Shown here: positions 1-64,000 of the stretch, piece by piece
How positions within the stretch are numbered: the stretch's first letter is position 1
Layout of the letters: each line of letters begins with the position of its first letter
Assembly (NCBI GenBank): GCA_034423775.1
Contig: CP139918.1
Coordinates: 2,976,001 to 3,040,000 of the forward strand
Origin: Alphaproteobacteria bacterium US3C007
Lineage (GTDB): Bacteria; Pseudomonadota; Alphaproteobacteria; Rhodobacterales; Rhodobacteraceae
Reading direction: 5' to 3'
DNA: 64,000 nucleotides
Notes under the pieces: model-generated
What the model was told of the DNA's origin: nothing
Seen by the model: only the letters and a program-made list of their open reading frames with translations
Databases searched by the model: none
Program-made: the position numbers and the translations under genes

Positions 1-573
1 CATCCAATCTTCTGGCGTATCAAGATCGTTTGTTGCATGCGAGCCGGGCAGCGCAATATGTTTTATAGCGTTTCTGTCTTGTGCGATCAAGGCACGGGCG
101 CCTTGATCGCCCTTTAAGGTAGTTAAGGATTTAAAGCAGCGATTGGGAAACACCACCGGATGGCCCAGCCTCCCATCGGTAGAAATTGCTTGAGCAATTA
201 CCTCGGGGTTTTTCTGATGCGCAGCCACTAAGAGCTCAATATCCTCGCGCGTTAAGTCTGGCATATCTGCTGGAATGATCATCACACCAGAATGAATGCT
301 CTTTTTCAACATGCTTGCGGCGCTGGCCAGCGAATAGCCCATGCCGCTTTGTGAATTTAAAATGAAGCGTCGCTCAATTGGCAGGCCAAGCAAACAAATT
401 GATCTGGGATGGGCCGCATCTGGCAAGGCTACGATCACCTTTGCTGAGACTTGGCAAGCAAGCAGGGTTATGCGCTGAATTTGGGGCAGGCCAGAGATTT
501 TCTGCGTCAGTTTGTCTAATCCTCGCATCCGCTTGGATTGCCCAGCTGCCAAAATGATAATCGCCATTTCCAT
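1..573 (-). CDS. MobA-like NTP transferase, C-terminus cut by window edge
   Basis: Reading leftwards from an ATG at 571-573, the frame stays open for 191 codons to the window edge. The product is a nucleotidyltransferase of the molybdenum-cofactor cytidylyl/guanylyltransferase type. Seen: N-terminal LAAGQSKRMRG nucleotide-binding loop (residues 8-18), the metal-binding PADMPDLT segment near residue 101, then GHPVVFP, GDQGAR and a DLDTPED motif at the cut end. Such proteins are about 195-200 residues, so only a few residues are missing. By family it would transfer CMP or GMP to molybdopterin in the cytoplasm; a sugar or other substrate cannot be excluded. A second in-frame ATG two codons later (565-567) is an alternative start. 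Confidence 0.85.
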   Translation of the reverse strand, partial: MEMAIIILAAGQSKRMRGLDKLTQKISGLPQIQRITLLACQVSAKVIVALPDAAHPRSICLLGLPIERRFILNSQSGMGYSLASAASMLKKSIHSGVMIIPADMPDLTREDIELLVAAHQKNPEVIAQAISTDGRLGHPVVFPNRCFKSLTTLKGDQGARALIAQDRNAIKHIALPGSHATNDLDTPEDWM

Positions 574-708
574 TTAGGTTTTATACGGCATTTAACGCAA
601 AATGTAGACCCTAGAATTCTGAGCGCGGGCTATTTGGCTGCAAAGTGATCGCTTAACCCTTACATTTACCCTTCCAAACAGGCGCCAAAATATTGGCTCG
701 GGCAAGGT

Positions 709-1995
709 TTAGAGTGGCCTGATTTTCAATTCTGTGATGCGGTTCGCAATACGATCCGAAACTTCAAAGCGAAACCCGTGAAAGCTAAAAACCTGACCTA
801 TAATGGGTATCGTTTGCGCCTCGTGAATGACCAACCCGGCGATTGTGTTGGCTTCGGTATCGGGCAAGGCCCAATCATTAGCGCGATTTAGGTCTCGAAT
901 GGTCATCGTGCCGTCAATTACAAATTGTCCATCCTCGGTCTGTGCAATCGAGCTGGTGACATTTTCGTCAAATTCATCTGTGATCTCGCCTACGATTTCC
1001 TCAAGTATATCTTCTAACGTCAAGAGGCCTTGCAAACTGCCATATTCATCAACGATCAACGCAAAATGCGCATGTCGGAGCAAAAACTGCCGCATTTGAT
1101 CATCCAATGGCGTTGTGTTGGGCACAAAATACGGCTCCATCGCCACATCTCTAATATCAAACGAGTCAAAGTTGCGCGTCGCCGTTTCTGGATTGCTCAT
1201 AATTCGGTACACTGTACGCGCAAGATCTTTGGCATGGATCACACCAATTATGTTTTCGGGGTCATCCTTATAAACAGGAAGCCGCGTATAGCTGCTATCA
1301 AGGCATTGATTTAAGATATCCATCGGCGGTTGGTCTGCATTGATCATTTCAATTTTTGAACGATGCAGCATAATTTCTTCAACCGCCCGCTCAGACAGGT
1401 CAAGCGCCCCAAGAATACGATCTCGGTCTTCCTTTTCAACGATCCCCTCAGAATGCCCAAGGCTCAAGGCCCCGGCGATTTCTTCGCGCATCGCCTGATC
1501 AAGCATATGTGTATCGCTGCGCACGCCAAACAATCTGAGCACACCCCCAACCAGCCAGCGCACGGCGCTGGCGAAAGGCGAGAATAAAACAATACATATT
1601 TGGATGGGGCGGCTGACGCGGGCCGCTGCGGCCTCCGCATTTGTAATGGCGTAAGTTTTTGGCAAAACTTCTGCGAAGACTAAAATGAGAACCGTCATCA
1701 CCAAAGTTGCCAGTGCCACGCCACTTTCGCCAAAAGATCGCGTGAAAACAGCCGTTGCCAAAGATGTTGCCAGAATATTAACCAAATTATTGCCCAATAG
1801 GACCGAGCCGATCAGGCGCTCATTATCTTCGGTGATGTTAAGGGCGCGTTTCGCAGCGCGGGAACCCTTATCCGCCTGCGCCCGCAATTTTCCGCGCGAG
1901 GCAGCGGTTAAAGCCGTTTCGCTGCCCGAAAAAAAGGCAGAAAGAATTATCAAGCCCATGATGGTGCTGATCGTGATCCAGAACGCGGTATCCAT
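709..1995 (-). CDS. CorC/HlyC (CNNM-type) membrane protein with CBS pair
   Basis: A 428-residue integral membrane protein of the HlyC/CorC family. Domain order as read: N-terminal CNNM/DUF21 transmembrane domain (about residues 1-190, with hydrophobic helices and a SETALTAASRGKL segment after the first helix), a paired CBS domain (about 205-335, including DEYGSLQGLLTLEDILEEI), and a C-terminal CorC_HlyC domain (about 345-425). Members are linked to Mg2+/Co2+ efflux or resistance; the name hemolysin is historical. The ATG is preceded by only a weak ribosome binding site. It lies about 100 bp downstream of xerD on the same strand, so it may be co-transcribed. Substrate not determinable from sequence. 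Confidence 0.88.
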   Translation of the reverse strand: MDTAFWITISTIMGLIILSAFFSGSETALTAASRGKLRAQADKGSRAAKRALNITEDNERLIGSVLLGNNLVNILATSLATAVFTRSFGESGVALATLVMTVLILVFAEVLPKTYAITNAEAAAARVSRPIQICIVLFSPFASAVRWLVGGVLRLFGVRSDTHMLDQAMREEIAGALSLGHSEGIVEKEDRDRILGALDLSERAVEEIMLHRSKIEMINADQPPMDILNQCLDSSYTRLPVYKDDPENIIGVIHAKDLARTVYRIMSNPETATRNFDSFDIRDVAMEPYFVPNTTPLDDQMRQFLLRHAHFALIVDEYGSLQGLLTLEDILEEIVGEITDEFDENVTSSIAQTEDGQFVIDGTMTIRDLNRANDWALPDTEANTIAGLVIHEAQTIPIIGQVFSFHGFRFEVSDRIANRITELKIRPL

Positions 1996-2091
1996 ATCGG
2001 TTTCCGATGTGCCTTTATTCGCTAGGTTAAACTTTTATAATCTATGCAGCTTATGCTCTGTGCGTTCAAGTCGGTTTGCTGGGTAGCCGGT

Positions 2092-3036
2092 CTATTTGGC
2101 TTTTTTTGATGTGCTGGAAAGCGGGTGGTGGTCTAATACCAATTGTTGAAGCTGATCTTCCAGAACATGGGTATAAATCTCAGTAGTGGCAATATCTGCA
2201 TGCCCCAAAAGCGTTTGTATAACCCGCAAATCTGCCCCATTCGCCAGTAAATGGCTGGCAAATGCATGCCGGATCGTATGGGGTGTGACTTGGGAAACAT
2301 CTAAACCCGCGACAAGCGCCCAAGATTTAATTTTTTGATAAAACCAAATCCGTGACATCGGCGTATTGGCGTCGCGCGAGGGAAATAAGAAGCGCGACAG
2401 CGGCTTGCCATCTTTGCGCGCCTGTTTGTCTTCCATGTCGCGCAGCGCAATCCAAGCCGCCAAATGGCGTTGGGCTGCTGAGGTTAGGGGCACCAGCCGC
2501 TCTTTACCGCCTTTGCCGCGTACCAGCAGCATCTGAGGCGTCCCTCGAACCTCTGCCAATTGCAAAAAGAGTAGCTCGCTCACCCGCATTCCAGTTGCAT
2601 AAAGCAGGTGCATCAAACACGCGCTGCGGCTCTGTTCCCGCAGATCTTTGCCAGCGCTTTCGGCGGTTGCAAGTAATCTATCAACATCGCTTATGCTCAG
2701 CGTTTTGGGAAGCTTTTGGCTTCGCCCTAGGCCGGTGATTTGAGCAGCGGGATTGTCGTTTCGCCATTCTTCGGTAAAGGACAGAAGAAAAAACTGTTTT
2801 ATTACCGATAAACGGCGTGCTCGGGTTGCGGGGGCAAAACCCTTTTGTTCTTGGTCAACTAGATAAGATTCAATGTGCTTTTGGGTGACCTTAAGCAGTT
2901 TGTTCCGGTTTTCCTGAAGCCAAGTCGCGAAATCTCTTAAGTCACGTTCATAAGCCGCGATTGTATTTTTTGAGGCGCCCGTTTCGGCAATTTTTATTTC
3001 TAAAAAACTATGAATAAGCCCCTGATCTGTTGTCAT
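2092..3036 (-). CDS. xerD: Tyrosine recombinase XerD
   Basis: A 314-residue tyrosine recombinase of XerC/XerD type, which resolves chromosome dimers at dif together with its partner and FtsK. Seen: N-terminal SAM-like core-binding domain (about residues 5-90), and a catalytic domain with the first Arg in ATGMRVSELL, the HTIRHAFASHLL box with His and Arg, the LLGHADIATTEIYTHV segment with the second His and the nucleophilic Tyr. Length is normal for XerD. Its ATG overlaps the stop of the upstream exported protein by one base (TAATG), so the two are translationally coupled. XerC would be the alternative name; the length and the position near aroK in Rhodobacterales favour XerD. Confidence 0.9.
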   Translation of the reverse strand: MTTDQGLIHSFLEIKIAETGASKNTIAAYERDLRDFATWLQENRNKLLKVTQKHIESYLVDQEQKGFAPATRARRLSVIKQFFLLSFTEEWRNDNPAAQITGLGRSQKLPKTLSISDVDRLLATAESAGKDLREQSRSACLMHLLYATGMRVSELLFLQLAEVRGTPQMLLVRGKGGKERLVPLTSAAQRHLAAWIALRDMEDKQARKDGKPLSRFLFPSRDANTPMSRIWFYQKIKSWALVAGLDVSQVTPHTIRHAFASHLLANGADLRVIQTLLGHADIATTEIYTHVLEDQLQQLVLDHHPLSSTSKKAK

Positions 3037-4565
3037 TAATAGCCCAACTTAATTAATGAGAGCGTTGCGCGTCGTGCGGTGTCGTCAAGCCCAATGTGAC
3101 GTAAGGTGGACAGCGCTTCGATTAAATCTTGGAGGTCACCGTCGCTGCCCTTTTCGAATTGTAAAGTTGCGTTCAGAATAACTTCGCCCAGCTTGCCTTG
3201 CGCCAATAAATTGCTCACTGAATATGGAATACGCGGCGTTTTATAGGCTTTTAAAATAGCCTGTTCAAATTCATTCCGAGGGGAAAAAAAGGTAAATCGG
3301 TTTAACGCAACCGCGACCTCTAAGCGATGTTTGCGCGATCGGGTGATAAGAGCTTTTGCCGCATCTTGGTAATGATCGGTCAACAACCCCATTTCATGCA
3401 CCAAAACAAGATCTTGTTTTAATAGGTTGGCCGCGACGAGGCGTTTGTAAAAAAGCCGCGCGATCGGCGTTGCAAGCGCCGAAGTGCCCAAAGCGCTCCA
3501 GACAGTGCGTAGCGCAACTGATATCCGCGCAGGCGCGTTGGCCTCTAGAGCCTGTTCCAAGTCTTGGATCATGGTGACTCGGTCCCATATTCCACCTGAG
3601 GCAGGAGCTGGTTTTTTTGTTAATAAACCCAATAATTGATTATCGCTGAAAACGCCGCTTTTGCTTAAGCGTTCTGCAGCCTCTAATTGTGCTTTCCAGC
3701 CCTTATCGCCAGAGAGTTCGGCGACCGAAAAGGCCAGGGGTAAGTTATTGGCGGGCACAGGCTCACCAAAAGCTTCATATAGACGATATTCAAGCGGTGT
3801 TGGGACGCTATCGGCTGAAAAATAAAGATCGCTTATTTTTTCTGAGCCCGTTTCCAGAAAAAAATGCAACATGGCGGTTTCGCGTGGTGTTAGGCTTTGC
3901 AACGCCTCTGCGGTGGTCAACATAATATTCGCGCTTTGCCATTCCCCCCGGCGCGCAAGGCAATAAATGCGGGCGCTGTCGTTTTCAAATGCGGCCCCTA
4001 ATTGGAGAACCTGTTCGCAGGCGGGTTCCAGAGCTTCACTATACATAGAAAGATCGAATAGAATGGGCACCAAAGGTGCGGGCAGGGGGGCGGCGCGTTC
4101 TAACATTGCAAGTGCAGGGTCGATGGCACCATATTGTATCAATTTTTCAAGCTTCGCCCGAAGGAAGTTAAATTTTCCGTTGCTGTCATAAGGCGCATCG
4201 CCCTCTGCCAGCATGACCCGCATAGTAAGACTTTGAATCGAAGGGTTTTGACTAACTTGGCTGGCTTCTAAAAGGCTGAGCAAATCCTGCGTTGTGCTGT
4301 TGCGCCATAGCGTCACGGGCAAACCTGTGACTTCCGGGGGCAGTAAGCCCACAGCGTCGCGTTGGATGTCTCTTAAAACCGTTACTTCAATATCGGTTGA
4401 AACGGTTGCGCTGAGGGCGGGGTTTTCGCGTAGATTCGGCGTTGAAGATAGTTTAGGGCTGCCTTTTATGCTGTGCTCTGCCAGCCAATCAATTGCCGAT
4501 AACGGCGTTTCTGCATGTACGCCCAAGGGCAGCATCAAACAGAAAAGCCAAAACCTACCCTTCAT
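3036..4565 (-). CDS. Uncharacterised exported protein, helical-repeat like
   Basis: I do not recognise a named family. The 509-residue product starts with a clear signal peptide (MKGRFWLFCLMLPLGVHA followed by ET), so it should be periplasmic. The rest is rich in Leu/Ala helices with spaced Glu and Arg, suggesting an alpha-solenoid of TPR type, but no single repeat consensus is convincing. No catalytic motif, lipobox or later membrane helix is visible. Its ATG lies inside the end of the upstream 49-codon gene, and its stop overlaps the xerD start, giving a tight three-gene unit divergent from aroK-aroB. Function unknown; real coding is supported by the signal peptide, length and coupling. Confidence 0.75.
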   Translation of the reverse strand: MKGRFWLFCLMLPLGVHAETPLSAIDWLAEHSIKGSPKLSSTPNLRENPALSATVSTDIEVTVLRDIQRDAVGLLPPEVTGLPVTLWRNSTTQDLLSLLEASQVSQNPSIQSLTMRVMLAEGDAPYDSNGKFNFLRAKLEKLIQYGAIDPALAMLERAAPLPAPLVPILFDLSMYSEALEPACEQVLQLGAAFENDSARIYCLARRGEWQSANIMLTTAEALQSLTPRETAMLHFFLETGSEKISDLYFSADSVPTPLEYRLYEAFGEPVPANNLPLAFSVAELSGDKGWKAQLEAAERLSKSGVFSDNQLLGLLTKKPAPASGGIWDRVTMIQDLEQALEANAPARISVALRTVWSALGTSALATPIARLFYKRLVAANLLKQDLVLVHEMGLLTDHYQDAAKALITRSRKHRLEVAVALNRFTFFSPRNEFEQAILKAYKTPRIPYSVSNLLAQGKLGEVILNATLQFEKGSDGDLQDLIEALSTLRHIGLDDTARRATLSLIKLGY

Positions 4566-4704
4566 TCAGAATCACCGGCACCGTTGTTAAACTTCGCGTA
4601 GGCGCGAAGGACACGCCAAAAAAAGGACCCAAATAAGCAAATAAAATCAAAGACATAAAGCTTAATATTGCTAGTAGGAAAAGCCATTTTATAAGACGGA
4701 ACAT
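4555..4704 (-). CDS. Small membrane protein, 49 residues
   Basis: A short gene that length cut-offs would miss. ATG at 4704-4702, stop TAG at 4557-4555. The product begins MFRLIKWLFLLAILSF and has one long hydrophobic segment (about residues 6-31: leucine, isoleucine and phenylalanine rich) after an N-terminal Arg/Lys pair, then a short polar tail ending in ILNEG. An AAGG-type ribosome binding site lies about 9 bases upstream. Its last 11 bases overlap the start of the exported-protein gene in another frame, which implies translational coupling. The topology suggests a single-pass inner-membrane protein or an uncleaved signal anchor. No known family assigned. Confidence 0.6.
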   Translation of the reverse strand: MFRLIKWLFLLAILSFMSLILFAYLGPFFGVSFAPTRSLTTVPVILNEG

Positions 4705-4821
4705 GCACGAGACCTTGGTGAAAACGCAATTAACTTAATTTATACCTAGCCTTTCTTCCAATATCACGCCATTTCCTAGTCACAATTGACGTTTTTGATT
4801 TGTTTGCCAATAAGGAACAGC

Positions 4822-5373
4822 ATGGCGCTGATATTAAAAAAACCTCTGGTCTTTGTTGGCATGATGGGGGCGGGTAAAACAGCGGTTGGTAAAGCCGTTT
4901 CACAGGTGCTGAATGTGCCCTTTCTCGATTCAGACTCAGAGCTTGAAAAGGCTGCCAACCTTACCATTCCAGAAATTTTTGACCGCCATGGAGAGGCTTT
5001 TTTCCGCAAGAAAGAAACGCAAGTCATCACTCGCTTGCTTGGCAGCCAATTATGCGTTCTTTCAACCGGGGGGGCGTTTATTTCTGAGCAAAACCGAGCA
5101 GCGATCTCTGCGCAGGCCGTTTCGGTTTGGTTAAACGTGGATTTGGATGTTTTGTGGAATCGCGTCCGTCACAAAGGCAACCGTCCGCTTTTGAAAACAT
5201 CTGATCCTTTTGCCACGTTGAAGTCCTATTATGACAAGCGCCAGAGTTTTTATGCTTTGGCCGATATCGAGCTTCGATCAAACGCTTTTAATTCAATTGA
5301 TGAAATGGCGTTGAAAGTGATCGCGGCGTTGCGTACGAAACCAGAGCTTATTGAGGAAAAAAACGATGCGTAA
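4822..5373 (+). CDS. aroK: Shikimate kinase
   Basis: Phosphorylates shikimate at the 3-hydroxyl with ATP, fifth step of the shikimate pathway, in the cytoplasm. Seen: Walker A GMMGAGKT at residues 13-20, the shikimate-binding FLDSDSELE segment, and the lid region with the RGNRPLL-like stretch (KGNRPLL). 183 residues, normal for the family. The frame extends 12 codons further upstream to a TTG at 4786, but the ATG at 4822 has AAGGAA five bases before it and gives the usual N-terminus. Its stop overlaps aroB by 8 bases, so aroK-aroB is an operon, as is common in proteobacteria. Confidence 0.93.
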   Translation: MALILKKPLVFVGMMGAGKTAVGKAVSQVLNVPFLDSDSELEKAANLTIPEIFDRHGEAFFRKKETQVITRLLGSQLCVLSTGGAFISEQNRAAISAQAVSVWLNVDLDVLWNRVRHKGNRPLLKTSDPFATLKSYYDKRQSFYALADIELRSNAFNSIDEMALKVIAALRTKPELIEEKNDA

Positions 5374-6481
5374 AGTGCATGTGGATCTGGGCGCGCGCTC
5401 TTATGATATTGTCATTGGCACCGCCATTATAGACGATTGTGCAACGCTGCTGCGCCCTTTATTGCATCGCATGAAAGTGGCAATTGTCACGGATGATCAG
5501 GTCGGTGCATTGCATCTTGATGCTTTGGTAGGAACGTTAACAGGCGCCGGCATCGACTGCGTGAGCCTGAACCTGCCCGCAGGCGAGGCGACCAAATCAT
5601 GGGCTAAACTGGGCGACACTGTAGATTGGCTGCTTGCGCAAAAAATTGAGCGTCAAGACGTGGTTATCGCGTTGGGCGGGGGCGTTATCGGCGATCTTGT
5701 TGGTTTCGCGGCCGCAATTTTACGAAGAGGTGTCCGCTTCGTTCAAATTCCAACGTCCTTATTGGCCCAAGTTGACAGCTCGGTGGGTGGTAAAACCGGC
5801 GTGAATAGCCGCCATGGCAAAAATCTAATCGGGGCATTTCATCAGCCCAGCTTGGTTCTGGCAGATATCGGCATTCTCGACAGCCTGCCGCAGCGTGATC
5901 TTATCGCCGGATATGGCGAGGTTGTAAAATACGGGCTGCTTGGAAATGCTGATTTTTTCGAATGGCTCGAGGTGAACGGCCCTTTGATTGCTGCAGGCGA
6001 TAAGGTTGCGCGCGAGGAAGCCGTTAGAACATCGTGTCAAATGAAAGCCGATATCGTGATGCGAGATGAAACCGAGCAGGGTGATCGCGCTTTGCTCAAT
6101 CTTGGGCACACGTTCTGTCATGCTTTGGAAAATGCAACCGGCTATTCACAGCGTCTGCTGCATGGTGAGGGAGTTGCCATTGGCACGGCGCTGGCATTTG
6201 AACTGTCAAGCCGATTGCAGCTTTGCTCTCAGGAAGATCCCAGCCGCGTTCGGGCGCATCTCCGCCAGATGGGGATGAAATGTGATCTTAAAGATATTCC
6301 TGGCGATTTGCCCACAGCAGAGGCGCTTTTGGATCTTATGTTGCAAGATAAGAAGGTGCTCGATGGCACATTACGCTTGATACTTGCCAAAGGCATTGGT
6401 CAGGCTTTCCTTACGTCTGACGTACCACAATCGGCGCTGCTTGGGCTTTTGAAAGATGCGCTGGCTGATCGTGCAGCCTAA
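5366..6481 (+). CDS. aroB: 3-dehydroquinate synthase
   Basis: Converts DAHP to 3-dehydroquinate, second step of the shikimate pathway; uses NAD and a divalent metal. Seen: the GGGVIGDLVGFAAAILRRG segment in the nucleotide-binding domain, the QIPTSLLAQVDSSVGGKTG signature, and the metal-ligand regions GYGEVVKYG, LNLGHTFCHALE and LLHGEGVAIG. 371 residues from the ATG at 5366; a TTG at 5351 in frame was rejected because GAGGA sits 8 bases before the ATG. It overlaps the end of aroK and converges on ssb with a 24-base gap. Confidence 0.94.
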   Translation: MRKVHVDLGARSYDIVIGTAIIDDCATLLRPLLHRMKVAIVTDDQVGALHLDALVGTLTGAGIDCVSLNLPAGEATKSWAKLGDTVDWLLAQKIERQDVVIALGGGVIGDLVGFAAAILRRGVRFVQIPTSLLAQVDSSVGGKTGVNSRHGKNLIGAFHQPSLVLADIGILDSLPQRDLIAGYGEVVKYGLLGNADFFEWLEVNGPLIAAGDKVAREEAVRTSCQMKADIVMRDETEQGDRALLNLGHTFCHALENATGYSQRLLHGEGVAIGTALAFELSSRLQLCSQEDPSRVRAHLRQMGMKCDLKDIPGDLPTAEALLDLMLQDKKVLDGTLRLILAKGIGQAFLTSDVPQSALLGLLKDALADRAA

Positions 6482-6505
6482 TTTAAGGCTGCGCATATAT
6501 CTATC

Positions 6506-7009
6506 TTAAAAGGGAATTTCATCATCCAGGTCGCGTGACGGGCTGGGTTGCCCTTGCGGCGAAGCATAGCCGCCGCTCGCGGGCGTGCCACTGTCATAAC
6601 TTCCCATATCGTCATTGCCGATGCTGCCATAACCAGCGGAGGCGCCAGCATTATCGCTGCGACCGTCAAGCATGGTAAGCTCTGAGCGGTAAGGGCGCAG
6701 CACAACCTCGGTGGAATAACGATCGGCGCCGGATTGATCCTGCCATTTTCGGGTTTCCAATTGACCTTCAATGTAAATTTTAGAGCCTTTGCGTAGATAT
6801 TGCTCAGCCACGCGCACCAGTGGTTCTGAAAAGATCGCAACGCTGTGCCATTCCGTTTTCTCGCGGCGCTCGCCGGTGTTTCGATCTTTCCAATTTTCAG
6901 ATGTGGCGATGCGAAGGTTGCAAACTTTGCCTCCATTTGGGAAATTTCGCACCTCGGGGTCGCGGCCTAAATTTCCGATTAAAATAACCTTATTTACCGA
7001 GCCCGCCAT
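6506..7009 (-). CDS. ssb: Single-stranded DNA-binding protein
   Basis: A 167-residue SSB that coats single-stranded DNA in replication, recombination and repair. Seen: OB-fold N-terminus [20 protein letters not shown], the central [20 protein letters not shown] and [17 protein letters not shown] segments, a Gly/Ser-rich low-complexity linker (about residues 115-155), and the acidic tail ending DDEIPF that binds partner proteins. The frame stays open 79 codons upstream, but that stretch is not SSB-like, while the ATG at 7009 has AGGAGA 5-6 bases before it. A LexA-type GTTC-N7-GTTC box was looked for upstream and not found. Confidence 0.95.
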
Positions 7010-7172
7010 GATGTTTCTCCTGTCGAATCTAAAACCAATCTTATTCAGGTTAGAACATTCAAAACCAGTGAAGGAAAGATTAATTGCGCGTCGCGTGTCG
7101 TGAATGGCTGTTTTAGAAGCCCATAAACGGGTTTCTGCGATGAAAGCGACGCTTTGCCGAAGGCGATACGGC

Positions 7173-8069
7173 TCAAAGCTGTCTTGGGTCGCATCTGCTC
7201 CAGTGATCCATTTTGCTGCGAAACCACGTGCGTTGTCGTTTGGCATATTGACGGGTCGCGATTGTGGCCTCTTCGATCGCTTTGCTTAACGACATTTCTC
7301 CGCGCAGATGCGCGATTAATTGGCGTGCTCCAATGGCGCGCGAGGCAGGCAAATCAGCGCTCCAGCTGGGAAGATTTGCCACTGCTTCCTCCAAGGCGCC
7401 TTCCTCGATCATTTTGTGAAAACGGTTTTGAATGCGCTGGTTTAACCAATCTCTATCAACATCGCATAGAAGCGTGATACATCGCCTTTCTGGCAAGAGC
7501 GGCTTGGGGGTAGAGGCTTGCCAGACGGCAATCGATTGTCCGGTGGCTTTCTGCACTTCCCAAGCCCTTTGAACGCGCATTGGGTTTTTGCAGTCAATTT
7601 GGTTTTTGGTTGCGGTATCAATCCCGCTGAGAAGCGAGCCAAAGCCATTCTTACTTATTTCTTCTTCCGCAGCTTCGCGAATTTCTGGGGGAATGGCCGG
7701 AATATTTGCCAAACCTTTTGTCAAAGCTTGAAAATAAAGCCCTGTGCCGCCGGTTATGATTGGGCGCCGCGGCGCGTTTAGCAAGGGTGTGATTTCTGCC
7801 AGCCAATGACCCACGGAATAGGCTGCGTCGGGTGCAATATGGCCGTATAAAAAATGTGGCGCTTTATCTTCATCAACGTTGGAAGGCCGAGCGGTTAATA
7901 CTCGCCAGTTGCTGTAGATTTGAAATGCATCGGCGTTGAGGATCGCGCCGCCAAACCGCTCGGCTATTTCCATCGCGAGGGCAGATTTGCCGCTGGCCGT
8001 GGGGCCGGCAATCAAGATCGGGCACGTGTCCGCTTGCTGGGCAATATCTGACAGAGTAAACTTATTCAT
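7173..8069 (-). CDS. miaA: tRNA dimethylallyltransferase
   Basis: Adds a dimethylallyl group to N6 of A37 in tRNAs reading UNN codons. Seen: P-loop GPTASGKS at residues 22-29, the catalytic Asp in NADAFQIY, the TARPS segment, [18 protein letters not shown], and the C-terminal [13 protein letters not shown] motif that binds the tRNA stem. 298 residues from the ATG at 8069; a GTG ten codons upstream (8097-8099) is possible and neither has a strong ribosome binding site. Transcribed away from pyrH; about 160 bp separate its stop from the ssb start. Confidence 0.92.
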
Positions 8070-8200
8070 CCGGATCGCTTCACTTTTACGTCTGGGCACA
8101 GGTTTACCGGCTATTGTTCCTCGAGTGAATGTGTGATTGAAGAAAAAAATACACTTAATACAATTTGATGTTCATCTGCGCTTGTCAAAGGAGCCGTTAC

Positions 8201-8932
8201 ATGACCGAGGCCACACCGTCCCAAACAACCTATTCACGTGTCATGTTAAAAATTTCAGGTGAAGCATTGATGGGAGAAACCGGGTTTGGTTTGCATCCGC
8301 CCACCGTTGAACGCATCGCGCAAGAAGTCAAATCAGTGCATGATATGGGGGTTGAAATTTGCATGGTGATTGGTGGTGGAAATATCTTTCGCGGCCTTCA
8401 GGGCAGCGCGCAGGGTATGGAGCGGACGACCGCCGATTATATGGGCATGCTTGCCACCGTGATGAACGCCTTGGCGATGCAAAGCGCGCTCGAGGGGCTG
8501 GGGGTGTTTACGCGCGTGGTGAGTGCAATACCAATGGACCAAGTGTGTGAGCCCTATATCCGCCGCCGCGCGGTTCGCCACCTTGAGAAATCGCGCGTTT
8601 GTATCTTTGCCGCCGGAACGGGCAACCCCTATTTCACCACGGATACAGCTGCGACTTTGCGCGCAACCGAAATGGCCTGTGAGGTTATTTTAAAAGGCAC
8701 AAAAGTGGACGGTGTGTATGATAAAGACCCTGTTAAATTTTCCGATGCAAAACGCTACACAGATATCACATATGATGATGTTTTGGCGAAGCATTTGGCG
8801 GTGATGGATGCAAGTGCAATCGCGCTTGCTCGGGATAATAATCTGCCGATTATTGTGTTTTCCTTAGATGAACCCGGTGGTTTCAAGGGAATACTCGCCG
8901 GAGAAGGTCTCTATACAAAAGTGTCTGATTAG
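8201..8932 (+). CDS. pyrH: Uridylate kinase (UMP kinase)
   Basis: Phosphorylates UMP to UDP; hexameric bacterial amino-acid-kinase-fold enzyme. Seen: [12 protein letters not shown] near the N-terminus, [10 protein letters not shown], the UMP-binding [19 protein letters not shown] stretch, [13 protein letters not shown], and the C-terminal [17 protein letters not shown]. 243 residues from the ATG at 8201, which has AAAGGAG seven bases upstream; the longer frame from 8165 was rejected. It opens the long plus-strand growth and envelope block. Here it is not preceded by rpsB-tsf, the arrangement in many other bacteria; miaA diverges instead. Confidence 0.95.
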
Positions 8933-8998
8933 GGTTACAAGACTTTTAAGATGCGGAACCGCCAGCTTGCGGTGTAACATAAATAACGAGTTTAGGGC

Positions 8999-9562
8999 AT
9001 GGCAGACGATTTTATTTTAGATACAGATGATTTACAGCGTCGTATGGATGGGGCTCTGGGGGCTCTGCGCACAGAATTTGCGTCGCTGCGTACGGGCCGA
9101 GCCTCGGCTTCGATGCTTGAGCCAATTACAGTTGAAGCCTACGGGCAAAGAACGCCGATCAATCAGGTTGGCACCGTGAATGTGCCCGAACCGCGCATGG
9201 TAACGATCAACGTATGGGATAAATCGATGGTGAATGCCGTTGAAAAATCCATCCGTGAAAGTGGTCTTGGTATAAATCCGCAGTTAAATGGCACGATTAT
9301 CATGTTGCCAATCCCGGAATTGAATGAAGAGCGGCGTAAAGAATTGACCCGTGTCGCGGCGCAATACGCCGAGCATGCACGGGTTGCGGTGCGCAATATC
9401 CGCAGAGATGGTATGGATCAGGTGAAAAAAGCCAAATCCGATGGTCTGTCTGAGGATGATCAAAAGTTTTGGGAAGATGAGGTTCAAAGCCTAACAGACA
9501 CGATGATTAAAGCCGTCGATACGTCTCTTGAAAAAAAGCAAACCGAAATAATGCAGGTGTGA
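8999..9562 (+). CDS. frr: Ribosome recycling factor
   Basis: Splits the post-termination ribosome with EF-G. 187 residues, the usual size. Seen: the [14 protein letters not shown] loop, [18 protein letters not shown], and the C-terminal three-helix segment with [20 protein letters not shown] and [16 protein letters not shown], all diagnostic. It follows pyrH by 66 bp; that gap holds a small ACCGC/GCGGT hairpin (loop CAGCTT) without a U-run. uppS starts 10 bases after its stop. Confidence 0.95.
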
Positions 9563-9572
9563 TTGAGCAAAG

Positions 9573-10298
9573 ATGTCTAAGGATTTCTTGCAAAACCAAG
9601 GCCCTGCCCATGTCGCGATCATCATGGATGGGAATGGCCGCTGGGCCGAGCTGCGTAAAAGACCGCGTTTACTTGGGCACTACGCCGGCGCACGCCGGGT
9701 TCGCGAAATCGTAGAAAGCTGTCCTAGTGTGGGCGTTAAGTATTTAACGATTTTTGCATTTTCAACAGAAAATTGGAAACGTACGCAATCCGAAGTGTCA
9801 GGTTTGATGAGTTTGTTTCGGCGCTATATCCAACGCGAAGCACAGAATTTGAAAAAAGAGATGGTGCGGGTTCGTTTTATAGGTGACAGGCGCCGCCTCG
9901 ACAACAAACTCGTCGATCTAATGGATGAATTAGAGCTGTTGACAAGTGAAAATGATCTTGTTCATTTGACCATTGCGCTCAATTACGGCGGCCGTGATGA
10001 GGTGGCTCGTGCCACTAAGCGATTAGCATATGATGTGCAAAATGGCAGCCTTGACCCAAAAACCATTGATGAGGAAACGCTGCCAAAATATTTGGATACC
10101 TATGTTTTGCCTGATCCCGATTTGGTCATCAGAACGTCGGGCGAGGCGCGTATTTCTAACTTTTTGCTGTGGCAATCGGCCTATGCCGAATATGAGTTTA
10201 TTGATACTCTTTGGCCAGATTTCAACAAAGAAACGTTTAAGCAAACGTTGGATAACTACGTGGGCCGCTCTCGGCGATATGGGGGCGTTTCAACATGA
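9573..10298 (+). CDS. uppS: Undecaprenyl diphosphate synthase
   Basis: Cis-prenyltransferase making the C55 carrier lipid for peptidoglycan and O-antigen. Seen: HVAIIMDGNGRWAELR with the catalytic Asp, the GHYAGARRVREIVE and FAFSTENWKR segments, ALNYGGRDEVARA, and the C-terminal DLVIRTSGEARISNFLLWQ and EYEFIDTLWPDF motifs. 241 residues, normal. Its last four bases overlap the cdsA start (ATGA), indicating translational coupling. UppS uses the IPP made by the MEP pathway, whose reductoisomerase gene dxr is two genes downstream. Confidence 0.95.
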   Translation: MSKDFLQNQGPAHVAIIMDGNGRWAELRKRPRLLGHYAGARRVREIVESCPSVGVKYLTIFAFSTENWKRTQSEVSGLMSLFRRYIQREAQNLKKEMVRVRFIGDRRRLDNKLVDLMDELELLTSENDLVHLTIALNYGGRDEVARATKRLAYDVQNGSLDPKTIDEETLPKYLDTYVLPDPDLVIRTSGEARISNFLLWQSAYAEYEFIDTLWPDFNKETFKQTLDNYVGRSRRYGGVST

Positions 10299-11086
10299 CT
10301 TCCAGCACTGCTTGGGCTGATTTGCCTCTGCGGCTGGCTTCTGCGGTTATTTTACTCCTTGTTTGTGGCTTTGCGCTGTGGAGCGGAGACTTTGTGTTCA
10401 CTCTGCTTCTGACTGTGATCTTATTCGTTATGCATTGGGAATTGGCGCATATGTTGACGCCTATGTCAAAGCAGGTAGGAGCCGTCAGCGGAACCATCGC
10501 GGTGCTGACGCTGATATTGGTTTTGCGCAATCCCGATAGCGTAAAAGGAATAATTTATTTGGGCTTAGGGGCAGCCTGTCAGGCTGGTTTGTATTTTCGC
10601 CTAAAATGGCAGGGCGCGTTGGCGTCTGTTTGCATATTCATGACCGTCTTTTATCTGGTTGCGCTGCGCGCATCATCGGGCTTGGAGATGATATTATGGT
10701 TGATCTCGATCGTGGTTTTGACGGATGTTTTGGGTTATTTTGCTGGGCGTGTCATTAAGGGCCCCAAATTTTGGCCGAGCGTTAGCCCCAAAAAAACATG
10801 GTCTGGTATTTTGGCGGGCTGGCTTGCTTCTGGCATTTGTGGATGGTTTTGGGTGTCTTACGGATTTTTGCCGCTATCTGCAGGGTTTGCAATTTTTTTC
10901 TCGGTGGCTTTGGCCTTTGCATCGCAAATCGGGGATATTGGAGAAAGCGCCTTAAAGCGCGGGGCAGATCAAAAAGACAGCTCAAGCCTCTTGCCCGGGC
11001 ATGGCGGCTTTTTGGACCGTTTTGACGGTTTGGTAGGCGCTACAATCGTATTTGCCGCGGCCAATATGTTCATGAGTTTCGGATGA
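10295..11086 (+). CDS. cdsA: Phosphatidate cytidylyltransferase
   Basis: Inner-membrane enzyme making CDP-diacylglycerol from phosphatidate and CTP, feeding all phospholipid synthesis. The 263-residue product has about seven hydrophobic helices and the C-terminal CDP-alcohol signature region (SQIGDIGESALKRGADQKDSS then LLPGHGGFLDRFDGL), with the metal-binding Asp residues. Also seen: GYFAGRVIKGPKFWPSVSPKKTW. It overlaps uppS upstream and dxr downstream by four bases each, placing three enzymes in one coupled unit. Confidence 0.94.
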   Translation: MTSSTAWADLPLRLASAVILLLVCGFALWSGDFVFTLLLTVILFVMHWELAHMLTPMSKQVGAVSGTIAVLTLILVLRNPDSVKGIIYLGLGAACQAGLYFRLKWQGALASVCIFMTVFYLVALRASSGLEMILWLISIVVLTDVLGYFAGRVIKGPKFWPSVSPKKTWSGILAGWLASGICGWFWVSYGFLPLSAGFAIFFSVALAFASQIGDIGESALKRGADQKDSSSLLPGHGGFLDRFDGLVGATIVFAAANMFMSFG

Positions 11087-12252
11087 AACGAATTAGCGTA
11101 TTTGGCGCAACGGGTTCAATTGGGCAAAGCACGCTTGATCTCGTGAAACGTGACCGTGAAAATTTTGACGTTCTTGCGTTATCTGGCGGGCGGAATATTG
11201 CGCAACTTGCGCAAGATGCAATTTCCACCGGAGCTCAGGTTGCGGTAACAGCCTTTGATGAGGAATATCTTGCTCTGAAAGAGGCTCTGGCCGGAACAAA
11301 AGTACAAGCAGCGGCTGGACATAATGCCTTATTAGAGGCCGCCGATCAGAGCGCAGATTGGGTGATGTCGGCAATTGTTGGCGCGGCAGGCCTTGAACCG
11401 GGGTTGCGGGCTATGCAGGCGGGGGCGGATCTGGCTTTGGCCAATAAAGAAAGTATGGTGGCAGCTGGTGCCTTAATGCACAAAACATCGGCTCAGAATA
11501 ACGTGGCTTTGTTGCCTGTAGACAGCGAGCATTCTGCGGTGTTTCAGGCTTTGATGGGGGAAGGCCGCGATACTGTTGAGCGGGTGATATTGACCGCATC
11601 TGGCGGAGCATTTCGAGATTGGAGCTATGACGATTTGGCGCGGGCGACACCAGAGCAAGCCGCAACCCATCCGAATTGGAATATGGGGCAAAGGATTACG
11701 ATTGACAGCGCCTCCATGTTCAATAAGTCCCTGGAAATAATTGAAGCAAAAGAACTTTTTGATTTGAACTCGGGCCAAATTGAAGTGCTGATCCATCCGC
11801 AGTCATTGGTGCATGCTTTGGTTGGCTTTCATGATGGCGGGTTGATGGCGCATGTCGGGCCGGCTGATATGCGGCACGCGATAGGCTATGCACTCTATCA
11901 CCCGCATCGCAAAGCCCTGCCGATTGAGCGCTTGAACCTTGCGGAAATTGGCAGCTTGGAATTTTCAGCGCCTGATTTTAAGAAATACCCTGCTTTGGCA
12001 CTGGCCTATGAGGTGCTGGATATTGGGGGGTTGTCGGGGGCGGTGTATAACGCGGCTAAAGAGGTTGCATTGGATGCGTTCATTGATCGAAAAATTGGAT
12101 TTCTGGTGATGGCTGATGTGGTTCGAAGCGTGTTGGATGCGGTGTTTGGCGGATCCAATACACCGCTTTCAGAGCCGTCGCTGGAAAATATTCTTCAGAT
12201 GGATCAAATCGGGCGCATGGAAGCTAACACAAAAATTCAACATTTAATGTAA
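11083..12252 (+). CDS. dxr: 1-deoxy-D-xylulose 5-phosphate reductoisomerase
   Basis: Converts DXP to MEP, the committed step of the non-mevalonate isoprenoid pathway, using NADPH and a divalent metal. Seen: N-terminal ISVFGATGSIGQSTLDLV NADPH site, ALANKESMVAAG, the PVDSEHSAVFQAL metal and substrate site, TASGGAFRDWS, HPNWNMGQRITIDSASM and the KSLEIIEAKELF stretch. 389 residues, normal. Overlaps the cdsA stop by four bases; rseP follows after 18 bases. The product supplies IPP to UppS encoded two genes upstream. Confidence 0.95.
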   Translation: MKRISVFGATGSIGQSTLDLVKRDRENFDVLALSGGRNIAQLAQDAISTGAQVAVTAFDEEYLALKEALAGTKVQAAAGHNALLEAADQSADWVMSAIVGAAGLEPGLRAMQAGADLALANKESMVAAGALMHKTSAQNNVALLPVDSEHSAVFQALMGEGRDTVERVILTASGGAFRDWSYDDLARATPEQAATHPNWNMGQRITIDSASMFNKSLEIIEAKELFDLNSGQIEVLIHPQSLVHALVGFHDGGLMAHVGPADMRHAIGYALYHPHRKALPIERLNLAEIGSLEFSAPDFKKYPALALAYEVLDIGGLSGAVYNAAKEVALDAFIDRKIGFLVMADVVRSVLDAVFGGSNTPLSEPSLENILQMDQIGRMEANTKIQHLM

Positions 12253-12270
12253 ATCTGACAGGATAGAAGT

Positions 12271-13614
12271 TTGGACGTATTTTCATTGGTTCCCGCCTTT
12301 GGTGGTTTAATTGTCACTTTGTCGGCGTTTTTTGTCGCGTTGTCAGTCATTGTGGCAGTGCATGAATATGGTCATTACATTGTCGGCCGCTGGAGTGGGA
12401 TCGAGGCCGATGTCTTTTCGCTTGGGTTTGGTCCGGTTATTGTGTCTCGGGTCGACAGACGCGGTACGCGTTGGCAATTTGCGCTGATTCCGTTTGGCGG
12501 TTATGTCAAATTTAAAGGCGATAAAGACGCTGCCAGCGGGGCAGACAGCGATCGTTTGAGCCGTTTGGATGAAAAGCAACGTCGCCAAACGATGCATGGA
12601 GCGCCGCTCTGGGCGCGTACCGCAACGGTCGCAGCGGGCCCTGTGTTCAATTTTGCATTATCGCTTATTTTGTTTTCTGCAATTGCGCTTTGGCAGGGGC
12701 AAGTTCGATCACCGCTGAGCATCGGGTCACTGTATGAGATCCCGTATGCGCATCAAATGCAAGTCGGGGATATCGTGTTGGCAATCGATGGACAAACCGT
12801 TCCCGATTTTGCAGATGAAACGGCTCTGTCTAGTTTTTGGTCAAACCTATCAGATGCGGAAACCTATGAATTTATCATTCGGCGAAATGAACAAGAGCTG
12901 GCTTTGCCAGGCCCAAACATAAATATTGCGCGCGTGTCTGCGGTGGTGCCACGCTCGGCGGCAGCGCAGGCCGACTTGCGATCGGGCGATGTCATCACTC
13001 GCATTGATGGCGCCTCAATTTTAACGTTTGATAGTTTAAAGCAAGCGGTGGAAGGATCTGCTGGAGAAACTTTGGCCGTTGAAGTGTGGCGCGCAGGCGC
13101 GACGCGCCAACTATCTCTAACCCCACGGCGGGTAGATGAACAAACCGACGAAGGCTTTAGCGCGCAATGGCGCATCGGCGTGATGGGAGGAGGGTTCTTT
13201 TTTGAACCACAAACCAGCACGCTTCCTTTCGCATCCGCCGTAACATCAGGGGCAGACGCAACTTGGCGCGTAATGAAAGGCTCGCTTTCTGGTTTTTATC
13301 ATGTTGTGACAGGGGCAATAAGCAGCTGTAACCTTTCAGGACCGATCGGGATCGCTGAAACCTCGGGTCAGATGGCGCGGCAGGGAGGCGATAGTTTCAT
13401 TTGGTTTATCGCTGTACTCTCTGCTGCGGTGGGATTGATCAACTTGTTTCCTGTTCCAGTTTTGGATGGTGGGCATCTGGTGTTTTTTGCTTTTGAGGCG
13501 GTTATCGGCCGCCCTCCAAGTGCCTATGCCTTAAATGTATTGATGACGATTGGTTTGGCTTTGGTGCTGGGCTTTATGGTGTTTGCCCTCGGAAATGATC
13601 TGCTTTGCCCCTAA
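12271..13614 (+). CDS. rseP: Site-2 metalloprotease RseP with PDZ domains
   Basis: Intramembrane zinc metalloprotease that in other proteobacteria cleaves anti-sigma factors and leftover signal peptides. Seen: HEYGH zinc site at residues 31-35 in the first membrane helix, a first degenerate PDZ (about 145-215), a second PDZ (about 220-290, with RSGDVITRIDGASI), and the second metal motif PVLDGGHL near the C-terminus followed by a last membrane helix. 447 residues. The start is a TTG at 12271 with AGGA seven bases upstream; no ATG fits. Placement between dxr and bamA matches the conserved envelope cluster. Confidence 0.92.
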   Translation: MDVFSLVPAFGGLIVTLSAFFVALSVIVAVHEYGHYIVGRWSGIEADVFSLGFGPVIVSRVDRRGTRWQFALIPFGGYVKFKGDKDAASGADSDRLSRLDEKQRRQTMHGAPLWARTATVAAGPVFNFALSLILFSAIALWQGQVRSPLSIGSLYEIPYAHQMQVGDIVLAIDGQTVPDFADETALSSFWSNLSDAETYEFIIRRNEQELALPGPNINIARVSAVVPRSAAAQADLRSGDVITRIDGASILTFDSLKQAVEGSAGETLAVEVWRAGATRQLSLTPRRVDEQTDEGFSAQWRIGVMGGGFFFEPQTSTLPFASAVTSGADATWRVMKGSLSGFYHVVTGAISSCNLSGPIGIAETSGQMARQGGDSFIWFIAVLSAAVGLINLFPVPVLDGGHLVFFAFEAVIGRPPSAYALNVLMTIGLALVLGFMVFALGNDLLCP

Positions 13615-13756
13615 AATATCCGCGAAAAAAGGGAGCAGAAATGTGGTGTTTTTTAAAAATACACGTTACACAAATTCAAGATGAAGTTGGTGTGAATGTT
13701 TGGTACCACTAAGACAACCCGCGGGTTTAACTTTGAGGTCACAGTAAGGAATGAAG

Positions 13757-16051
13757 ATGAAGCGATTTTTTGGAATTTTTATTGCGGCAATCATTAGCAT
13801 CGGATCGACTGTCTGGGCTCAAGAGTTTAACTTTTTTTCAATCGAAGTGGATGGTAATCGCAGGATAGAAACGTCAACGATTATCAGCTATGCCAATCTT
13901 CCGATTGGGAAAACTGTTTCGGCCTCTGAAATAAGCGCGGCTTATCAAGAGGTGGCGGACTCTGGTTTGTTTGAAGATATCGAATTCATTCCGCAGGGGC
14001 GCCGATTGGTCATTAAGGTGCAGGAATATCCGACGATCAGCAAGGTGGCTTTTGAGGGCAATGATAAGCTGAAAGACGATGTGCTTGCGCAAATTGTCAG
14101 CGCAAAATCACGGCGGGTGTTCAACCCGATGAAGGTTGAAGAAGACAAAGAGCGCATCGCTCAAGCTTATGCGGATATGGGGCGCTTGGCGTCGCGGGTA
14201 ACGCCCAAAATCATTCGCTTGCCAGACAATCGTGTGAACCTGGTCTTTGAGATTTTTGAAGGTGGCGTTGTTGAGATAGAACGCATCGGCTTTGTTGGCA
14301 ATAAATCCTATAGCGATCGCAAGCTGCGCAATGTTTTGAATACCAAACAGGCTGGATTGCTTCGATTGTTGGTGCAAAGAGATACGTTTATCGAAGATCG
14401 GATTGAATTTGATAAGCAGGTATTGACCGATTTTTATCAATCGCGAGGGTTTGTCGACTTTGTGATCAATGGGGTGAATGCAGAGTTCTCTGAAGAGCGC
14501 GACGGATATTTCATCACCTTCAACATACAAGAAGGCCAACAGTTTAACGTTGGCGCGGTGGCTCTTGTCTCCGAGCGTTCGGATGTTGATGAAACGGTTT
14601 TTTCAGAGGCGTTAACGCTTAAACCGTCTGTGATATATTCGCCATTGGCTGTCGAGGATGATATTGCGCGTTTGGAGCGTTTGGCGGTGATGGAGGGCGT
14701 AGATTTTTTACGCGTGACGCCGCGCTTGAAGCGTAATGATACAACGCGCACACTGGATGTGACCTTTGTTTTGGACCGTGGCAAGCGGATCTTTATCGAA
14801 CGCATCAATGTGTCTGGAAATACGTCTACTTTGGATAACGTCATCCGTCGACAATTTCGCGCTGTGGAAGGAGATCCTTTTAATCCGCGCGCGCTCAGGG
14901 CAGCTGTAGATCGCATTCGCCGTTTGGGATTTTTTGATCCCGTGAACGTGTCAACACGCGCAGGGAATAAGCCTGAAACGGTGATCATTGACCTTGCGGT
15001 GGGTGAGAAACCAACAGGCAGTCTGTCTCTCGGGGCGGGGTATTCTACAGCTTTGGGTCTGGGCGGTATTATCGAATATCGTGAACGTAACTTTATCGGC
15101 CGTGGTCAAGGGCTTAATTTTAAAATTCAAGGTGGCTCTGACAACACAACGTATTCTTTTGGTTTTATCGAGCCCGCCTTTTTGGGCAATGAGCTGCAAT
15201 TCTCGTTGAATTTGGCCTATGAAGAAACCAATCAACAAAATTCAACCTATGATACAAAATCTGTAAATTTCCAACCTGGCATAAGCTATCCGATAAGTGA
15301 TTTCTCTCGCTTTGGACTTCGCTATACGTACACCAGTGATGAAGTGTCAGGCGATACCGTGACCTCAATCATCGGAGATGAATTTGAGCAGGGCAGGGTC
15401 AATACCTCAGGCGTGGGGTATACATTCGGTTACGATACGCGGCGCGTTGGTCTCAACCCTACAGCGGGAGTGTTGCTTCAGCTGAGCCAGGATTTCACGG
15501 GGCTTGGAGGGGATACAACAAGCGTTAAATCAAATTTGAAATTGCAGGGCGAACAAAAAACATTCGGTGAAGAGGTTACGTTATCGGCCACGTTTGAAGC
15601 GGGGGACTTACGTTATTCAACGGGCCAAAGCCGCGTGAGCGATCGTTTTGCGCTTGGCAGCCGGGTTATGCGTGGGTTTAATCCAGGTGGGGTCGGTCCG
15701 CGCGAACGTAGCAGCGATGGTTCTGGGACCATCAATGATGCTTTAGGCGGTGAACAATTTGCCGTTGCGCGGTTTGAAGCCGAGTTTCCCATAGGAATTC
15801 CAGAAGAATACGGGATTACGGGCGGGGTGTTTTACGATGCTGGCAGTCTTTGGGGCTTACCAGTTGAGACAAGCCCGGACAGCGCAAACACAGTCTATTA
15901 CAATGCTGCGATACTGCGCCAAGTTGCCGGCGCGACTGTGTTTTGGGCCACGCCGATCGGACCTTTGCGGTTTAATTGGACGCGCGCGATCCAAAAAGAA
16001 GAATTTGATGAAGCGAATAATTTTGAGTTCACATTATCAACGCGGTTCTGA
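13757..16051 (+). CDS. bamA: Outer membrane protein assembly factor BamA
   Basis: Omp85-family core of the BAM complex that inserts beta-barrel proteins into the outer membrane. Seen: a signal peptide (MKRFFGIFIAAIISIGSTVWA then QE), five POTRA-like repeats (about residues 20-415), and a C-terminal 16-strand barrel domain with LGAGYSTALGLGG, GDLRYS, RGF (in VMRGFNPGG, the lid-loop VRGF motif) and a final Phe (STRF). The ATG at 13751 is directly abutted by AAGGA, so the second ATG at 13757, with six bases of spacing, is the better start (764 residues). Its stop overlaps skp by one base. Confidence 0.95.
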   Translation: MKRFFGIFIAAIISIGSTVWAQEFNFFSIEVDGNRRIETSTIISYANLPIGKTVSASEISAAYQEVADSGLFEDIEFIPQGRRLVIKVQEYPTISKVAFEGNDKLKDDVLAQIVSAKSRRVFNPMKVEEDKERIAQAYADMGRLASRVTPKIIRLPDNRVNLVFEIFEGGVVEIERIGFVGNKSYSDRKLRNVLNTKQAGLLRLLVQRDTFIEDRIEFDKQVLTDFYQSRGFVDFVINGVNAEFSEERDGYFITFNIQEGQQFNVGAVALVSERSDVDETVFSEALTLKPSVIYSPLAVEDDIARLERLAVMEGVDFLRVTPRLKRNDTTRTLDVTFVLDRGKRIFIERINVSGNTSTLDNVIRRQFRAVEGDPFNPRALRAAVDRIRRLGFFDPVNVSTRAGNKPETVIIDLAVGEKPTGSLSLGAGYSTALGLGGIIEYRERNFIGRGQGLNFKIQGGSDNTTYSFGFIEPAFLGNELQFSLNLAYEETNQQNSTYDTKSVNFQPGISYPISDFSRFGLRYTYTSDEVSGDTVTSIIGDEFEQGRVNTSGVGYTFGYDTRRVGLNPTAGVLLQLSQDFTGLGGDTTSVKSNLKLQGEQKTFGEEVTLSATFEAGDLRYSTGQSRVSDRFALGSRVMRGFNPGGVGPRERSSDGSGTINDALGGEQFAVARFEAEFPIGIPEEYGITGGVFYDAGSLWGLPVETSPDSANTVYYNAAILRQVAGATVFWATPIGPLRFNWTRAIQKEEFDEANNFEFTLSTRF

Positions 16052-16593
16052 TGAACAGGTTTAGAATAGGCTTTTTCAAGAAGTTTTTTCTTTTGCTGCT
16101 GCTCGCAGGCCCCGTATTGGGTCAGGCTGGCGCGCCTGCTGGCCAACAGGTGGTGGTGGTTGATTTCGACGAAGTGTTTCGAACCACGCTATATGGCCGC
16201 CGTATTATCGCAGAATTTCAGCAAGCAAACCAAGTTCTGAGCGATGAATTTGAACGCATCGCAGAAGAATTGGTCGCCGAAGAAAAGAATCTAAGTGACC
16301 TGCGCGGGAGCACTGAGCCTTCTGCTTTTAAAGAAATGGCGCTGGCCTTTGATCAAAAATCGACTAGATTGCGCCAAGAGCAGGAAGACAAACGGGTTGA
16401 GCTGAAACTTGCTGGCGATGCGGCGCAATCCGATGTGCTACAACAATTTGGGCCGATTTTTGTACAAATCATGCAAGAGCGCAACGCGACTATCTTGTTG
16501 GAAAAGAAGCAAGTGGTGTTGGTTATTGCCTCTGCAGATATCACCAAAGAAGCTATCCGCCGGATAGATCAAGAGCTTGGAGATGGCCGATAA
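16051..16593 (+). CDS. skp: Skp/OmpH periplasmic chaperone
   Basis: OmpH-family chaperone expected to hold unfolded outer-membrane proteins on the way to BamA. The 180-residue product has a signal peptide (MNRFRIGFFKKFFLLLLLAG, cleavage probably near VLGQA) followed by VVVVDFDEVFRTTLYGRRII and a long charged helical stretch (about residues 60-130) that forms the coiled-coil tentacles in the family. Begins inside the bamA stop (TGATG), so it is coupled to bamA. The gene after it is fabZ, not lpxD as in enterobacteria. Confidence 0.88.
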   Translation: MNRFRIGFFKKFFLLLLLAGPVLGQAGAPAGQQVVVVDFDEVFRTTLYGRRIIAEFQQANQVLSDEFERIAEELVAEEKNLSDLRGSTEPSAFKEMALAFDQKSTRLRQEQEDKRVELKLAGDAAQSDVLQQFGPIFVQIMQERNATILLEKKQVVLVIASADITKEAIRRIDQELGDGR

Positions 16594-16749
16594 GCCACGT
16601 TACGCTAAGTCCATAAATCCTTTTAGGTTGTTGGTGTTTCCTTTTTGTTAAGAGCTCGTGTGTTGGGAAAGAAAATCGCAGGGTACTTGTGTTGGGCTTG
16701 AAGGGTTGCTAGCTAGATTTTGATAAAAAGAACAAGATAGGGGCGAAAC

Positions 16750-17223
16750 ATGGCAGATTCTGGAACTGAGGCGGATATCCAATTAATCCAACGTATTTTG
16801 CCGCATCGCTATCCGTTTTTACTGGTGGATCGCGTCACTGATATCGTTGGAACCGCCTCCGCGCTTGGGCATAAAAACGTCACGATGAATGAACCGCAGT
16901 TTCAAGGCCATTTTCCAGGTACGCCGATTATGCCCGGGGTTCTGATGGTTGAGGCGATGGCACAAACGGCGGCGGTTATGGTGGGCAGCACGCTGGGATT
17001 GGCAGATAAGAATATGCTGATTTATTTTATGTCGATCGATAATTGTAAATTCCGTCGTAAGGTTGGGCCTGGGGATCATCTGGAGATGCAAATCACAACG
17101 TTGCGCGGAAAAGCAGGTGCAAAAGTTTGGAAGTTTTCAGGCCGCGCTAGCGTGAATGGCGAAATGGCCGCGGAGGCAGAGTTCACAGCCATGATGGACC
17201 TTTCTAATGCGGTGCCGTCGTGA
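16750..17223 (+). CDS. fabZ: 3-hydroxyacyl-[ACP] dehydratase FabZ
   Basis: Hot-dog-fold dehydratase acting on 3-hydroxyacyl-ACP in fatty acid elongation; it competes with LpxA for hydroxyacyl-ACP. Seen: [13 protein letters not shown] at residues 16-28, the catalytic [19 protein letters not shown] with His and Glu, and [13 protein letters not shown]. 157 residues, normal. About 155 bp separate it from skp, so an internal promoter is possible. Its end overlaps the lpxA GTG start by four bases. Confidence 0.95.
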
Positions 17224-18011
17224 GCGATACATTTATTCACCCCAGCGCCGTTGTTGAGGATGGGGTTGAGCTGGGCTTAGGCTGCCATATCGGGCCGTTC
17301 TGTCATGTTGGAAAGGATGTTTCTTTAGGTGATCGCGTGGTTTTGAAAAGCCATGTGGTTGTGACAGGGCGCACAGATATAGGCGATGACACTACTGTTT
17401 TTCCTTTCGCAGTGTTGGGAGAAATTCCGCAGGATAAAAAATTCAAGGGCGAGCAAACGCGGCTGCTTATCGGGGCCCGCAATTGTATCCGCGAGCATGT
17501 AACGATGAATACGGGCACCGAAGGCGGCGGTGGGATCACTCAGGTTGGCAGTGATGGATTATTTTTGGCGGGCTGTCATGTTGCGCATGATGCACTGCTT
17601 GCGGATCGGGTTATCGTTGTAAACAATGCAGCGATCGGTGGGCATTGCATAATAGAAGATGATGTTTTGGTGGGGGGCTTGGCGGGTATTCATCAATTTG
17701 TGCGTATTGGTCGAGGGGCAATTATTGGCGCCCTAACCATGGTGACCAATGATGTTATTCCCTATGGCCTGGTGCAAGCGCCGCGGGGGCAGTTAGACGG
17801 GCTGAACCTTGTTGGCCTTAAGCGCCGCGGCGTCTCGCGCGGGGATATAACCGCGTTACGAGCCGCGTTTCAAATGTTGGCGCAGGGCGATGGAACCTTT
17901 CAAGACCGTGCGAAACGGTTGGGCGATGAAACCGATAGCGATTACGTCCAGCATATTGTTGATTTCGTAACGGCCTCTTCGGATCGTTCTTTTCTCACCC
18001 CGGGTGAGTGA
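17220..18011 (+). CDS. lpxA: UDP-N-acetylglucosamine acyltransferase
   Basis: First enzyme of lipid A synthesis: transfers a 3-hydroxyacyl chain from ACP to the 3-OH of UDP-GlcNAc. Seen: left-handed beta-helix hexapeptide repeats through the first ~190 residues, the [19 protein letters not shown] region with the catalytic His, and [15 protein letters not shown] and [14 protein letters not shown] segments, then a C-terminal helical part. 263 residues. GTG start overlapping the fabZ stop. Confidence 0.94.
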
Positions 18012-18012
18012 T

Positions 18013-18825
18013 ATGTCGGGGCGCTTGGCGATCCTAGCAGGTTCGGGCGTGTTGCCAACGCTGGTGGCTCAGGCGCACCCGCAGGCCATGTTTTGTGGTT
18101 TTCAACACCTTAGCTATGATCGGCCCGCACATGCGATTGATCTCTTTTCCTTGGAACGTTTGGGGGCGCTGTTTGACAGCCTGCGCGCCGCTGGCGTTAC
18201 TAGGGTTGTTTTGGCCGGTGCAATGCAACGACCCGCGTTTGATCCTGAGCTGTTTGATGTGTTCACGCGCACCATAATTCCTGATCTGTCAAAAGCCATG
18301 CGGCAAGGGGATGATTTCTTATTACGCTTTGTGATTGGCTTGTTTGAAAACCAAGGTTTTGATGTTGTTGGCGTGGATCAACTTATACCAGAAATTACCG
18401 CAGAGCCGGGCCTGATATTGGGGAAAATGAACAGGGATTATACGGATGAGGTCCAAAAAGCAGATCATGTATTGAAATCACTCGCTGCTGTAGATGTGGG
18501 CCAAGGGGTCGTGGTGGAAGCAGGGCAGTTATTGGCAATAGAGACGCTGCAAGGGACGGACTTTATGTTGAACACGGTCGCAAACACAGCGGCTGCGTTG
18601 CGTAATAGGGAACGTGGGGTTTTTGTTAAGCGGCCAAAAGACGGCCAAGATTTACGCGCGGATATGCCCGCGATCGGGGTGGATACCCTGTCACATGTTG
18701 CTGCTGCAGGGCTTGCTGGTATTGTCATTACGCCGGGAAAAGTTCTTCTGCTTGAACGTGAGAAATTGGCACAACGCTGTTCTGAGTTGACTATTTTTCT
18801 TCATGCCCGTGAGAACACGCAATGA
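18013..18825 (+). CDS. lpxI: UDP-2,3-diacylglucosamine pyrophosphatase LpxI
   Basis: LpxI (formerly DUF1009) hydrolyses UDP-2,3-diacylglucosamine to lipid X and UMP; in alphaproteobacteria it replaces the unrelated LpxH. Seen: MSGRLAILAGSGVLPTLVAQ, VVLAGAMQRPAF, GDDFLLRFVIGLFE, VEAGQLLAIETLQGTDFML and the C-terminal DMPAIGVDTLSHVAAAGLAG and ITPGKVLLLER stretches typical of the family. I chose the ATG at 18013, just past the lpxA stop and with GGTGAG upstream; a GTG at 18004 overlapping lpxA is possible. It is followed, with a four-base overlap, by lpxB, the next enzyme of the pathway. Confidence 0.9.
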   Translation: MSGRLAILAGSGVLPTLVAQAHPQAMFCGFQHLSYDRPAHAIDLFSLERLGALFDSLRAAGVTRVVLAGAMQRPAFDPELFDVFTRTIIPDLSKAMRQGDDFLLRFVIGLFENQGFDVVGVDQLIPEITAEPGLILGKMNRDYTDEVQKADHVLKSLAAVDVGQGVVVEAGQLLAIETLQGTDFMLNTVANTAAALRNRERGVFVKRPKDGQDLRADMPAIGVDTLSHVAAAGLAGIVITPGKVLLLEREKLAQRCSELTIFLHARENTQ

Positions 18826-19979
18826 AGGTCTTTTTGCTCGCGGGCGAGGCCTCTGGCGATAAACTTGGGGCTGCGTTGATGGCTGGTCTTCTCAAACACA
18901 TGCCGAATAGGCCCGAGTTCTACGGGGTCGGCGGACCGTTGATGGAACAGGCGGGCCTAAAAACTTTATTTCCAATGTCTGATATCTCTTTGATGGGAAT
19001 TTCAGAGATCTTGTCAAAATACAGGTTTTTGAAAAGGCGCATTGCAGAAGCGGCGGATGCGGTGATCGCAGGCGAGGCGGATGTGTTGATTACAATTGAC
19101 CTGCCTGAGTTTTCGCTGCGTCTTGCCAAAGCTGTTCGACGCAGGAAGCAGGTTCCGAGTGTTCATTATGTTGCGCCAACGGTTTGGGCCTGGCGGCCAG
19201 GGCGCGCGCAGAAAATGGCGCCTTTCGTGGATCATGTTTTGGCGCTTTTTCCATTTGAGCCGCCCTATATGCAGGCCGCGGGTATGAGTTGTGACTTTGT
19301 GGGGCATCCCGTGGTAAACGATCCGTGTGCCACGCGCGGTGAAGCCCAACGGTTTCGCGCAGAAACGGGTATTGATGACGCGCCAATGATCCTTTGTTTG
19401 CCCGGATCACGCGGTTCAGAGATAAAACGTCTGGCGCCTGTGTTCGCAAAGGTGGTCGAAAAACTGCACGCAGCACGCCCTGATTTGAAGTTTGTATTGC
19501 CCATGGCGGCGTCGGTTGTAACGTTGGTAAAAGATCAGATTGCAACCTGGCCGGTTAAGCCGTTTCTAATTGAACCACGCTCAGATGTGCACGCCTACAG
19601 CCAAAAACGCGCGGCGTTTCAAGCGGCAGATGTCGCCCTTGCGGCCTCAGGGACCGTAGCTTTAGAGCTTGCCGCCACGCAAACGCCTATGGTGGTTGCC
19701 TATGATATGGGGTTTTTGTCGCGGCAAATCATTGGACGCATGTTAAAAGTTGAAACGGTGAGTTTGGTCAATTTGATTACAGATAGCAAATCTATCCCCG
19801 AATTCATCGCCGAAAATTGTCGGGAAGAGTTGATCACGCCAAGCGTTTTAAAGGTGCTTGACGATCCAACGGGCCAGATCCAAGCTATGCAAAGCACAAT
19901 GCAGGCACTTGGACAAAACGGTCACCCACCTGGTGAACGGGCGGCGCAATCGGTAATTAAATTTCTAGCGGCCCAATAA
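18822..19979 (+). CDS. lpxB: Lipid-A-disaccharide synthase
   Basis: Glycosyltransferase (family 19) joining lipid X and UDP-diacylglucosamine into the lipid A disaccharide at the inner membrane. Seen: VFLLAGEASGDKLGAALM at the N-terminus, SLMGISEIL, ITIDLPEFSLRLAK, HYVAPTVWAWRPGRA, GHPVVND, LCLPGSRGSEIKRL and ASGTVALELAATQTPMVVAY. 385 residues, normal. Last gene of the envelope block; it converges on the IalB gene with a two-base gap and no visible terminator. Confidence 0.94.
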   Translation: MKVFLLAGEASGDKLGAALMAGLLKHMPNRPEFYGVGGPLMEQAGLKTLFPMSDISLMGISEILSKYRFLKRRIAEAADAVIAGEADVLITIDLPEFSLRLAKAVRRRKQVPSVHYVAPTVWAWRPGRAQKMAPFVDHVLALFPFEPPYMQAAGMSCDFVGHPVVNDPCATRGEAQRFRAETGIDDAPMILCLPGSRGSEIKRLAPVFAKVVEKLHAARPDLKFVLPMAASVVTLVKDQIATWPVKPFLIEPRSDVHAYSQKRAAFQAADVALAASGTVALELAATQTPMVVAYDMGFLSRQIIGRMLKVETVSLVNLITDSKSIPEFIAENCREELITPSVLKVLDDPTGQIQAMQSTMQALGQNGHPPGERAAQSVIKFLAAQ

Positions 19980-19981
19980 TT

Positions 19982-20563
19982 TTATTGATTTAAAATTTTA
20001 TTGAATCCGGCTGTAAACCCGCTGAGCGATAAGTTTAAATTTAAGGCTTTGTTCGGCGCATCCATATGGCGGATCGTAATAACAGATTGGTCGCCCGCTT
20101 TCATCAATGCGATATCGTCTTCGGTTAAACCGATGCGTGCGATGCATCCGATTTCTGTACAGAATGAATAGGGGTAGCTTTTGGTTATTTCGGCATCAAA
20201 GCCAATCGTCATGCGTGCTGTTAAAAGCGTTTTAAGCGGCACGATAATCGTAGCGCCGGCAATTGCGGCTTGGCCTTGTGGAAGCGGAAAGACCATAATC
20301 TCGCTTAAGGGATTACCTTCATTATTGACTAATAATTGAAACAATTCGCAGGGATCTTGTCCGTTCTCGCTGCGTATGCAGCGCATGCTCCAATCGCCTA
20401 TGCGCTCAGCAATATAGGGTTGGCCGATATTTGGAACTTCAATATTCAAACCAAGTGACAATGAGTCTGCCGCATTCTGCTCAGATTGTTGAGCATTCAC
20501 GAACGACGCCATACAAAGAGTTATGGCACTTAGAGCGCTGCGGATCGAAAAGCGAAAATTCAT
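19982..20563 (-). CDS. Invasion-associated locus B (IalB) family protein
   Basis: A 193-residue exported protein. Signal peptide MNFRFSIRSALSAITLCMAS ending near VNAQQ, then the IalB core: GDWSMRCIRSENGQDPCELFQLL with the paired cysteines, EIMVFPLPQG, the GATIIVPL segment and SFCTEIGCIARIGL with a second cysteine pair. The family was named from Bartonella invasion but is widespread in free-living Rhodobacterales, where its role is unknown. About 310 bp of non-coding DNA lie upstream. Periplasmic location is inferred from the signal peptide and cysteine pairs. Confidence 0.87.
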   Translation of the reverse strand: MNFRFSIRSALSAITLCMASFVNAQQSEQNAADSLSLGLNIEVPNIGQPYIAERIGDWSMRCIRSENGQDPCELFQLLVNNEGNPLSEIMVFPLPQGQAAIAGATIIVPLKTLLTARMTIGFDAEITKSYPYSFCTEIGCIARIGLTEDDIALMKAGDQSVITIRHMDAPNKALNLNLSLSGFTAGFNKILNQ

Positions 20564-20877
20564 ATTTTGTTTCCAATGTTTACTAGGCCATTGTTCGACC
20601 CGTTTCTGACCCTCTTATATGTTCATGAGAGGCGTATGACGCAAGCTTTATTCTAAATTTAAGTATCATGCTGCGAGATAAACAGCATCGTAACGCCGGT
20701 TATTGAAAAGTTTTCGATTGACGTGCTCGCAAACAGGAGCTTGATGTGCACCGATCCGTTACGTCAAAAAGGTTTTGAATTTTGCGCTATTTTAGGCGCA
20801 GCTGACTGTCGACTATACGAAATTTTTTACTTGTCATGCGCCCTGAGTTTCAATTCCACCTCGTCGTTTTAAAGTCT
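20564..20877. other. Intergenic region between IalB gene and mmsB
   Basis: 314 bases without a credible gene on either strand. The only structure I see is a nested inverted repeat: TTGACGT at 20718-20724 pairs with ACGTCAA at 20761-20767, enclosing a small hairpin GCTC (20725-20728) / GAGC (20737-20740). This could be part of the IalB promoter region, a small RNA or chance; there is no U-run after it. Confidence 0.5.
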
Positions 20878-21750
20878 TTAGCAGCGTTTACGCTGTTCAA
20901 AGCGTGGCAGCATCGCAGAAAAATCTTTTCCAAGGCCATCTTCATCTTCCACGAAGGTTTGATATAGCTGCGTTGCCGCTTGCCCGAGCGGCGTGTCAGC
21001 GGCCACGGTTTGCGCGGCTTGTTGGCTGAGACGCAGATCCTTTAGCATCAATTCTGCTGAAAACCCGGGCCGATAGCCATTATCTGCGGGAGAATTCGGC
21101 CCAATACCTGGCGCAGGGCAATAGGCATTCATCGACCAGCTATATCCTGAGGAGGTGCTGACCACATCAAACATTGATTGACGGTCTAGGCCCAATTTAT
21201 CGGCAAGCGCGAAGGCTTCGCAGGTGACAATCATGGTTGCGCCAAGGATCATATTATTGCAGATTTTAGCCGCTTGCCCATTGCCGCTTTCACCACAGTG
21301 AACAGATTTTTGACCCATAATGTCAAATAGTGGTTTTGCGGTAAGAAACGCCTTTTCAGGCCCGCCGACCATGAAGGTAAGCGTACCTGCTGACGCGCCG
21401 CCGATACCGCCAGAGACTGGTGCATCCAAGGTCGCGACATTGGCGGCATTGGCCATTTCGCTTATTTCGCGTGCGCTTTGAACATCGACTGTCGAGCAAT
21501 CCAGAAAAATGCTTTCAGCGCGCATATCCGGTATGATCTGGGCCGCAACAGATTTTAGAATTGCGCCGTTCGGTAGCATGGTAATCACGATATCGGCGTC
21601 AGCGGCGGTGGCGGCGGCCGAATCCATGATCTCAACCCCCTCGGCATGCACGGTCATTGTATCAAAACCGCGCACCATATGGCCCGCACGTACAAGGTTT
21701 TCCGCCATTGGGCGCCCCATATTTCCAAGGCCAATAAATCCAATTTGCAT
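20878..21750 (-). CDS. mmsB: 3-hydroxyisobutyrate dehydrogenase
   Basis: Oxidises 3-hydroxyisobutyrate to methylmalonate semialdehyde with NAD in valine catabolism. Seen: Rossmann start IGFIGLGNMGRPMAENLVRAG, the substrate-binding DAPVSGGIGGASAGTLTFMVGG (residues ~113-134), the catalytic Lys in GNGQAAKICNNM, and KDLRLSQQAA in the C-terminal domain. 290 residues, normal. The ATG follows the stop of the hydrolase gene directly (TAAATG) with a GGAGAG ribosome binding site. It acts on the product of that hydrolase, and its own product is the substrate of MmsA encoded further upstream. Confidence 0.93.
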   Translation of the reverse strand: MQIGFIGLGNMGRPMAENLVRAGHMVRGFDTMTVHAEGVEIMDSAAATAADADIVITMLPNGAILKSVAAQIIPDMRAESIFLDCSTVDVQSAREISEMANAANVATLDAPVSGGIGGASAGTLTFMVGGPEKAFLTAKPLFDIMGQKSVHCGESGNGQAAKICNNMILGATMIVTCEAFALADKLGLDRQSMFDVVSTSSGYSWSMNAYCPAPGIGPNSPADNGYRPGFSAELMLKDLRLSQQAAQTVAADTPLGQAATQLYQTFVEDEDGLGKDFSAMLPRFEQRKRC

Positions 21751-22791
21751 TTAACTCTCCTTCACGTTCAATTCCAAAGCGCCCAATGGGGTCAACATGC
21801 TTCGGCTGGCCTTTTGAGGCACCTCTGTCAGATTAAATTGCCAGTTCGGGTTTCTGTCTTTGTCGATAATCGCCGCGCGAACGCCTTCTAAAAAATCACC
21901 AAACTCCATAGCGCGCGCGGTAAACCTGTATTCATACCTCAAAGCGCGATAGATATCGGGGCCTTCATCGCGCAATTGGCGCAGCAGCAAAATCGTACTG
22001 GCCATCGATAAAGGCGCGTTTCTGCTTATCATTTTAAGGCTTTTTTGGCTAAGGGCATCATCGCTCGCGGTAAGGGACGAGATCAGGCCCGCCAGCGTTT
22101 CATTCGAGAAATGCCGATCTATTTGGGTTTGAAGGGCTTTCAAATCGCTGCTCGGAGCAGGCTGGGCCGCGTTGACGATATGCGCGGTATTTCCCGTTTT
22201 TTCCAAAGTTTCGATCAAGGTTTTCCAGTGGCTTTGTGGAATGAAGTGATCCGCAAAACCGGCATATATCGCATCTGCAGCGGCCATTCTTGCCGCCGTC
22301 AAACCCAAATATTCACCCAAATAGCCTGGAGCGCAGGCCAAAATATAGGATCCGCCCACATCGGGGATCAACCCGATGCCACATTCTGGCATAGCAATTT
22401 GGCTGGTTTCTCCCACAATACGGTGGCTGCCATGGCAAGAAATTCCAACGCCCCCGCCCATCGTAAACCCCTGCATGAAAGCAATATAGGGTTTGGGGTA
22501 ATTATAGATTAATGCGTTCAGGCGATATTCAGCCGCCCAAAACGCCTGCCCATAAGCATAATCCCCTTGGCTGCCGGTCTTGTATAATTCAGAAATATCT
22601 CCCCCAGAACAAAACGCCCGATCGCCCTCTGCATCAATAATTACCAGCTGGATATCGCTTTTATCGCGCCAGGTCAGCAGCGCCTGCTCAATCGCGCTGC
22701 ACATCTCAGCAGTCATGGCATTTAGCGCCTCAGGCCGTTGTAAGGTGATACGCCCGGCGTGACCAATCTGGCGAATAGAGATATCGTTCAT
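21751..22791 (-). CDS. 3-hydroxyisobutyryl-CoA hydrolase
   Basis: Crotonase-fold thioesterase releasing free 3-hydroxyisobutyrate, a distal step of valine degradation. Seen: LQRPEALNAMTAEM, FCSGGDISELY oxyanion-hole segment, YIAFMQGFTMGGGVGISCHG, and MPECGIGLIPDVGGSY carrying the acidic residue that marks hydrolases rather than hydratases, plus the C-terminal extension (to 346 residues) with FLEGVRAAIIDKDRNP seen in HIBYL-CoA hydrolases. The start overlaps the acyl-CoA dehydrogenase stop by four bases, so the three genes to mmsB form one coupled unit. Confidence 0.9.
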   Translation of the reverse strand: MNDISIRQIGHAGRITLQRPEALNAMTAEMCSAIEQALLTWRDKSDIQLVIIDAEGDRAFCSGGDISELYKTGSQGDYAYGQAFWAAEYRLNALIYNYPKPYIAFMQGFTMGGGVGISCHGSHRIVGETSQIAMPECGIGLIPDVGGSYILACAPGYLGEYLGLTAARMAAADAIYAGFADHFIPQSHWKTLIETLEKTGNTAHIVNAAQPAPSSDLKALQTQIDRHFSNETLAGLISSLTASDDALSQKSLKMISRNAPLSMASTILLLRQLRDEGPDIYRALRYEYRFTARAMEFGDFLEGVRAAIIDKDRNPNWQFNLTEVPQKASRSMLTPLGALELNVKES

Positions 22792-23930
22792 CTATCTGCC
22801 AGCATTTGGCGCGAGATAATCATCCGCATGATTTCGTTGGTGCCTTCCAAAATCTGATGAACGCGCAAATCACGAACGATTTTTTCAATGCCGTAATCGG
22901 CAAGATATCCATAGCCACCGTGCAATTGCAGGCATTGATTGGCGGTCTCAAAGGCATTGTCGGTTACCAAAAGTTTTGCCATAGCGCAGAATTTTGTGGC
23001 ATCTGAAGCCTGCATGTCTAATTTCCACGCGGCTTGGCGCAGGAAGCTGCGTGCGGCTTGCATCTTTACTTCCATATCCGCCAATTTGAATTGTAGGGCT
23101 TGAAATTGATCAATCGTTTTGCCGAAGGCCTTGCGCTCCCCCATATAGGCCAGCGTGGATTGTAAGGCCTGCTCTGCGCCGCCTAAGGCGCTTGCCGCAA
23201 TATTCAAGCGGCCGCCATCCAGCCCAGCCATCGCATATTGAAACCCTTTGCCTTCTTCACCCAGCAGATTTTGAGCAGGAATTGGGCAGGCGTCAAACTG
23301 AACTTGCGCCGTGGGCTGCGCGCGCCAGCCCATTTTATCCTCGAGAGCGCCATAGCTTAGCCCATCGCTGCCAGCTTCCAGAATGAAAGCCGAGATGCCT
23401 TTTGGGCCCTCAGCCCCGGTTCGGGCCATTACAATATATGCATCTGAATACCCACCACCTGAGATAAAGGCCTTGGTTCCGTTAAGCTGATACCCTTCAT
23501 TGGTCCGCGTGGCTTGACTGCGCAGCGCTGCCGCGTCTGATCCCGAGCCAGGTTCGGTCAGACAATAGCTGAAAATCAAATCCATTTGGCATAAGCGCGG
23601 CAACCATCTTGCGCGGGTTTCTGGATCGCCGTAACGATCGATCATGCCGCCACACATATTGTGAATTGATAAAAAAGCTGAGACTGAGGGGCAGGCCATT
23701 GCTAAAGCTTCAAACACCAAGGTCGCATCAAGCCGACTTAATCCGGATCCCCCCATCTCGTCAGAGACATAAATACCGCCCAAACCCAGCTGCGCAATTT
23801 TGGGCCACAGCTCTTTTGGAATGGTGCCTTGCTTTTCCCAATCGCGCGCGAAGGGGGCAATATGCTCTTGGCCAAACTCATAAGCCATATCAAAGATTGC
23901 GGTTTGTTCGCTGCTTAACGAAAAATCCAA
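22788..23930 (-). CDS. Acyl-CoA dehydrogenase, probably isobutyryl-CoA specific
   Basis: FAD flavoprotein of 380 residues in valine degradation by context (next to HIBYL-CoA hydrolase, mmsB and mmsA). Seen: DFSLSSEQTAIFDMAYEFG, CLTEPGSGSDAAAL, KAFISGGGYSD, the QFDACPIPAQNLLGEEGKGF loop, LQLHGGYGYLADYGIE and the catalytic Glu in ILEGTNEIMR. The frame is open 41 codons further upstream, but that part is unlike any ACAD; a TTG at 23930 has a strong AGGAGG six bases before it and gives the canonical N-terminus. Substrate assignment is inference from context. Confidence 0.88.
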   Translation of the reverse strand: MDFSLSSEQTAIFDMAYEFGQEHIAPFARDWEKQGTIPKELWPKIAQLGLGGIYVSDEMGGSGLSRLDATLVFEALAMACPSVSAFLSIHNMCGGMIDRYGDPETRARWLPRLCQMDLIFSYCLTEPGSGSDAAALRSQATRTNEGYQLNGTKAFISGGGYSDAYIVMARTGAEGPKGISAFILEAGSDGLSYGALEDKMGWRAQPTAQVQFDACPIPAQNLLGEEGKGFQYAMAGLDGGRLNIAASALGGAEQALQSTLAYMGERKAFGKTIDQFQALQFKLADMEVKMQAARSFLRQAAWKLDMQASDATKFCAMAKLLVTDNAFETANQCLQLHGGYGYLADYGIEKIVRDLRVHQILEGTNEIMRMIISRQMLADR

Positions 23931-24083
23931 AGAAGTCCTCCTGCATGTGTGTCGTTGGGGTGAGATAGAATGATTGGCGCTTTCTTGACCGCTATGCAAG
24001 TCCCAAGATAGCGGGTGAGCTTGCAGATAAGGCCGTTTTGCGGGTTTGCTCACATGACCAATTGACTGGCTCAGATGTAGGAA

Positions 24084-24114
24084 AGGTAAGCCGCTAAATT
24101 GGTGCGGCTTACCT
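24084..24114 (-). terminator. Strong hairpin downstream of mmsA
   Basis: An 11-bp perfect stem (AGGTAAGCCGC at 24084-24094, GCGGCTTACCT at 24104-24114) with a 9-base loop, starting 8 bases past the mmsA stop. On the minus strand it is followed by a short pyrimidine stretch (TTTCC) rather than a long U-run. It probably terminates or attenuates mmsA transcription, so the acyl-CoA dehydrogenase operon may have its own promoter in the remaining ~150 bp. Confidence 0.65.
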
Positions 24115-24121
24115 AGATGTG

Positions 24122-25621
24122 TTAATCCATCGCTTTGAAATTAAACTCGCCGCCTTCTTTGATACCAGAGGGCCATCTAGACGTGATGGTTTTGGTTCTT
24201 GTGTAGAATTTAAACGCGTCGGGTCCGTGTTGGTTCAAATCGCCAAACACGGATTTTTTCCAACCACCAAAGGTGTGATAGGCAAGGGGCACTGGGATTG
24301 GAACGTTAATACCGACCATGCCAATATTGATCCGATTGGCAAAATCGCGCGCCGCATCTCCATCGCGCGTGAAAATTGCCGTGCCATTGCCATATTCATG
24401 ATCCATCGCCAATGAGATGGCTTCTTCATAGCTTCCGGCGCGTACTGTGCTGAGAACTGGGCCAAAAATTTCTTTTTTATAAATGTCCATTTCTGGAGTG
24501 ACCCGGTCAAAAAGATGCGGGCCAACAAAAAAACCATCTTCATAGCCTTGCAAACTGAAATCGCGCCCATCCACAACAAGTTCTGCGCCTTGCTTTATAC
24601 CGCTTTCCACCAACCCCAGAATATTTTGTTGCGCAGCTTTGGTGACAACCGGGCCATAATCAACCTCATCGCCCGCCGTGTAAGGGCCAACTTTTAGCTT
24701 TTCAATGCGCGGCACTAATTTTTCAATCAGGCGGTCGGCGGTTTCATCGCCCACGGGCACCGCAACAGAAATCGCCATACAGCGCTCGCCTGCAGCCCCA
24801 TATCCGGCGCCGATCAACGCATCGGCTGCCTGATCCATATCCGCATCTGGCATGATGATCATATGGTTTTTGGCACCACCAAAACACTGAACGCGTTTGC
24901 CATTGCTGCAACCGCGGCCGTATATATATTCGGCGATCGGCGTCGATCCGACAAATCCGATCGATTGGATCACAGGATTGTCTAAAATCGCATCAACCGC
25001 TTCTTTATCGCCATTGACCACTTGTAAAACGCCTTTTGGCAACCCTGCCTCCTCCATCAGCTCTGCAAGCATTAAAGGCACGGAAGGATCCCTTTCGGAT
25101 GGTTTGAGAATGAAGGCGTTGCCGCAGACAATCGCCGGCGCGAACATCCACATCGGGATCATTGCGGGAAAGTTGAACGGCGTTATTCCAGCCGTAACCC
25201 CTAGGGCCTGACGCATCGAATACATATCAATGCCAGGGCCGGCGCTATCGGTGAATTCACCCTTGAGCATTTGCGGTGCACCAATGCAATATTCCACCAC
25301 TTCTAACCCGCGCTGCACATCGCCTTTGGCATCTGGCAGAGTTTTGCCATGTTCCCGGCTAAGCGCTTCGGCAAGCTGTTCCATATCACGGTTGAGCAAA
25401 TCGACAAATTTCATCATGACACGGGCGCGGCGCTGTGGGTTCACGGCCCCCCAGGCACGCTGCGCCGTCTCGGCAATTTCTACAGCCTGAGACATTTCGG
25501 CGGCTGACGCCAGAGGCACTTTTGCTTGCACTTCCCCGGTGGCGGGATTGTACACATCCGCAAAGCGCCCGGAGGTTCCCTTTACATGGGCCCCGCCAAT
25601 ATAATGCGTTAATTCAGTCAT
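24122..25621 (-). CDS. mmsA: Methylmalonate-semialdehyde dehydrogenase (CoA-acylating)
   Basis: Oxidatively decarboxylates methylmalonate semialdehyde to propionyl-CoA, ending the valine pathway. Seen: MTELTHYIGGAHVKGTSGRF, GVTAGITPFNFPAMIPMWMF, the NAD site GFVGSTPIAEYIY, the catalytic Cys in GAAGERCMAIS and the terminal GGWKKSVFGDLNQHG. 499 residues. The open frame runs 51 codons further upstream across the divergent promoter into the LysR gene; the ATG at 25621 has AGGAGA before it and is the family start. Divergent from a LysR gene that probably controls it. Confidence 0.94.
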   Translation of the reverse strand: MTELTHYIGGAHVKGTSGRFADVYNPATGEVQAKVPLASAAEMSQAVEIAETAQRAWGAVNPQRRARVMMKFVDLLNRDMEQLAEALSREHGKTLPDAKGDVQRGLEVVEYCIGAPQMLKGEFTDSAGPGIDMYSMRQALGVTAGITPFNFPAMIPMWMFAPAIVCGNAFILKPSERDPSVPLMLAELMEEAGLPKGVLQVVNGDKEAVDAILDNPVIQSIGFVGSTPIAEYIYGRGCSNGKRVQCFGGAKNHMIIMPDADMDQAADALIGAGYGAAGERCMAISVAVPVGDETADRLIEKLVPRIEKLKVGPYTAGDEVDYGPVVTKAAQQNILGLVESGIKQGAELVVDGRDFSLQGYEDGFFVGPHLFDRVTPEMDIYKKEIFGPVLSTVRAGSYEEAISLAMDHEYGNGTAIFTRDGDAARDFANRINIGMVGINVPIPVPLAYHTFGGWKKSVFGDLNQHGPDAFKFYTRTKTITSRWPSGIKEGGEFNFKAMD

Positions 25622-25649
25622 GTTTTTTCTCCTGTCAATTTTACATAAG

Positions 25650-25672
25650 CATAGTCTTGCAAAAATGCTATG
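25650..25672. promoter_or_regulatory. Candidate LysR operator in the mmsA-lysR spacer
   Basis: Inverted repeat CATAG (25650-25654) / CTATG (25668-25672) with a 13-base spacer, centred in the 102-bp gap between divergent mmsA and the LysR gene. The position suits autoregulation plus mmsA control by a LysR-type protein. Identified by symmetry only. Confidence 0.4.
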
Positions 25673-25723
25673 AACAGGGGCAATATCACAAATAGGTAAT
25701 GCATAAATGCAGGGTATGATGGT

Positions 25724-26620
25724 ATGCAACAAAATTGGGATGATATCAGAGTGTTTTTGGCGGTGGCGCGTCATGAAACCTTATCTGCGGCTGCACGTTC
25801 GCTGCGGATCGATCCGGCCACGGTTGGGCGCCGAGTGACACGGCTAGAAGAGCGTGCAGGGGTTGTTTTATTTGCGCGGTCTTCGGTTGGTTATGTGTTA
25901 ACGGGATCGGGAGATCAGTTTTTGCGGCACGCTTTGTCGATGGAGGGCGCGATGGCAGATCTATCGCGCGACTTGCAAGGCCGTGACGGAACGTTGAGCG
26001 GCCAAATTCGGATAGGTGCGCCGGATGGCTGCGCAAATTTTGTGCTGCCGAAAGTCTGCGCTGATATCTCGCGCGCCAATCCTGATCTAGATATTCAGAT
26101 TGTTTCCATGCCACGGGTTGTCAATTTGACCAAACGTGAAGCCGATATGGCGATCGCGGTGAGCCCGCCAAATTCAGCCCGTTTAAGCGTACAAAAAATA
26201 ACCGATTACAAGTTGCACTTGGCCGCTTCTGAAGAATACTTGGAAAAATTCGCTACGCCCGACACGTTGTTAGATTTAAAAACGCATAAAATTATAGGCT
26301 ATATCGCCGATATGATTTTTGACAAGGAATTAGATTATCAAAATTATCTTGGACAAGATCGGGTGGTGCTGGGATCAAATTCAGTTTCTGTGCAATATCA
26401 TTGGCTGCGGGCAGGGGCAGGGATAGGGATTGCGCATGATTTTGCGTTGCCATCTGCAGGTAACCTGAAACGTGTGATGCCTGATCAGCTGTCTTTAACG
26501 CGAAGTTTCTATCTTTTACGCTATAAAGAAGATCAAAGGCTTGAGCGTATGAACCGCCTCGCGCAGGCGCTTGTCGCCGGGATTCGGGCTGAAATCAGCC
26601 GATTGGAAGCCTTAGCTTGA
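25724..26620 (+). CDS. LysR-family regulator of valine-degradation genes
   Basis: 298-residue LysR-type regulator. Seen: N-terminal winged HTH (residues ~5-65: WDDIRVFLAVARHETLSAAA, then LRIDPATVGRRVTRLEERAG), followed by a type-2 periplasmic-binding-like effector domain (from about residue 90; GQIRIGAPDGCANFVLP). Divergent from mmsA across 102 bp, a layout that usually means the regulator controls its neighbour; the effector may be a valine intermediate, which is inference. A hairpin follows the gene. Confidence 0.88.
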   Translation: MQQNWDDIRVFLAVARHETLSAAARSLRIDPATVGRRVTRLEERAGVVLFARSSVGYVLTGSGDQFLRHALSMEGAMADLSRDLQGRDGTLSGQIRIGAPDGCANFVLPKVCADISRANPDLDIQIVSMPRVVNLTKREADMAIAVSPPNSARLSVQKITDYKLHLAASEEYLEKFATPDTLLDLKTHKIIGYIADMIFDKELDYQNYLGQDRVVLGSNSVSVQYHWLRAGAGIGIAHDFALPSAGNLKRVMPDQLSLTRSFYLLRYKEDQRLERMNRLAQALVAGIRAEISRLEALA

Positions 26621-26627
26621 CAGCTGC

Positions 26628-26650
26628 CTGTTAAGGCTTCAGCCTAACAG
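26628..26650 (+). terminator. Hairpin downstream of the LysR gene
   Basis: Stem CTGTTAAGGC (26628-26637) with GCCTAACAG (26642-26650), one bulged A and a TTCA loop, starting 8 bases past the LysR stop. It lacks a U-run, so termination may be inefficient; the CBS-domain gene starts 35 bp further on. Confidence 0.4.
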
Positions 26651-26684
26651 TGTGTGATTGATTTATAAAATAAGAGGTGGTGGT

Positions 26685-27119
26685 ATGTTTGTTCAGCACA
26701 TTCTTAATACAAAAAATAACGCGAATTTGATCACGGTGCCGTTGAAGACGGATCTGTCTGGGGCCATCTCAATTCTTGCTGCGCGTAAGATCGGTGTGGT
26801 CATCGTTTCAGAAACGGGCAAAAACGCGCTCGGAATTCTATCTGAGAGGGATATTATTCGTGCATTATCCGAAGCCGGAACGAATGCTCTATCAGCGCCG
26901 GTTGAACAATTTATGTCACGCGACGTTGTGACCTGCAGCCCGCAAACAAGCGCGGATGATGTTTTGGCGCTGATGACGGAAAACCGGTTTCGTCACATGC
27001 CGGTCTTGGAAGAGGGTGCGTTGATCGGTTTGATCTCGCAGGGCGATGTGGTTTTCGCGCGTCTGCAAGAGATTTCGATGGAGAAAGACGCGCTACAAGG
27101 CATGATTATGGGGCATTAG
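26685..27119 (+). CDS. CBS-domain protein
   Basis: 144-residue protein made of a CBS pair (about residues 8-60 and 75-130): DLSGAISILAARKIGVVIV, GILSERDIIRAL, then VEQFMSRDVVTC, RHMPVLEEGALIGLISQGDVV. Such stand-alone Bateman modules bind adenine nucleotides and often sense energy state; the partner is unknown. The ATG at 26685 has AGAGG seven bases upstream; the frame opens nine codons earlier without a ribosome binding site. coaD follows 50 bp downstream on the same strand. Confidence 0.87.
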   Translation: MFVQHILNTKNNANLITVPLKTDLSGAISILAARKIGVVIVSETGKNALGILSERDIIRALSEAGTNALSAPVEQFMSRDVVTCSPQTSADDVLALMTENRFRHMPVLEEGALIGLISQGDVVFARLQEISMEKDALQGMIMGH

Positions 27120-27183
27120 CCCCTTGCATTTGACCGTGGAATAATATTTGTGCGGCTTAAAACAGTAGCGAATGAGTGATAAG

Positions 27184-27678
27184 ATGCGCATTGGTCTTTA
27201 TCCTGGTACGTTTGACCCGATAACGCTCGGTCATATCGATATTATTCAAAGGGCGGCGATGTTGGTGGATCGATTGGTGATCGGTGTGGCCATAAATCGC
27301 GATAAAGGGCCTTTGTTCACATTAGAAGAGCGCGTTGCCTTGATCGAGGCGGAATGTGCCGTTTTATCGGTGAAAACCGGTACAGAGATCGTGGCGCATC
27401 CGTTTGAAAACCTTTTGATCGATTGCGCCCGTGATGTAAAAGCGCAGGTGATCGTGCGCGGGTTGCGGGCGGTTGCCGATTTTGAATATGAATTTCAAAT
27501 GGTGGGTATGAATCGGGCGATGGATTCATCGATCGAAACCGTGTTTCTAATGGCCGAAGCCAAGCATCAAGCGATTGCGTCAAAATTGGTGAAGGAAATT
27601 GCCCGATTGGGCGGAGATGCGTCCAAATTTGTTACGCCAACCGTTTTGGAAAGCCTGCAGGCCAAACTTCCCAAGTGA
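27184..27678 (+). CDS. coaD: Phosphopantetheine adenylyltransferase
   Basis: Fourth step of CoA synthesis: adenylates 4'-phosphopantetheine. Seen: MRIGLYPGTFDPITLGHIDII with the T/HxGH nucleotidyl site, the QVIVRGLRAVADFEYEFQM region, and the C-terminal ISSR-like AIASKLVKEIARLGGD segment. 164 residues. ATG at 27172 would add four residues (MSDK) and is possible. Converges on gap with a 15-base gap. Confidence 0.94.
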   Translation: MRIGLYPGTFDPITLGHIDIIQRAAMLVDRLVIGVAINRDKGPLFTLEERVALIEAECAVLSVKTGTEIVAHPFENLLIDCARDVKAQVIVRGLRAVADFEYEFQMVGMNRAMDSSIETVFLMAEAKHQAIASKLVKEIARLGGDASKFVTPTVLESLQAKLPK

Positions 27679-27693
27679 TCACCGCGCGTCTGT

Positions 27694-28698
27694 TTACAGA
27701 AACTTAGCCATTTGCGTAGCTGTGTCCAGCATACGGTTGGAAAAGCCCCATTCATTGTCATACCAAGACAGGATGCGGCACATCGTGCCTTCCATAACCT
27801 TTGTTTGATCCAACGCCACGATGCTTGAGCGGCTGTCGTGATTGAAATCCATTGAGACAAGAGGTTCATTGGTGGTGCCCAAAACGCCCTTTAACGTCCC
27901 TTCAGCCGCGGCCGCTTCAAACGCGGCATTGATTTCGTTAATAGTGGTGTCACGGCTGGCTTCAAATGTCAGATCGACGCAAGATACGTTCGGCGTTGGC
28001 ACCCGGATGGAAACCCCGTCTAATTTGCCAAACAAATCTGGCATCACCAATCCAACCGCGCGGGCCGCGCCAGTGGTGGTTGGGATCATGTTCAGCGCAG
28101 CAGAGCGGGCACGATAGAGATCTTTATGCATCGTGTCTAAGGTAGGCTGGTCGCCAGTATAGCTATGGATCGTTGTCATAAAGCCCCGTTTTAAGCCGAT
28201 ACTGTCATTCAGCACTTGTGCCACCGGAGCAAGGCAATTTGTTGTGCAAGAGGCGTTCGAGATTACGATGTCTTGGTCGCTTAACGCGCCGTGATTGACG
28301 CCATAGACGATGGTTTTATCAGCGTCCTTACAGGGGGCCGAGACAATCACCCTGGCGGTTCCATTTTCAAGATGCTGGGCGGCCGTTGCGCGCTCTGTAA
28401 AAAATCCAGTGCATTCCAATACAATATCGACATCCTTCCAAGGCAGCTCGGCAGGGTTGCGGATCGCTGTCACCGCGATTGGTCCATGACCAATATCAAT
28501 AGAATTATCTGTGATTTCAATTTCACTGCCGAACCGACCATGGACGCTGTCATATTTCAAAAGATGCGCATTTGTTTGAACAGGACCAAGATCATTGATT
28601 GCTATAACTTCTAGATCATTGCGTGGATTTTCTGAAAAAGCCCGCAAAATATTGCGACCAATGCGGCCAAAGCCATTAATAGCGATTTTTGTAGTCAT
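27694..28698 (-). CDS. gap: Glyceraldehyde-3-phosphate dehydrogenase, NAD type
   Basis: 334-residue phosphorylating GAPDH. Seen: INGFGRIGRNILRAF NAD fold, Asp36 in AINDLG (the residue that normally selects NAD over NADP), ISNASCTTNCLAPVAQ with the catalytic Cys, the HSYTGDQPTLD stretch, RVPTPNVSCVDLTFEA and the terminal SWYDNEWGFSNRMLD. A second, diverged copy lies just upstream on the same strand. A 12-bp perfect palindrome (28723-28734) sits 25 bp before its ATG, which has GAGG as ribosome binding site. The Asp suggests the glycolytic role, by comparison with the neighbouring copy. Confidence 0.93.
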   Translation of the reverse strand: MTTKIAINGFGRIGRNILRAFSENPRNDLEVIAINDLGPVQTNAHLLKYDSVHGRFGSEIEITDNSIDIGHGPIAVTAIRNPAELPWKDVDIVLECTGFFTERATAAQHLENGTARVIVSAPCKDADKTIVYGVNHGALSDQDIVISNASCTTNCLAPVAQVLNDSIGLKRGFMTTIHSYTGDQPTLDTMHKDLYRARSAALNMIPTTTGAARAVGLVMPDLFGKLDGVSIRVPTPNVSCVDLTFEASRDTTINEINAAFEAAAAEGTLKGVLGTTNEPLVSMDFNHDSRSSIVALDQTKVMEGTMCRILSWYDNEWGFSNRMLDTATQMAKFL

Positions 28699-28722
28699 CT
28701 CGGCCTCTATTGATTTTAATAA

Positions 28723-28734
28723 GTTAGCGCTAAC
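28723..28734. promoter_or_regulatory. LacI-type operator upstream of gap
   Basis: Perfect 12-bp palindrome GTTAGCGCTAAC with the central CG step typical of LacI-family operators, 25 bp upstream of the gap ATG, where bound repressor would block transcription or its start. Two close variants occur upstream of the second gap gene. From memory, the central-carbon regulator CceR of Rhodobacter is a LacI-family protein with an operator of this kind; not verified here. Confidence 0.65.
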
Positions 28735-28942
28735 ATTGACAATTAGCTCAGAAAGTCAACTGCAAATAGCCCGAATGCAGCGCATGGCGGTCAGTTTTAT
28801 AGAAGTTTTTCGAGCTTACAGAGCAAGGCACGCAAATTAACCACCCACAGATACCGCTCTTTATGCCAAATGCAGTGAAAGCTGCCAAAGCTATGCGGCG
28901 TCTACAGGCTGGTTGGGCGCTGACATAGCCAGCGCGGCAATG

Positions 28943-29947
28943 TCAGTGCAGCAATTGCCCCATGGTCGCGGCAACATCTGCCATACGGCATGAAAACCCC
29001 CACTCATTATCATACCATGCCAAGACGCGAACGGTGCGCCCTCCAATGACTTTGGTTTGATCCGGCGCAAAAATGGTCGAATAGGGCGTGTGGTTGAAAT
29101 CGATCGAAACTTTTGGTTCTGGATCGTAGGAAAGTACATGTCCCATATGCCCCGCAGCGGCCTCTTCAATAACGGCATTCACCTCTTCGACCGTTACATT
29201 TTTTGCAGCCTCAAATGTTAGGTCAACGGCCGATACATTTGGTGTTGGCACGCGCATTGCGGTGCCGTCCAACTTACCAGCAAGCTCAGGCAGAACCTCT
29301 CCTAGGGCTTTGGCTGCGCCGGTCGAAGTGGGGATCATGGCCATCGCGGCTGCGCGGGCGCGGTAAAGATCATTATGCCGGCGGTCCAGCATTGGTTGAT
29401 CGCCCGTGTAAGAGTGGATCGTGGTCATAATTCCGCGTTCAATACCGATTGCATCATTTAACGTTTTCGCGAGCGGTGCGAGGCAATTGGTTGTGCAAGA
29501 GCCATTTGAAACCAGGCGATGTTCGGTGCAAAGCTCGCGATGGTTCACGCCATAAACGATCGTTTTATCCACGTTTTTGGCGGGGGCCGAAATCAAAACT
29601 GATTTTGCCCCTCGCTCCAAATGGATCGAGGATTTTAAGCCATCATTAAACTGACCAGTGCATTCTAATACAACATCACAGCCAGACCAGTCTAGCGCGG
29701 CCGGGTCATAAGACGACATCACATCCATCGGTCCGCGGCCCAGGTCAATCGTGTTCCCGGCGACCGTTACCGTGCCTAGAAAGCGGCCATGAACGCTGTC
29801 ATAGCGCAACAAATGCGCATTGGTTTCCACGGGGCCGGTGGCGTTGATCTTAACGACCTGCACATCATTTCTTGCGCTTTCCGCAATATGAGCCAATGTT
29901 GAGCGGCCAATCCGCCCGAAGCCGTTTATTCCCACTGTGACTGTCAT
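28943..29947 (-). CDS. gap2: Second glyceraldehyde-3-phosphate dehydrogenase, possibly NADP type
   Basis: 334-residue GAPDH paralogue of the downstream gene. Seen: INGFGRIGRSTLAHI, LVSNGSCTTNCLAPLAK with the catalytic Cys, HSYTGDQPMLDRRHNDLYRA, RVPTPNVSAVDLTFEA and AWYDNEWGFSCRMAD. At residue 36, where the neighbour has Asp (INDLG), this one has Ala (INATG); loss of that Asp occurs in NADP-using gluconeogenic GapB enzymes of other bacteria. GAGGTAA precedes the ATG. Its upstream region carries two LacI-type half-matching palindromes and a separate 23-bp palindrome. An alternative role as erythrose-4-phosphate dehydrogenase is possible, given tkt next to it. Confidence 0.9.
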   Translation of the reverse strand: MTVTVGINGFGRIGRSTLAHIAESARNDVQVVKINATGPVETNAHLLRYDSVHGRFLGTVTVAGNTIDLGRGPMDVMSSYDPAALDWSGCDVVLECTGQFNDGLKSSIHLERGAKSVLISAPAKNVDKTIVYGVNHRELCTEHRLVSNGSCTTNCLAPLAKTLNDAIGIERGIMTTIHSYTGDQPMLDRRHNDLYRARAAAMAMIPTSTGAAKALGEVLPELAGKLDGTAMRVPTPNVSAVDLTFEAAKNVTVEEVNAVIEEAAAGHMGHVLSYDPEPKVSIDFNHTPYSTIFAPDQTKVIGGRTVRVLAWYDNEWGFSCRMADVAATMGQLLH

Positions 29948-29984
29948 CGCTTACCTCATTTTCATGAAGCATCTATAGAATGTT

Positions 29985-30007
29985 TAAATAGTGTTGAACA
30001 CTATTTA
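29985..30007. promoter_or_regulatory. 23-bp perfect palindrome upstream of gap2
   Basis: Two 11-base arms (TAAATAGTGTT, then AACACTATTTA) around a single central G, 38-60 bp before the gap2 ATG. The core GTGTTGAACAC is unlike the nearby TTAGCG-type sites, so it probably binds a second regulator. Family not recognised. Confidence 0.6.
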
Positions 30008-30025
30008 TCGTCTATTTTCCAATAT

Positions 30026-30037
30026 GTTAGCGATAAC
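30026..30037. promoter_or_regulatory. LacI-type operator variant upstream of gap2 (proximal)
   Basis: GTTAGCGATAAC, one base from the perfect palindrome found before gap (28723-28734). It lies 79 bp upstream of the gap2 ATG and 30 bp, about three helical turns, from the next similar site. Confidence 0.55.
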
Positions 30038-30055
30038 TTGTGCGGTTTAAAAAAT

Positions 30056-30067
30056 GCTTGCGCTAAC
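30056..30067. promoter_or_regulatory. LacI-type operator variant upstream of gap2 (distal)
   Basis: GCTTGCGCTAAC, matching the gap operator (GTTAGCGCTAAC) at 10 of 12 positions with an intact right half. The 30-bp phasing to the site at 30026-30037 would place both on the same face of the helix. Confidence 0.45.
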
Positions 30068-30158
30068 AATATGTTTTCAAAAATAAGTTGGATGGGCCAA
30101 CGAGCTTTGCGCGCCTAAATTTGCGACTCACCCGATGGCCTATCGTAGAGATATTTGG

Positions 30159-32177
30159 TTACCGAAGCTCTTCGGCGCAAGACGCAACAGCCTTTGCCGT
30201 GATTCCAAAATGTTCGAATAATGTGCCAGCTGGCGCAGAGGCTCCGAAACCTGACATACCGATAAATGCAGACCGGTTTGCCCGTGCGCGCTCGCCCAAC
30301 AGCCACTGATCCCATCCTTGGCGAATCCCTGCTTCAATACCAACACGCACTGCGCTGCCCGCGGGCAAAACCGATCTACGATAACGCTCATCTTGCGCCG
30401 CGAATAATTCCATGCAGGGCATTGATACAACGCGCGTGCCAATGCCTTTTTCTTGCAACATATCGCGTGCTTCAATGGCAAGGCTAACCTCCGAACCGGT
30501 CGCGATCAAAATTACCTCGCGCTTGCCCGTGGCTTCTGCCAAAACATAGGCGCCGCGTGCCGAGAGATTGGCCGATTTATGGCTCAAACGGACGGTTGGC
30601 AGATTTTGCCGCGACAGCGCCAAGACAGAAGGTGTTTTGGGGCTGGTGAAGGCCAATTCCCAGGCTTCAGCCGTTTCAACGGCATCCGCAGGGCGGAAGA
30701 CATACGTATTGGGCGTGGCGCGACTGATCGCCAAATGTTCGACGGGCTGATGAGTTGGGCCGTCTTCGCCCAAACCAATACTGTCATGCGTCATAACAAA
30801 TACGGTTGGAACCTTCATCAGGGCCGCCAACCGCATCGCGGGGCGTGCGTAATCGGTAAAGCACATAAAAGTACCACCATAGGGGCGCATGCCCCCATGC
30901 AACGCCATTCCGTTCATCGCCGAGGCCATACCATGTTCGCGAATGCCCCAATACACATAGCGGCCCGCGCGGTTATCGATATCAAAGGCGCTCATATCTT
31001 TGGAGCGCGTGTTGTTTGATCCAGATAAATCGGCCGATCCGCCAACTGTTTCTTGCAGGATCGGGTTGATCACGTTTAGGGCCAATTCGCTCGATTTACG
31101 GGTGGCTTGCTTTGGAGCTGTTTCTGAGATTTCTTTTTTGAACTTGCGGATCGCGGATGCAAGTTTGTTGGGCGCTTCATTCGCGTAGGCGCGCGTAAAA
31201 TCGGCTTGCTTGCTGGCGGATAAAGCCTTGAAACGCGCCTCCCATAGCGCATGCTCGGAGTGGCCACGGGCGCCAAAGCCTTCCCATGCAGATTTGATAT
31301 TTTTGGGAATGTCGAACGCGTCGGATGTCCAGCCATATGCCTCTTTAGTGTCTGCGATCAATTGTGGGTCGGTAAGGGCGCCGTGGCCTTTTGAGGTGTC
31401 TTGGGCGCTTGATCCAAGCGCAATATGGGTTTTACAAGCAATCATTGAGGGCTGTTTGGATTTTTTGGCTACTGTGATCGCGCGATCAATCGCTGCGGGA
31501 TCATGGCCGTCAATTTCTTGCACATGCCAGCCGGACGCCGTGAAACGGGCCAATTGATCCGTGCGGTCGGCCAAATCGACGCTCCCATCAATCGTGATGT
31601 TGTTATCATCCCAGAACACCACCAGTTTGCTTAAAGCATGGCGCCCAGCGAGCCCAATCGCCTCTTGGCTCACACCTTCCATCAGACAACCATCGCCCGC
31701 GATAACATAGGTGAAATGATCCACAATTTTTTGACCATAGCGCGCGCGTTGAATTTCTTCTGCCATTGCGAATCCCACCGCGTTGGCGATGCCTTGGCCG
31801 AGTGGTCCGGTTGTGGTCTCAATAGCATCAGATAGAAAATTTTCCGGATGGCCTGCAGTTTTAGCGCCCAATTGGCGGAAATTTTTAAGCTCTTCGATCG
31901 GAAAATCGCTGTAGCCCGTCAAATGGAGCAAGCTGTAAAGCAGCATTGACCCATGGCCGGCCGATAGAATGAATCGATCACGATCGGGCCAAGTGGGGTT
32001 TTTTGGATCAAACTTAAGATGCTTTTCATAGAGCACGGTGGCGACATCAGCCATTCCCATTGGCATGCCGGAATGGCCCGAATTTGCAGCGGCGATTGCA
32101 TCCAATGTAAGGGTACGAATGGCACAGGCGTTCTGCCAATGGTCTGAATGCAAAGAACGTAGCGTTTGAATATCCAT
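30159..32177 (-). CDS. tkt: Transketolase
   Basis: TPP enzyme moving two-carbon units between sugar phosphates in the pentose phosphate pathway. Seen: [38 protein letters not shown], the TPP motif [13 protein letters not shown] to [45 protein letters not shown] and [18 protein letters not shown]. 672 residues from the ATG at 32177; the frame opens 22 codons earlier without support. Same strand as gap2, which starts 211 bp downstream behind its own operators. Divergent from the coiled-coil/zapA pair. Confidence 0.95.
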
Positions 32178-32273
32178 ATTGGCATCATTTCCTATAAAAA
32201 GCAGAGAACGAGCGTTGCATAACAGCCCTGCCGCGAAGTTCAAGCATAACCCGCAGCCGGAAACGGAGATTTG

Positions 32274-32299
32274 CCATCACTGATATATTTTGGTGATGG
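32274..32299. promoter_or_regulatory. Inverted repeat in the tkt / zapA-operon spacer
   Basis: Perfect 7-bp arms CCATCAC (32274-32280) and GTGATGG (32293-32299) around a 12-base A/T-rich centre, midway between the divergent tkt and coiled-coil genes. Could be an operator or a 5'-leader stem-loop. Identified by symmetry only. Confidence 0.35.
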
Positions 32300-32396
32300 T
32301 TTTGAACGCGCTTTGCCGAAAGTTTCATCTGGATTTGCGCCGCATCAGAAGTTATGGTTGATTTGTAAAACGCGTGAAGAAGCAAAAGGTTAGGCG

Positions 32397-32756
32397 ATGG
32401 AGCAAATTAAAGAATTCGAAAAGCGTATGGACGCTGCTCTTGATCATATCGCGGTGCATTTGAAATCGTCACCGCAAGCCGGCGAAAAAAAAGATCACGC
32501 TGTCGCTGAACTTGACCTGTTAAAAGCTGAAAATACCGCTCTGAAATCCGAGCTTGACGCGCTGGCCGAGCCAAAAATTGCAAACGATAATCAGGAAATC
32601 GTAAACAGGCTTAGTGCTGAGAAGGCAGATTTGGCGCAGCGCCTTGAAGCGTCAGAGCAAGCGCGCAAAGAGCAGGCGTTTGAAGTTCAACAACTCTATG
32701 AAGATTTGGCAAAGCTCCTTGGCCGAACGGATATCTCAGAGAATGGAGAAGCATAA
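32397..32756 (+). CDS. Small coiled-coil protein paired with ZapA
   Basis: 119 residues, strongly charged and almost wholly helical. Heptad-like Leu spacing is visible around residues 35-60 (VAELDLLKAENTALKSELDA) and 70-110 (RLSAEKADLAQRLEASEQAR). No enzyme motif, signal peptide or membrane helix. Its stop directly abuts the zapA ATG (TAAATG). The composition and position recall ZapB, a coiled-coil partner of ZapA in gammaproteobacteria, but I cannot claim homology. Divergent from tkt. Confidence 0.78.
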   Translation: MEQIKEFEKRMDAALDHIAVHLKSSPQAGEKKDHAVAELDLLKAENTALKSELDALAEPKIANDNQEIVNRLSAEKADLAQRLEASEQARKEQAFEVQQLYEDLAKLLGRTDISENGEA

Positions 32757-33104
32757 ATGGCACGCGTAAATGTTGAAATCGGCAACCGCCCCTTTGACGT
32801 GGCCTGCGAGCCCGGGCAAGAGGGGTTTTTGACGGCTGCTGCGGCATTGCTTGACGCAGAAGCCACCGAGCTTTCGGCCCAAATAGGGCGCCTTCCAGAG
32901 CAACGTATGCTGTTAATGGCGGGGTTGATGTTGGCGGATAAGATGGCGAGCTTGAAACTTCAGCTTGCACAAGCGGAAGAAAAACTTGCCCAGCAGCCGC
33001 AACCTACAGCGGGACATGACGCGGCGGGTTTAGATGCCGAAAGCCTGTCTATTCTCAACCGGCTTGTTGAGCGCGGCGAAGACTTGGCCGCACTCGGCCG
33101 TTGA
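32757..33104 (+). CDS. zapA: Cell division protein ZapA
   Basis: 115-residue FtsZ-associated protein that bundles FtsZ filaments. Seen: MARVNVEIGNRPFDVACEPGQ, the N-terminal globular part of the family with its F(D)VAC..G motif, then a helical dimer/tetramer part (AAALLDAEATELSAQIGRLP, then LMAGLMLADKMASLKLQLAQA). A C-terminal tail of ~35 residues is extra and low in complexity. Co-translated with the preceding coiled-coil gene; converges on the glutaredoxin gene. Confidence 0.88.
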   Translation: MARVNVEIGNRPFDVACEPGQEGFLTAAAALLDAEATELSAQIGRLPEQRMLLMAGLMLADKMASLKLQLAQAEEKLAQQPQPTAGHDAAGLDAESLSILNRLVERGEDLAALGR

Positions 33105-33152
33105 CGGTATGATTTCTGTTTGATGGGAACAAACACGCCCAGAATGGGGCGC

Positions 33153-33515
33153 TTATCCGTTGGCTTCGCGAATTTTATCTGCGGCATCCTTGTCGAAGGC
33201 AACGTTGCTCTCTGAAAACAGCGCATCCAATTCACCTGATAGGGTCATCTCGGTAATGATATCGCATCCGCCCACAAATTCACCATTCACATAAAGCTGG
33301 GGAATCGTTGGCCAATCTGCAAAGTCTTTGATGCCCTGACGGATCGCATCATCGGCCAAAACATTGATATCTTTGTAATCAACATCCATGTAATTTAGCA
33401 CGCCAGCGATACGGCTTGAAAACCCGCATTGCGGCATCTCTTTTGTGCCCTTCATGTACAGCACGACAGAATTTGATTTAATGGTCTCTTCTATTTGTAC
33501 TTTTGTGTCGCTCAT
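33153..33515 (-). CDS. grxD: Monothiol glutaredoxin (CGFS type)
   Basis: 120-residue Grx4-type glutaredoxin that binds and passes on [2Fe-2S] clusters. Seen: VVLYMKGTKEMPQCGFS with the CGFS site at residues 30-33, DINVLADDAIRQGIKDFADW, the WPTIPQLYVNGEFVGGCDI segment with the cis-Pro and glutathione-binding residues. Next to a BolA gene on the same strand 86 bp upstream, the classical Grx-BolA pair for iron sensing and cluster handling. A small GC hairpin just past the stop (33136-33151) may help termination. Confidence 0.94.
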   Translation of the reverse strand: MSDTKVQIEETIKSNSVVLYMKGTKEMPQCGFSSRIAGVLNYMDVDYKDINVLADDAIRQGIKDFADWPTIPQLYVNGEFVGGCDIITEMTLSGELDALFSESNVAFDKDAADKIREANG

Positions 33516-33601
33516 CTGGATCTCTCTTACTTATAGGTCAACGGTTTGTTTCTTTACGTCGCCATTGGTGGTTTTTTGTTTTTAATTCGGGTGTGCGTGC
33601 T

Positions 33602-33853
33602 TTAGATCTTAGCGTCGGGTGCCTTTGTGGTTAGGGCGAGCGCGTGCAATTCGCCATGCGCGCCATCCATTTTACCTTTGAGCGCGGCGTAAACGGATCT
33701 TTGCTGTTGAACCCTATTTTTACCTTGAAAACTTGCATCAACAACCTCTGCGGCATAATGATTTCCATCGCCCCTCAAATCTTTGATGGTGATATCAGCA
33801 TCGGGGAATTCAGCCCGAATAAGATCTTCAATTTCCTGCGCCGTCATTGCCAT
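33602..33853 (-). CDS. BolA-family protein (IbaG type)
   Basis: 83-residue BolA/IbaG protein. Seen: MAMTAQEIEDLIRAEFPDADITIKDLRGDGNHYAAEVVD, here as the conserved region ending DGNHYAAEVVDASFQGKNR, then QQRSVYAALKGKMDGAHGELHALAL with the invariant His. Partners with monothiol glutaredoxins through a shared [2Fe-2S] cluster; the CGFS glutaredoxin gene lies immediately downstream. The short loop DGNH and size favour IbaG/BolA2 over classical BolA. Confidence 0.9.
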   Translation of the reverse strand: MAMTAQEIEDLIRAEFPDADITIKDLRGDGNHYAAEVVDASFQGKNRVQQQRSVYAALKGKMDGAHGELHALALTTKAPDAKI

Positions 33854-33918
33854 GATGCAAGCCTCACTTTCAGATCAAATGTAGGATGCGGCCAGTGGCT
33901 GTGCAAGAGCCGATCCGA

Positions 33919-33942
33919 AAAGAAAACGCGCGCGGGCGCGTT
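33919..33942 (-). terminator. Rho-independent terminator of purL
   Basis: On the minus strand, stem ACGCGC / GCGCGT (33942-33937 with 33932-33927) with a 4-base loop is followed by a U-rich run (TTTCTTTT, ending at 33919). It lies 14 bases past the purL stop and before the bolA gene, which starts at 33853. Confidence 0.65.
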
Positions 33943-33955
33943 CTGTCAATCTTGC

Positions 33956-36115
33956 CTAATCAAACAAGGTTCCAAAGCTCGAATTATAAAGCTCTGACAG
34001 CGCGCTTAGATCTGCATGCGCGGATCCAAAGCGCAACTGATCGCCCTCAAATCGACCGATTGATGAAAGCGTCACGCCGGCTTGACCGGCTGCAATCATC
34101 AGGGCTTCGGCCTGATCAAAATTGCAAGCGATGAGATAACGGGCTTGGTCTTCACCGAACAAATAGGCCATATCTTCGCTTTGAATATAAAGCCCGGTGT
34201 CGGCGGCATGCGCCATTTCAAATGCTGCCAAGGCCAAACCGCCATCGGATAAATCGCTGCAAGCTTTGATCAGCTCTCGGTTCTCTAAAATAAATTGACC
34301 ATTGCGGCGCTCTTCATCGAGATCAACGCTGGGCGCATCGCCATCTGAGCGGTTGAACACGCTGCTCAACAGCGCTGAACAGCCCAAATGCGTACCAGGC
34401 GAGCCCAACAGCAATGCTTCATGGCCGGCGCGCGCAACGCCGATAATCGGCTCGTCCTGCGCGCCCACCAGACCAACCGCGCCAATCGTCGGCGTTGGTA
34501 AGATCGCAGCGCCGTCGGTTTCATTATACAAACTCACATTTCCCGAAACAATCGGCATATTCAGAGCAGAAACTGCCGCGCTGATACCTTTAATTGCGCC
34601 CACAAACTGGCCCATGATTTCTGGTTTTTCTGGATTGCCAAAATTCATATTATCGGTGGTAGCCAAAGGCGTTGCCCCCATGGAGCACAAGTTGCGATAG
34701 GCCTCTGCAACGGCCTGCTTGCCACCTTCAACCGGGTTGGCCTGTACATAGCGTGGTGTCACATCGCTGGTGAAGGCCAATTGTTTTTCGGTACCATGCA
34801 CCCGAATAAGCCCTGCGCCCAAGCCGGGGCCCTGTATCGTATCGGCCATAACCTGACTGTCATATTGTTCATATGCCCACCGTTTGCTTGCGTAGTTCGG
34901 ATCGCAAATCAAAGCCTTTAGCGCGTCGATCGGGGCAAGTTCGGGAATATCTGCCAAGGCCCCCGCAGGGGGCGTTTCAACCCATGGTCGATCATATTCG
35001 GGCGCTGTACCAGAAAGGGCTTTGAGCGGTAAATCAGCCTTGGTTTCTCCGTTTAGACAAATATGGAACCGGTCTTCTGCAATCGTTTCCCCAACAATCG
35101 CAAAATCAAGGTCCCATTTTTCAAACACAGCCCGCGCTTCTCCCTCTTTTTCGGGCTGTAACACCATTAGCATCCGTTCTTGAGATTCCGATAGCATCAT
35201 TTCATACGCAGTCATGTTCAATTCACGCGTCGGCACTTTTTCAAGGTCGAGCCGCACCCCTAAATCTCCCTTATCCCCCATTTCTACCGCCGAGCAGGTT
35301 AAACCAGCCGCACCCATATCTTGAATAGAAATCACCGCCCCAGTCTGCATCAGTTCCAAACAGGCTTCCATCAAACGTTTTTCGGTAAACGGGTCACCAA
35401 CTTGAACGGTGGGGCGTTTTTCTTCGATCGTATCGTCAAATTCAGCCGACGCCATTGTGGCGCCGCCCACACCGTCGCGGCCGGTTTTTGCGCCTAAATA
35501 AACGACAGGCATGCCAACACCGGAGGCTGCCGAGTAGAAAATTTTATCCGCATCGGCCAAACCGGCGGCAAAGGCATTGACCAAGCAATTGCCATTATAA
35601 GCAGGATCAAAGCGCAATTCACCGCCAACCGTCGGCACACCAAAACAGTTTCCATAGCCACCAATTCCGGCCACAACGCCATGCACCAACTGCCGCGTTT
35701 TGGGGTGATCTACTGCGCCAAAGCTAAGTGCATTCATCGCCGCGATCGGCCGCGCGCCCATCGTAAACACATCGCGTAAAATTCCACCAACCCCAGTTGC
35801 TGCACCTTGATAAGGCTCGATATACGAGGGATGGTTGTGGCTTTCCATTTTAAACACAACCGCCTGTCCGTCGCCAATATCAACTACGCCAGCATTTTCT
35901 CCGGGGCCACAAATCACTTGTGGGCCGCTTGTGGGCAAACTGCGCAGCCATTTCTTCGAAGATTTATACGAGCAATGCTCATTCCACATGGCCGAGAAGA
36001 TACCCAATTCGGTGAAAGTCGGGACGCGGCCGATGATCTCTAGGATTTTCTGATATTCATCCGCGGCAAGTCCATGGGCCGAAATAAGCTCGTCTGAAAT
36101 CTCTGGTTCGCGCAT
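33956..36115 (-). CDS. purL: Phosphoribosylformylglycinamidine synthase, PurL subunit
   Basis: ATP-dependent synthetase subunit of the small PurL type that works with PurQ and PurS in purine synthesis. 719 residues. Seen: [23 protein letters not shown] motif ([20 protein letters not shown], here within residues ~30-50), [55 protein letters not shown], and C-terminal repeat motifs [13 protein letters not shown] and [15 protein letters not shown]. The frame is open 23 codons beyond the chosen ATG at 36115 without family similarity. purQ and purS are not adjacent in this window. Confidence 0.95.
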
Positions 36116-36334
36116 TCTCGCCCCTAATGTCAATTTTCTGCACCTCATACGGGAAGCTTTTCTTAAGAGCAAGCAATCGGCCATGGCAAAAACGCCCGCG
36201 GGTTGGCCGGGCAGGGCAGGCGTAACGCTTAAATTTTGCGTCTCAAATTCTCAAAGGATAAAATAATCACTTGACTGTCAACGCAACTCCTTCTCTTGTG
36301 AGCGTCGGATTTTAAACTTAATGATGAGGCTTTG

Positions 36335-37354
36335 ATGCAGCTTTTAGCAAACCCTTATGTTGGCATGAGTGATGGGTTGAATATGCCGGAAATTCCCCGT
36401 CCTAGCGATGATGCGGCAACCCCGCAGGCGCTTTTGGCGCGATGCCCCGTTGCCGCACCTACGCCGATGAAACATTTGCAAGGGTTTGGCGGTGCCGGGG
36501 AGGTTTTCGTAAAAGATGAGCGCGGGCGCATGGGGTTGGGCAGTTTTAAAGCACTGGGTGCGGCTTATGTAATAGCGCAAGCGGCTCAAAAACGTGATCT
36601 GACAGGTGAAACCTTTGTTACCGCTAGCGCGGGAAATCATGGTCTTTCTGTGGCCGCAGGAGCCAAGGTTTTTGGCGCAAAGGCGGTGGTGTTTCTTTCA
36701 GACACGGTGCCTGAAAGCTTTGCGGAAAAATTGCGCGGTCATGACGCAGAAGTTGTGCGGGCCGGCGATAATTATGAAGCCAGTATGCAGGCCGCGCTCA
36801 TGGCGGCATCTGATAATGGATGGGTTTTATTATCGGATACGTCTTGGGCCGAATATTTAGATACACCTCATCAGCTGATGGAAGGCTATTTGGTTATGGC
36901 GGCGGAGGCGGTTGAGCAAATGCAAACCCCGCCAACACATATTCTTTTGCAGGCCGGCGTTGGGGGCTTGGCCTCTGCCGCAGCAGGTTATTTTAGAAAA
37001 ATGTGGGGGAACGCGCCGCAAATTATTGTTGTTGAACCCGACGCCGCGCCGGCGCTGTATAACAGCATCAAAGCGGGTAGATCTGAAATCACCTTGGGGC
37101 CAGCGTCTAATATGGGCCGATTGGATTGCAAAGAGCCCTCATTGATCGCGCTTCAAGGGTTGGCAGAAGATGCAGATCTGTTTTGTTTGATTTCGGATAC
37201 AGAGGCAGTAGAAGTTTTGCCGCATCTCGACGCGCTTGATCTTGAAACTACGCCCTCTGGCGGGGCCGGTTTGGCGGCGTTGTTTCAAAATATCGAAGGT
37301 ATTGGTGATGAGTCGCGCGTTTTATGCGTGCTTAGCGAAGCCAGTGACGCCTGA
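36335..37354 (+). CDS. PLP-dependent lyase, diaminopropionate ammonia-lyase like
   Basis: 339-residue fold-type II PLP enzyme. Seen: the PLP lysine in GLGSFKALGAAYV, phosphate-binding ASAGNHGLSVAAGAKVFG, LLSDTSWAEYLDTPHQLMEGY, LQAGVGGLASAAAGYF and VVEPDAAPALYNSIKAG. These fit 2,3-diaminopropionate ammonia-lyase and related threonine-dehydratase-like enzymes such as EutB. The ATG at 36335 has GAGG six bases upstream. Its end overlaps the M24 gene by 47 bases in another frame, and a racemase-like gene follows, so the three are one operon. Substrate unknown; an amino acid or ectoine derivative is plausible. Confidence 0.8.
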   Translation: MQLLANPYVGMSDGLNMPEIPRPSDDAATPQALLARCPVAAPTPMKHLQGFGGAGEVFVKDERGRMGLGSFKALGAAYVIAQAAQKRDLTGETFVTASAGNHGLSVAAGAKVFGAKAVVFLSDTVPESFAEKLRGHDAEVVRAGDNYEASMQAALMAASDNGWVLLSDTSWAEYLDTPHQLMEGYLVMAAEAVEQMQTPPTHILLQAGVGGLASAAAGYFRKMWGNAPQIIVVEPDAAPALYNSIKAGRSEITLGPASNMGRLDCKEPSLIALQGLAEDADLFCLISDTEAVEVLPHLDALDLETTPSGGAGLAALFQNIEGIGDESRVLCVLSEASDA

Positions 37355-38504
37355 TCGCGGGTTTGAAACTGCCGAATTCGAAGGCCGCGTTTTGCGCGCT
37401 CAAGCCGCGATGCGGTCGGCGGGGTTGGATGCGATGTTTTTCACAACCGAACCTGAAATACGTTATTTTACGGGCTATTTAACCCGTTTTTGGGAAAGCC
37501 CATCGCGGCCTTGGTTTTTGGTCCTGCCTCAATCTGGCAAGCCAGTGGCGGTCATTCCATCGATTGGCGCGGCTTTGATGTCAAAGACGTGGATTACGGA
37601 TATCAGAACCTGGTCTTCCCCAGATCTAGAGGATGACGGGTTAAGTTTGCTGGCCTCTACGATCAAAGACCGGGTTTCAAAAGCTGGTCGCATTGCGGTG
37701 CCATCGGGGCATGAAACGCATTTGCGCATGCCTTTAAGCGATTTTGAGCGTTTGAAAGCTGCCTTGCCTTTATGCGAGTTTACCTCTGATCATGGGATTA
37801 TGCGTTCCCTGCGGATGGTGAAGTCAGAGGCTGAGATTGCTAAAATCAAAACGGCCTGCGAGATTGCCGGCCGCGCCTTTGATAGGGTGCCCGAGATCGC
37901 TCAGCAAGGCAGGCCGTTAGACGCAGTTTTTCGGGGTTTCCAAAGCCTTTGTTTGCAAGAGGGGGCTGATTGGGTGCCCTATCTGGCAGGGGGCCATGGC
38001 CCCTTGGGATATGAGGATGTGATCTCGCCCGCTGGACCAGAGCTATTGCAACCGGGGGATGCGTTGATGCTTGACACGGGCTTGGTTCATGATGGGTATT
38101 TCTGCGATTTTGATCGGAATTTTGTGGCGGGCAAGCCGGCGCCCGAGCTCAGCGCAGCTTGGGAGAGGTTGTTAGAGGCTGTTGAGGCGGGCAAAGAAGC
38201 GGCGATGCCCGGCAAAACCGCTGCAGATGTGTTTCACGCGATGGATAAAATTGTGACCGGCGGCAAGGGAACCGGCGATGCGGGGCGTTTAGGTCATGGG
38301 CTTGGTATGCAATTGACCGAATGGCCTTCATTAATCGCATCGGATCAGACCGTTTTACAAGCGGGTATGGTGCTGACATTAGAGCCGGGTATTGCCTTAC
38401 CCGGTGGAGGTTTGCTGGTGCATGAGGATGATTTTGTCATCCGCGAGACTGGCCCCGAACAATTGTCGCCCTTGGCCTCGCTTAGCCTTCCCCGGCTGGA
38501 TTGA
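37308..38504 (+). CDS. M24-family peptidase / ectoine hydrolase-like enzyme
   Basis: 398-residue pita-bread-fold metalloenzyme. Seen: a creatinase-like N-terminal domain (MFFTTEPEIRYFTGYLTRFWE), then all metal ligands: two Asp in LDTGLVHDGYFCDFDRNF, His in GLGHGLGMQLTEWPS, Glu in LTLEPGIALPG and Glu in LVHEDDFVIRE. Family members are Xaa-Pro peptidases, creatinase and the ectoine hydrolases DoeA/EutD. ATG at 37308 lies inside the upstream lyase gene and has GAAGG before it. Stop overlaps the next ATG (ATGA-like). Neighbours favour small amide or amidine hydrolysis over peptide cleavage. Confidence 0.82.
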   Translation: MSRAFYACLAKPVTPDRGFETAEFEGRVLRAQAAMRSAGLDAMFFTTEPEIRYFTGYLTRFWESPSRPWFLVLPQSGKPVAVIPSIGAALMSKTWITDIRTWSSPDLEDDGLSLLASTIKDRVSKAGRIAVPSGHETHLRMPLSDFERLKAALPLCEFTSDHGIMRSLRMVKSEAEIAKIKTACEIAGRAFDRVPEIAQQGRPLDAVFRGFQSLCLQEGADWVPYLAGGHGPLGYEDVISPAGPELLQPGDALMLDTGLVHDGYFCDFDRNFVAGKPAPELSAAWERLLEAVEAGKEAAMPGKTAADVFHAMDKIVTGGKGTGDAGRLGHGLGMQLTEWPSLIASDQTVLQAGMVLTLEPGIALPGGGLLVHEDDFVIRETGPEQLSPLASLSLPRLD

Positions 38505-39253
38505 TGGCTGGGCCGTTTCCCTACGCGTTAGGCCAACCGGTTGGCGCGCGGGCAAATATGGGCCTAATTACGTTACAAGCCGACGAAACCATTGAATATG
38601 ATATGCGGCGCTTGATGCCACAACAGGACGTGGGCTTATACGTTTCGCGTATACGCAGCGCGCCAGATGTGACGTCGGAAACTTTGGCTCAAATGGAACA
38701 AGATTTGCCGGCGGCGGCAGGATTGCTGCCTGATCCGATAGATTTTGATGTTGTCGGCTATGGGTGCACGTCGGGAACATCGGTGATCGGGCCAGAGCGC
38801 ATTGCTGAATTGGTCAGTCGCAATTGTCGTACAAAACAAGTCAGCGATCCATTGACGGCATTGATTGTAGCCTGTCACGCGATGCAGATCAAACGCCTTG
38901 CTGTTTTGTCACCCTACATTGAGGATGTCTCAAAAACATTGCGTCGCCGATTGCTAGAGGCGCATATTGAAACGCCGCTTTTTGGATCGTTTGAAGAGCC
39001 GTTGGAAACCAATGTGGCGCGTATCTCTCATAATTCAGTGGTTGAAGCGGCCTGCGCGCTTTGGTCAGATCAAAGAGTGGATGCACTGTTCCTATCCTGT
39101 ACCAACCTTCAAACATTTGAGGCTATTCCGGCGATTGAAGCTGTTATAAACGCGCCCGTTTTATCTTCTAATCAAGTGCTGGCATGGCACATGCAATCTT
39201 TATCTGGATTGTTGGGTTTGCATCACGGGCCAGGGCGGCTGTTTGCACGCTGA
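38504..39253 (+). CDS. Asp/Glu racemase superfamily protein (maleate isomerase / EutA like)
   Basis: 249-residue protein of the aspartate/glutamate racemase superfamily, subgroup of maleate cis-trans isomerase, arylmalonate decarboxylase and EutA. Seen: MGLITLQADETIEYDMRRLM near the N-terminus, the first catalytic Cys in VGYGCTSGTSVIG, and the second in LFLSCTNLQTFEAI. Both cysteines being present argues for isomerase or racemase rather than decarboxylase chemistry. Start ATG overlaps the M24 stop. Last gene of the three-gene cassette. Confidence 0.8.
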   Translation: MAGPFPYALGQPVGARANMGLITLQADETIEYDMRRLMPQQDVGLYVSRIRSAPDVTSETLAQMEQDLPAAAGLLPDPIDFDVVGYGCTSGTSVIGPERIAELVSRNCRTKQVSDPLTALIVACHAMQIKRLAVLSPYIEDVSKTLRRRLLEAHIETPLFGSFEEPLETNVARISHNSVVEAACALWSDQRVDALFLSCTNLQTFEAIPAIEAVINAPVLSSNQVLAWHMQSLSGLLGLHHGPGRLFAR

Positions 39254-39335
39254 GCTTGGTGGCACCGGTAATTTGCATCGGTCAGAATGCACAGGTAAGA
39301 CGGTTCCGTTGGAAATTTCCATTTTGATAGTTTTA

Positions 39336-39368
39336 AGAAAAAAAGGCCGAGACAATAAAGGCTCGGCC
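39336..39368 (-). terminator. Rho-independent terminator of the LysR gene
   Basis: Minus-strand hairpin: GGCCGAG (39368-39362) pairs with CTCGGCC (39351-39345) around a 10-base loop, followed by a U-run (TTTTTTTCTT, to about 39336). It lies about 140 bp past the LysR stop. On the plus strand there is no U-run, so for the racemase operon it could only act as a 3' stem-loop. Confidence 0.75.
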
Positions 39369-39506
39369 AGGTCCAACAGGGAGTATAAAAACAATCAAAT
39401 CGTTTTCGAATTTGCACATAATCTGTGCGGTTTGGGTAATCAATAAGCATTGACCCCAATAGATTGCATGTCCGCCATGCAAAAAATGCATAGCAAGGTC
39501 GTTGAT

Positions 39507-40409
39507 TTACTGCGTAGCGTCTCGCAGTTTTCGGCGATGCTCAATAATTTCAGAAAGAACAAAATCTCGAAAAGCATCTATACGTTTTGAATGCCGTAAT
39601 TCTTCGGGATAGGCCAGATAAACCGGCACTTCTACGCTTTCAAGTTCTGGCAAAACTCTTTTAACACCCTCAAAATCTTGGGTAACATAATCGGGCAAAA
39701 CGCCTATGCCCAGATTGTGTATAACGGCTTGCAAAACGCCGAAATAGTTGTTGACGGTTAACATTGAAGGCAAATCATAGGTCATCAGCTTTTGAACGAG
39801 CTGCAGCCCTGCACCCACCTGCGCTGATTTTGTGTTTTGACAAATCAACCGATGATGCCGCACATCCTCAATCTGGGCTGGTTCGCCATGCGTGGCCAAA
39901 TATTCTGGCGAAGCGTAAAGCCGCATACGTACGCTCATCAACCGCTTTCTGATTAAATCAGCCTGGCTTGGTTCTTTCATGCGAATGGCAACATCGGCTT
40001 CGCGCATTGGCAGATCAAGAACCCGTTCTTCGAGCATAAGATCAATTTTCAAATCCGGATAGATCTCGTAAAGTTTTGGCAGCCGTGGTGCCAACCACAA
40101 GGACCCAAAGCCGGTTGTGGTTGTAACTCTAAGTTCTCCAAAAACCTCTTCTTCGCTGTCTCGGATGCGTGCCGCAGCTGCCTCTAAGCGCTTGTTCATG
40201 GAAATTGTCGCGTCAAACAATAATTCGCCTTGTTCGGTCAGAATTAGGCCCCGTGCGTGGCGGTGAAACAGCGTGGTATTTAGACTTTCTTCGAGCGCAC
40301 GAATTTGACGACTCACAGCGCTTTGTGACAACCGCAACGTATCACCTGCATGCGTTAAACTGCCCGCATCCGCAACGGCGTGAAAAATTCTAAGTTTGTC
40401 CCAATCCAT
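39507..40409 (-). CDS. LysR-family transcriptional regulator
   Basis: 300-residue LysR-type regulator. Seen: MDWDKLRIFHAVADAGSLTH, the recognition helix region LRLSQSAVSRQIRALEESL, LFHRHARGLILTEQGE, then an effector domain beginning ELRVTTTTGFGSLWLAPRLP. Divergent from the indolepyruvate oxidoreductase gene with ~160 bp between them, so control of that gene is likely but not shown. A good terminator lies ~140 bp downstream. Confidence 0.88.
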   Translation of the reverse strand: MDWDKLRIFHAVADAGSLTHAGDTLRLSQSAVSRQIRALEESLNTTLFHRHARGLILTEQGELLFDATISMNKRLEAAAARIRDSEEEVFGELRVTTTTGFGSLWLAPRLPKLYEIYPDLKIDLMLEERVLDLPMREADVAIRMKEPSQADLIRKRLMSVRMRLYASPEYLATHGEPAQIEDVRHHRLICQNTKSAQVGAGLQLVQKLMTYDLPSMLTVNNYFGVLQAVIHNLGIGVLPDYVTQDFEGVKRVLPELESVEVPVYLAYPEELRHSKRIDAFRDFVLSEIIEHRRKLRDATQ

Positions 40410-40572
40410 AAAAGCTACCTGCTTTGCTGCGCGTCTGCGCTGTCTTCATCGCTTTAACAAAGCCGCGTGGTGTGACGTTACGGCTCAATTTATTTCTAGC
40501 TAAGTCAGTGTGCATGACCTATTATCAGTAAATAGAATTGCGCCGCCAAAAGCAAGCCTGGGAGGGAACGCT

Positions 40573-43500
40573 ATGGGAAGACTTGACGTTTCTTTGGACG
40601 ATAAATTTGATATTTCCAAACATCAGGTGCTTTTGAACGGCACGCAGGCTCTGGTTCGCTTGATGATCGCGCAGCGCGCGCGTGATGAGACGAAGGGCTG
40701 GAACACTGCGGGCTATGTGACGGGGTATCGTGGCTCTCCGCTGGGCGCTGTTGATTTTCAAATGAAACGGGCTGCTCAGGCTTTGGACGCGGCCAATATT
40801 ACGTTTCAGGAAGGCCTGAACGAGGATCTTGCTGCAACAGCGCTTTGGGGCGCGCAACAAGCGGAATTACGCGGCGAAGGTCTTTATGACGGTGTATTCG
40901 GGCTTTGGTATGGCAAGGGCCCCGGGGTTGACCGATCAGGGGATGTGATGCGCCACGTTAATATGGCCGGTACCAGCGCAAAAGGCGGTGTGATTATGGC
41001 GATGGGCGATGATCACACAGGGGAAAGTTCGACCACGCTGCATCAGTCTGAATGGGCGATGATGGATGCCCATATGCCCATCGTCAGCCCGGCCGGCGTT
41101 CAGGAAATTTTAGATTACGGCCATTACGGCTATGAGCTTTCTCGTTTTAGCGGGCTTTGGGTCGGGTTGAAAACGATGAAAGATACGGTTGAAGTTACCT
41201 CGGTGGTGGATGGCAATCCGCATCGTTTGGCCTTCATAACACCCTCAGTTGAGATGCCCGACGAGGGGCTGAATATCCGCTTGATTGACACGCCTACCGA
41301 ACAAGAAGAACGCTTATTGACCTATAAGGTCGCCGCAGCCGAGGCGTTTTCGCGCGCGAATAAGATGGATAAGCGCCTTTTGGGGCAAACCGGCGCCAAA
41401 ATTGGTTTTGTTGCCGCGGGTAAAAACTGGTTGGATTTGATCCATGCTTTTTCACTGTTGAATATCGATGAGGCAGAGGCCGAGCGGCGCGGTATTACAG
41501 CGTATAAAGTGGGGCAAACATGGCCGCTTGATCAACGCTCGCTTCGCGAATGGGCCGATGGGCTCGATGTGATCATTGTTGTGGAAGAAAAGCGCAAACT
41601 GATCGAGCCCCAAATCAAAGAGGCTTTGTTTGATGATTTGCAAGGGCGCCGCGTTTATGGCGCGCGCCATGGGCTGACGGGGGCGCAACTTTTTACGGGA
41701 GTGGGCGCATTAGATCCGGTGGAAATTGCTGAAAAACTGGGGCAAATTTTGCGCGAAGAGGGCGCCGCCAGTTCAGAGGTTTTGGCAGGTATGGCGCAGT
41801 TAGAGGCAGCCAAGCGTGCCGATAATGCCAGCGAGACTGCAGCGCGTATTCCTTATTTCTGTGCAGGATGCCCGCATAATAGCTCCACCAAGTTGCCCGA
41901 GGGTGCCCGTGCTTATGCTGGCATAGGCTGTCATTACATGGCGCAATGGATGGATCGGGAAACGCTCGGCTATACCCATATGGGAGGCGAAGGCGCCAAT
42001 TGGATTGGCGAGTCGGCCTTTTCAACCCGCAAACACGTATTTCAGAATATTGGTGATGGCACTTATAACCATTCGGGAATTCAAGCGATCCGCGCGGCTG
42101 TGGCGGCCGGCACCAACATAACCTACAAAATCCTGTTTAATGACGCGGTCGCGATGACCGGAGGTCAAGGAAATGACGGCGGACTTTCCGCCGCTCGGAT
42201 AGCCCGCGAAGTTCTGGCGATGGGGATTGAAACGGTTGCCCTGGTCTATGATGATAAGGAAGAGCTTGACCTGAGTGCGTTTCCCAAAGACATCAGCAAA
42301 GACGACAGAACGCAGCTGTTATCGGTTCAAAAGAGGCTGTCTGAAACCGAGGGCGTTTCTGTCCTTATTTATGTTCAAACCTGCGCAGCAGAAAAGCGAC
42401 GGCGGCGCAAGCGTGGAAAATTCCCTGATCCTAATAAGCGGATTTTTATCAATTCAGACGTCTGTGAAGGTTGCGGTGATTGCGGTGTTCAATCCAATTG
42501 CGTGGCAATCGCGCCTTTGGAAACCGCGTTTGGCCGCAAACGGATGATCGATCAATCCGCCTGCAATAAAGATTTCAGCTGTGTGAGCGGCTTTTGCCCA
42601 TCCTTTGTAACATTAGAGGGGGCGACACCCAGAAAAGCGGCCACAACCGCTTTGGATTTGCCCGAGATGCCGCTTCCCCCACTTGCACCGATTGAGGGAA
42701 CTTGGAATGTGGTGGTGACGGGCATTGGCGGTACTGGCGTTGTGACTTTGGGTGCGGTGATTGCGCAGGCCGCCCAGCTTGACGGCAAAGGCGCCGGCAT
42801 GATGGAGATGGCCGGCTTGGCGCAAAAAGGCGGCGCGGTGCATATCCATTGCCGCTTGGCAGAAAAACCTGCGGATATCAGCGCGATACGCGTGGCCACG
42901 GGCGAATGTGATGTTTTGATCGGTGGCGATTTAGTGGTCAGCGCCGGCGCTAAAACATTGGGGTTAACGCAGAGCGGGCGTACCGGAGCAGTGGTGAATT
43001 CGCATGAGGCCGTGAGTGGTGAATTTACCCGCGACACCGAATTTCAGATCCCCCATGACCGTTTGAGCCTTTCATTAGAAGCGCGCTTGCAAGAAAGATT
43101 GGATTTGTTTGATGCCTCAGCCTTAGCCAAGACACTGATGGGGGATTCTATATTCTCGAATATGATGGTGCTTGGCGGCGCCTGGCAGCGTGGATATTTA
43201 CCCCTCAGTCATGATGCACTTAAAGCTGCGATCGAGCTCAACGGGGCTGCTGTGGAAAAAAACCTGTATGCATTTGAGCTGGGCAGATGGGCGGTGTTAC
43301 ACTTGAGCGAAGCGCAGAAACTCTTGGCCCCGAGTTTGATCAAATTGCCGCAAACATTGGATGAAAAAATCGCCATCCGCGCGGATCATTTGAAAGCCTA
43401 TCAAGGCCGCCGGTTGCGAAAGCGCTATTTGGCATTGGTCTCGAAAATCGAAAACCCTGAATTGAAAGAACTGGTCGCCAAAGCCTATCACAAGCTTTTG

Positions 43501-43980
43501 GCTTATAAGGATGAATATGAAGTTGCGCGCCTGCACCGGCTGACCCGCGCCAAGGCCGCAGAGCAATTTGAAAATATTGACCAGATTACCTATCATCTCG
43601 CGCCGCCCTTGCTCAGCAAATTAGGCCCTGATGGGCGTCCGTTGAAGCGGAAATTTGGCGCTTGGATTGAAAAAGCCTTTGACGTTTTGGCCCGCTTTAA
43701 ATTTTTACGGGGAACCCCTTTTGATGTGTTTGGCTATAGTGATGAGCGCAGGATGGAGCGAGAGTTGATAAAACAATATGAAGCTGATTTGGCCGCGTTC
43801 GCCTTTTCGGGTGGGCCGGTTGATACGGTGGCCCTTCAAGAACTGGCTGAATTGCCTTTGCAAATTCGTGGCTTTGGCCCGGTAAAGTTCTCAAATTATG
43901 AAAAAGCCGAAAAGCGGCGCCTTGAATTGCTTGACGTTTTGCGCAATTCTCCGCCCACGTTCACGCAGGCGGCAGAATAA
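40573..43980 (+). CDS. Indolepyruvate ferredoxin oxidoreductase, fused form
   Basis: 1135-residue fusion of the IorA and IorB activities: oxidative decarboxylation of aryl or branched 2-oxo acids to acyl-CoA. Domain order: N-terminal pyrimidine-binding part (about 20-240: TAGYVTGYRGSPLGAVDFQM), TPP-binding part with YFCAGCPHNSSTKLPEG and GIGCHYMAQWM, GGQGNDGGLSA, an Fe-S segment CEGCGDCGVQSNC followed by CNKDFSCVSGFCPSF, and a gamma domain from about residue 710 (VVVTGIGGTGVVTLGAVIAQ). ATG at 40573 has GGGAGG upstream; the frame opens 21 codons earlier. Typical of aerobic alphaproteobacteria, where electrons may leave through ferredoxin or a flavoprotein. Confidence 0.92.
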   Translation: MGRLDVSLDDKFDISKHQVLLNGTQALVRLMIAQRARDETKGWNTAGYVTGYRGSPLGAVDFQMKRAAQALDAANITFQEGLNEDLAATALWGAQQAELRGEGLYDGVFGLWYGKGPGVDRSGDVMRHVNMAGTSAKGGVIMAMGDDHTGESSTTLHQSEWAMMDAHMPIVSPAGVQEILDYGHYGYELSRFSGLWVGLKTMKDTVEVTSVVDGNPHRLAFITPSVEMPDEGLNIRLIDTPTEQEERLLTYKVAAAEAFSRANKMDKRLLGQTGAKIGFVAAGKNWLDLIHAFSLLNIDEAEAERRGITAYKVGQTWPLDQRSLREWADGLDVIIVVEEKRKLIEPQIKEALFDDLQGRRVYGARHGLTGAQLFTGVGALDPVEIAEKLGQILREEGAASSEVLAGMAQLEAAKRADNASETAARIPYFCAGCPHNSSTKLPEGARAYAGIGCHYMAQWMDRETLGYTHMGGEGANWIGESAFSTRKHVFQNIGDGTYNHSGIQAIRAAVAAGTNITYKILFNDAVAMTGGQGNDGGLSAARIAREVLAMGIETVALVYDDKEELDLSAFPKDISKDDRTQLLSVQKRLSETEGVSVLIYVQTCAAEKRRRRKRGKFPDPNKRIFINSDVCEGCGDCGVQSNCVAIAPLETAFGRKRMIDQSACNKDFSCVSGFCPSFVTLEGATPRKAATTALDLPEMPLPPLAPIEGTWNVVVTGIGGTGVVTLGAVIAQAAQLDGKGAGMMEMAGLAQKGGAVHIHCRLAEKPADISAIRVATGECDVLIGGDLVVSAGAKTLGLTQSGRTGAVVNSHEAVSGEFTRDTEFQIPHDRLSLSLEARLQERLDLFDASALAKTLMGDSIFSNMMVLGGAWQRGYLPLSHDALKAAIELNGAAVEKNLYAFELGRWAVLHLSEAQKLLAPSLIKLPQTLDEKIAIRADHLKAYQGRRLRKRYLALVSKIENPELKELVAKAYHKLLAYKDEYEVARLHRLTRAKAAEQFENIDQITYHLAPPLLSKLGPDGRPLKRKFGAWIEKAFDVLARFKFLRGTPFDVFGYSDERRMERELIKQYEADLAAFAFSGGPVDTVALQELAELPLQIRGFGPVKFSNYEKAEKRRLELLDVLRNSPPTFTQAAE

Positions 43981-44040
43981 GCAGGTCTGCTTCGCTTTGT
44001 TTTAACGTTGATCCATGCCTGTAAATGGAAGGTGTTTTCT

Positions 44041-44919
44041 TTGCTAAAGCTTCCGCGCATCGCCCGCGACATCAGTTATTCGTATTCCGCGCAAACAAAA
44101 GCCGGTAAAACTGTTATTAAATTGATGGAAAATACCACCGGACGACTTCGCTTGATAAAGCGCGCGCGCGGATATGAACAGGAAGTCGCGAATGGGCGTG
44201 ATTTTTGGCAGGTGATGGTCGAACGATATGGTTTGAGTTTGGATATTGTCGCCGGAGATTTATCGAAAATCCCGACATCCGGCCCACTGATTATGATCGC
44301 AAATCATCCTTACGGGATTTTAGACGGTTTGATGATGGGGCATATTTTATCGTCGGTCCGGGGAGATTTTCGTATTTTGGCGAATACGGTATTTCGAAAG
44401 TCGGCAGATTTGCAACGCGTTGTTTTGCCCATTTCCTTTGATGAAACAAAGGATGCTGTTCGTGAAAATCTGGCCACTCGAAAAAACGCTTTAGCGTATC
44501 TTGCAGACGGGGGCGCAATTGGTGTTTTTCCCGGTGGTACGGTTTCGACAGCCGCAACGCCTTTCGCGCAGCCCATGGATCCGGGCTGGAGATCGTTTAC
44601 AGCGCGCATGATCAGCAAGTCTAATGCGACTGTGCTACCTGTATATTTCGAAGGCCAAACCAGCAGGATGTTTCAGCTTGCAAGCCATTTACACAACACG
44701 CTTCGAATGGGCCTTTTGATAAAAGAGTTTAAAAAACGCATCGATACGCCGGTGCGCGTTGTGGTGGGCGATCCAATCACCCAAGAGGATTTAACAGAAT
44801 TTTCTACAGATTCGCGGGCGATGATGGATTTTTTGCGTAAAAAAACCTATGAGCTTTCTCCAACGCCGCTTCGATCTTATGACTATGGCTTTGAATTTGA
44901 AACGCGGCATAAAGCCTAA
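44041..44919 (+). CDS. Lysophospholipid acyltransferase family protein
   Basis: Glycerolipid acyltransferase-fold protein, about 292 residues. Seen: [12 protein letters not shown], in which five rather than four residues separate the catalytic His and Asp, as in the hemolysin-like LPLAT subgroup; then [11 protein letters not shown] (the FPxGT block) and [11 protein letters not shown]. It should acylate a lysolipid or similar at the inner face of the membrane; the substrate is unknown. No ATG fits: the TTG at 44041 has GGAAGG eight bases upstream, while a TTG at 44008 would add 11 residues. murI follows 14 bases after the stop. Confidence 0.8.
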
Positions 44920-44933
44920 GGGGAGCGAAAAGG

Positions 44934-45746
44934 ATGGCAATAGGCATATTTGATTCCGGTCTGGGTGGTCTTACCGTGTTGGATGCAATCCGCAAGAAAC
45001 TTCCCGCGCTTCCCTTGGTCTATATGGGTGATAATGCGATGGCGCCTTACGGGGTGCGCGATGCCGAGGATGTTTACAATTTGACAACGCGCGCGGTTGA
45101 AAGGCTCTGGCAAGAGGGCTGTGATTTGGTCATCTTGGCCTGCAATACGGCCTCAGCCGCGGCGCTTAGGCGTATACAAGAGGCCGGGTTGCCCGAACAT
45201 AAGCGCGTTTTAGGGGTTTTTGTGCCTTTGATTGAGGCTTTGACTGAGCGTCAATGGGGGGATAATTCGCCTCCTCGACAGGTTACGGTTAAAAATGTCG
45301 CGCTGTTTGCAACGCCGGCCACGGTCGCAAGCCGGGCCTTCCAGCGCGAATTGGCCTTTCGAGCGATTGGTGTCGACGTAGAGGCGCAATCTTGTGGCGG
45401 CGTTGTTGATGCGATTGAAGATGGCGATCTGATCCTTGCCGAGGCGCTGGTGCGCAGCCATGTTCAAGCCTTGATGCGCAAAATGCCCACCCCGGATGCC
45501 GCGATTTTGGGCTGCACGCATTATCCTTTGATGGATACAATTTTCCAAAATGCACTCGGCGAAAATGTGACAGTATATTCACAAGCTGAGCTGGTGGCGG
45601 AGAGCCTGCAGGATTATCTGTATCGTCATCCCGATAAATTGGGCCATGGATCGGAAACAAAATTTTTAACCACGGGTGAACCTGGCCTTGTTTCAGATCG
45701 AGCGACGCAGTTTTTAAGGCGGAAAATAATTTTTGAAGCCGCTTGA
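44934..45746 (+). CDS. murI: Glutamate racemase
   Basis: Makes D-glutamate for peptidoglycan. Seen: [18 protein letters not shown] with the catalytic Asp region, [12 protein letters not shown], first catalytic Cys in [15 protein letters not shown], second in [13 protein letters not shown]. 270 residues, normal. Good ribosome binding region (GGGGAG then AAGG) before the ATG. Lies between the acyltransferase and argC genes, spaced 14 and 34 bases, so the three are probably one transcript. Confidence 0.94.
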
Positions 45747-45780
45747 GCTGACCAAGCGTTGGCGCTAATGAGGAGCGGAT

Positions 45781-46809
45781 ATGATATATAAAATCGCCAT
45801 AATCGGGGCTTCAGGCTACACCGGAGCAGAGCTGATCAGATTGATCGCCTCGCATCCTAATCTTGAGATTAAAGCCCTTGTGGCCAATAGCAAGGCCGGG
45901 CAATCAATGCGTCAGGTCTTTCCGCATCTGCGCCATCTTGATTTACCTAACTTGGTGACAATCGACAAAGTTGATTTTCAAGGGATCGATTTATGCTTTT
46001 GCGCTTTGCCGCACCAGACCTCGCAAGATGTGATCGCAAAGCTGCCAGCCTTTTTGAAAGTGATTGATCTTAGCGCAGATTTTAGATTGCGCGATCCGCA
46101 GGCGTATGAGCAATGGTATAATAGTAAACATCTTGCACCTGATTTACAGCCAGATGCGGTGTATGGTTTGACTGAGTTTTATCGCGCAGATATACGCACC
46201 GCGCGCTTGGTGGCTGGAACCGGATGCAACGCGGCGACGGGGCAATATATTTTACGGCCTCTGATTAAAGACCGCGTGATCGATCTTGATGATATAATTT
46301 TGGATATGAAATGCGCCGTTTCGGGGGCTGGGCGCGCGCTAAAACAAAACCTGCTGCATGCTGAGTTGTCAGAGGGGTATAATGCTTATGCGGTTGGCGG
46401 CACGCACCGTCATCTGGGGGAGTTTGATCAGGAGTTTTCGGAATTGGCTGGTCGGCCCGTACACATTCAATTCACCCCGCATTTGATGCCTGTAAATCGG
46501 GGTATTCTTGCCACGGCCTATGTAAAAGGCTCTGCTGAAAATGTGTTCCAAAGTTTAAAGGCAAGTTATGAAAATGAACCCTTCATTCAGATGTTAGACT
46601 TTGGGCAAACGCCCAGCACGCATGATGTGCGTGGATCAAATTTCGTGCATATTGGCGTGTCAGGGGATCGGGTTGAAGGCCGCAGCATTGTTATTGCGGC
46701 GTTAGACAATCTTACCAAAGGCAGCAGCGGGCAGGCCGTTCAAAATGCCAATCTGATGTTGGGTTTGGAAGAAACAGCCGGCTTGATGCACGTACCGCTG
46801 TTTCCCTAG
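45781..46809 (+). CDS. argC: N-acetyl-gamma-glutamyl-phosphate reductase
   Basis: Third step of arginine synthesis, NADPH-dependent. Seen: [52 protein letters not shown], catalytic Cys in [15 protein letters not shown], and [10 protein letters not shown]. 342 residues. GAGGAG ribosome binding site before the ATG. ccmE begins 15 bases after its stop. Confidence 0.94.
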
Positions 46810-46824
46810 ATACAGGTTAAATTT

Positions 46825-47268
46825 ATGAAAAGCTTGAAGAAGACGCGGCGTATTCAGATTATTATTATTTCTTTTTTGGCGCTTGCGCTTGCAACAGCTT
46901 TGATCGGCTATGCCATGCGCGATGGTATCAATTTCTTCAAATCCCCCAGTGAAGTTTTGGCGGATCCGCCAGATGCCAGCGAAACCTTCCGCATCGGTGG
47001 CTTGGTTGAGGAAGGATCATTGCAACGCGGGGTCGGCTCTGTGATTAGTTTTAACGTAACTGATGGCGCCGCTATCGTGCCCGTTACCTATGAAGGCGTT
47101 TTACCGGATTTATTTGATGAAAACCAGGGAATGATCGGCACAGGAAAATACATTGACAATGTCTTTCAAGCCGCTGAAATTTTGGCTAAACATGACGAAA
47201 ACTACATGCCAAAAGAAGTTGTAGATGCCTTGAAAGAGCAGGGTGTCTATCAAGAAACTTCGGATTGA
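46825..47268 (+). CDS. ccmE: Cytochrome c maturation haem chaperone CcmE
   Basis: Periplasm-facing, membrane-anchored protein that covalently holds haem and hands it to CcmF/H for attachment to apocytochrome c. Seen: N-terminal anchor helix (IQIIIISFLALALATALIGYA), RIGGLVEEGSL, VTYEGVLPDLFDENQGMIG, and the haem-binding AKHDENYMPKEV with the conserved His. 147 residues. A hairpin follows, then ccmF after 470 bp. Confidence 0.94.
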   Translation: MKSLKKTRRIQIIIISFLALALATALIGYAMRDGINFFKSPSEVLADPPDASETFRIGGLVEEGSLQRGVGSVISFNVTDGAAIVPVTYEGVLPDLFDENQGMIGTGKYIDNVFQAAEILAKHDENYMPKEVVDALKEQGVYQETSD

Positions 47269-47738
47269 TCTTGTGATAGGTCGGCGCTGTTTCTGGTTTT
47301 TTCAGAAACTTTGTTGCACAGAAGTTTCATATTAAAAACAGTTCCCGATAAAGACAAGCGGGGCTGGTGTGAACCGGTTAAAAACGAAAGCTTCAACCGC
47401 TGCATCTGCTGAACTATTTGGATCTTGGAATTTGACCGTCGGTTTGGTGAATTTCCGCATTGGCTGATACCAGGCGGCATTATCTTGGGCTACAATTTAT
47501 TTAGACCTGCCTTTAAGCAACAAAAGATAATCTTTCCCAAAAAGCTTTTTTATACTGCATAGAAACAGATTGCTTTACAAAAGGTTTGCTCTATTTTTCG
47601 GACAGTTAAGCGTCTGTTTTAAGATTTAGAACAAAGTGAAGTGACGTCGGTATCTTTTGAAAAATGATGATTGGCCATGAATAAGGATGCTGGATTTTTA
47701 GATGGTCAGTCCGATGAGACAGGTTTATAAGAGGCACT
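47269..47738. other. Intergenic region between ccmE and ccmF
   Basis: 470 bases with no gene I can support. It begins with a terminator-like hairpin. A stretch of about 50 stop-free codons runs from about 47424 to a TAG near 47562 on the plus strand, but it has no credible start or recognisable motif. A/T-rich DNA from 47520 onward probably holds the ccmF promoter; ATAAGAGGCACT just before the ATG provides its ribosome binding site. Confidence 0.5.
47289..47316 (+). terminator. Terminator-like hairpin after ccmE
   Basis: Perfect 7-bp stem GTTTCTG (47289-47295) / CAGAAAC (47303-47309) with a seven-base T-rich loop, followed by TTTGTT. It begins 20 bases past the ccmE stop. The stem is A/T-rich, so strength is uncertain. 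Confidence 0.5.
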
Positions 47739-49712
47739 ATGATAAGTGAGCTTGGACATTTTGCACTGACCTTGGCATTTTTTGTCGCGTGTATTCAGTG
47801 CGTTGTGCCTTTAATCGGCGCAATGACGGGCCGCGCTGCCTTGATGGCGCTGGCCGCCCCCGCTGCTTCGGCCCATTTTTTTCTTATTCTAGGATCCTTT
47901 TTGGCTCTGATGCACGCATTCATCACCTCTGATTTCACGGTGCGCTTGGTGGCGCTGAATTCCCATTCGTTGAAGCCGATGATCTACAAGATTAGCGGTG
48001 TCTGGGGGAACCACGAAGGCTCAATGCTGTTATGGGTGCTTATTCTTGCCTTGTTTGGTGCTTGCGCGGGCTGGTTTGGAAACAATCTCACACAAAGCTT
48101 TCGGGCGCGGGTCTTGGCCGTTCAGGGCGCGATTAGCGTGGCATTTCTTGCGTTTATTTTGCTCACGTCAAATCCATTTTTGCGTTTGGTGGTGCCGCCG
48201 TTTGATGGGCAAGATTTGAACCCATTGCTGCAAGATCCCGGATTAGCGTTTCATCCGCCGTTTTTATATTTGGGCTATGTCGGTTTGAGTATGGCGTTTT
48301 CTTTCGCAGTTGCGGCGTTGCTTGAGGGGCGCGTGGATGCCGCTTGGGCGCGTTGGGTGCGCCCGTGGACATTGGCCGCTTGGATTTTCCTGACCATTGG
48401 CATCGCTTTGGGCAGTTGGTGGGCCTATTATGAATTGGGCTGGGGAGGCTTTTGGTTTTGGGATCCAGTTGAAAATGCCTCTTTTATGCCATGGCTTCTG
48501 GCCGCTGCCTTATTGCATTCTGCGATTGTGGTGGAAAAGCGTGAAAGTTTGAAAAGCTGGACCATTCTTTTGGCCATTCTCGCGTTCGGATTTTCTCTAA
48601 TTGGTACGTTTATTGTCCGCTCTGGCGTTTTGACATCGGTGCATGCTTTTGCAAATGACCCCGAGCGGGGTGTGTTTATCCTGATTATTTTGGCGATTTT
48701 CATCGGCGGGGCTTTAACCTTATTTGCCGCGCGCGCATCGGCCATGCAAGCGCGGGGTGCATTTTCCATGGTCAGCCGTGAAACCGCCTTGGTATTGAAC
48801 AATATATTATTGGCCGTTTCGGCTTTGGTTGTGTTTGTCGGCACGATCTGGCCGCTCTTGGCAGAGATGATGTTTGATCGAAAACTCAGTGTTGGACCCC
48901 CGTTTTTCAACTTGGCGTTCACTCCTTTCATGATCGCTTTGGGCATCGCGATGCCGATTGGTGCAATGATTCCTTGGAAGCGGGGCGTTGTAATGCGCCC
49001 TGTCAAACGGCTTTTGCCCGTATTTGGTTTGGCCCTGGCCGCTGCAGGTTTGATTTGGGCGTTGCAAACCGGCAAGTCATTGCAGGGGCCAATTGGGTTG
49101 TTTCTGGGGGCGTGGATGGTCGGGGGCGCAATCACTGATCTTTTATCCCGCCTTGGAAAAGACCGCGATTACAGCCGGCTGTTGCGTTTACCGCGCTCGG
49201 ATTGGGGCAAATCGGTCGCCCATAGCGGGCTGGGGGTAACGATGTTTGCTGTGGCTGGGCTTATGGTTTGGCAGCAAGAAGACATCCGCATCGTGGCGCC
49301 AGGTGAAACATGGTCGGTTGGAGCCTATACGTTTACATTACAAGATGTCAGCAATGTGAATGGGCCGAATTATCGCGCCGTTAGGGGAGATGTGGCGCTG
49401 GAACATAAGGGGCGGTTTATCACCAAGATGCATCCTGAAAAGCGCTTTTACCCGGTTGCCAATATGCCAACAACCGAAGCCGCGATTGACTATCGCTTCT
49501 TGCGCGATGTGTATTTGGTGCTTGGAGACCAGCAAGAAAATGGGGCGTGGACGCTGCGCACTTATATCAAGCCCCTGACCAATTGGATCTGGGCCGGTGC
49601 TTTATTGATGGCCCTTGGCGGCGGGCTTAGCTTAACGGATCGCCGTTTTCGCGTGGCCGCCGGGGCGCGCCGTAAAACGCCAGTTTCAACCGTAAATGCT
49701 CCGGCCGAATGA
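47739..49712 (+). CDS. ccmF: Cytochrome c haem lyase subunit CcmF
   Basis: Large polytopic membrane protein (657 residues, about 15 helices) that reduces and transfers haem from CcmE to apocytochromes. Seen: the WWD haem-handling motif GWGGFWFWDPVENASFMPW, preceded by GSWWAYYELG; GVWGNHEGSMLLWVLIL, DLNPLLQDPGLAFHPPFLYLG and the conserved histidines around these. C-terminal periplasmic domain near residues 510-620. Its last four bases overlap the ccmH start, so the two are coupled. Confidence 0.95.
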   Translation: MISELGHFALTLAFFVACIQCVVPLIGAMTGRAALMALAAPAASAHFFLILGSFLALMHAFITSDFTVRLVALNSHSLKPMIYKISGVWGNHEGSMLLWVLILALFGACAGWFGNNLTQSFRARVLAVQGAISVAFLAFILLTSNPFLRLVVPPFDGQDLNPLLQDPGLAFHPPFLYLGYVGLSMAFSFAVAALLEGRVDAAWARWVRPWTLAAWIFLTIGIALGSWWAYYELGWGGFWFWDPVENASFMPWLLAAALLHSAIVVEKRESLKSWTILLAILAFGFSLIGTFIVRSGVLTSVHAFANDPERGVFILIILAIFIGGALTLFAARASAMQARGAFSMVSRETALVLNNILLAVSALVVFVGTIWPLLAEMMFDRKLSVGPPFFNLAFTPFMIALGIAMPIGAMIPWKRGVVMRPVKRLLPVFGLALAAAGLIWALQTGKSLQGPIGLFLGAWMVGGAITDLLSRLGKDRDYSRLLRLPRSDWGKSVAHSGLGVTMFAVAGLMVWQQEDIRIVAPGETWSVGAYTFTLQDVSNVNGPNYRAVRGDVALEHKGRFITKMHPEKRFYPVANMPTTEAAIDYRFLRDVYLVLGDQQENGAWTLRTYIKPLTNWIWAGALLMALGGGLSLTDRRFRVAAGARRKTPVSTVNAPAE

Positions 49713-50182
49713 AGCTGCTTTATATGCTTTTGGCGTTTTCGCTTTGGATCGGATACGCCTATGCGGTTGAGCCTGATGAAATTTTGGCCGACCCGACCCT
49801 AGAGGCGCGCGCGCGAGTTATTTCGAAAGATTTAAGGTGTTTGGTGTGCCAGAATGAAAGCATTGATGAAAGCAACGCGTCTTTGGCGCGCGATTTGCGG
49901 CTGTTGGTGCGGGAACGCTTGGTTTTGGGCGAAAGTAACGAAGAAGTGCTGGATTTTGTGGTTACGCGTTATGGGGAATTTGCTTTGCTGCGCCCCCAAA
50001 CCAAAGGCTTTAACGTGATTTTATGGGTTGCGGGCCCGGTAATGCTTTTGCTCGCCTTGTTGATCGCTTTTGCCTATATTAGGAGCCGCCAAGCACAAGT
50101 GAACGGCGCGGCGTCCAACGCATTAAGCGTGGATGAAAAAGAGCGTTTAGATAAAATTTTAGAACGAACCAATTTGGAGTGA
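49709..50182 (+). CDS. ccmH: Cytochrome c-type biogenesis protein CcmH
   Basis: 157-residue thioredoxin-like partner of CcmF that reduces apocytochrome haem-binding cysteines. Seen: signal peptide (MKLLYMLLAFSLWIGYAYA), the redox motif in LRCLVCQNESIDESNASLA, DLRLLVRERLVLGESNEEVL, YGEFALLRPQTKG and one C-terminal membrane helix (VILWVAGPVMLLLALLIAFA). Corresponds to the short CcmH/CycL form, without the TPR domain (CcmI) found fused in E. coli. Overlaps ccmF by four bases. Confidence 0.93.
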   Translation: MKLLYMLLAFSLWIGYAYAVEPDEILADPTLEARARVISKDLRCLVCQNESIDESNASLARDLRLLVRERLVLGESNEEVLDFVVTRYGEFALLRPQTKGFNVILWVAGPVMLLLALLIAFAYIRSRQAQVNGAASNALSVDEKERLDKILERTNLE

Positions 50183-50231
50183 ACTAAAATGGCGGTGGTA
50201 ATTTTCACTTACCCAGAGAGGGGGCATTTTT

Positions 50232-51008
50232 ATGAATTATGACACGATTGAGGTTCATCTGTCCTCTGAGGTTGCTTGTGTTTCTATGAACCGTCCCGAG
50301 GTGATGAACGCGCTGAACACCCAAATGCGCGCCGAAATCACCGATGCGTATAAGCGTTTGGCCCCACAGGCGCGGGTGATCGTATTGACTGGGCGCGGAA
50401 AAGCGTTTTGTTCGGGGCAAGATTTGGGTGATCGGGCGAACGCCGCGCAACTGGACTTAGAGCGCACGCTTAGGGATGAATACGAACCGATGCTGCGCGC
50501 AATAATCGAATGTAGGATTCCCACAATAACTGCCTTGAACGGGGCCGCGGCGGGCGCAGGTGCAAATCTTGCCTTGGCGTCGGACGTGGTGATTGCCTCG
50601 AAATCTTCCTATTTCATGCAGGCCTTTACAAAAATTGGTCTCATTCCTGACGCGGGCGGAACCTACCTAATGCCGCGCACAATGGGTCTTGCCAAAGCCA
50701 TGGGAGCGGCGTTGTTTGCCGAAAAAATATCTGCAGAGCAGGCGGATGAATGGGGTTTGATCTGGGAATCGGTTGCAGATGACGCGTTTGAAGCCACCTG
50801 GCGCGCGCGGGCGGAATATTTGGCCAAAGGGCCAACTTTGGCTTATTCTCATTTGAAAACTGCGCTGCGTGCCTCATCCGAGAATAATTTAGAGGCGCAA
50901 CTGGCTTTAGAGGCAAAGCTTCAAAAAGAATGCGGAAATAGCCGTGATTTCAAAGAAGGCGTTGTGGCCTTTCTGGAAAAACGAACCGCGCGTTTTGAAG
51001 GAAGATAA
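50232..51008 (+). CDS. Enoyl-CoA hydratase/isomerase family protein
   Basis: 258-residue crotonase-fold protein. Seen: MNRPEVMNALNTQMRAEI, oxyanion-hole CSGQDLGDR, ALNGAAAGAGANLALASDVV, FTKIGLIPDAGGTYLMPR, and a C-terminal helix that packs in trimers. The CSGQDL and GLIPDAGGTYLMPR patterns resemble the PaaG-type 2,3-enoyl isomerases. It is 49 bp downstream of ccmH with its own GAGAGGGGG ribosome binding region; it may be transcribed with the ccm genes without a shared function. Substrate unknown. Confidence 0.86.
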   Translation: MNYDTIEVHLSSEVACVSMNRPEVMNALNTQMRAEITDAYKRLAPQARVIVLTGRGKAFCSGQDLGDRANAAQLDLERTLRDEYEPMLRAIIECRIPTITALNGAAAGAGANLALASDVVIASKSSYFMQAFTKIGLIPDAGGTYLMPRTMGLAKAMGAALFAEKISAEQADEWGLIWESVADDAFEATWRARAEYLAKGPTLAYSHLKTALRASSENNLEAQLALEAKLQKECGNSRDFKEGVVAFLEKRTARFEGR

Positions 51009-51146
51009 TGCGGCGTGAAACCGCCTTTTCGCGCCTTTTGACTGAGGTTTTCCCAGTCTTCTTGGGCCGCTAGCTGTTCGGGCTGAAGACGCCTTTTTGG
51101 CTGTGGTATTGGCGGGGCTGGAAACTGGCGGCAATGCGAGGGAATC

Positions 51147-51893
51147 ATGATAGATTTGGTGGGTAAAAGGATTTTTGTAAGCGGTGCAGGCGCGGGTATG
51201 GGCGCCGCCGTTGCTTTGCTTTCGGCGCGCGCGGGAGCTCAGGTTCTTGCTACTGATAAATCTGACGAAGGGCTTTTGCCTTTAAATAAAACAGGCTGCG
51301 CCGTCGCTGTTCTTGATGTGACGGATCAAGATTCGGTAACTCGTTTTTTTGCATCTCAACAGCCATTTGACGGGATTGTTAATATGGCAGGCTGGGTGCA
51401 TCATGGACGTCTGACCGATTTAAGCGATGAAGATTGGCAAAGATCTTTTCAAATCAACGTTGATAGTATGTTTTATGTGTTGCGCGCCGCCCTGCCAAAA
51501 ATGATTTTGGCAGGCGGAGGGTCCGTTGTGAATATGGCGTCTTTGGCCTCATCCGTGAAAGGGTTTGCCTATCGCGCTGCCTATAGCGCGTCAAAGGCCG
51601 CGGTGATCGGGCTGACAAAATCCGTTGCCGTGGATTATATGGCCGATAATGTGCGGGCAAATGCGATTTGTCCCGGAACGATCGAAAGCGCCTCATTGAA
51701 AAAAAGAATAGCCAGTTTGGCCGAAGAGTTGGGCGATGAAAGTAAGGCCCGGGCTTGGTTCGTGGACCGCCAACCCATGAAACGATTGGGTCAACCTGAT
51801 GAGATCGCAAAGTTAATTCTCTATCTATTATCTGATGATGGTGCTTACGCGACAGGGCAATCGTTTATCATTGATGGTGGCACCACCGCCTAG
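51147..51893 (+). CDS. Short-chain dehydrogenase/reductase
   Basis: 248-residue classical SDR. Seen: cofactor loop VSGAGAGMGAAVALLSARAG, Asp in LATDKSD favouring NAD, LDVTD, NMAGWVHHG, the Ser-Tyr-Lys catalytic set (NMASLASS, then AAYSASKAAVIGL), VRANAICPGTIES and the closing YATGQSFIIDGGTT. Motif spacing resembles the 3-hydroxybutyrate dehydrogenase type 2 (BDH2) and 2-keto-3-deoxyfuconate dehydrogenase-like groups. Stands alone, 138 bp after the enoyl-CoA hydratase gene; substrate not determinable. Confidence 0.85.
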   Translation: MIDLVGKRIFVSGAGAGMGAAVALLSARAGAQVLATDKSDEGLLPLNKTGCAVAVLDVTDQDSVTRFFASQQPFDGIVNMAGWVHHGRLTDLSDEDWQRSFQINVDSMFYVLRAALPKMILAGGGSVVNMASLASSVKGFAYRAAYSASKAAVIGLTKSVAVDYMADNVRANAICPGTIESASLKKRIASLAEELGDESKARAWFVDRQPMKRLGQPDEIAKLILYLLSDDGAYATGQSFIIDGGTTA

Positions 51894-52059
51894 CCCCCCT
51901 TGCGTGCTCAAGCATGATGCTTTCGCAAAATCTATTGGCTTTGGGATAGGCGAATGGAACGTCTGTGAAATCGTACGTTCTGATCAGTCTGAAACTGCTA
52001 AAATCCCTTCGCTTAGATCTTATATTTTTATAAATATCATAAACTTAACAGAAATTTGG

Positions 52060-52554
52060 TTAGCGCAAACTTAATATTATGAGCAGTAAAAAGCTGACAG
52101 AAAGGGCTATTCCTGTTCGGATGTAATTAAAGAAATTCCACTTTGCTTCAAATTTCAAGCGTTCATCAGCCAAGGTTTCATCATTCAAATCTTCGATTAT
52201 AAGGTTTTGTATATGGTTGTTTAAGGGAATATGGAATGCCGCAGTTATGCCTTGCACCCCCACCAGATATGCAACACTGATTAGAACAATTGGCCATGCT
52301 TCTGCTAGTTCAACACGTACAGATGAAACGACAATCATCATAAACATTGCCACCATAGACCCTACCCAAGTGAACATGAATAGCGGCTGGTTGTCTTGTA
52401 TTATAGCGTCCGTCACCTGAAACGCTCTTAAAAAATCTTTGTCACTAAGGCTGGATAAACCAGGCATCACAACAATTGCATATGTGAAAATGAATCCGCC
52501 TACTAAACTGCAGGATAAGATAGAAAAGATTAACGCTACATCCAACAAGTCCAT
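52060..52554 (-). CDS. DUF1772-family membrane protein
   Basis: 164 residues with four predicted membrane helices (around 5-30, 60-80, 87-108 and 145-163). The conserved DUF1772 pattern is visible: a Pro in VVMPGLSSL after helix one, HIPLNNHIQNL and the KFEAKWNFFNYIRTG segment with W-N-x-x-N-x-x-R before the last helix. Members have been called anthrone-oxygenase-like; the function in bacteria is unknown. ATG at 52554 with AGAGG ten bases upstream. Converges on the SDR gene. Confidence 0.82.
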   Translation of the reverse strand: MDLLDVALIFSILSCSLVGGFIFTYAIVVMPGLSSLSDKDFLRAFQVTDAIIQDNQPLFMFTWVGSMVAMFMMIVVSSVRVELAEAWPIVLISVAYLVGVQGITAAFHIPLNNHIQNLIIEDLNDETLADERLKFEAKWNFFNYIRTGIALSVSFLLLIILSLR

Positions 52555-52972
52555 TTTATTTTTACCTCTGAGGTTTCTGTATTTAGGTAACAGCAGTAGT
52601 CAAAGCATATTGTCAGCGAATAGTCATTCCCTGCCATAAACTGAACTACAAGATATTGATTATAAGCGCTTTAGAGTGACTAAGAGCCAATCAGCATTGC
52701 CATGCATTTGTGCTTGTGGCAATGCGTCCGTTACCGGGACGCCAGCGAAGCATGGTTACAATCAGATACTGTCTGGTTAAATGCAACCTAAGCCCCAAGC
52801 CCCAAGTTCGTCCCGATTATGCAAATGGCCATCACAGGACATTTCCTCAAAACCCAGTTGCCGGTGAGGGATAACTGGTTTCTTAAAATAAGCCTAATAT
52901 TTACCTGGTTTCTCTCTTATAATTTTTTAACCCAGCAGGCTTAAGGGACTTGTATTTTACATCATCACCCTG
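52555..52972. other. Intergenic region with paired stem-loops
   Basis: 418 bases with no gene I can support. Notable structure: GCATTGCCA (52694-52702) pairs perfectly with TGGCAATGC (52717-52725), loop 14; immediately after, GCGTCC (52724-52729) pairs with GGACGC (52737-52742), loop 7. A weaker repeat (AACCCAGTT at 52851-52859 with AACTGGTTT at 52873-52881, one mismatch) follows. No U-run, so not ordinary terminators; a small RNA, leader or relic of an insertion is possible. Confidence 0.5.
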
Positions 52973-53314
52973 TCAACGTGCCGTGACGTGACGTGGCGGG
53001 GTCGAGGTGACGGTGAACAGCAGATCAGACCGAGGCCGGTTGGTGATCTGGTGTGAGGCGCTCGCGCTCACATGGATGCCTTGCTGCACATGAAGAGCGG
53101 AGATCTCCCCATCAAGTTCCATCGACGGAACACCAGACGCAACGTAAAAGAACTGTTCCGCACCCGCATGGTGATGTCGCCTTTCAGCGGTGCTGGGGGA
53201 TATGCGCTCCTAAATGACGCTTAGTTGTTCAAACCTGACAAGTTGCCAACCATAAAAGCCATCGCGCCAGACATAATATTCAGCCGTATCGGTGTTGACC
53301 ACCGCCGCGCTCAT
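52973..53314 (-). pseudogene. Cupin-domain gene interrupted by one amber codon
   Basis: A full cupin gene of 114 codons in one frame, broken only by TAG at codon 35 (53212-53210). Start ATG (53314-53312) overlaps the guaA stop in the ATGA style, so it was made as the gene after guaA. Before the stop: [20 protein letters not shown] and GWQLVRFEQLSVI; after it: HHHAGAEQFFYVASG (metal-binding His and Glu of cupin motif 1), MELDGEISALHVQQGIHV, and ASHQITNRPRSDLLFTVTS (motif 2 His). Family members read LSVxQE at this point, so CAG to TAG is the likely lesion. Function of the intact family is unknown. Confidence 0.8.
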
Positions 53315-54873
53315 TCCCACTCAATCGTTCCTGGTGGCTTTGATGTGATATCATAGGTCACCCGATTGATGCCTTCGACCTCATTGATAATTCGCGTTGC
53401 GGTTTCGCCCAGAAACTCATGAGAAAATGGATAATAATCAGCCGTCATACCATCCACCGAGGTGACAGCACGCAGCGCGCAGGCATAATCATAGGTGCGT
53501 CCATCCCCCATCACACCAACCGTGCGCACTGGCAAAATCGCCACGAAGGCCTGCCAGATGTGATCATATAGGCCGTGTTTGCGAATTTGATCAATATAGA
53601 CCGCGTCAGCTTCCCTTAGAATATCCAGTTTAGCGCGGGTGATCTCACCAGGGCAGCGAATGGCCAGGCCGGGCCCTGGGAAGGGATGCCGCCCGATAAA
53701 GCTGTCGGGCAATCCAAGTTCGCGGCCCAGGGCGCGCACCTCATCCTTAAATAGCTCTCTCAGCGGTTCCACAAGTTTCAAGCCCATTTTCTCGGGAAGT
53801 CCGCCAACATTATGATGTGATTTTATCGTCACCGATGGGCCACCGCTAAAGGATACAGATTCGATCACATCCGGATAAAGCGTGCCCTGTGCTAAAAATT
53901 CTGCGCCCTCAATTTGATCTGCATATTTTTGAAACACGTCGATAAACAAGCCGCCAATGATTTTACGCTTGGTTTCAGGGTCGGATTGCCCGTCTAACGC
54001 GCCAAGAAACAGCTCGGATTCTTGGGCGTGGATGAAGGGCATGTTGTAGTGATCCCGAAACATCGCAACCACCTCCGTGGCTTCCTCTTTTCGCAGCAAG
54101 CCGTGGTCTACGAACACGCAGGTGAGCTGATCGCCAATCGCCTCATGGATCAAAACGGCAGCCACCGAACTGTCGACACCCCCAGATAATCCGCAAATCA
54201 CTTTTTTGTCGCCAACTTGCTTTCTGATCGCCTCCAAGGCTTGTTCGCGATATGCGCCCATCGTCCAATCGCCTGAAAACCCAGCAATTTTTACAAAATT
54301 TTCATAAAGCATAGCGCCGTTTGGCGTATGGTGTACCTCTGGGTGAAACTGGACCGCATAAAATTGTTTCTCGAGATTTGCGGTGATCGCAAATGGCGCG
54401 TTTGGCGAGGTTCCATAGACGCTAAACCCCGGAGCGATCGCGCTGACATGATCCCCATGCGACATCCAGACTTGCTCGCGCTCTTGCGCAAACCATCCCT
54501 GTAATAGATCCAGCTCATCGCCTGTTTGAGACACATAGGCGCGGCCAAATTCTGCCGTTTTATGACCGCGCTCGACCCTACCACCCAACATATCCATCAT
54601 AACCTGCTGGCCATAACATATTCCCAAAATGGGCACTCCAAGCTCATAGACAGAAAGTGGTGGACGCGGAGCCCCCGCATCAAAGACCGAGGCTGGCCCC
54701 CCAGAAAATATCACGGCACGCGGTGCAAAGGCACTTAAAAAGGCGTCTGAGATATTTTGATATGGGTGAATTTCACAATAGACGTTTAACTCGCGCAAGC
54801 GGCGGGCAATCAATTGCGTTACCTGACTGCCAAAGTCGATGATTAACAGGCGTTCGTGATGCTGGTGTTCCAT
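53311..54873 (-). CDS. guaA: GMP synthase (glutamine-hydrolysing)
   Basis: Converts XMP to GMP in the cytoplasm. Domain order: class I glutamine amidotransferase (residues ~10-205: [16 protein letters not shown], catalytic Cys in [11 protein letters not shown], His-Glu in [10 protein letters not shown]), ATP-pyrophosphatase with P-loop [16 protein letters not shown], and the C-terminal dimerisation domain ending [10 protein letters not shown]. 520 residues from the ATG at 54873, typical of the family; 29 further codons are open upstream without similarity and no clear ribosome binding site is seen for either. Followed, with four-base overlap, by the broken cupin gene. Confidence 0.94.
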
Positions 54874-55075
54874 TTGTGACTGGTAAAACGCCACGCCGTC
54901 AGGTGCAAGTGGTCGCGGTGCTGAAAACAGGTCAAATGTCGGTTTGAAGGAAGAAAGCAATCCCCATGTCGCTTTTAATGCTTAAGAGCCGTTATTTGGC
55001 GAAGGCAGAATTGGGATGCAACATAGATCATACGCAGAAATACTTAGTGTTTGCAGTTTCAAGAAAGGTCAAAGC

Positions 55076-56620
55076 ATGGCGGAACTCTCTACAGGTCGGC
55101 GTTCGCGAGGAGGCGGGGGAGCAGCCCGCCGCGCAGAGCGCACCTCCATCAAGATCGAGACTGCAAAATATATTGAACGCAATATCCCGAATTTCGACCT
55201 GTTGAGCGAAGAGGCTTTGGAAATTATTGAAGCCAATGCCGAGCTTATGCTGGAAGAGGTAGGGGTAAACTTTGTTAACAATCCTGCCGCCCTAGAGCGC
55301 TGGCGAGCGGCGGGGGCGAGCGTAGAAGAAGAGCGGGTGCGGATCCCGCGTGGTTTGGCAAAAAAACTATGCGCCACGGCTCCAAACCGGTTCACCCAAC
55401 ATGCTCGGAATTCTGAACGCAATGTTGAGATTGGCGGTAAGTCTTTGGTCTGCGCGCCAGTTTACGGGCCGCCTTTTGTGCGCGACTTAGAAGGTGGGCG
55501 CCGCTATGCAACGATTGATGACTTTAAGAAATTTGTAAAGCTTGGCTATATGTCCAAATGGTTGCATCACTCGGGGGGAACGCTGTGCGAGCCGACCGAT
55601 ATTCCCGTGAACAAACGCCATTTAGATATGCTTCTGGCGCATATGACGCTATCGGATAAACCGTTCATGGGGTCGGTCACCGAGCCCAGCCGCGCGCAAG
55701 ATAGCGTGGATATGTGCAGCATCCTTTTTGGCGATGAGTTTGTGCAGAACAATACGGTGATGACATCCTTGATCAACATCAATTCTCCGATGACATTTGA
55801 TGATGTAATGATGGGTGCGTTAGAGGTTTATGCGCGCAACAATCAAGCCTGCATTATTTCGCCCTTTATTGTTGGCGGCGCGATGGCACCGGTTTCGGTG
55901 GCGGGAACCTTGACGCAGGTCTTGGCTGAAGTCTTGGCGGGTATTGCGTATTCTCAGCTGCTTAAGCCCGGCGCTCCGGTGATTTTTGGCGCTTTTGTGG
56001 CCTCAATTGACATGAATTCTGGCGCTCCCACCTTTGGAACCCCAGAGGCCAGCCATATCCTTTACGGGGCAGGGCAATTGGCGCGACGCCTTGGCTTGCC
56101 TTTCCGCTCCGGCGGGGGGCTCTGCGGGTCTAAACTGCCCGATGCTCAAGCGGCTTATGAAACCTCAAATACGTTAAACGCGGCCTTGATGGGTGGGGTG
56201 AATTTTATGCTCCATTCCTGCGGCTGGTTAGAAGGGGGGCTGGTATCGTCTTTTGAGAAATTTGTAATGGATGCAGATCAATTGGGCGTGTTGCATCATT
56301 TGGCGCGGGGCGTGCAAATTGACGAAGACGCGCAAGCGTTAGACGCAATCCGGGAAGTGGGCCCTGGTGGTCATTACCTTGGATGCGCGCATACGCAGCG
56401 AAACTTTAAGGAATCTTTCTGGCGCAGCGAAGCCTTTGACTATAAGCCTTTCGAAACATGGGAAGAAGAAGGTGCCAAAGATACGATGCAGCTGGCCTCA
56501 ACGCGTGTGGCGACCCTGTTGAACAATTACCGAGAACCCGAAATGGACATCGCGGTAAAGCAAGCTTTGGAGGCGTTTGTAGTGAAGCGTAAATCAGAAA
56601 TGCCGGACAGTTTCGTTTAA
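55076..56620 (+). CDS. MttB-family (non-pyrrolysine) methyltransferase
   Basis: 514-residue member of the trimethylamine methyltransferase (MttB) superfamily without an internal amber codon, so of the non-pyrrolysine branch, in which a glycine betaine:corrinoid methyltransferase is known. Seen: a basic, glycine-rich N-terminal tail (GRRSRGGGGAARRAERT), FDLLSEEALEIIEANAELML, VYGPPFVRDLEGGRRYATIDD, PFIVGGAMAPVSVAGTL, the barrel segment FGTPEASHILYGAGQLAR and GPGGHYLGCAHTQRNF. ATG at 55076 has AAAGG upstream. No corrinoid-protein or reactivase gene is adjacent. Its end overlaps the convergent DUF6477 gene by four bases. Substrate unknown, probably a methylated amine. Confidence 0.83.
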   Translation: MAELSTGRRSRGGGGAARRAERTSIKIETAKYIERNIPNFDLLSEEALEIIEANAELMLEEVGVNFVNNPAALERWRAAGASVEEERVRIPRGLAKKLCATAPNRFTQHARNSERNVEIGGKSLVCAPVYGPPFVRDLEGGRRYATIDDFKKFVKLGYMSKWLHHSGGTLCEPTDIPVNKRHLDMLLAHMTLSDKPFMGSVTEPSRAQDSVDMCSILFGDEFVQNNTVMTSLININSPMTFDDVMMGALEVYARNNQACIISPFIVGGAMAPVSVAGTLTQVLAEVLAGIAYSQLLKPGAPVIFGAFVASIDMNSGAPTFGTPEASHILYGAGQLARRLGLPFRSGGGLCGSKLPDAQAAYETSNTLNAALMGGVNFMLHSCGWLEGGLVSSFEKFVMDADQLGVLHHLARGVQIDEDAQALDAIREVGPGGHYLGCAHTQRNFKESFWRSEAFDYKPFETWEEEGAKDTMQLASTRVATLLNNYREPEMDIAVKQALEAFVVKRKSEMPDSFV

Positions 56621-56904
56621 ATAGGTTGCTTGTCGGCCCTTTCAATTTCTTTTGTTTCGGCAATCAAGGCCGTTAGAACAGTAACGTGCAAGGCTATGTT
56701 ATACTGAACATGCTGCTGCAGGCGCATCTTGTTTAACTGGCCCTCTTTATCGATCAAGGATCTTAAAATCTGTGCTGGATGTTGGTGCATGCTTAGCGCA
56801 AAAAATGAGCTCAAGCATGTGGCCCGGTTGTAGGTTTCAAGGCCCAGCTTTGCTGCATTGATTAGTATTTTTGGCCGTTTGACGCTGTGTAAGTGGAATG
56901 TCAT
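56617..56904 (-). CDS. DUF6477-family protein
   Basis: 95 residues. I recognise the pattern of the Rhodobacterales DUF6477 family: HSVKRPKILINAAKLGLETY (Leu-x-x-x-x-RP-x-x-L-I-x-AA-x-x-G), then LIDKEGQLNKMRLQQHVQY and a terminal ALHVTVLTALIAETK, matching the RHV-x-x-LIAxMxE end. Helical and cytoplasmic; function unknown. It diverges from the DUF6456 regulator gene with 218 bp of A/T-rich DNA between, a pairing that I recall as common in the order. ATG at 56904 has a weak ribosome binding site. Confidence 0.72.
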   Translation of the reverse strand: MTFHLHSVKRPKILINAAKLGLETYNRATCLSSFFALSMHQHPAQILRSLIDKEGQLNKMRLQQHVQYNIALHVTVLTALIAETKEIERADKQPI

Positions 56905-56926
56905 ATCCGCTGCTGCCTAGATTTTA

Positions 56927-56940
56927 ATCTTAATTAAGAT
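56927..56940. promoter_or_regulatory. 14-bp palindrome upstream of the DUF6477 gene
   Basis: Perfect palindrome ATCTTAATTAAGAT 23 bp upstream of the DUF6477 ATG. Further TTAATTAA cores occur at 56962-56969 and 57097-57104, so the divergent spacer carries three. They could be operators or simply A/T-rich promoter DNA. Confidence 0.4.
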
Positions 56941-57040
56941 CAGAAAGCTGGCGGTAATGTCTTAATTAAACCCTGCTTCCCCGTTCTCTGTATGGGGAAA
57001 GCCTTTATTATTTTGCCACAAACTCGGCTCGTTGACGCTT

Positions 57041-57056
57041 TTAAGAAGTCTTTAAC
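57041..57056 (+). promoter_or_regulatory. CtrA-type box upstream of the DUF6456 gene
   Basis: TTAAGAAGTCTTTAAC is an exact match to the alphaproteobacterial CtrA consensus TTAA-N7-TTAAC. It lies 67 bp before the DUF6456 ATG in the divergent spacer, a suitable promoter position. CtrA controls motility, cell cycle or gene-transfer-agent genes in this order. Single-site identification, not tested against background frequency. Confidence 0.6.
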
Positions 57057-57122
57057 AAGTGCAACTTTAAAGTGATATTTTTGTTACTTAGGATTTTAAT
57101 TAAATTTTTCGGATTGTGAAAA

Positions 57123-58122
57123 ATGTCCAATAAACATCCTGCGAGCGGGGGTAAATTAAGCCAAATTTGGCTGGACAAAGCCGCGTTTCATTATGATGCA
57201 CATGTTCACCTGGATTTGTCCATTCGCGCGCTGGCGCGGAAATCTGCTGGTCATGCTTCTACAATTTTAAGGCAGATAAGGCGTATCGAAGCCTTGCAGA
57301 GTGATCCGCAAGTAAAAGCCGCACTGGCTCAGTTAAAATCATCGCGGGGCGAGGGGGCTGATCCTGCGCCTTCCTGCCAGCCGGGTCAAAGTCTTAATAA
57401 GGATGTAATGCACCTTTTAGAACCCAAAAACGCGGTTTTAGTGATGTCCGAAAACGTTGAAATGGCTGGTATATTCTTGATTTCATCAGAATACGCACCT
57501 CAGAAATTAGGGCTTGTGCCGCGCGCGCGCGCAGTCAATGATCGCAAACGGAACGCTGCATTGTGTTTCCGCAGGTCGCTTATCGCGTTATGTTTTAGCA
57601 TCAAATCTGCAGGCTCAAACCGAATGCGCCGAAGCGCCTCATGCCTTTCAGCCGCGCCCCAATCCCGCGCTCGAAACAGAACCCGTTTTCAAAGGATCAC
57701 CGGAAACTCCGTTGATGACGTTGGCTAGACGCCGCAATAAAGATGGTTCATATTTTTTAACGCGCGCATTGGTGGATGCAGGCAACCGGTTTCATGATGA
57801 TTTTGAAATTGCACAGACCGTGCGCCCCGACGGTTTTACCCGTGAGGATTGGTTGCGCTGCGCATCCGGCACTGTGCTTTCAGGGGGCAATGAAAGGCAA
57901 CAACTGCTGATTGAACGGGTGGCGGCCACCTTGCGCGACCTCGGGCCCGAATTATCAGACATTTCGCTACGCTGCTGTTGTTATCTAGACGGTCTTGAGC
58001 TGAGTGAGCAATCTTTAGGCTGGTCGGCGCGTTCGGGTAAAGTCGTCTTGCGCATCGCTTTGCAGCGGCTAAAGCGTTATTATGAAAGCCATATTGGCGT
58101 TGAGAATGGTCGCATAGGTTAA
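57123..58122 (+). pseudogene. DUF6456 HTH regulator gene, frameshifted at a GC tract
   Basis: Two overlapping frames encode the halves of one protein. Frame A (57123-57728) starts with a helix-turn-helix region, LSIRALARKSAGHASTILRQ then IRRIEALQSDP (residues ~34-64). Frame B (usable from 57511, since TAG lies at 57508-57510; ends 58122) carries LSRYVLAS and the DUF6456 core: DAGNRFHDDFE, LRDLGPELSDISLRCCCYLDG, GWSARSGKVVLRIALQRLKRYY. Frame A downstream of ~57530 is not family-like. The switch falls on a (GC)6 run; one more GC unit would restore a ~333-residue protein. Could be a real mutation, phase variation or an assembly error. Confidence 0.75.
57521..57532. repeat. (GC)6 dinucleotide tract at the DUF6456 frameshift
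   Basis: Six tandem GC units inside the coding region, preceded by C at 57520. Slipped-strand gain of one unit (two bases) would join the upstream HTH frame to the downstream DUF6456 frame as LVPRARAQSMIANG. Such tracts are prone to replication slippage and to sequencing error. Confidence 0.8.
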
Positions 58123-58272
58123 TATTTACCTGTTTCTGTTTTAAAAATGCAGCGCGCGTCCAGTTTGAGCTGTGGCAAAGTGTTTCATCCAGATCATAGC
58201 GGAAATGCGTAAGCGCCCCTTGGAGCTTGCGCCAGTTCTGCTATGTTGCATAAAACAAGAGGGTGAATACCA

Positions 58273-59223
58273 GTGCGTGATCTAAAACTGCCTCAAGACC
58301 GGCATCCAGAAAAAGCTCATAAGCCAGACAACCGGCAGCCCAAAAAACCCGATTGGATTAGGGTGAAGGCACCGGTCTCCAAAGGCTATAAGGCTACGCG
58401 CGATATTATGCGCGAGCATAATTTGGTAACGGTATGCGAAGAAGCAGGCTGCCCAAATGTTGGCGAATGTTGGAGCCAAGGCCACGCTACCATGATGATT
58501 ATGGGCGAAGTGTGCACGCGCGCCTGCAGCTTTTGCAATATTGCGACGGGAAAGCCTCCGGAAGCTTTAGATGTGTTTGAGCCAGGCAGAGTTGCGGATG
58601 CCGTCTTTAAATTGGGGTTGAACCATGTGGTGATTACATCGGTTGATCGCGATGATGTGGAAGATGGCGGGGCGGAACATTTTGCGCAAACCATTCGCGC
58701 GATCCGGCGCAAAAGCCCTGAAACCACGATTGAAATTCTGACGCCCGACTTTTTAAAATGTGACCCGGCCGTGCTTGAGCTGGTGGTGGCTGCACGCCCG
58801 GATGTGTTTAATCACAATTTGGAAACCGTGCCCGGATTGTACCCAGAAGTACGCCCCGGCGCACGCTATTTTCATTCTTTGAGGCTTTTGCAACGGGTCA
58901 AAGAACTTGATCCTTCGATGTTTACAAAATCCGGCATCATGGTTGGGCTTGGAGAAAATCGACAATCTGTTTCGCAAGTGATGGATGATTTGCGCGCCGC
59001 GGATGTGGATTTTTTGACCATTGGGCAATATCTGCAACCCACGCCAAAACATCATGCGGTGGATCGATTTGTGCACCCGGATGAATTTGCAGCCTATGAA
59101 AAAGCGGCTTATGGCAAAGGGTTTTTAATGGTTTCAGCAACCCCTTTAACCCGCTCTTCCTATCATGCAGGAGATGATTTTCAACGCTTACGCGCCGCGC
59201 GTTTGGCGCGTTTGGCCAAGTGA
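58273..59223 (+). CDS. lipA: Lipoyl synthase
   Basis: Radical-SAM enzyme inserting two sulphurs into octanoyl-protein. Seen: the auxiliary-cluster cysteines in [13 protein letters not shown], the radical-SAM CxxxCxxC in [60 protein letters not shown] and [13 protein letters not shown], and the closing RSSYHAG with the conserved Ser. 316 residues. GTG start at 58273, after GAGGGTGAATACCA. Converges on the ABC ATPase gene. Confidence 0.95.
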
Positions 59224-59311
59224 AAGCAACCTTTTGGGGGTTGTATTCCGACAAGAGCGATTAAAAAGCTAAATACGGCACATTGGTGAGTTTTGGGGTA
59301 AGCGTTAAATG

Positions 59312-60373
59312 TTACTTTAGCCGTTGCTCAGTTTTTGGATCAAAGAACAAAAGCTGATTGGGGTCAAAGTGAACGGCAACATCGCTGCCCATGGGCAGGG
59401 CAACATCCCCCTTGCTTTCTACAATAATACGCTCGCCCGTTGGTGCCATTAAATAGCTGTAATTCACACCTCCTAGCCGCTCATGCACGTTGACAGAAAG
59501 GCCATTTCCGGCTTCGTCAATAGATAGATTTTGCGGGCGGATGCCAACAAGAATTTCGCGCAAATTAGATGGCAAAGCCACGTCGGGCTCAATCGGGGCT
59601 GACGAGATGGCGGATAGAAAAATTTTGTTGTTTTCGACGCGGCCTTTTAAAAAATTCATTGCCGGAGAGCCGATAAAGCCAGCAACAAATTTATTCGCTG
59701 GATCGTGGTAAAGCGCCATGGGGGCGCCCACTTGTTCGATAACACCCGCACGCAACACAACGATTTTATCCGCTAAGGTCATAGCCTCGACTTGATCATG
59801 CGTCACATAGATCATCGTGGCCCCAATTTCTTTATGTAATCGCGCGATTTCCACGCGCATATCAACGCGCAATTCGGCGTCTAGATTTGACAAAGGTTCG
59901 TCAAATAAAAACACTTCAGGGCCGCGCACGATGGCCCGCCCAATCGCCACGCGTTGCCGCTGACCGCCCGACAATGCTTTGGGTTTTCGATCCAAGTAAT
60001 CATTCAGCTTTAGAATTCTGCTGGCTTCGGCGACTTTTGCCGTGATTTCCGCCTTTGGGTGACCGGTCATCTTTAACCCAAACCCCATATTTTCAGCGAC
60101 TGTCATATGAGGGTAAAGCGCGTAACTTTGAAATACCATAGCAACGCCGCGCGCGGCTGGATCGCTTTTGGTGACATCGCGATCTCCGATAGCAATCTGA
60201 CCAGCTGTGGTTTCTTCAAGCCCCGCAATCATTCGCAGCAAAGTCGATTTCCCACAACCTGAGGGGCCAACGAAAACGCAAAACTCCCCCTCATCGATTG
60301 ATAAATCTATGCCATGAATAACCTCTAAATCACCGTATTGTTTTTTGACATTGGTTAAAGCTACCCGAGACAT
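59312..60373 (-). CDS. Sugar ABC transporter ATP-binding protein (MalK/UgpC type)
   Basis: 353-residue CUT1-type ATPase. Seen: Walker A GPSGCGKST, Q-loop MVFQSYALYPHMTVAENM, signature LSGGQRQRVAIGRAI, Walker B VFLFDEPLSNLDAELR, switch His in TMIYVTHDQVEAM, then a C-terminal regulatory OB domain (from about residue 240, with VGIRPQNLSI). It follows the IclR gene by 10 bases on the minus strand and would energise the divergent binding protein and permeases. Confidence 0.93.
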   Translation of the reverse strand: MSRVALTNVKKQYGDLEVIHGIDLSIDEGEFCVFVGPSGCGKSTLLRMIAGLEETTAGQIAIGDRDVTKSDPAARGVAMVFQSYALYPHMTVAENMGFGLKMTGHPKAEITAKVAEASRILKLNDYLDRKPKALSGGQRQRVAIGRAIVRGPEVFLFDEPLSNLDAELRVDMRVEIARLHKEIGATMIYVTHDQVEAMTLADKIVVLRAGVIEQVGAPMALYHDPANKFVAGFIGSPAMNFLKGRVENNKIFLSAISSAPIEPDVALPSNLREILVGIRPQNLSIDEAGNGLSVNVHERLGGVNYSYLMAPTGERIIVESKGDVALPMGSDVAVHFDPNQLLFFDPKTEQRLK

Positions 60374-60383
60374 AAGATTTCCT

Positions 60384-61175
60384 TTAAGTTGGGAATTGCC
60401 AATTTTTAGCGGCGTCAGAAATTTTTCTGGCAGCCTCTTGAAGTTTTGGCGCGAAACGTTCGATGCTTGAAAGAGAATGATGCGTAGTGGTTGATGTGAG
60501 CGACAGGGCTCCTATTGCGTGGTTAAGACCGTTCAAAATCGGCACTGCCACGCAAATGATTCCAGGCTCATGCTCTTCGCGATCAAAGGCCATTCCGATA
60601 GATGCGATCTCTAAGAGTTCCGCTTTAAGGGCCGGCAAATCGGCTAAAGTGGCGGCTGTATACTTGTGGAAAGATTGGCGCATTAATGCTCTTGCTTGTT
60701 CTTTTTCGGGCATAAACGCCAATAGGGCCTTGCCAACACCTGTACAATAGCCAGGGCCTGTTTTGCCCGCTGAGCTGAACATCTCAACCGGTTTTTCCGC
60801 GTTGCGCTTATCAACATAAAGCACGTGTCCATCATCCATTTGCGCAAGATGCAGGGTTTCACCCAAGGCATCTGCCAAATCGTCTAAAATCGGGCGTGCA
60901 ATGGGCGCAAGGGCGCTTTGCCGCCATGCCGAATGGGCGAGGCGCACCAAACGAATTCCAGGAATATAAGTCGCAGTTTGCGCATTATAATCCAGCATTG
61001 ATTGGTTTGAGAGCGTTTGTAATAACCGATATACGGTTGCTTTGGGATAGGCGCTTTTGGAAAGGATTTCAGAAAACCGAACTGGCCGTTCAAAGCTTGC
61101 AACAAGATCAAGCATCACCAACGCTTTGCCGACCGTTCCATCGGAGGCGTTGATTTGGATGGTTGAATTTTCCAT
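60384..61175 (-). CDS. IclR-family transcriptional regulator
   Basis: 263-residue IclR-type regulator: N-terminal winged HTH (residues ~8-65: GKALVMLDLVASFERPVRFS, YPKATVYRLLQTL) and a C-terminal effector domain (from ~80: LDDLADALGETLHLAQM, CTGVGKALLAFMPE, GMAFDREEHEPGIICVAVPI). ATG at 61175 has AAGGAG nine bases upstream; ten further codons are open before it. Transcribed with the ABC ATPase and divergent from the binding-protein gene across 117 bp, so it most likely controls the transporter in response to the sugar or a catabolite. Confidence 0.92.
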   Translation of the reverse strand: MENSTIQINASDGTVGKALVMLDLVASFERPVRFSEILSKSAYPKATVYRLLQTLSNQSMLDYNAQTATYIPGIRLVRLAHSAWRQSALAPIARPILDDLADALGETLHLAQMDDGHVLYVDKRNAEKPVEMFSSAGKTGPGYCTGVGKALLAFMPEKEQARALMRQSFHKYTAATLADLPALKAELLEIASIGMAFDREEHEPGIICVAVPILNGLNHAIGALSLTSTTTHHSLSSIERFAPKLQEAARKISDAAKNWQFPT

Positions 61176-61245
61176 GCGACAGAGCTCCTTAACGACAGTT
61201 GACAAATTAGGTGATTCCTTTCACTGTTTCAATAGTTGGAATTTG

Positions 61246-61262
61246 GTTTCACTATATGAGAC
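61246..61262. promoter_or_regulatory. Candidate IclR operator
   Basis: Imperfect inverted repeat GTTTCA (61246-61251) / TGAGAC (61257-61262) with a CTATA centre, 31 bp before the binding-protein ATG in the spacer to the divergent IclR gene. A second TTTCA element lies at 61227-61231. Identified by symmetry only. Confidence 0.4.
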
Positions 61263-61292
61263 TGCTGGTCAACTATCAACTGGGAGAAGTAA

Positions 61293-62528
61293 ATGTTAAA
61301 AAACCTAAAAAAACTGGCGACGACCGTCGCCGCGACAGGCGCGCTGGCGACAGCCGCGTTTGCTGGAGAATTGGTGATCACTTATGATGATTTGAACCCC
61401 AACCCCAAGAAAGCCTTTGACGATGTGGTTGCGGCGTTTAAAGCGGCCAATCCCGATATCAACGTGACTGTAAATAATAATGATCGGGAAGCCCATAAAT
61501 CTGCCATTCGAAACTTTTTATCGGCGAACCCGCCAGACGTTACCTCATGGTATCCTGGAAATCGCATGGGACCATTTGTAGATGCCGGCTTATTTGAGCC
61601 AATTGATGATCTTTGGGCGGCGAACAATTTGGATCAGGATATGGCGGCAGTACAGCCAACCATGACGCGAAATGGAAAAATTTGGGGTGTTCCCTACACG
61701 TATTATCAGTGGGGCATTTATTACCGTAAAGATATTTATGATAAGCTCGGCCTTTCAGAGCCAAAAACGTGGAACGAGCTTTTGTCAAACTGCGATGCTT
61801 TGAAGGGTGTCGGAGTAACGCCGTTCACCATCGGCACCAAATATCTTTGGACCGCTGCGGGCGTCTTTGATTATTTAAATCTGCGCACAAACGGCTATGA
61901 CGTGCATAATGCGTTGACTGCCGGAGAAATCAAATACACGGATGCGCGCATTCGTGCCACATTTGCCAATTGGGAAGAGATGTTACAGCGTTGCTCGTTC
62001 ATCGATAACCACGCTTCGATGGATTGGCAGGGTGGCGTTGCGGCCTTCGCAAAAGGCGATGCTGCGATGTATGTTATGGGTAATTTCTCCGTGGGAGCGT
62101 ATAAAGATGCTGGTTTGACGGAAGAGCAAATTGACTTTTTCCAATTTCCGGAAATCACAGCGGGTCTTCCGATGGCAGAAGAAGCCCCTGCGGATGCATT
62201 TTTCATTCCCTCCGGTGCTAAGAATAAAGACAATGCAAAGAAGTTTCTGGCATTTGTTGCACAGCCAGAAGTTCAAACGCAATGGAACCAAACCTTGGGT
62301 CAATTGCCACCCAACTCAAAGTCTGAGGTTGGAGATGACAAATTTATCCAAGAAGGGTTTGCCGTTGTTTCAAATGCAGCTGGTTTAGCGCAGTTTTATG
62401 ATCGGGATGCACCTGCGGCTATGGCCTCTGAAGGGATGAAAGGCTTTCAGGAATTCATGCTCGATCCCAGTAAGCTTGACGCGATCCTAGAGCGTTTGGA
62501 TGCTGTTCAAGCTGACGTTTATAAGTAA
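61293..62528 (+). CDS. Extracellular solute-binding protein of a CUT1 sugar ABC transporter
   Basis: 411-residue family 1 binding protein. Seen: signal peptide MLKNLKKLATTVAATGALAT ending AAFAGE, then ELVITYDDLNPNPKKAFDDV, NPPDVTSWYPGNRMGPFVDAG, GKIWGVPYTYYQWGIYYRKD and GDAAMYVMGNF, the usual two-lobe sugar-binding pattern with many Trp and Tyr. No lipobox, so free in the periplasm. GGGAG six bases before the ATG. First gene of the divergent transporter operon; the sugar cannot be read from sequence. Confidence 0.91.
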   Translation: MLKNLKKLATTVAATGALATAAFAGELVITYDDLNPNPKKAFDDVVAAFKAANPDINVTVNNNDREAHKSAIRNFLSANPPDVTSWYPGNRMGPFVDAGLFEPIDDLWAANNLDQDMAAVQPTMTRNGKIWGVPYTYYQWGIYYRKDIYDKLGLSEPKTWNELLSNCDALKGVGVTPFTIGTKYLWTAAGVFDYLNLRTNGYDVHNALTAGEIKYTDARIRATFANWEEMLQRCSFIDNHASMDWQGGVAAFAKGDAAMYVMGNFSVGAYKDAGLTEEQIDFFQFPEITAGLPMAEEAPADAFFIPSGAKNKDNAKKFLAFVAQPEVQTQWNQTLGQLPPNSKSEVGDDKFIQEGFAVVSNAAGLAQFYDRDAPAAMASEGMKGFQEFMLDPSKLDAILERLDAVQADVYK

Positions 62529-62540
62529 AAATAAAATTGT

Positions 62541-62566
62541 GCGGGGCGTGCTGATTAGCGCCCCGC
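62541..62566 (+). other. Intercistronic hairpin between binding-protein and permease genes
   Basis: Perfect 8-bp GC stem GCGGGGCG (62541-62548) / CGCCCCGC (62559-62566) with a 10-base loop and no U-run, 12 bases after the binding-protein stop. In similar operons such structures stabilise the upstream mRNA or partly terminate, so that the binding protein exceeds the permeases. That role is inference. Confidence 0.65.
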
Positions 62567-62584
62567 GCGCAAGTTAGGCGGGAT

Positions 62585-63565
62585 ATGCAGACAGAATATC
62601 GAAACAAAACAGCAGGATGGTTTCGCATCAACAAGCTTAGCCTTGCGCCGCTTGTTTTCTTAATTCCGGCGTTTATGTTTTTTTCCGTCTACGTGATTAT
62701 TCCAATTTTCCAATCGCTGCAGCTTTCACTTTTTGAATGGAATGGGCTCTATAACGCGGAAGGCAAGTCGACAGCTCAATATATCGGCTTGGAAAATTAT
62801 CGTAAGCTTTGGGTAGACCCAAATTTTTGGATCTCCATTAAAAATAATTTTCTTTGGCTGTTCCTGTATATGCTGGCGGTGCCGCTTGGGCTGTTTATCG
62901 CAATATTTTTAAACCAGACCGTGACGGGCATTCGATTTTACAAATCAATGTTCTTCTTTCCATTTGTCATCAGTCAAGTCGTGGTTGGTTTGATTTTTGG
63001 GTGGTTTTACAACCCTGATTTTGGGGTTGTTGCGAAGATATGGCAATTTATCTTCTGCGAAGAAACGGTCAATTTTATTGGCAATAAAACGGTAAAATGT
63101 GCACGCCCCGTTCCTGATATTTTATCAAGCCCAGATTGGGCAACCTATGGGATTATTTTTGCTGGTCTGTGGCCGCAAATCGCCTATTGCGTGATTTTAT
63201 ACCTAACGGGTCTGAACAATGTGGCCGCAGATCAAATTGAGGCGGGTCGTTTAGATGGTGCGAAAGGCTGGCGTATGCTATGGTATGTAGTTCTGCCACA
63301 ATTACGCCCGGCAACGTTTATCGCGGTTGCCGTCACGGTGATTGGGGCTTTGCGCTCGTTTGATATGATCGCTATTATGACACAGGGTGGCCCCTATGGC
63401 ATGACCAATGTGCTATCGCATTATATGTATGAAGTGGCGATCAGCGAATATGGTGAGCGCTATGGCTATGGCTCCGCGGTTGCAACCGTTTTATTTGCGA
63501 TCATGATGGTATTTATCAGCTACTTTCTGTGGCGTATGTATCAAGATGAAAGACGGGGCGGTTAA
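62585..63565 (+). CDS. Sugar ABC transporter permease (MalF type)
   Basis: 326 residues with six or more membrane helices. Seen: LAPLVFLIPAFMFFSVYVII in helix one, QLSLFEWNGL typical of CUT1 MalF/UgpA permeases, and the cytoplasmic EAA loop EAGRLDGAKGWRMLWYVVLP that contacts the ATPase. The ATG follows the intercistronic hairpin. Its stop abuts the next ATG directly (TAAATG). Confidence 0.92.
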   Translation: MQTEYRNKTAGWFRINKLSLAPLVFLIPAFMFFSVYVIIPIFQSLQLSLFEWNGLYNAEGKSTAQYIGLENYRKLWVDPNFWISIKNNFLWLFLYMLAVPLGLFIAIFLNQTVTGIRFYKSMFFFPFVISQVVVGLIFGWFYNPDFGVVAKIWQFIFCEETVNFIGNKTVKCARPVPDILSSPDWATYGIIFAGLWPQIAYCVILYLTGLNNVAADQIEAGRLDGAKGWRMLWYVVLPQLRPATFIAVAVTVIGALRSFDMIAIMTQGGPYGMTNVLSHYMYEVAISEYGERYGYGSAVATVLFAIMMVFISYFLWRMYQDERRGG

Positions 63566-64000
63566 ATGTTTCCTCGTGCGATACAGCAGGCAAGCAAGCC
63601 AAAACAGGTTGCCTATTCTCTCTTTCTTCCAATTGCGTTGTTTATCTGGATTTTGCCACTTCTAGCCGTGTTTTTAACCTCGGTTCGAGGTGCAAAAGAC
63701 ATCAATACGGGCAATGTGTTTGGATGGCCAAGCGAATTCAAATTCGTCGAAAATTATACCGCAGTCTTTATGCAAACGGAGGCTGTGAAATATTTTTTTA
63801 ACAGCTTTCTGATCACGTTACCAGCCGTCGCGATCTCGATCGCTCTGGCCTGTTTGGCTGGTTATGCGTTGGCTATTTATCGATTTCGTCTGGCATTGCC
63901 GCTATTTTTCCTTTTTGTGGCCGGAAACTTTGTGCCGTTTCAGATTTTAATGGTTCCTGTGCGCGACATGTCGGTGCAAACGGGGCTTTATAATACGATT
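63566..64000 (+). CDS. Sugar ABC transporter permease (MalG type), 3' end beyond window
   Basis: 145 codons are present before the right edge. ATG directly follows the preceding permease stop. Seen: first membrane helix (LFLPIALFIWILPLLAVFLT), FKFVENYTAVF, YFFNSFLITLPAVAISIALA and AGYALAIYRF, GNFVPFQILMVPV, all as in MalG/UgpE-type CUT1 permeases. The EAA loop would lie beyond the window. Forms the heterodimer with the upstream permease. Confidence 0.9.
   Translation, partial: MFPRAIQQASKPKQVAYSLFLPIALFIWILPLLAVFLTSVRGAKDINTGNVFGWPSEFKFVENYTAVFMQTEAVKYFFNSFLITLPAVAISIALACLAGYALAIYRFRLALPLFFLFVAGNFVPFQILMVPVRDMSVQTGLYNTI

Follow-up and report, generated by a model that had tools for sequence, protein, structure and literature searches.

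A gafA homologue split at a GC dinucleotide run suggests recent loss of a gene transfer agent in CHAB-I-5 roseobacters

The stretch of the US3C007 genome analysed here (64,000 nucleotides, hereafter the window) contains a regulator gene whose two halves lie in different reading frames, and the question it raises is whether such a gene is a reversible switch, a working pair of proteins, a sequencing error or the remnant of a system that is being lost. The lineage of US3C007 is an abundant ocean bacterium. Table 1 of PMC12075776 lists the strain as Candidatus Thalassovivens spotae, of the CHAB-I-5 roseobacters. An initial annotation had put the HTH and DUF6456 halves in different frames, with a TAG at 57508-57510 closing the downstream frame and a (GC)6 run at 57521-57532, and all of this was confirmed. 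The features of the locus are the following.

57123..57520, + strand: gafA N-half, with the HTH (about residues 8-74) and, from residue 89 to about 133, the front half of the central domain; from the ORF list, an alignment with 33 DUF6456 homologues and the structure that AlphaFold predicts for P0001, a relative of 333 aa
57521..57532, + strand: uninterrupted (GC)6 tract, the site of the frame shift, from the sequence compared with genomes G002, SB2 and G001
57533..57728, + strand: 64 codons through which the HTH ORF continues out of frame up to its own stop, from the sequence and the ORF list
57538..58122, + strand: gafA C-half, 194 aa when counted from the first ATG in frame, with the remainder of the central domain and DUF6456 (Pfam PF20057, E=5.4e-42)
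57052..57065, + strand: possible degenerate relic of a CtrA site, TTAAC-N4-GCAAC, 71 bases 5' of the gafA start codon, from a motif scan
56617..56904, - strand: gene of 95 aa with DUF6477 (Pfam PF20083, E=6.2e-25), divergent from gafA and in the position that rcc01866 has next to R. capsulatus gafA

The HTH frame codes for 201 aa between the ATG at 57123 and its stop codon at 57726-57728, while the DUF6456 frame, limited upstream by the TAG and ended by a TAA at 58120-58122, can start at a TTG at 57514 or an ATG at 57538. Its match to PF20057 scores 143.6 bits against a cut-off of 26.3 and is the only occurrence of DUF6456 in the genome (3,622,411 bp, one contig); a Pfam search of the N-half gave no match, to an HTH model or any other. 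The joined form is found in genome G002, where the orthologue carries (GC)7 in this position and encodes an intact protein of 333 aa, as had been predicted from adding one GC unit to the tract. This orthologue aligns end to end with DUF6456 proteins from Ruegeria and Roseovarius, among others; its identity to the more distant homologues in the alignment, 27 full-length proteins of 331-386 aa, is 38-44%. DUF6456 proteins of this kind are treated as GafA homologues in the literature (PMC9638019; PMC9765227), and the identification rests on comparison with such homologues, the R. capsulatus GafA sequence itself not being among them. Based on these alignments, the split gene in the window is a gafA homologue over its whole length, so that the kinship with GafA put forward by the initial annotation is upheld; a sequence search of the PDB found no chain similar to the GafA protein (best E=0.17). 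GafA of the Rhodobacterales is one continuous chain, which is what G002 encodes and what the split window allele does not. The statement of the initial annotation that R. capsulatus gafA had once been annotated as the two genes rcc01865 and rcc01866 was mistaken, since rcc01866 is described in PMC9638019 as a divergently expressed neighbour and not as the other half. The DUF6477 gene in the window occupies the corresponding position. It is fast-evolving (dN/dS 0.34-0.45; 6 synonymous to 13 nonsynonymous differences within species), a rate as if constraint were fading along with that on gafA.

The gene is broken in three of the four genomes of the genus (US3C007, SB2 and G001), each time differently. 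SB2 (LGRT01000005.1) carries (GC)5 and a split gene, and it matches the window at 99.3% identity across 6997 bp, the tract being the sole gap; here the TGA stop of the N-half overlaps the ATG of the C-half (ATGA). In G001, a metagenome-assembled genome also entered as G062, the tract is interrupted and reads GCGCGCACACGCGTAA (as in the MAG contig JADHOV010000028.1), with an in-frame TAA stop that is followed by TCAATG. The comparison of tract lengths that the initial annotation called for gives seven units in G002, six in the window, five in SB2 and an interrupted, TAA-stopped tract in G001. Neither half has acquired further stops in any of the four genomes. Two further mechanisms were considered, programmed frameshifting and slippage of transcription along the GC run, but neither would rescue the nonsense codon of G001.

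Metagenomic proteins extend this picture. Proteins in the (GC)6 frame are represented by P0049, with 102 members on contigs of up to 40 kb, and P0044, with 6 members on contigs of up to 508 kb, and those of (GC)5 type by P0121 (101 members) and P0122 (15 members). P0044 reads RALAV, so that its tract is itself interrupted, yet it is out of frame. All 22 intact 333-aa representatives (P0001-P0022) have AHAQS or AKAQS at the tract and none has ARAQS, which means that their GC run is interrupted. In-frame ARAQS is found in G002 and the partial protein P0039, and two further in-frame proteins, P0040 and P0127, lack a His or Lys there and read RVRSQ/RVRSK. The gene is thus usually intact where a His or Lys codon interrupts the tract and mostly out of frame where the GC run is unbroken. 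The member counts, including the 588 of P0001, are unusable as allele frequencies because of the 90% clustering and the C-half fragments possibly included in P0001. It should be noted that an intact gafA is common in the metagenomes of relatives, as the 22 representatives indicate, and the loss is therefore not genus-wide.

The fate of the genes under gafA bears directly on the question. The initial annotation had suggested looking for an RcGTA-like cluster elsewhere in the genome, and a head-tail cluster of RcGTA type is indeed present at 2,595-2,609 kb of the US3C007 contig (G000:C1), although it is not intact. The identity of the cluster rests on gene order and on Pfam matches for 12 of its 15 ORFs (the capsid scanned being that of G002), namely terminase, portal, protease, capsid, connector, head completion, tail completion, tail tube, GTA-gp10, DUF2460, Gp84_N/BR0599 and GTA_TIM; Pfam gave nothing for the other three, which by order we take to be g1, g11 and g14, the names g1-g15 being assigned by order after RcGTA. 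A functional GTA of RcGTA type has an intact head-tail cluster, and in US3C007 the capsid gene g5 carries a nonsense codon (TGG to TAG, L042 8220-8222). In addition, 38 more residues of homology lie in another frame near the 3' end of its g15, a region that three of the six compared relatives reach; this points to a probable 1-base deletion or frameshift, and the missing base adjoins an A run. In G002 it is g15 that has a nonsense codon (TGG to TGA, L043 16304-16306). Each of these two nonsense codons (g5, g15) depends on one base in one assembly. SB2 lacks 15.26 kb (L042 2631-17889), the flanks joining on one contig, and G001 (as G062) lacks 12.49 kb (L043 4852-17343), again on one contig. 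A capsid search found none in SB2 or G001, while cysE was found in all four genomes and the cluster flanks were found too. The structural lesions are therefore different in each of the four genomes, three of which also have a broken gafA. The SB2 deletion also takes a 391-aa gene adjoining the cluster (L042 2632-3807, - strand), and at its junction (L058 1554-1558) the two flank alignments share 5 bases. The patterns with which IMG/VR was scanned detected no relative of either the capsid or gafA of CHAB-I-5.

Could the true US3C007 allele be in frame, and its frameshift be an error of sequencing? The genome was assembled with Flye from MinION R9.4.1 reads, as PMC12075776 states, and the base missing from g15 lies beside a homopolymer. 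Moreover, a second GC tract of US3C007 is one unit short relative to the three other genomes: in a gene that we take from its sequence to encode an ABC-F type ATPase (G000:C1:3596728-3596741; locus L128 301-314), US3C007 has (GC)7 and SB2, G002 and G001 have (GC)8. The frame of the ABC-F gene in US3C007 is broken at this tract, through either another slippage or a mistake in the assembly, and part of the US3C007 signal could accordingly be sequencing error. However, the assembly was polished with Illumina reads by Polypolish (PMC12075776), non-identical proteins in the (GC)6 frame (P0049, P0044) occur in other assemblies, and the capsid nonsense codon is a substitution and not an indel. An error in one assembly also leaves the other alleles unexplained, SB2 being off-frame as well, and we consider this explanation unlikely.

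The position of the break in the protein speaks to a different possibility, that the two halves work as a pair of proteins, as GafY and GafZ do, with re-initiation supplying both. In the AlphaFold model of P0001, which is 94% identical to the G002 protein (mean pLDDT 80.7, pTM 0.44), the central domain comprises a helix (89-99), three strands (104-109, 114-119 and 127-133), a second helix (134-143) and two further strands (146-150 and 154-159), and residues 91-160 are modelled confidently (10-residue pLDDT means of 86-94). The tract encodes the start of the helix at 134-143, so that each half holds part of the central domain. By contrast, the second protein of a two-gene relative (L111, 145 aa then 256 aa) seems, by eye, to begin before the central domain. 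Two-gene forms of GafA are described in Hyphomicrobiales and Caulobacter (PMC9638019; PMC11150451), and the ATGA overlap in SB2 and the TAA then TCAATG in G001 are stop/start arrangements of the kind that re-initiation would use. In the window, however, the HTH ORF extends about 190 bases beyond the C-half ATG, which makes stop-start coupling impossible for this allele, and the GTA targets of such a pair are deleted in SB2 and G001. Because of where the break falls, a GafYZ-like fission was rejected, and we regard it as highly improbable. The central region is where GafA of R. capsulatus, which activates the GTA promoter, is reported to bind RNA polymerase omega (PMC9638019). As the break cuts this region, we infer that neither half would function alone.

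Patterns of substitution indicate when constraint was relaxed. Counting synonymous (S) and nonsynonymous (N) differences within species (the US3C007/SB2 and G002/G001 pairs) and between them (between those pairs) and comparing them by Fisher test, the gafA C-half has 9S:13N within and 20S:1N between species (p=0.0002), which argues for strong constraint until recently that was then lost, although the within-species counts are small. The whole gene behaves likewise (15S:19N within vs 42.5S:14.5N between, p=0.006), while no shift is seen in the N-half by itself (6S:6N vs about 22S:14N, p=0.52). The neighbouring lipA and mttB together give 25S:8N within and 97S:17N between (p=0.29). Between US3C007 and G002, dN/dS of the GTA genes ranges from 0.05 (g9, g10) to 0.52 (g6), with 0.056 for cysE and 0.038 for ribBA.

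The CtrA site upstream of gafA also appears degenerate. The CtrA site is given in PMC6363796 as TTAAC-N6-GTAAC, usually 65-71 bases 5' of the start. Outside the genus 21 loci were parsed, and 15 of them have a site with at most one mismatch close to the start (of 31 loci scanned, 2 belong to the genus and 8 without an ORF by the motif used were left out). In the 200-300 bases scanned upstream of gafA in the four genomes there is no N6 site with at most one mismatch; at the expected spacing these genomes have N6 sites with two to three mismatches. The best N6 site before gafA in US3C007 has two mismatches and lies at -82, whereas the TTAAC-N4-GCAAC of the four genomes, which in G002 reads TTAAT-N4-GCAAC, is at -71. 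Across the family, DUF6456 and GTA_TIM occur together: among 37 genomes with the same family label (G000-G036, counted by hand, five of them less than 90% complete), 29 have both, 4 neither, 3 DUF6456 alone and 1 GTA_TIM alone (p=0.0025). In another genus of the family, a TAA lies within the DUF6456 domain (L002, G005:C1:1653940-1654353) and another in one of two GTA_TIM copies; this is possibly another decaying GTA.

The initial annotation had raised the prospect of phase-variable GTA production, in which slippage of the GC tract would reversibly toggle gafA, and hence the GTA, in part of the population. Repeat-length variants do occur in close relatives, with three tract lengths (5, 6 and 7), and the off allele P0122 shares its first 133 residues identically with the on allele of G002. 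(GC)6 itself is not rare (14 distinct tracts of at least 6 units in the US3C007 genome). Nor are GC runs generally labile: among the other tracts of at least 6 units listed for the four genomes, an indel occurred in 3 of 59 orthologue pairs, all at one tract (1 of 11 for US3C007/SB2 and 0 of 15 for G002/G001). For SB2 this comparison covers the 13 tracts listed, and it misses orthologues with fewer than 6 units; in a few orthologue pairs the number of units changed by substitution only. GC runs are usually stable here, which counts in favor of a switch. The GTA genes under gafA are, however, broken or gone in all four genomes, constraint on the C-half has been lost within species, the break in G001 is a nonsense codon that involves no slip, and the tracts of the 22 intact representatives are interrupted, the reverse of what a maintained switch would show. 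The prospect was thus not borne out, and we think it very doubtful. A related and improbable hypothesis is a switch at the level of populations, in which, in CHAB-I-5 with intact GTA genes, an unbroken (GC)7 gafA would slip and silence self-lysing GTA production heritably and reversibly, the present genomes being dead ends after a switch-off.

We propose instead that gafA was inactivated by slippage in its GC run as part of a recurrent recent loss of the GTA system in this lineage, a reading that we consider probable and that corresponds to the recent loss named among the options of the initial annotation. The particle genes, broken or deleted in all four genomes, favor recent loss of the whole system over an on/off switch. 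In this mechanism, the direct activator of a gene transfer agent of RcGTA type would be disabled by slippage in a GC dinucleotide run, the uninterrupted run acting as a mutational trap and the weak point of the activator, and the system would be lost piecemeal. Either the activator may have been lost first, the silent structural genes then decaying, or the order may have been the reverse. Running counter to this are the intact gafA of G002 despite its broken g15, the halves being free of extra stops, and the constraint on the N-half, which is not significantly lost.

GTAs are retained although the producing cells die, and the reason for their persistence is debated. Four CHAB-I-5 genomes with different activator and structural lesions, together with the intact gafA of related populations, make regulator-first and structural-first loss testable against each other. 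A split DUF6456 annotation, moreover, does not necessarily signal a GafY/GafZ pair or a switch. A search of the literature on CHAB-I-5 and gene transfer agents gave no title or abstract opening that describes GTA decay in this group; the terms 'gene transfer' and 'GTA' are absent from the main text of PMC12075776, and 'gene transfer agent' and 'GTA' from PMC12661815.

The system may finally be set beside those that are known. With GafA of Rhodobacter capsulatus and its Rhodobacterales homologues it shares the HTH, central domain and DUF6456 in one chain (333 aa in G002) and, with the former, a small divergent gene adjoining it. It differs from the homologues in that the gene is shorter than in most family members (stop-to-stop frames in the family are mostly 363-447 aa, with exceptions of 245-260 and 562), contains an unbroken GC run, is broken in three of the four genomes of the genus and is preceded by what may be a degenerate CtrA site. 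Like GafY and GafZ of Caulobacter crescentus, the two polypeptides match the N- and C-terminal parts of GafA, but the break here is a recent frameshift or nonsense mutation inside the central domain, away from the natural boundary. A further parallel is the RCA cluster, pelagic roseobacters for which no complete GTA is reported in PMC10675870. Both are pelagic roseobacters losing a GTA, whereas CHAB-I-5 shows four distinct structural lesions in one genus and lesions of the activator as well.
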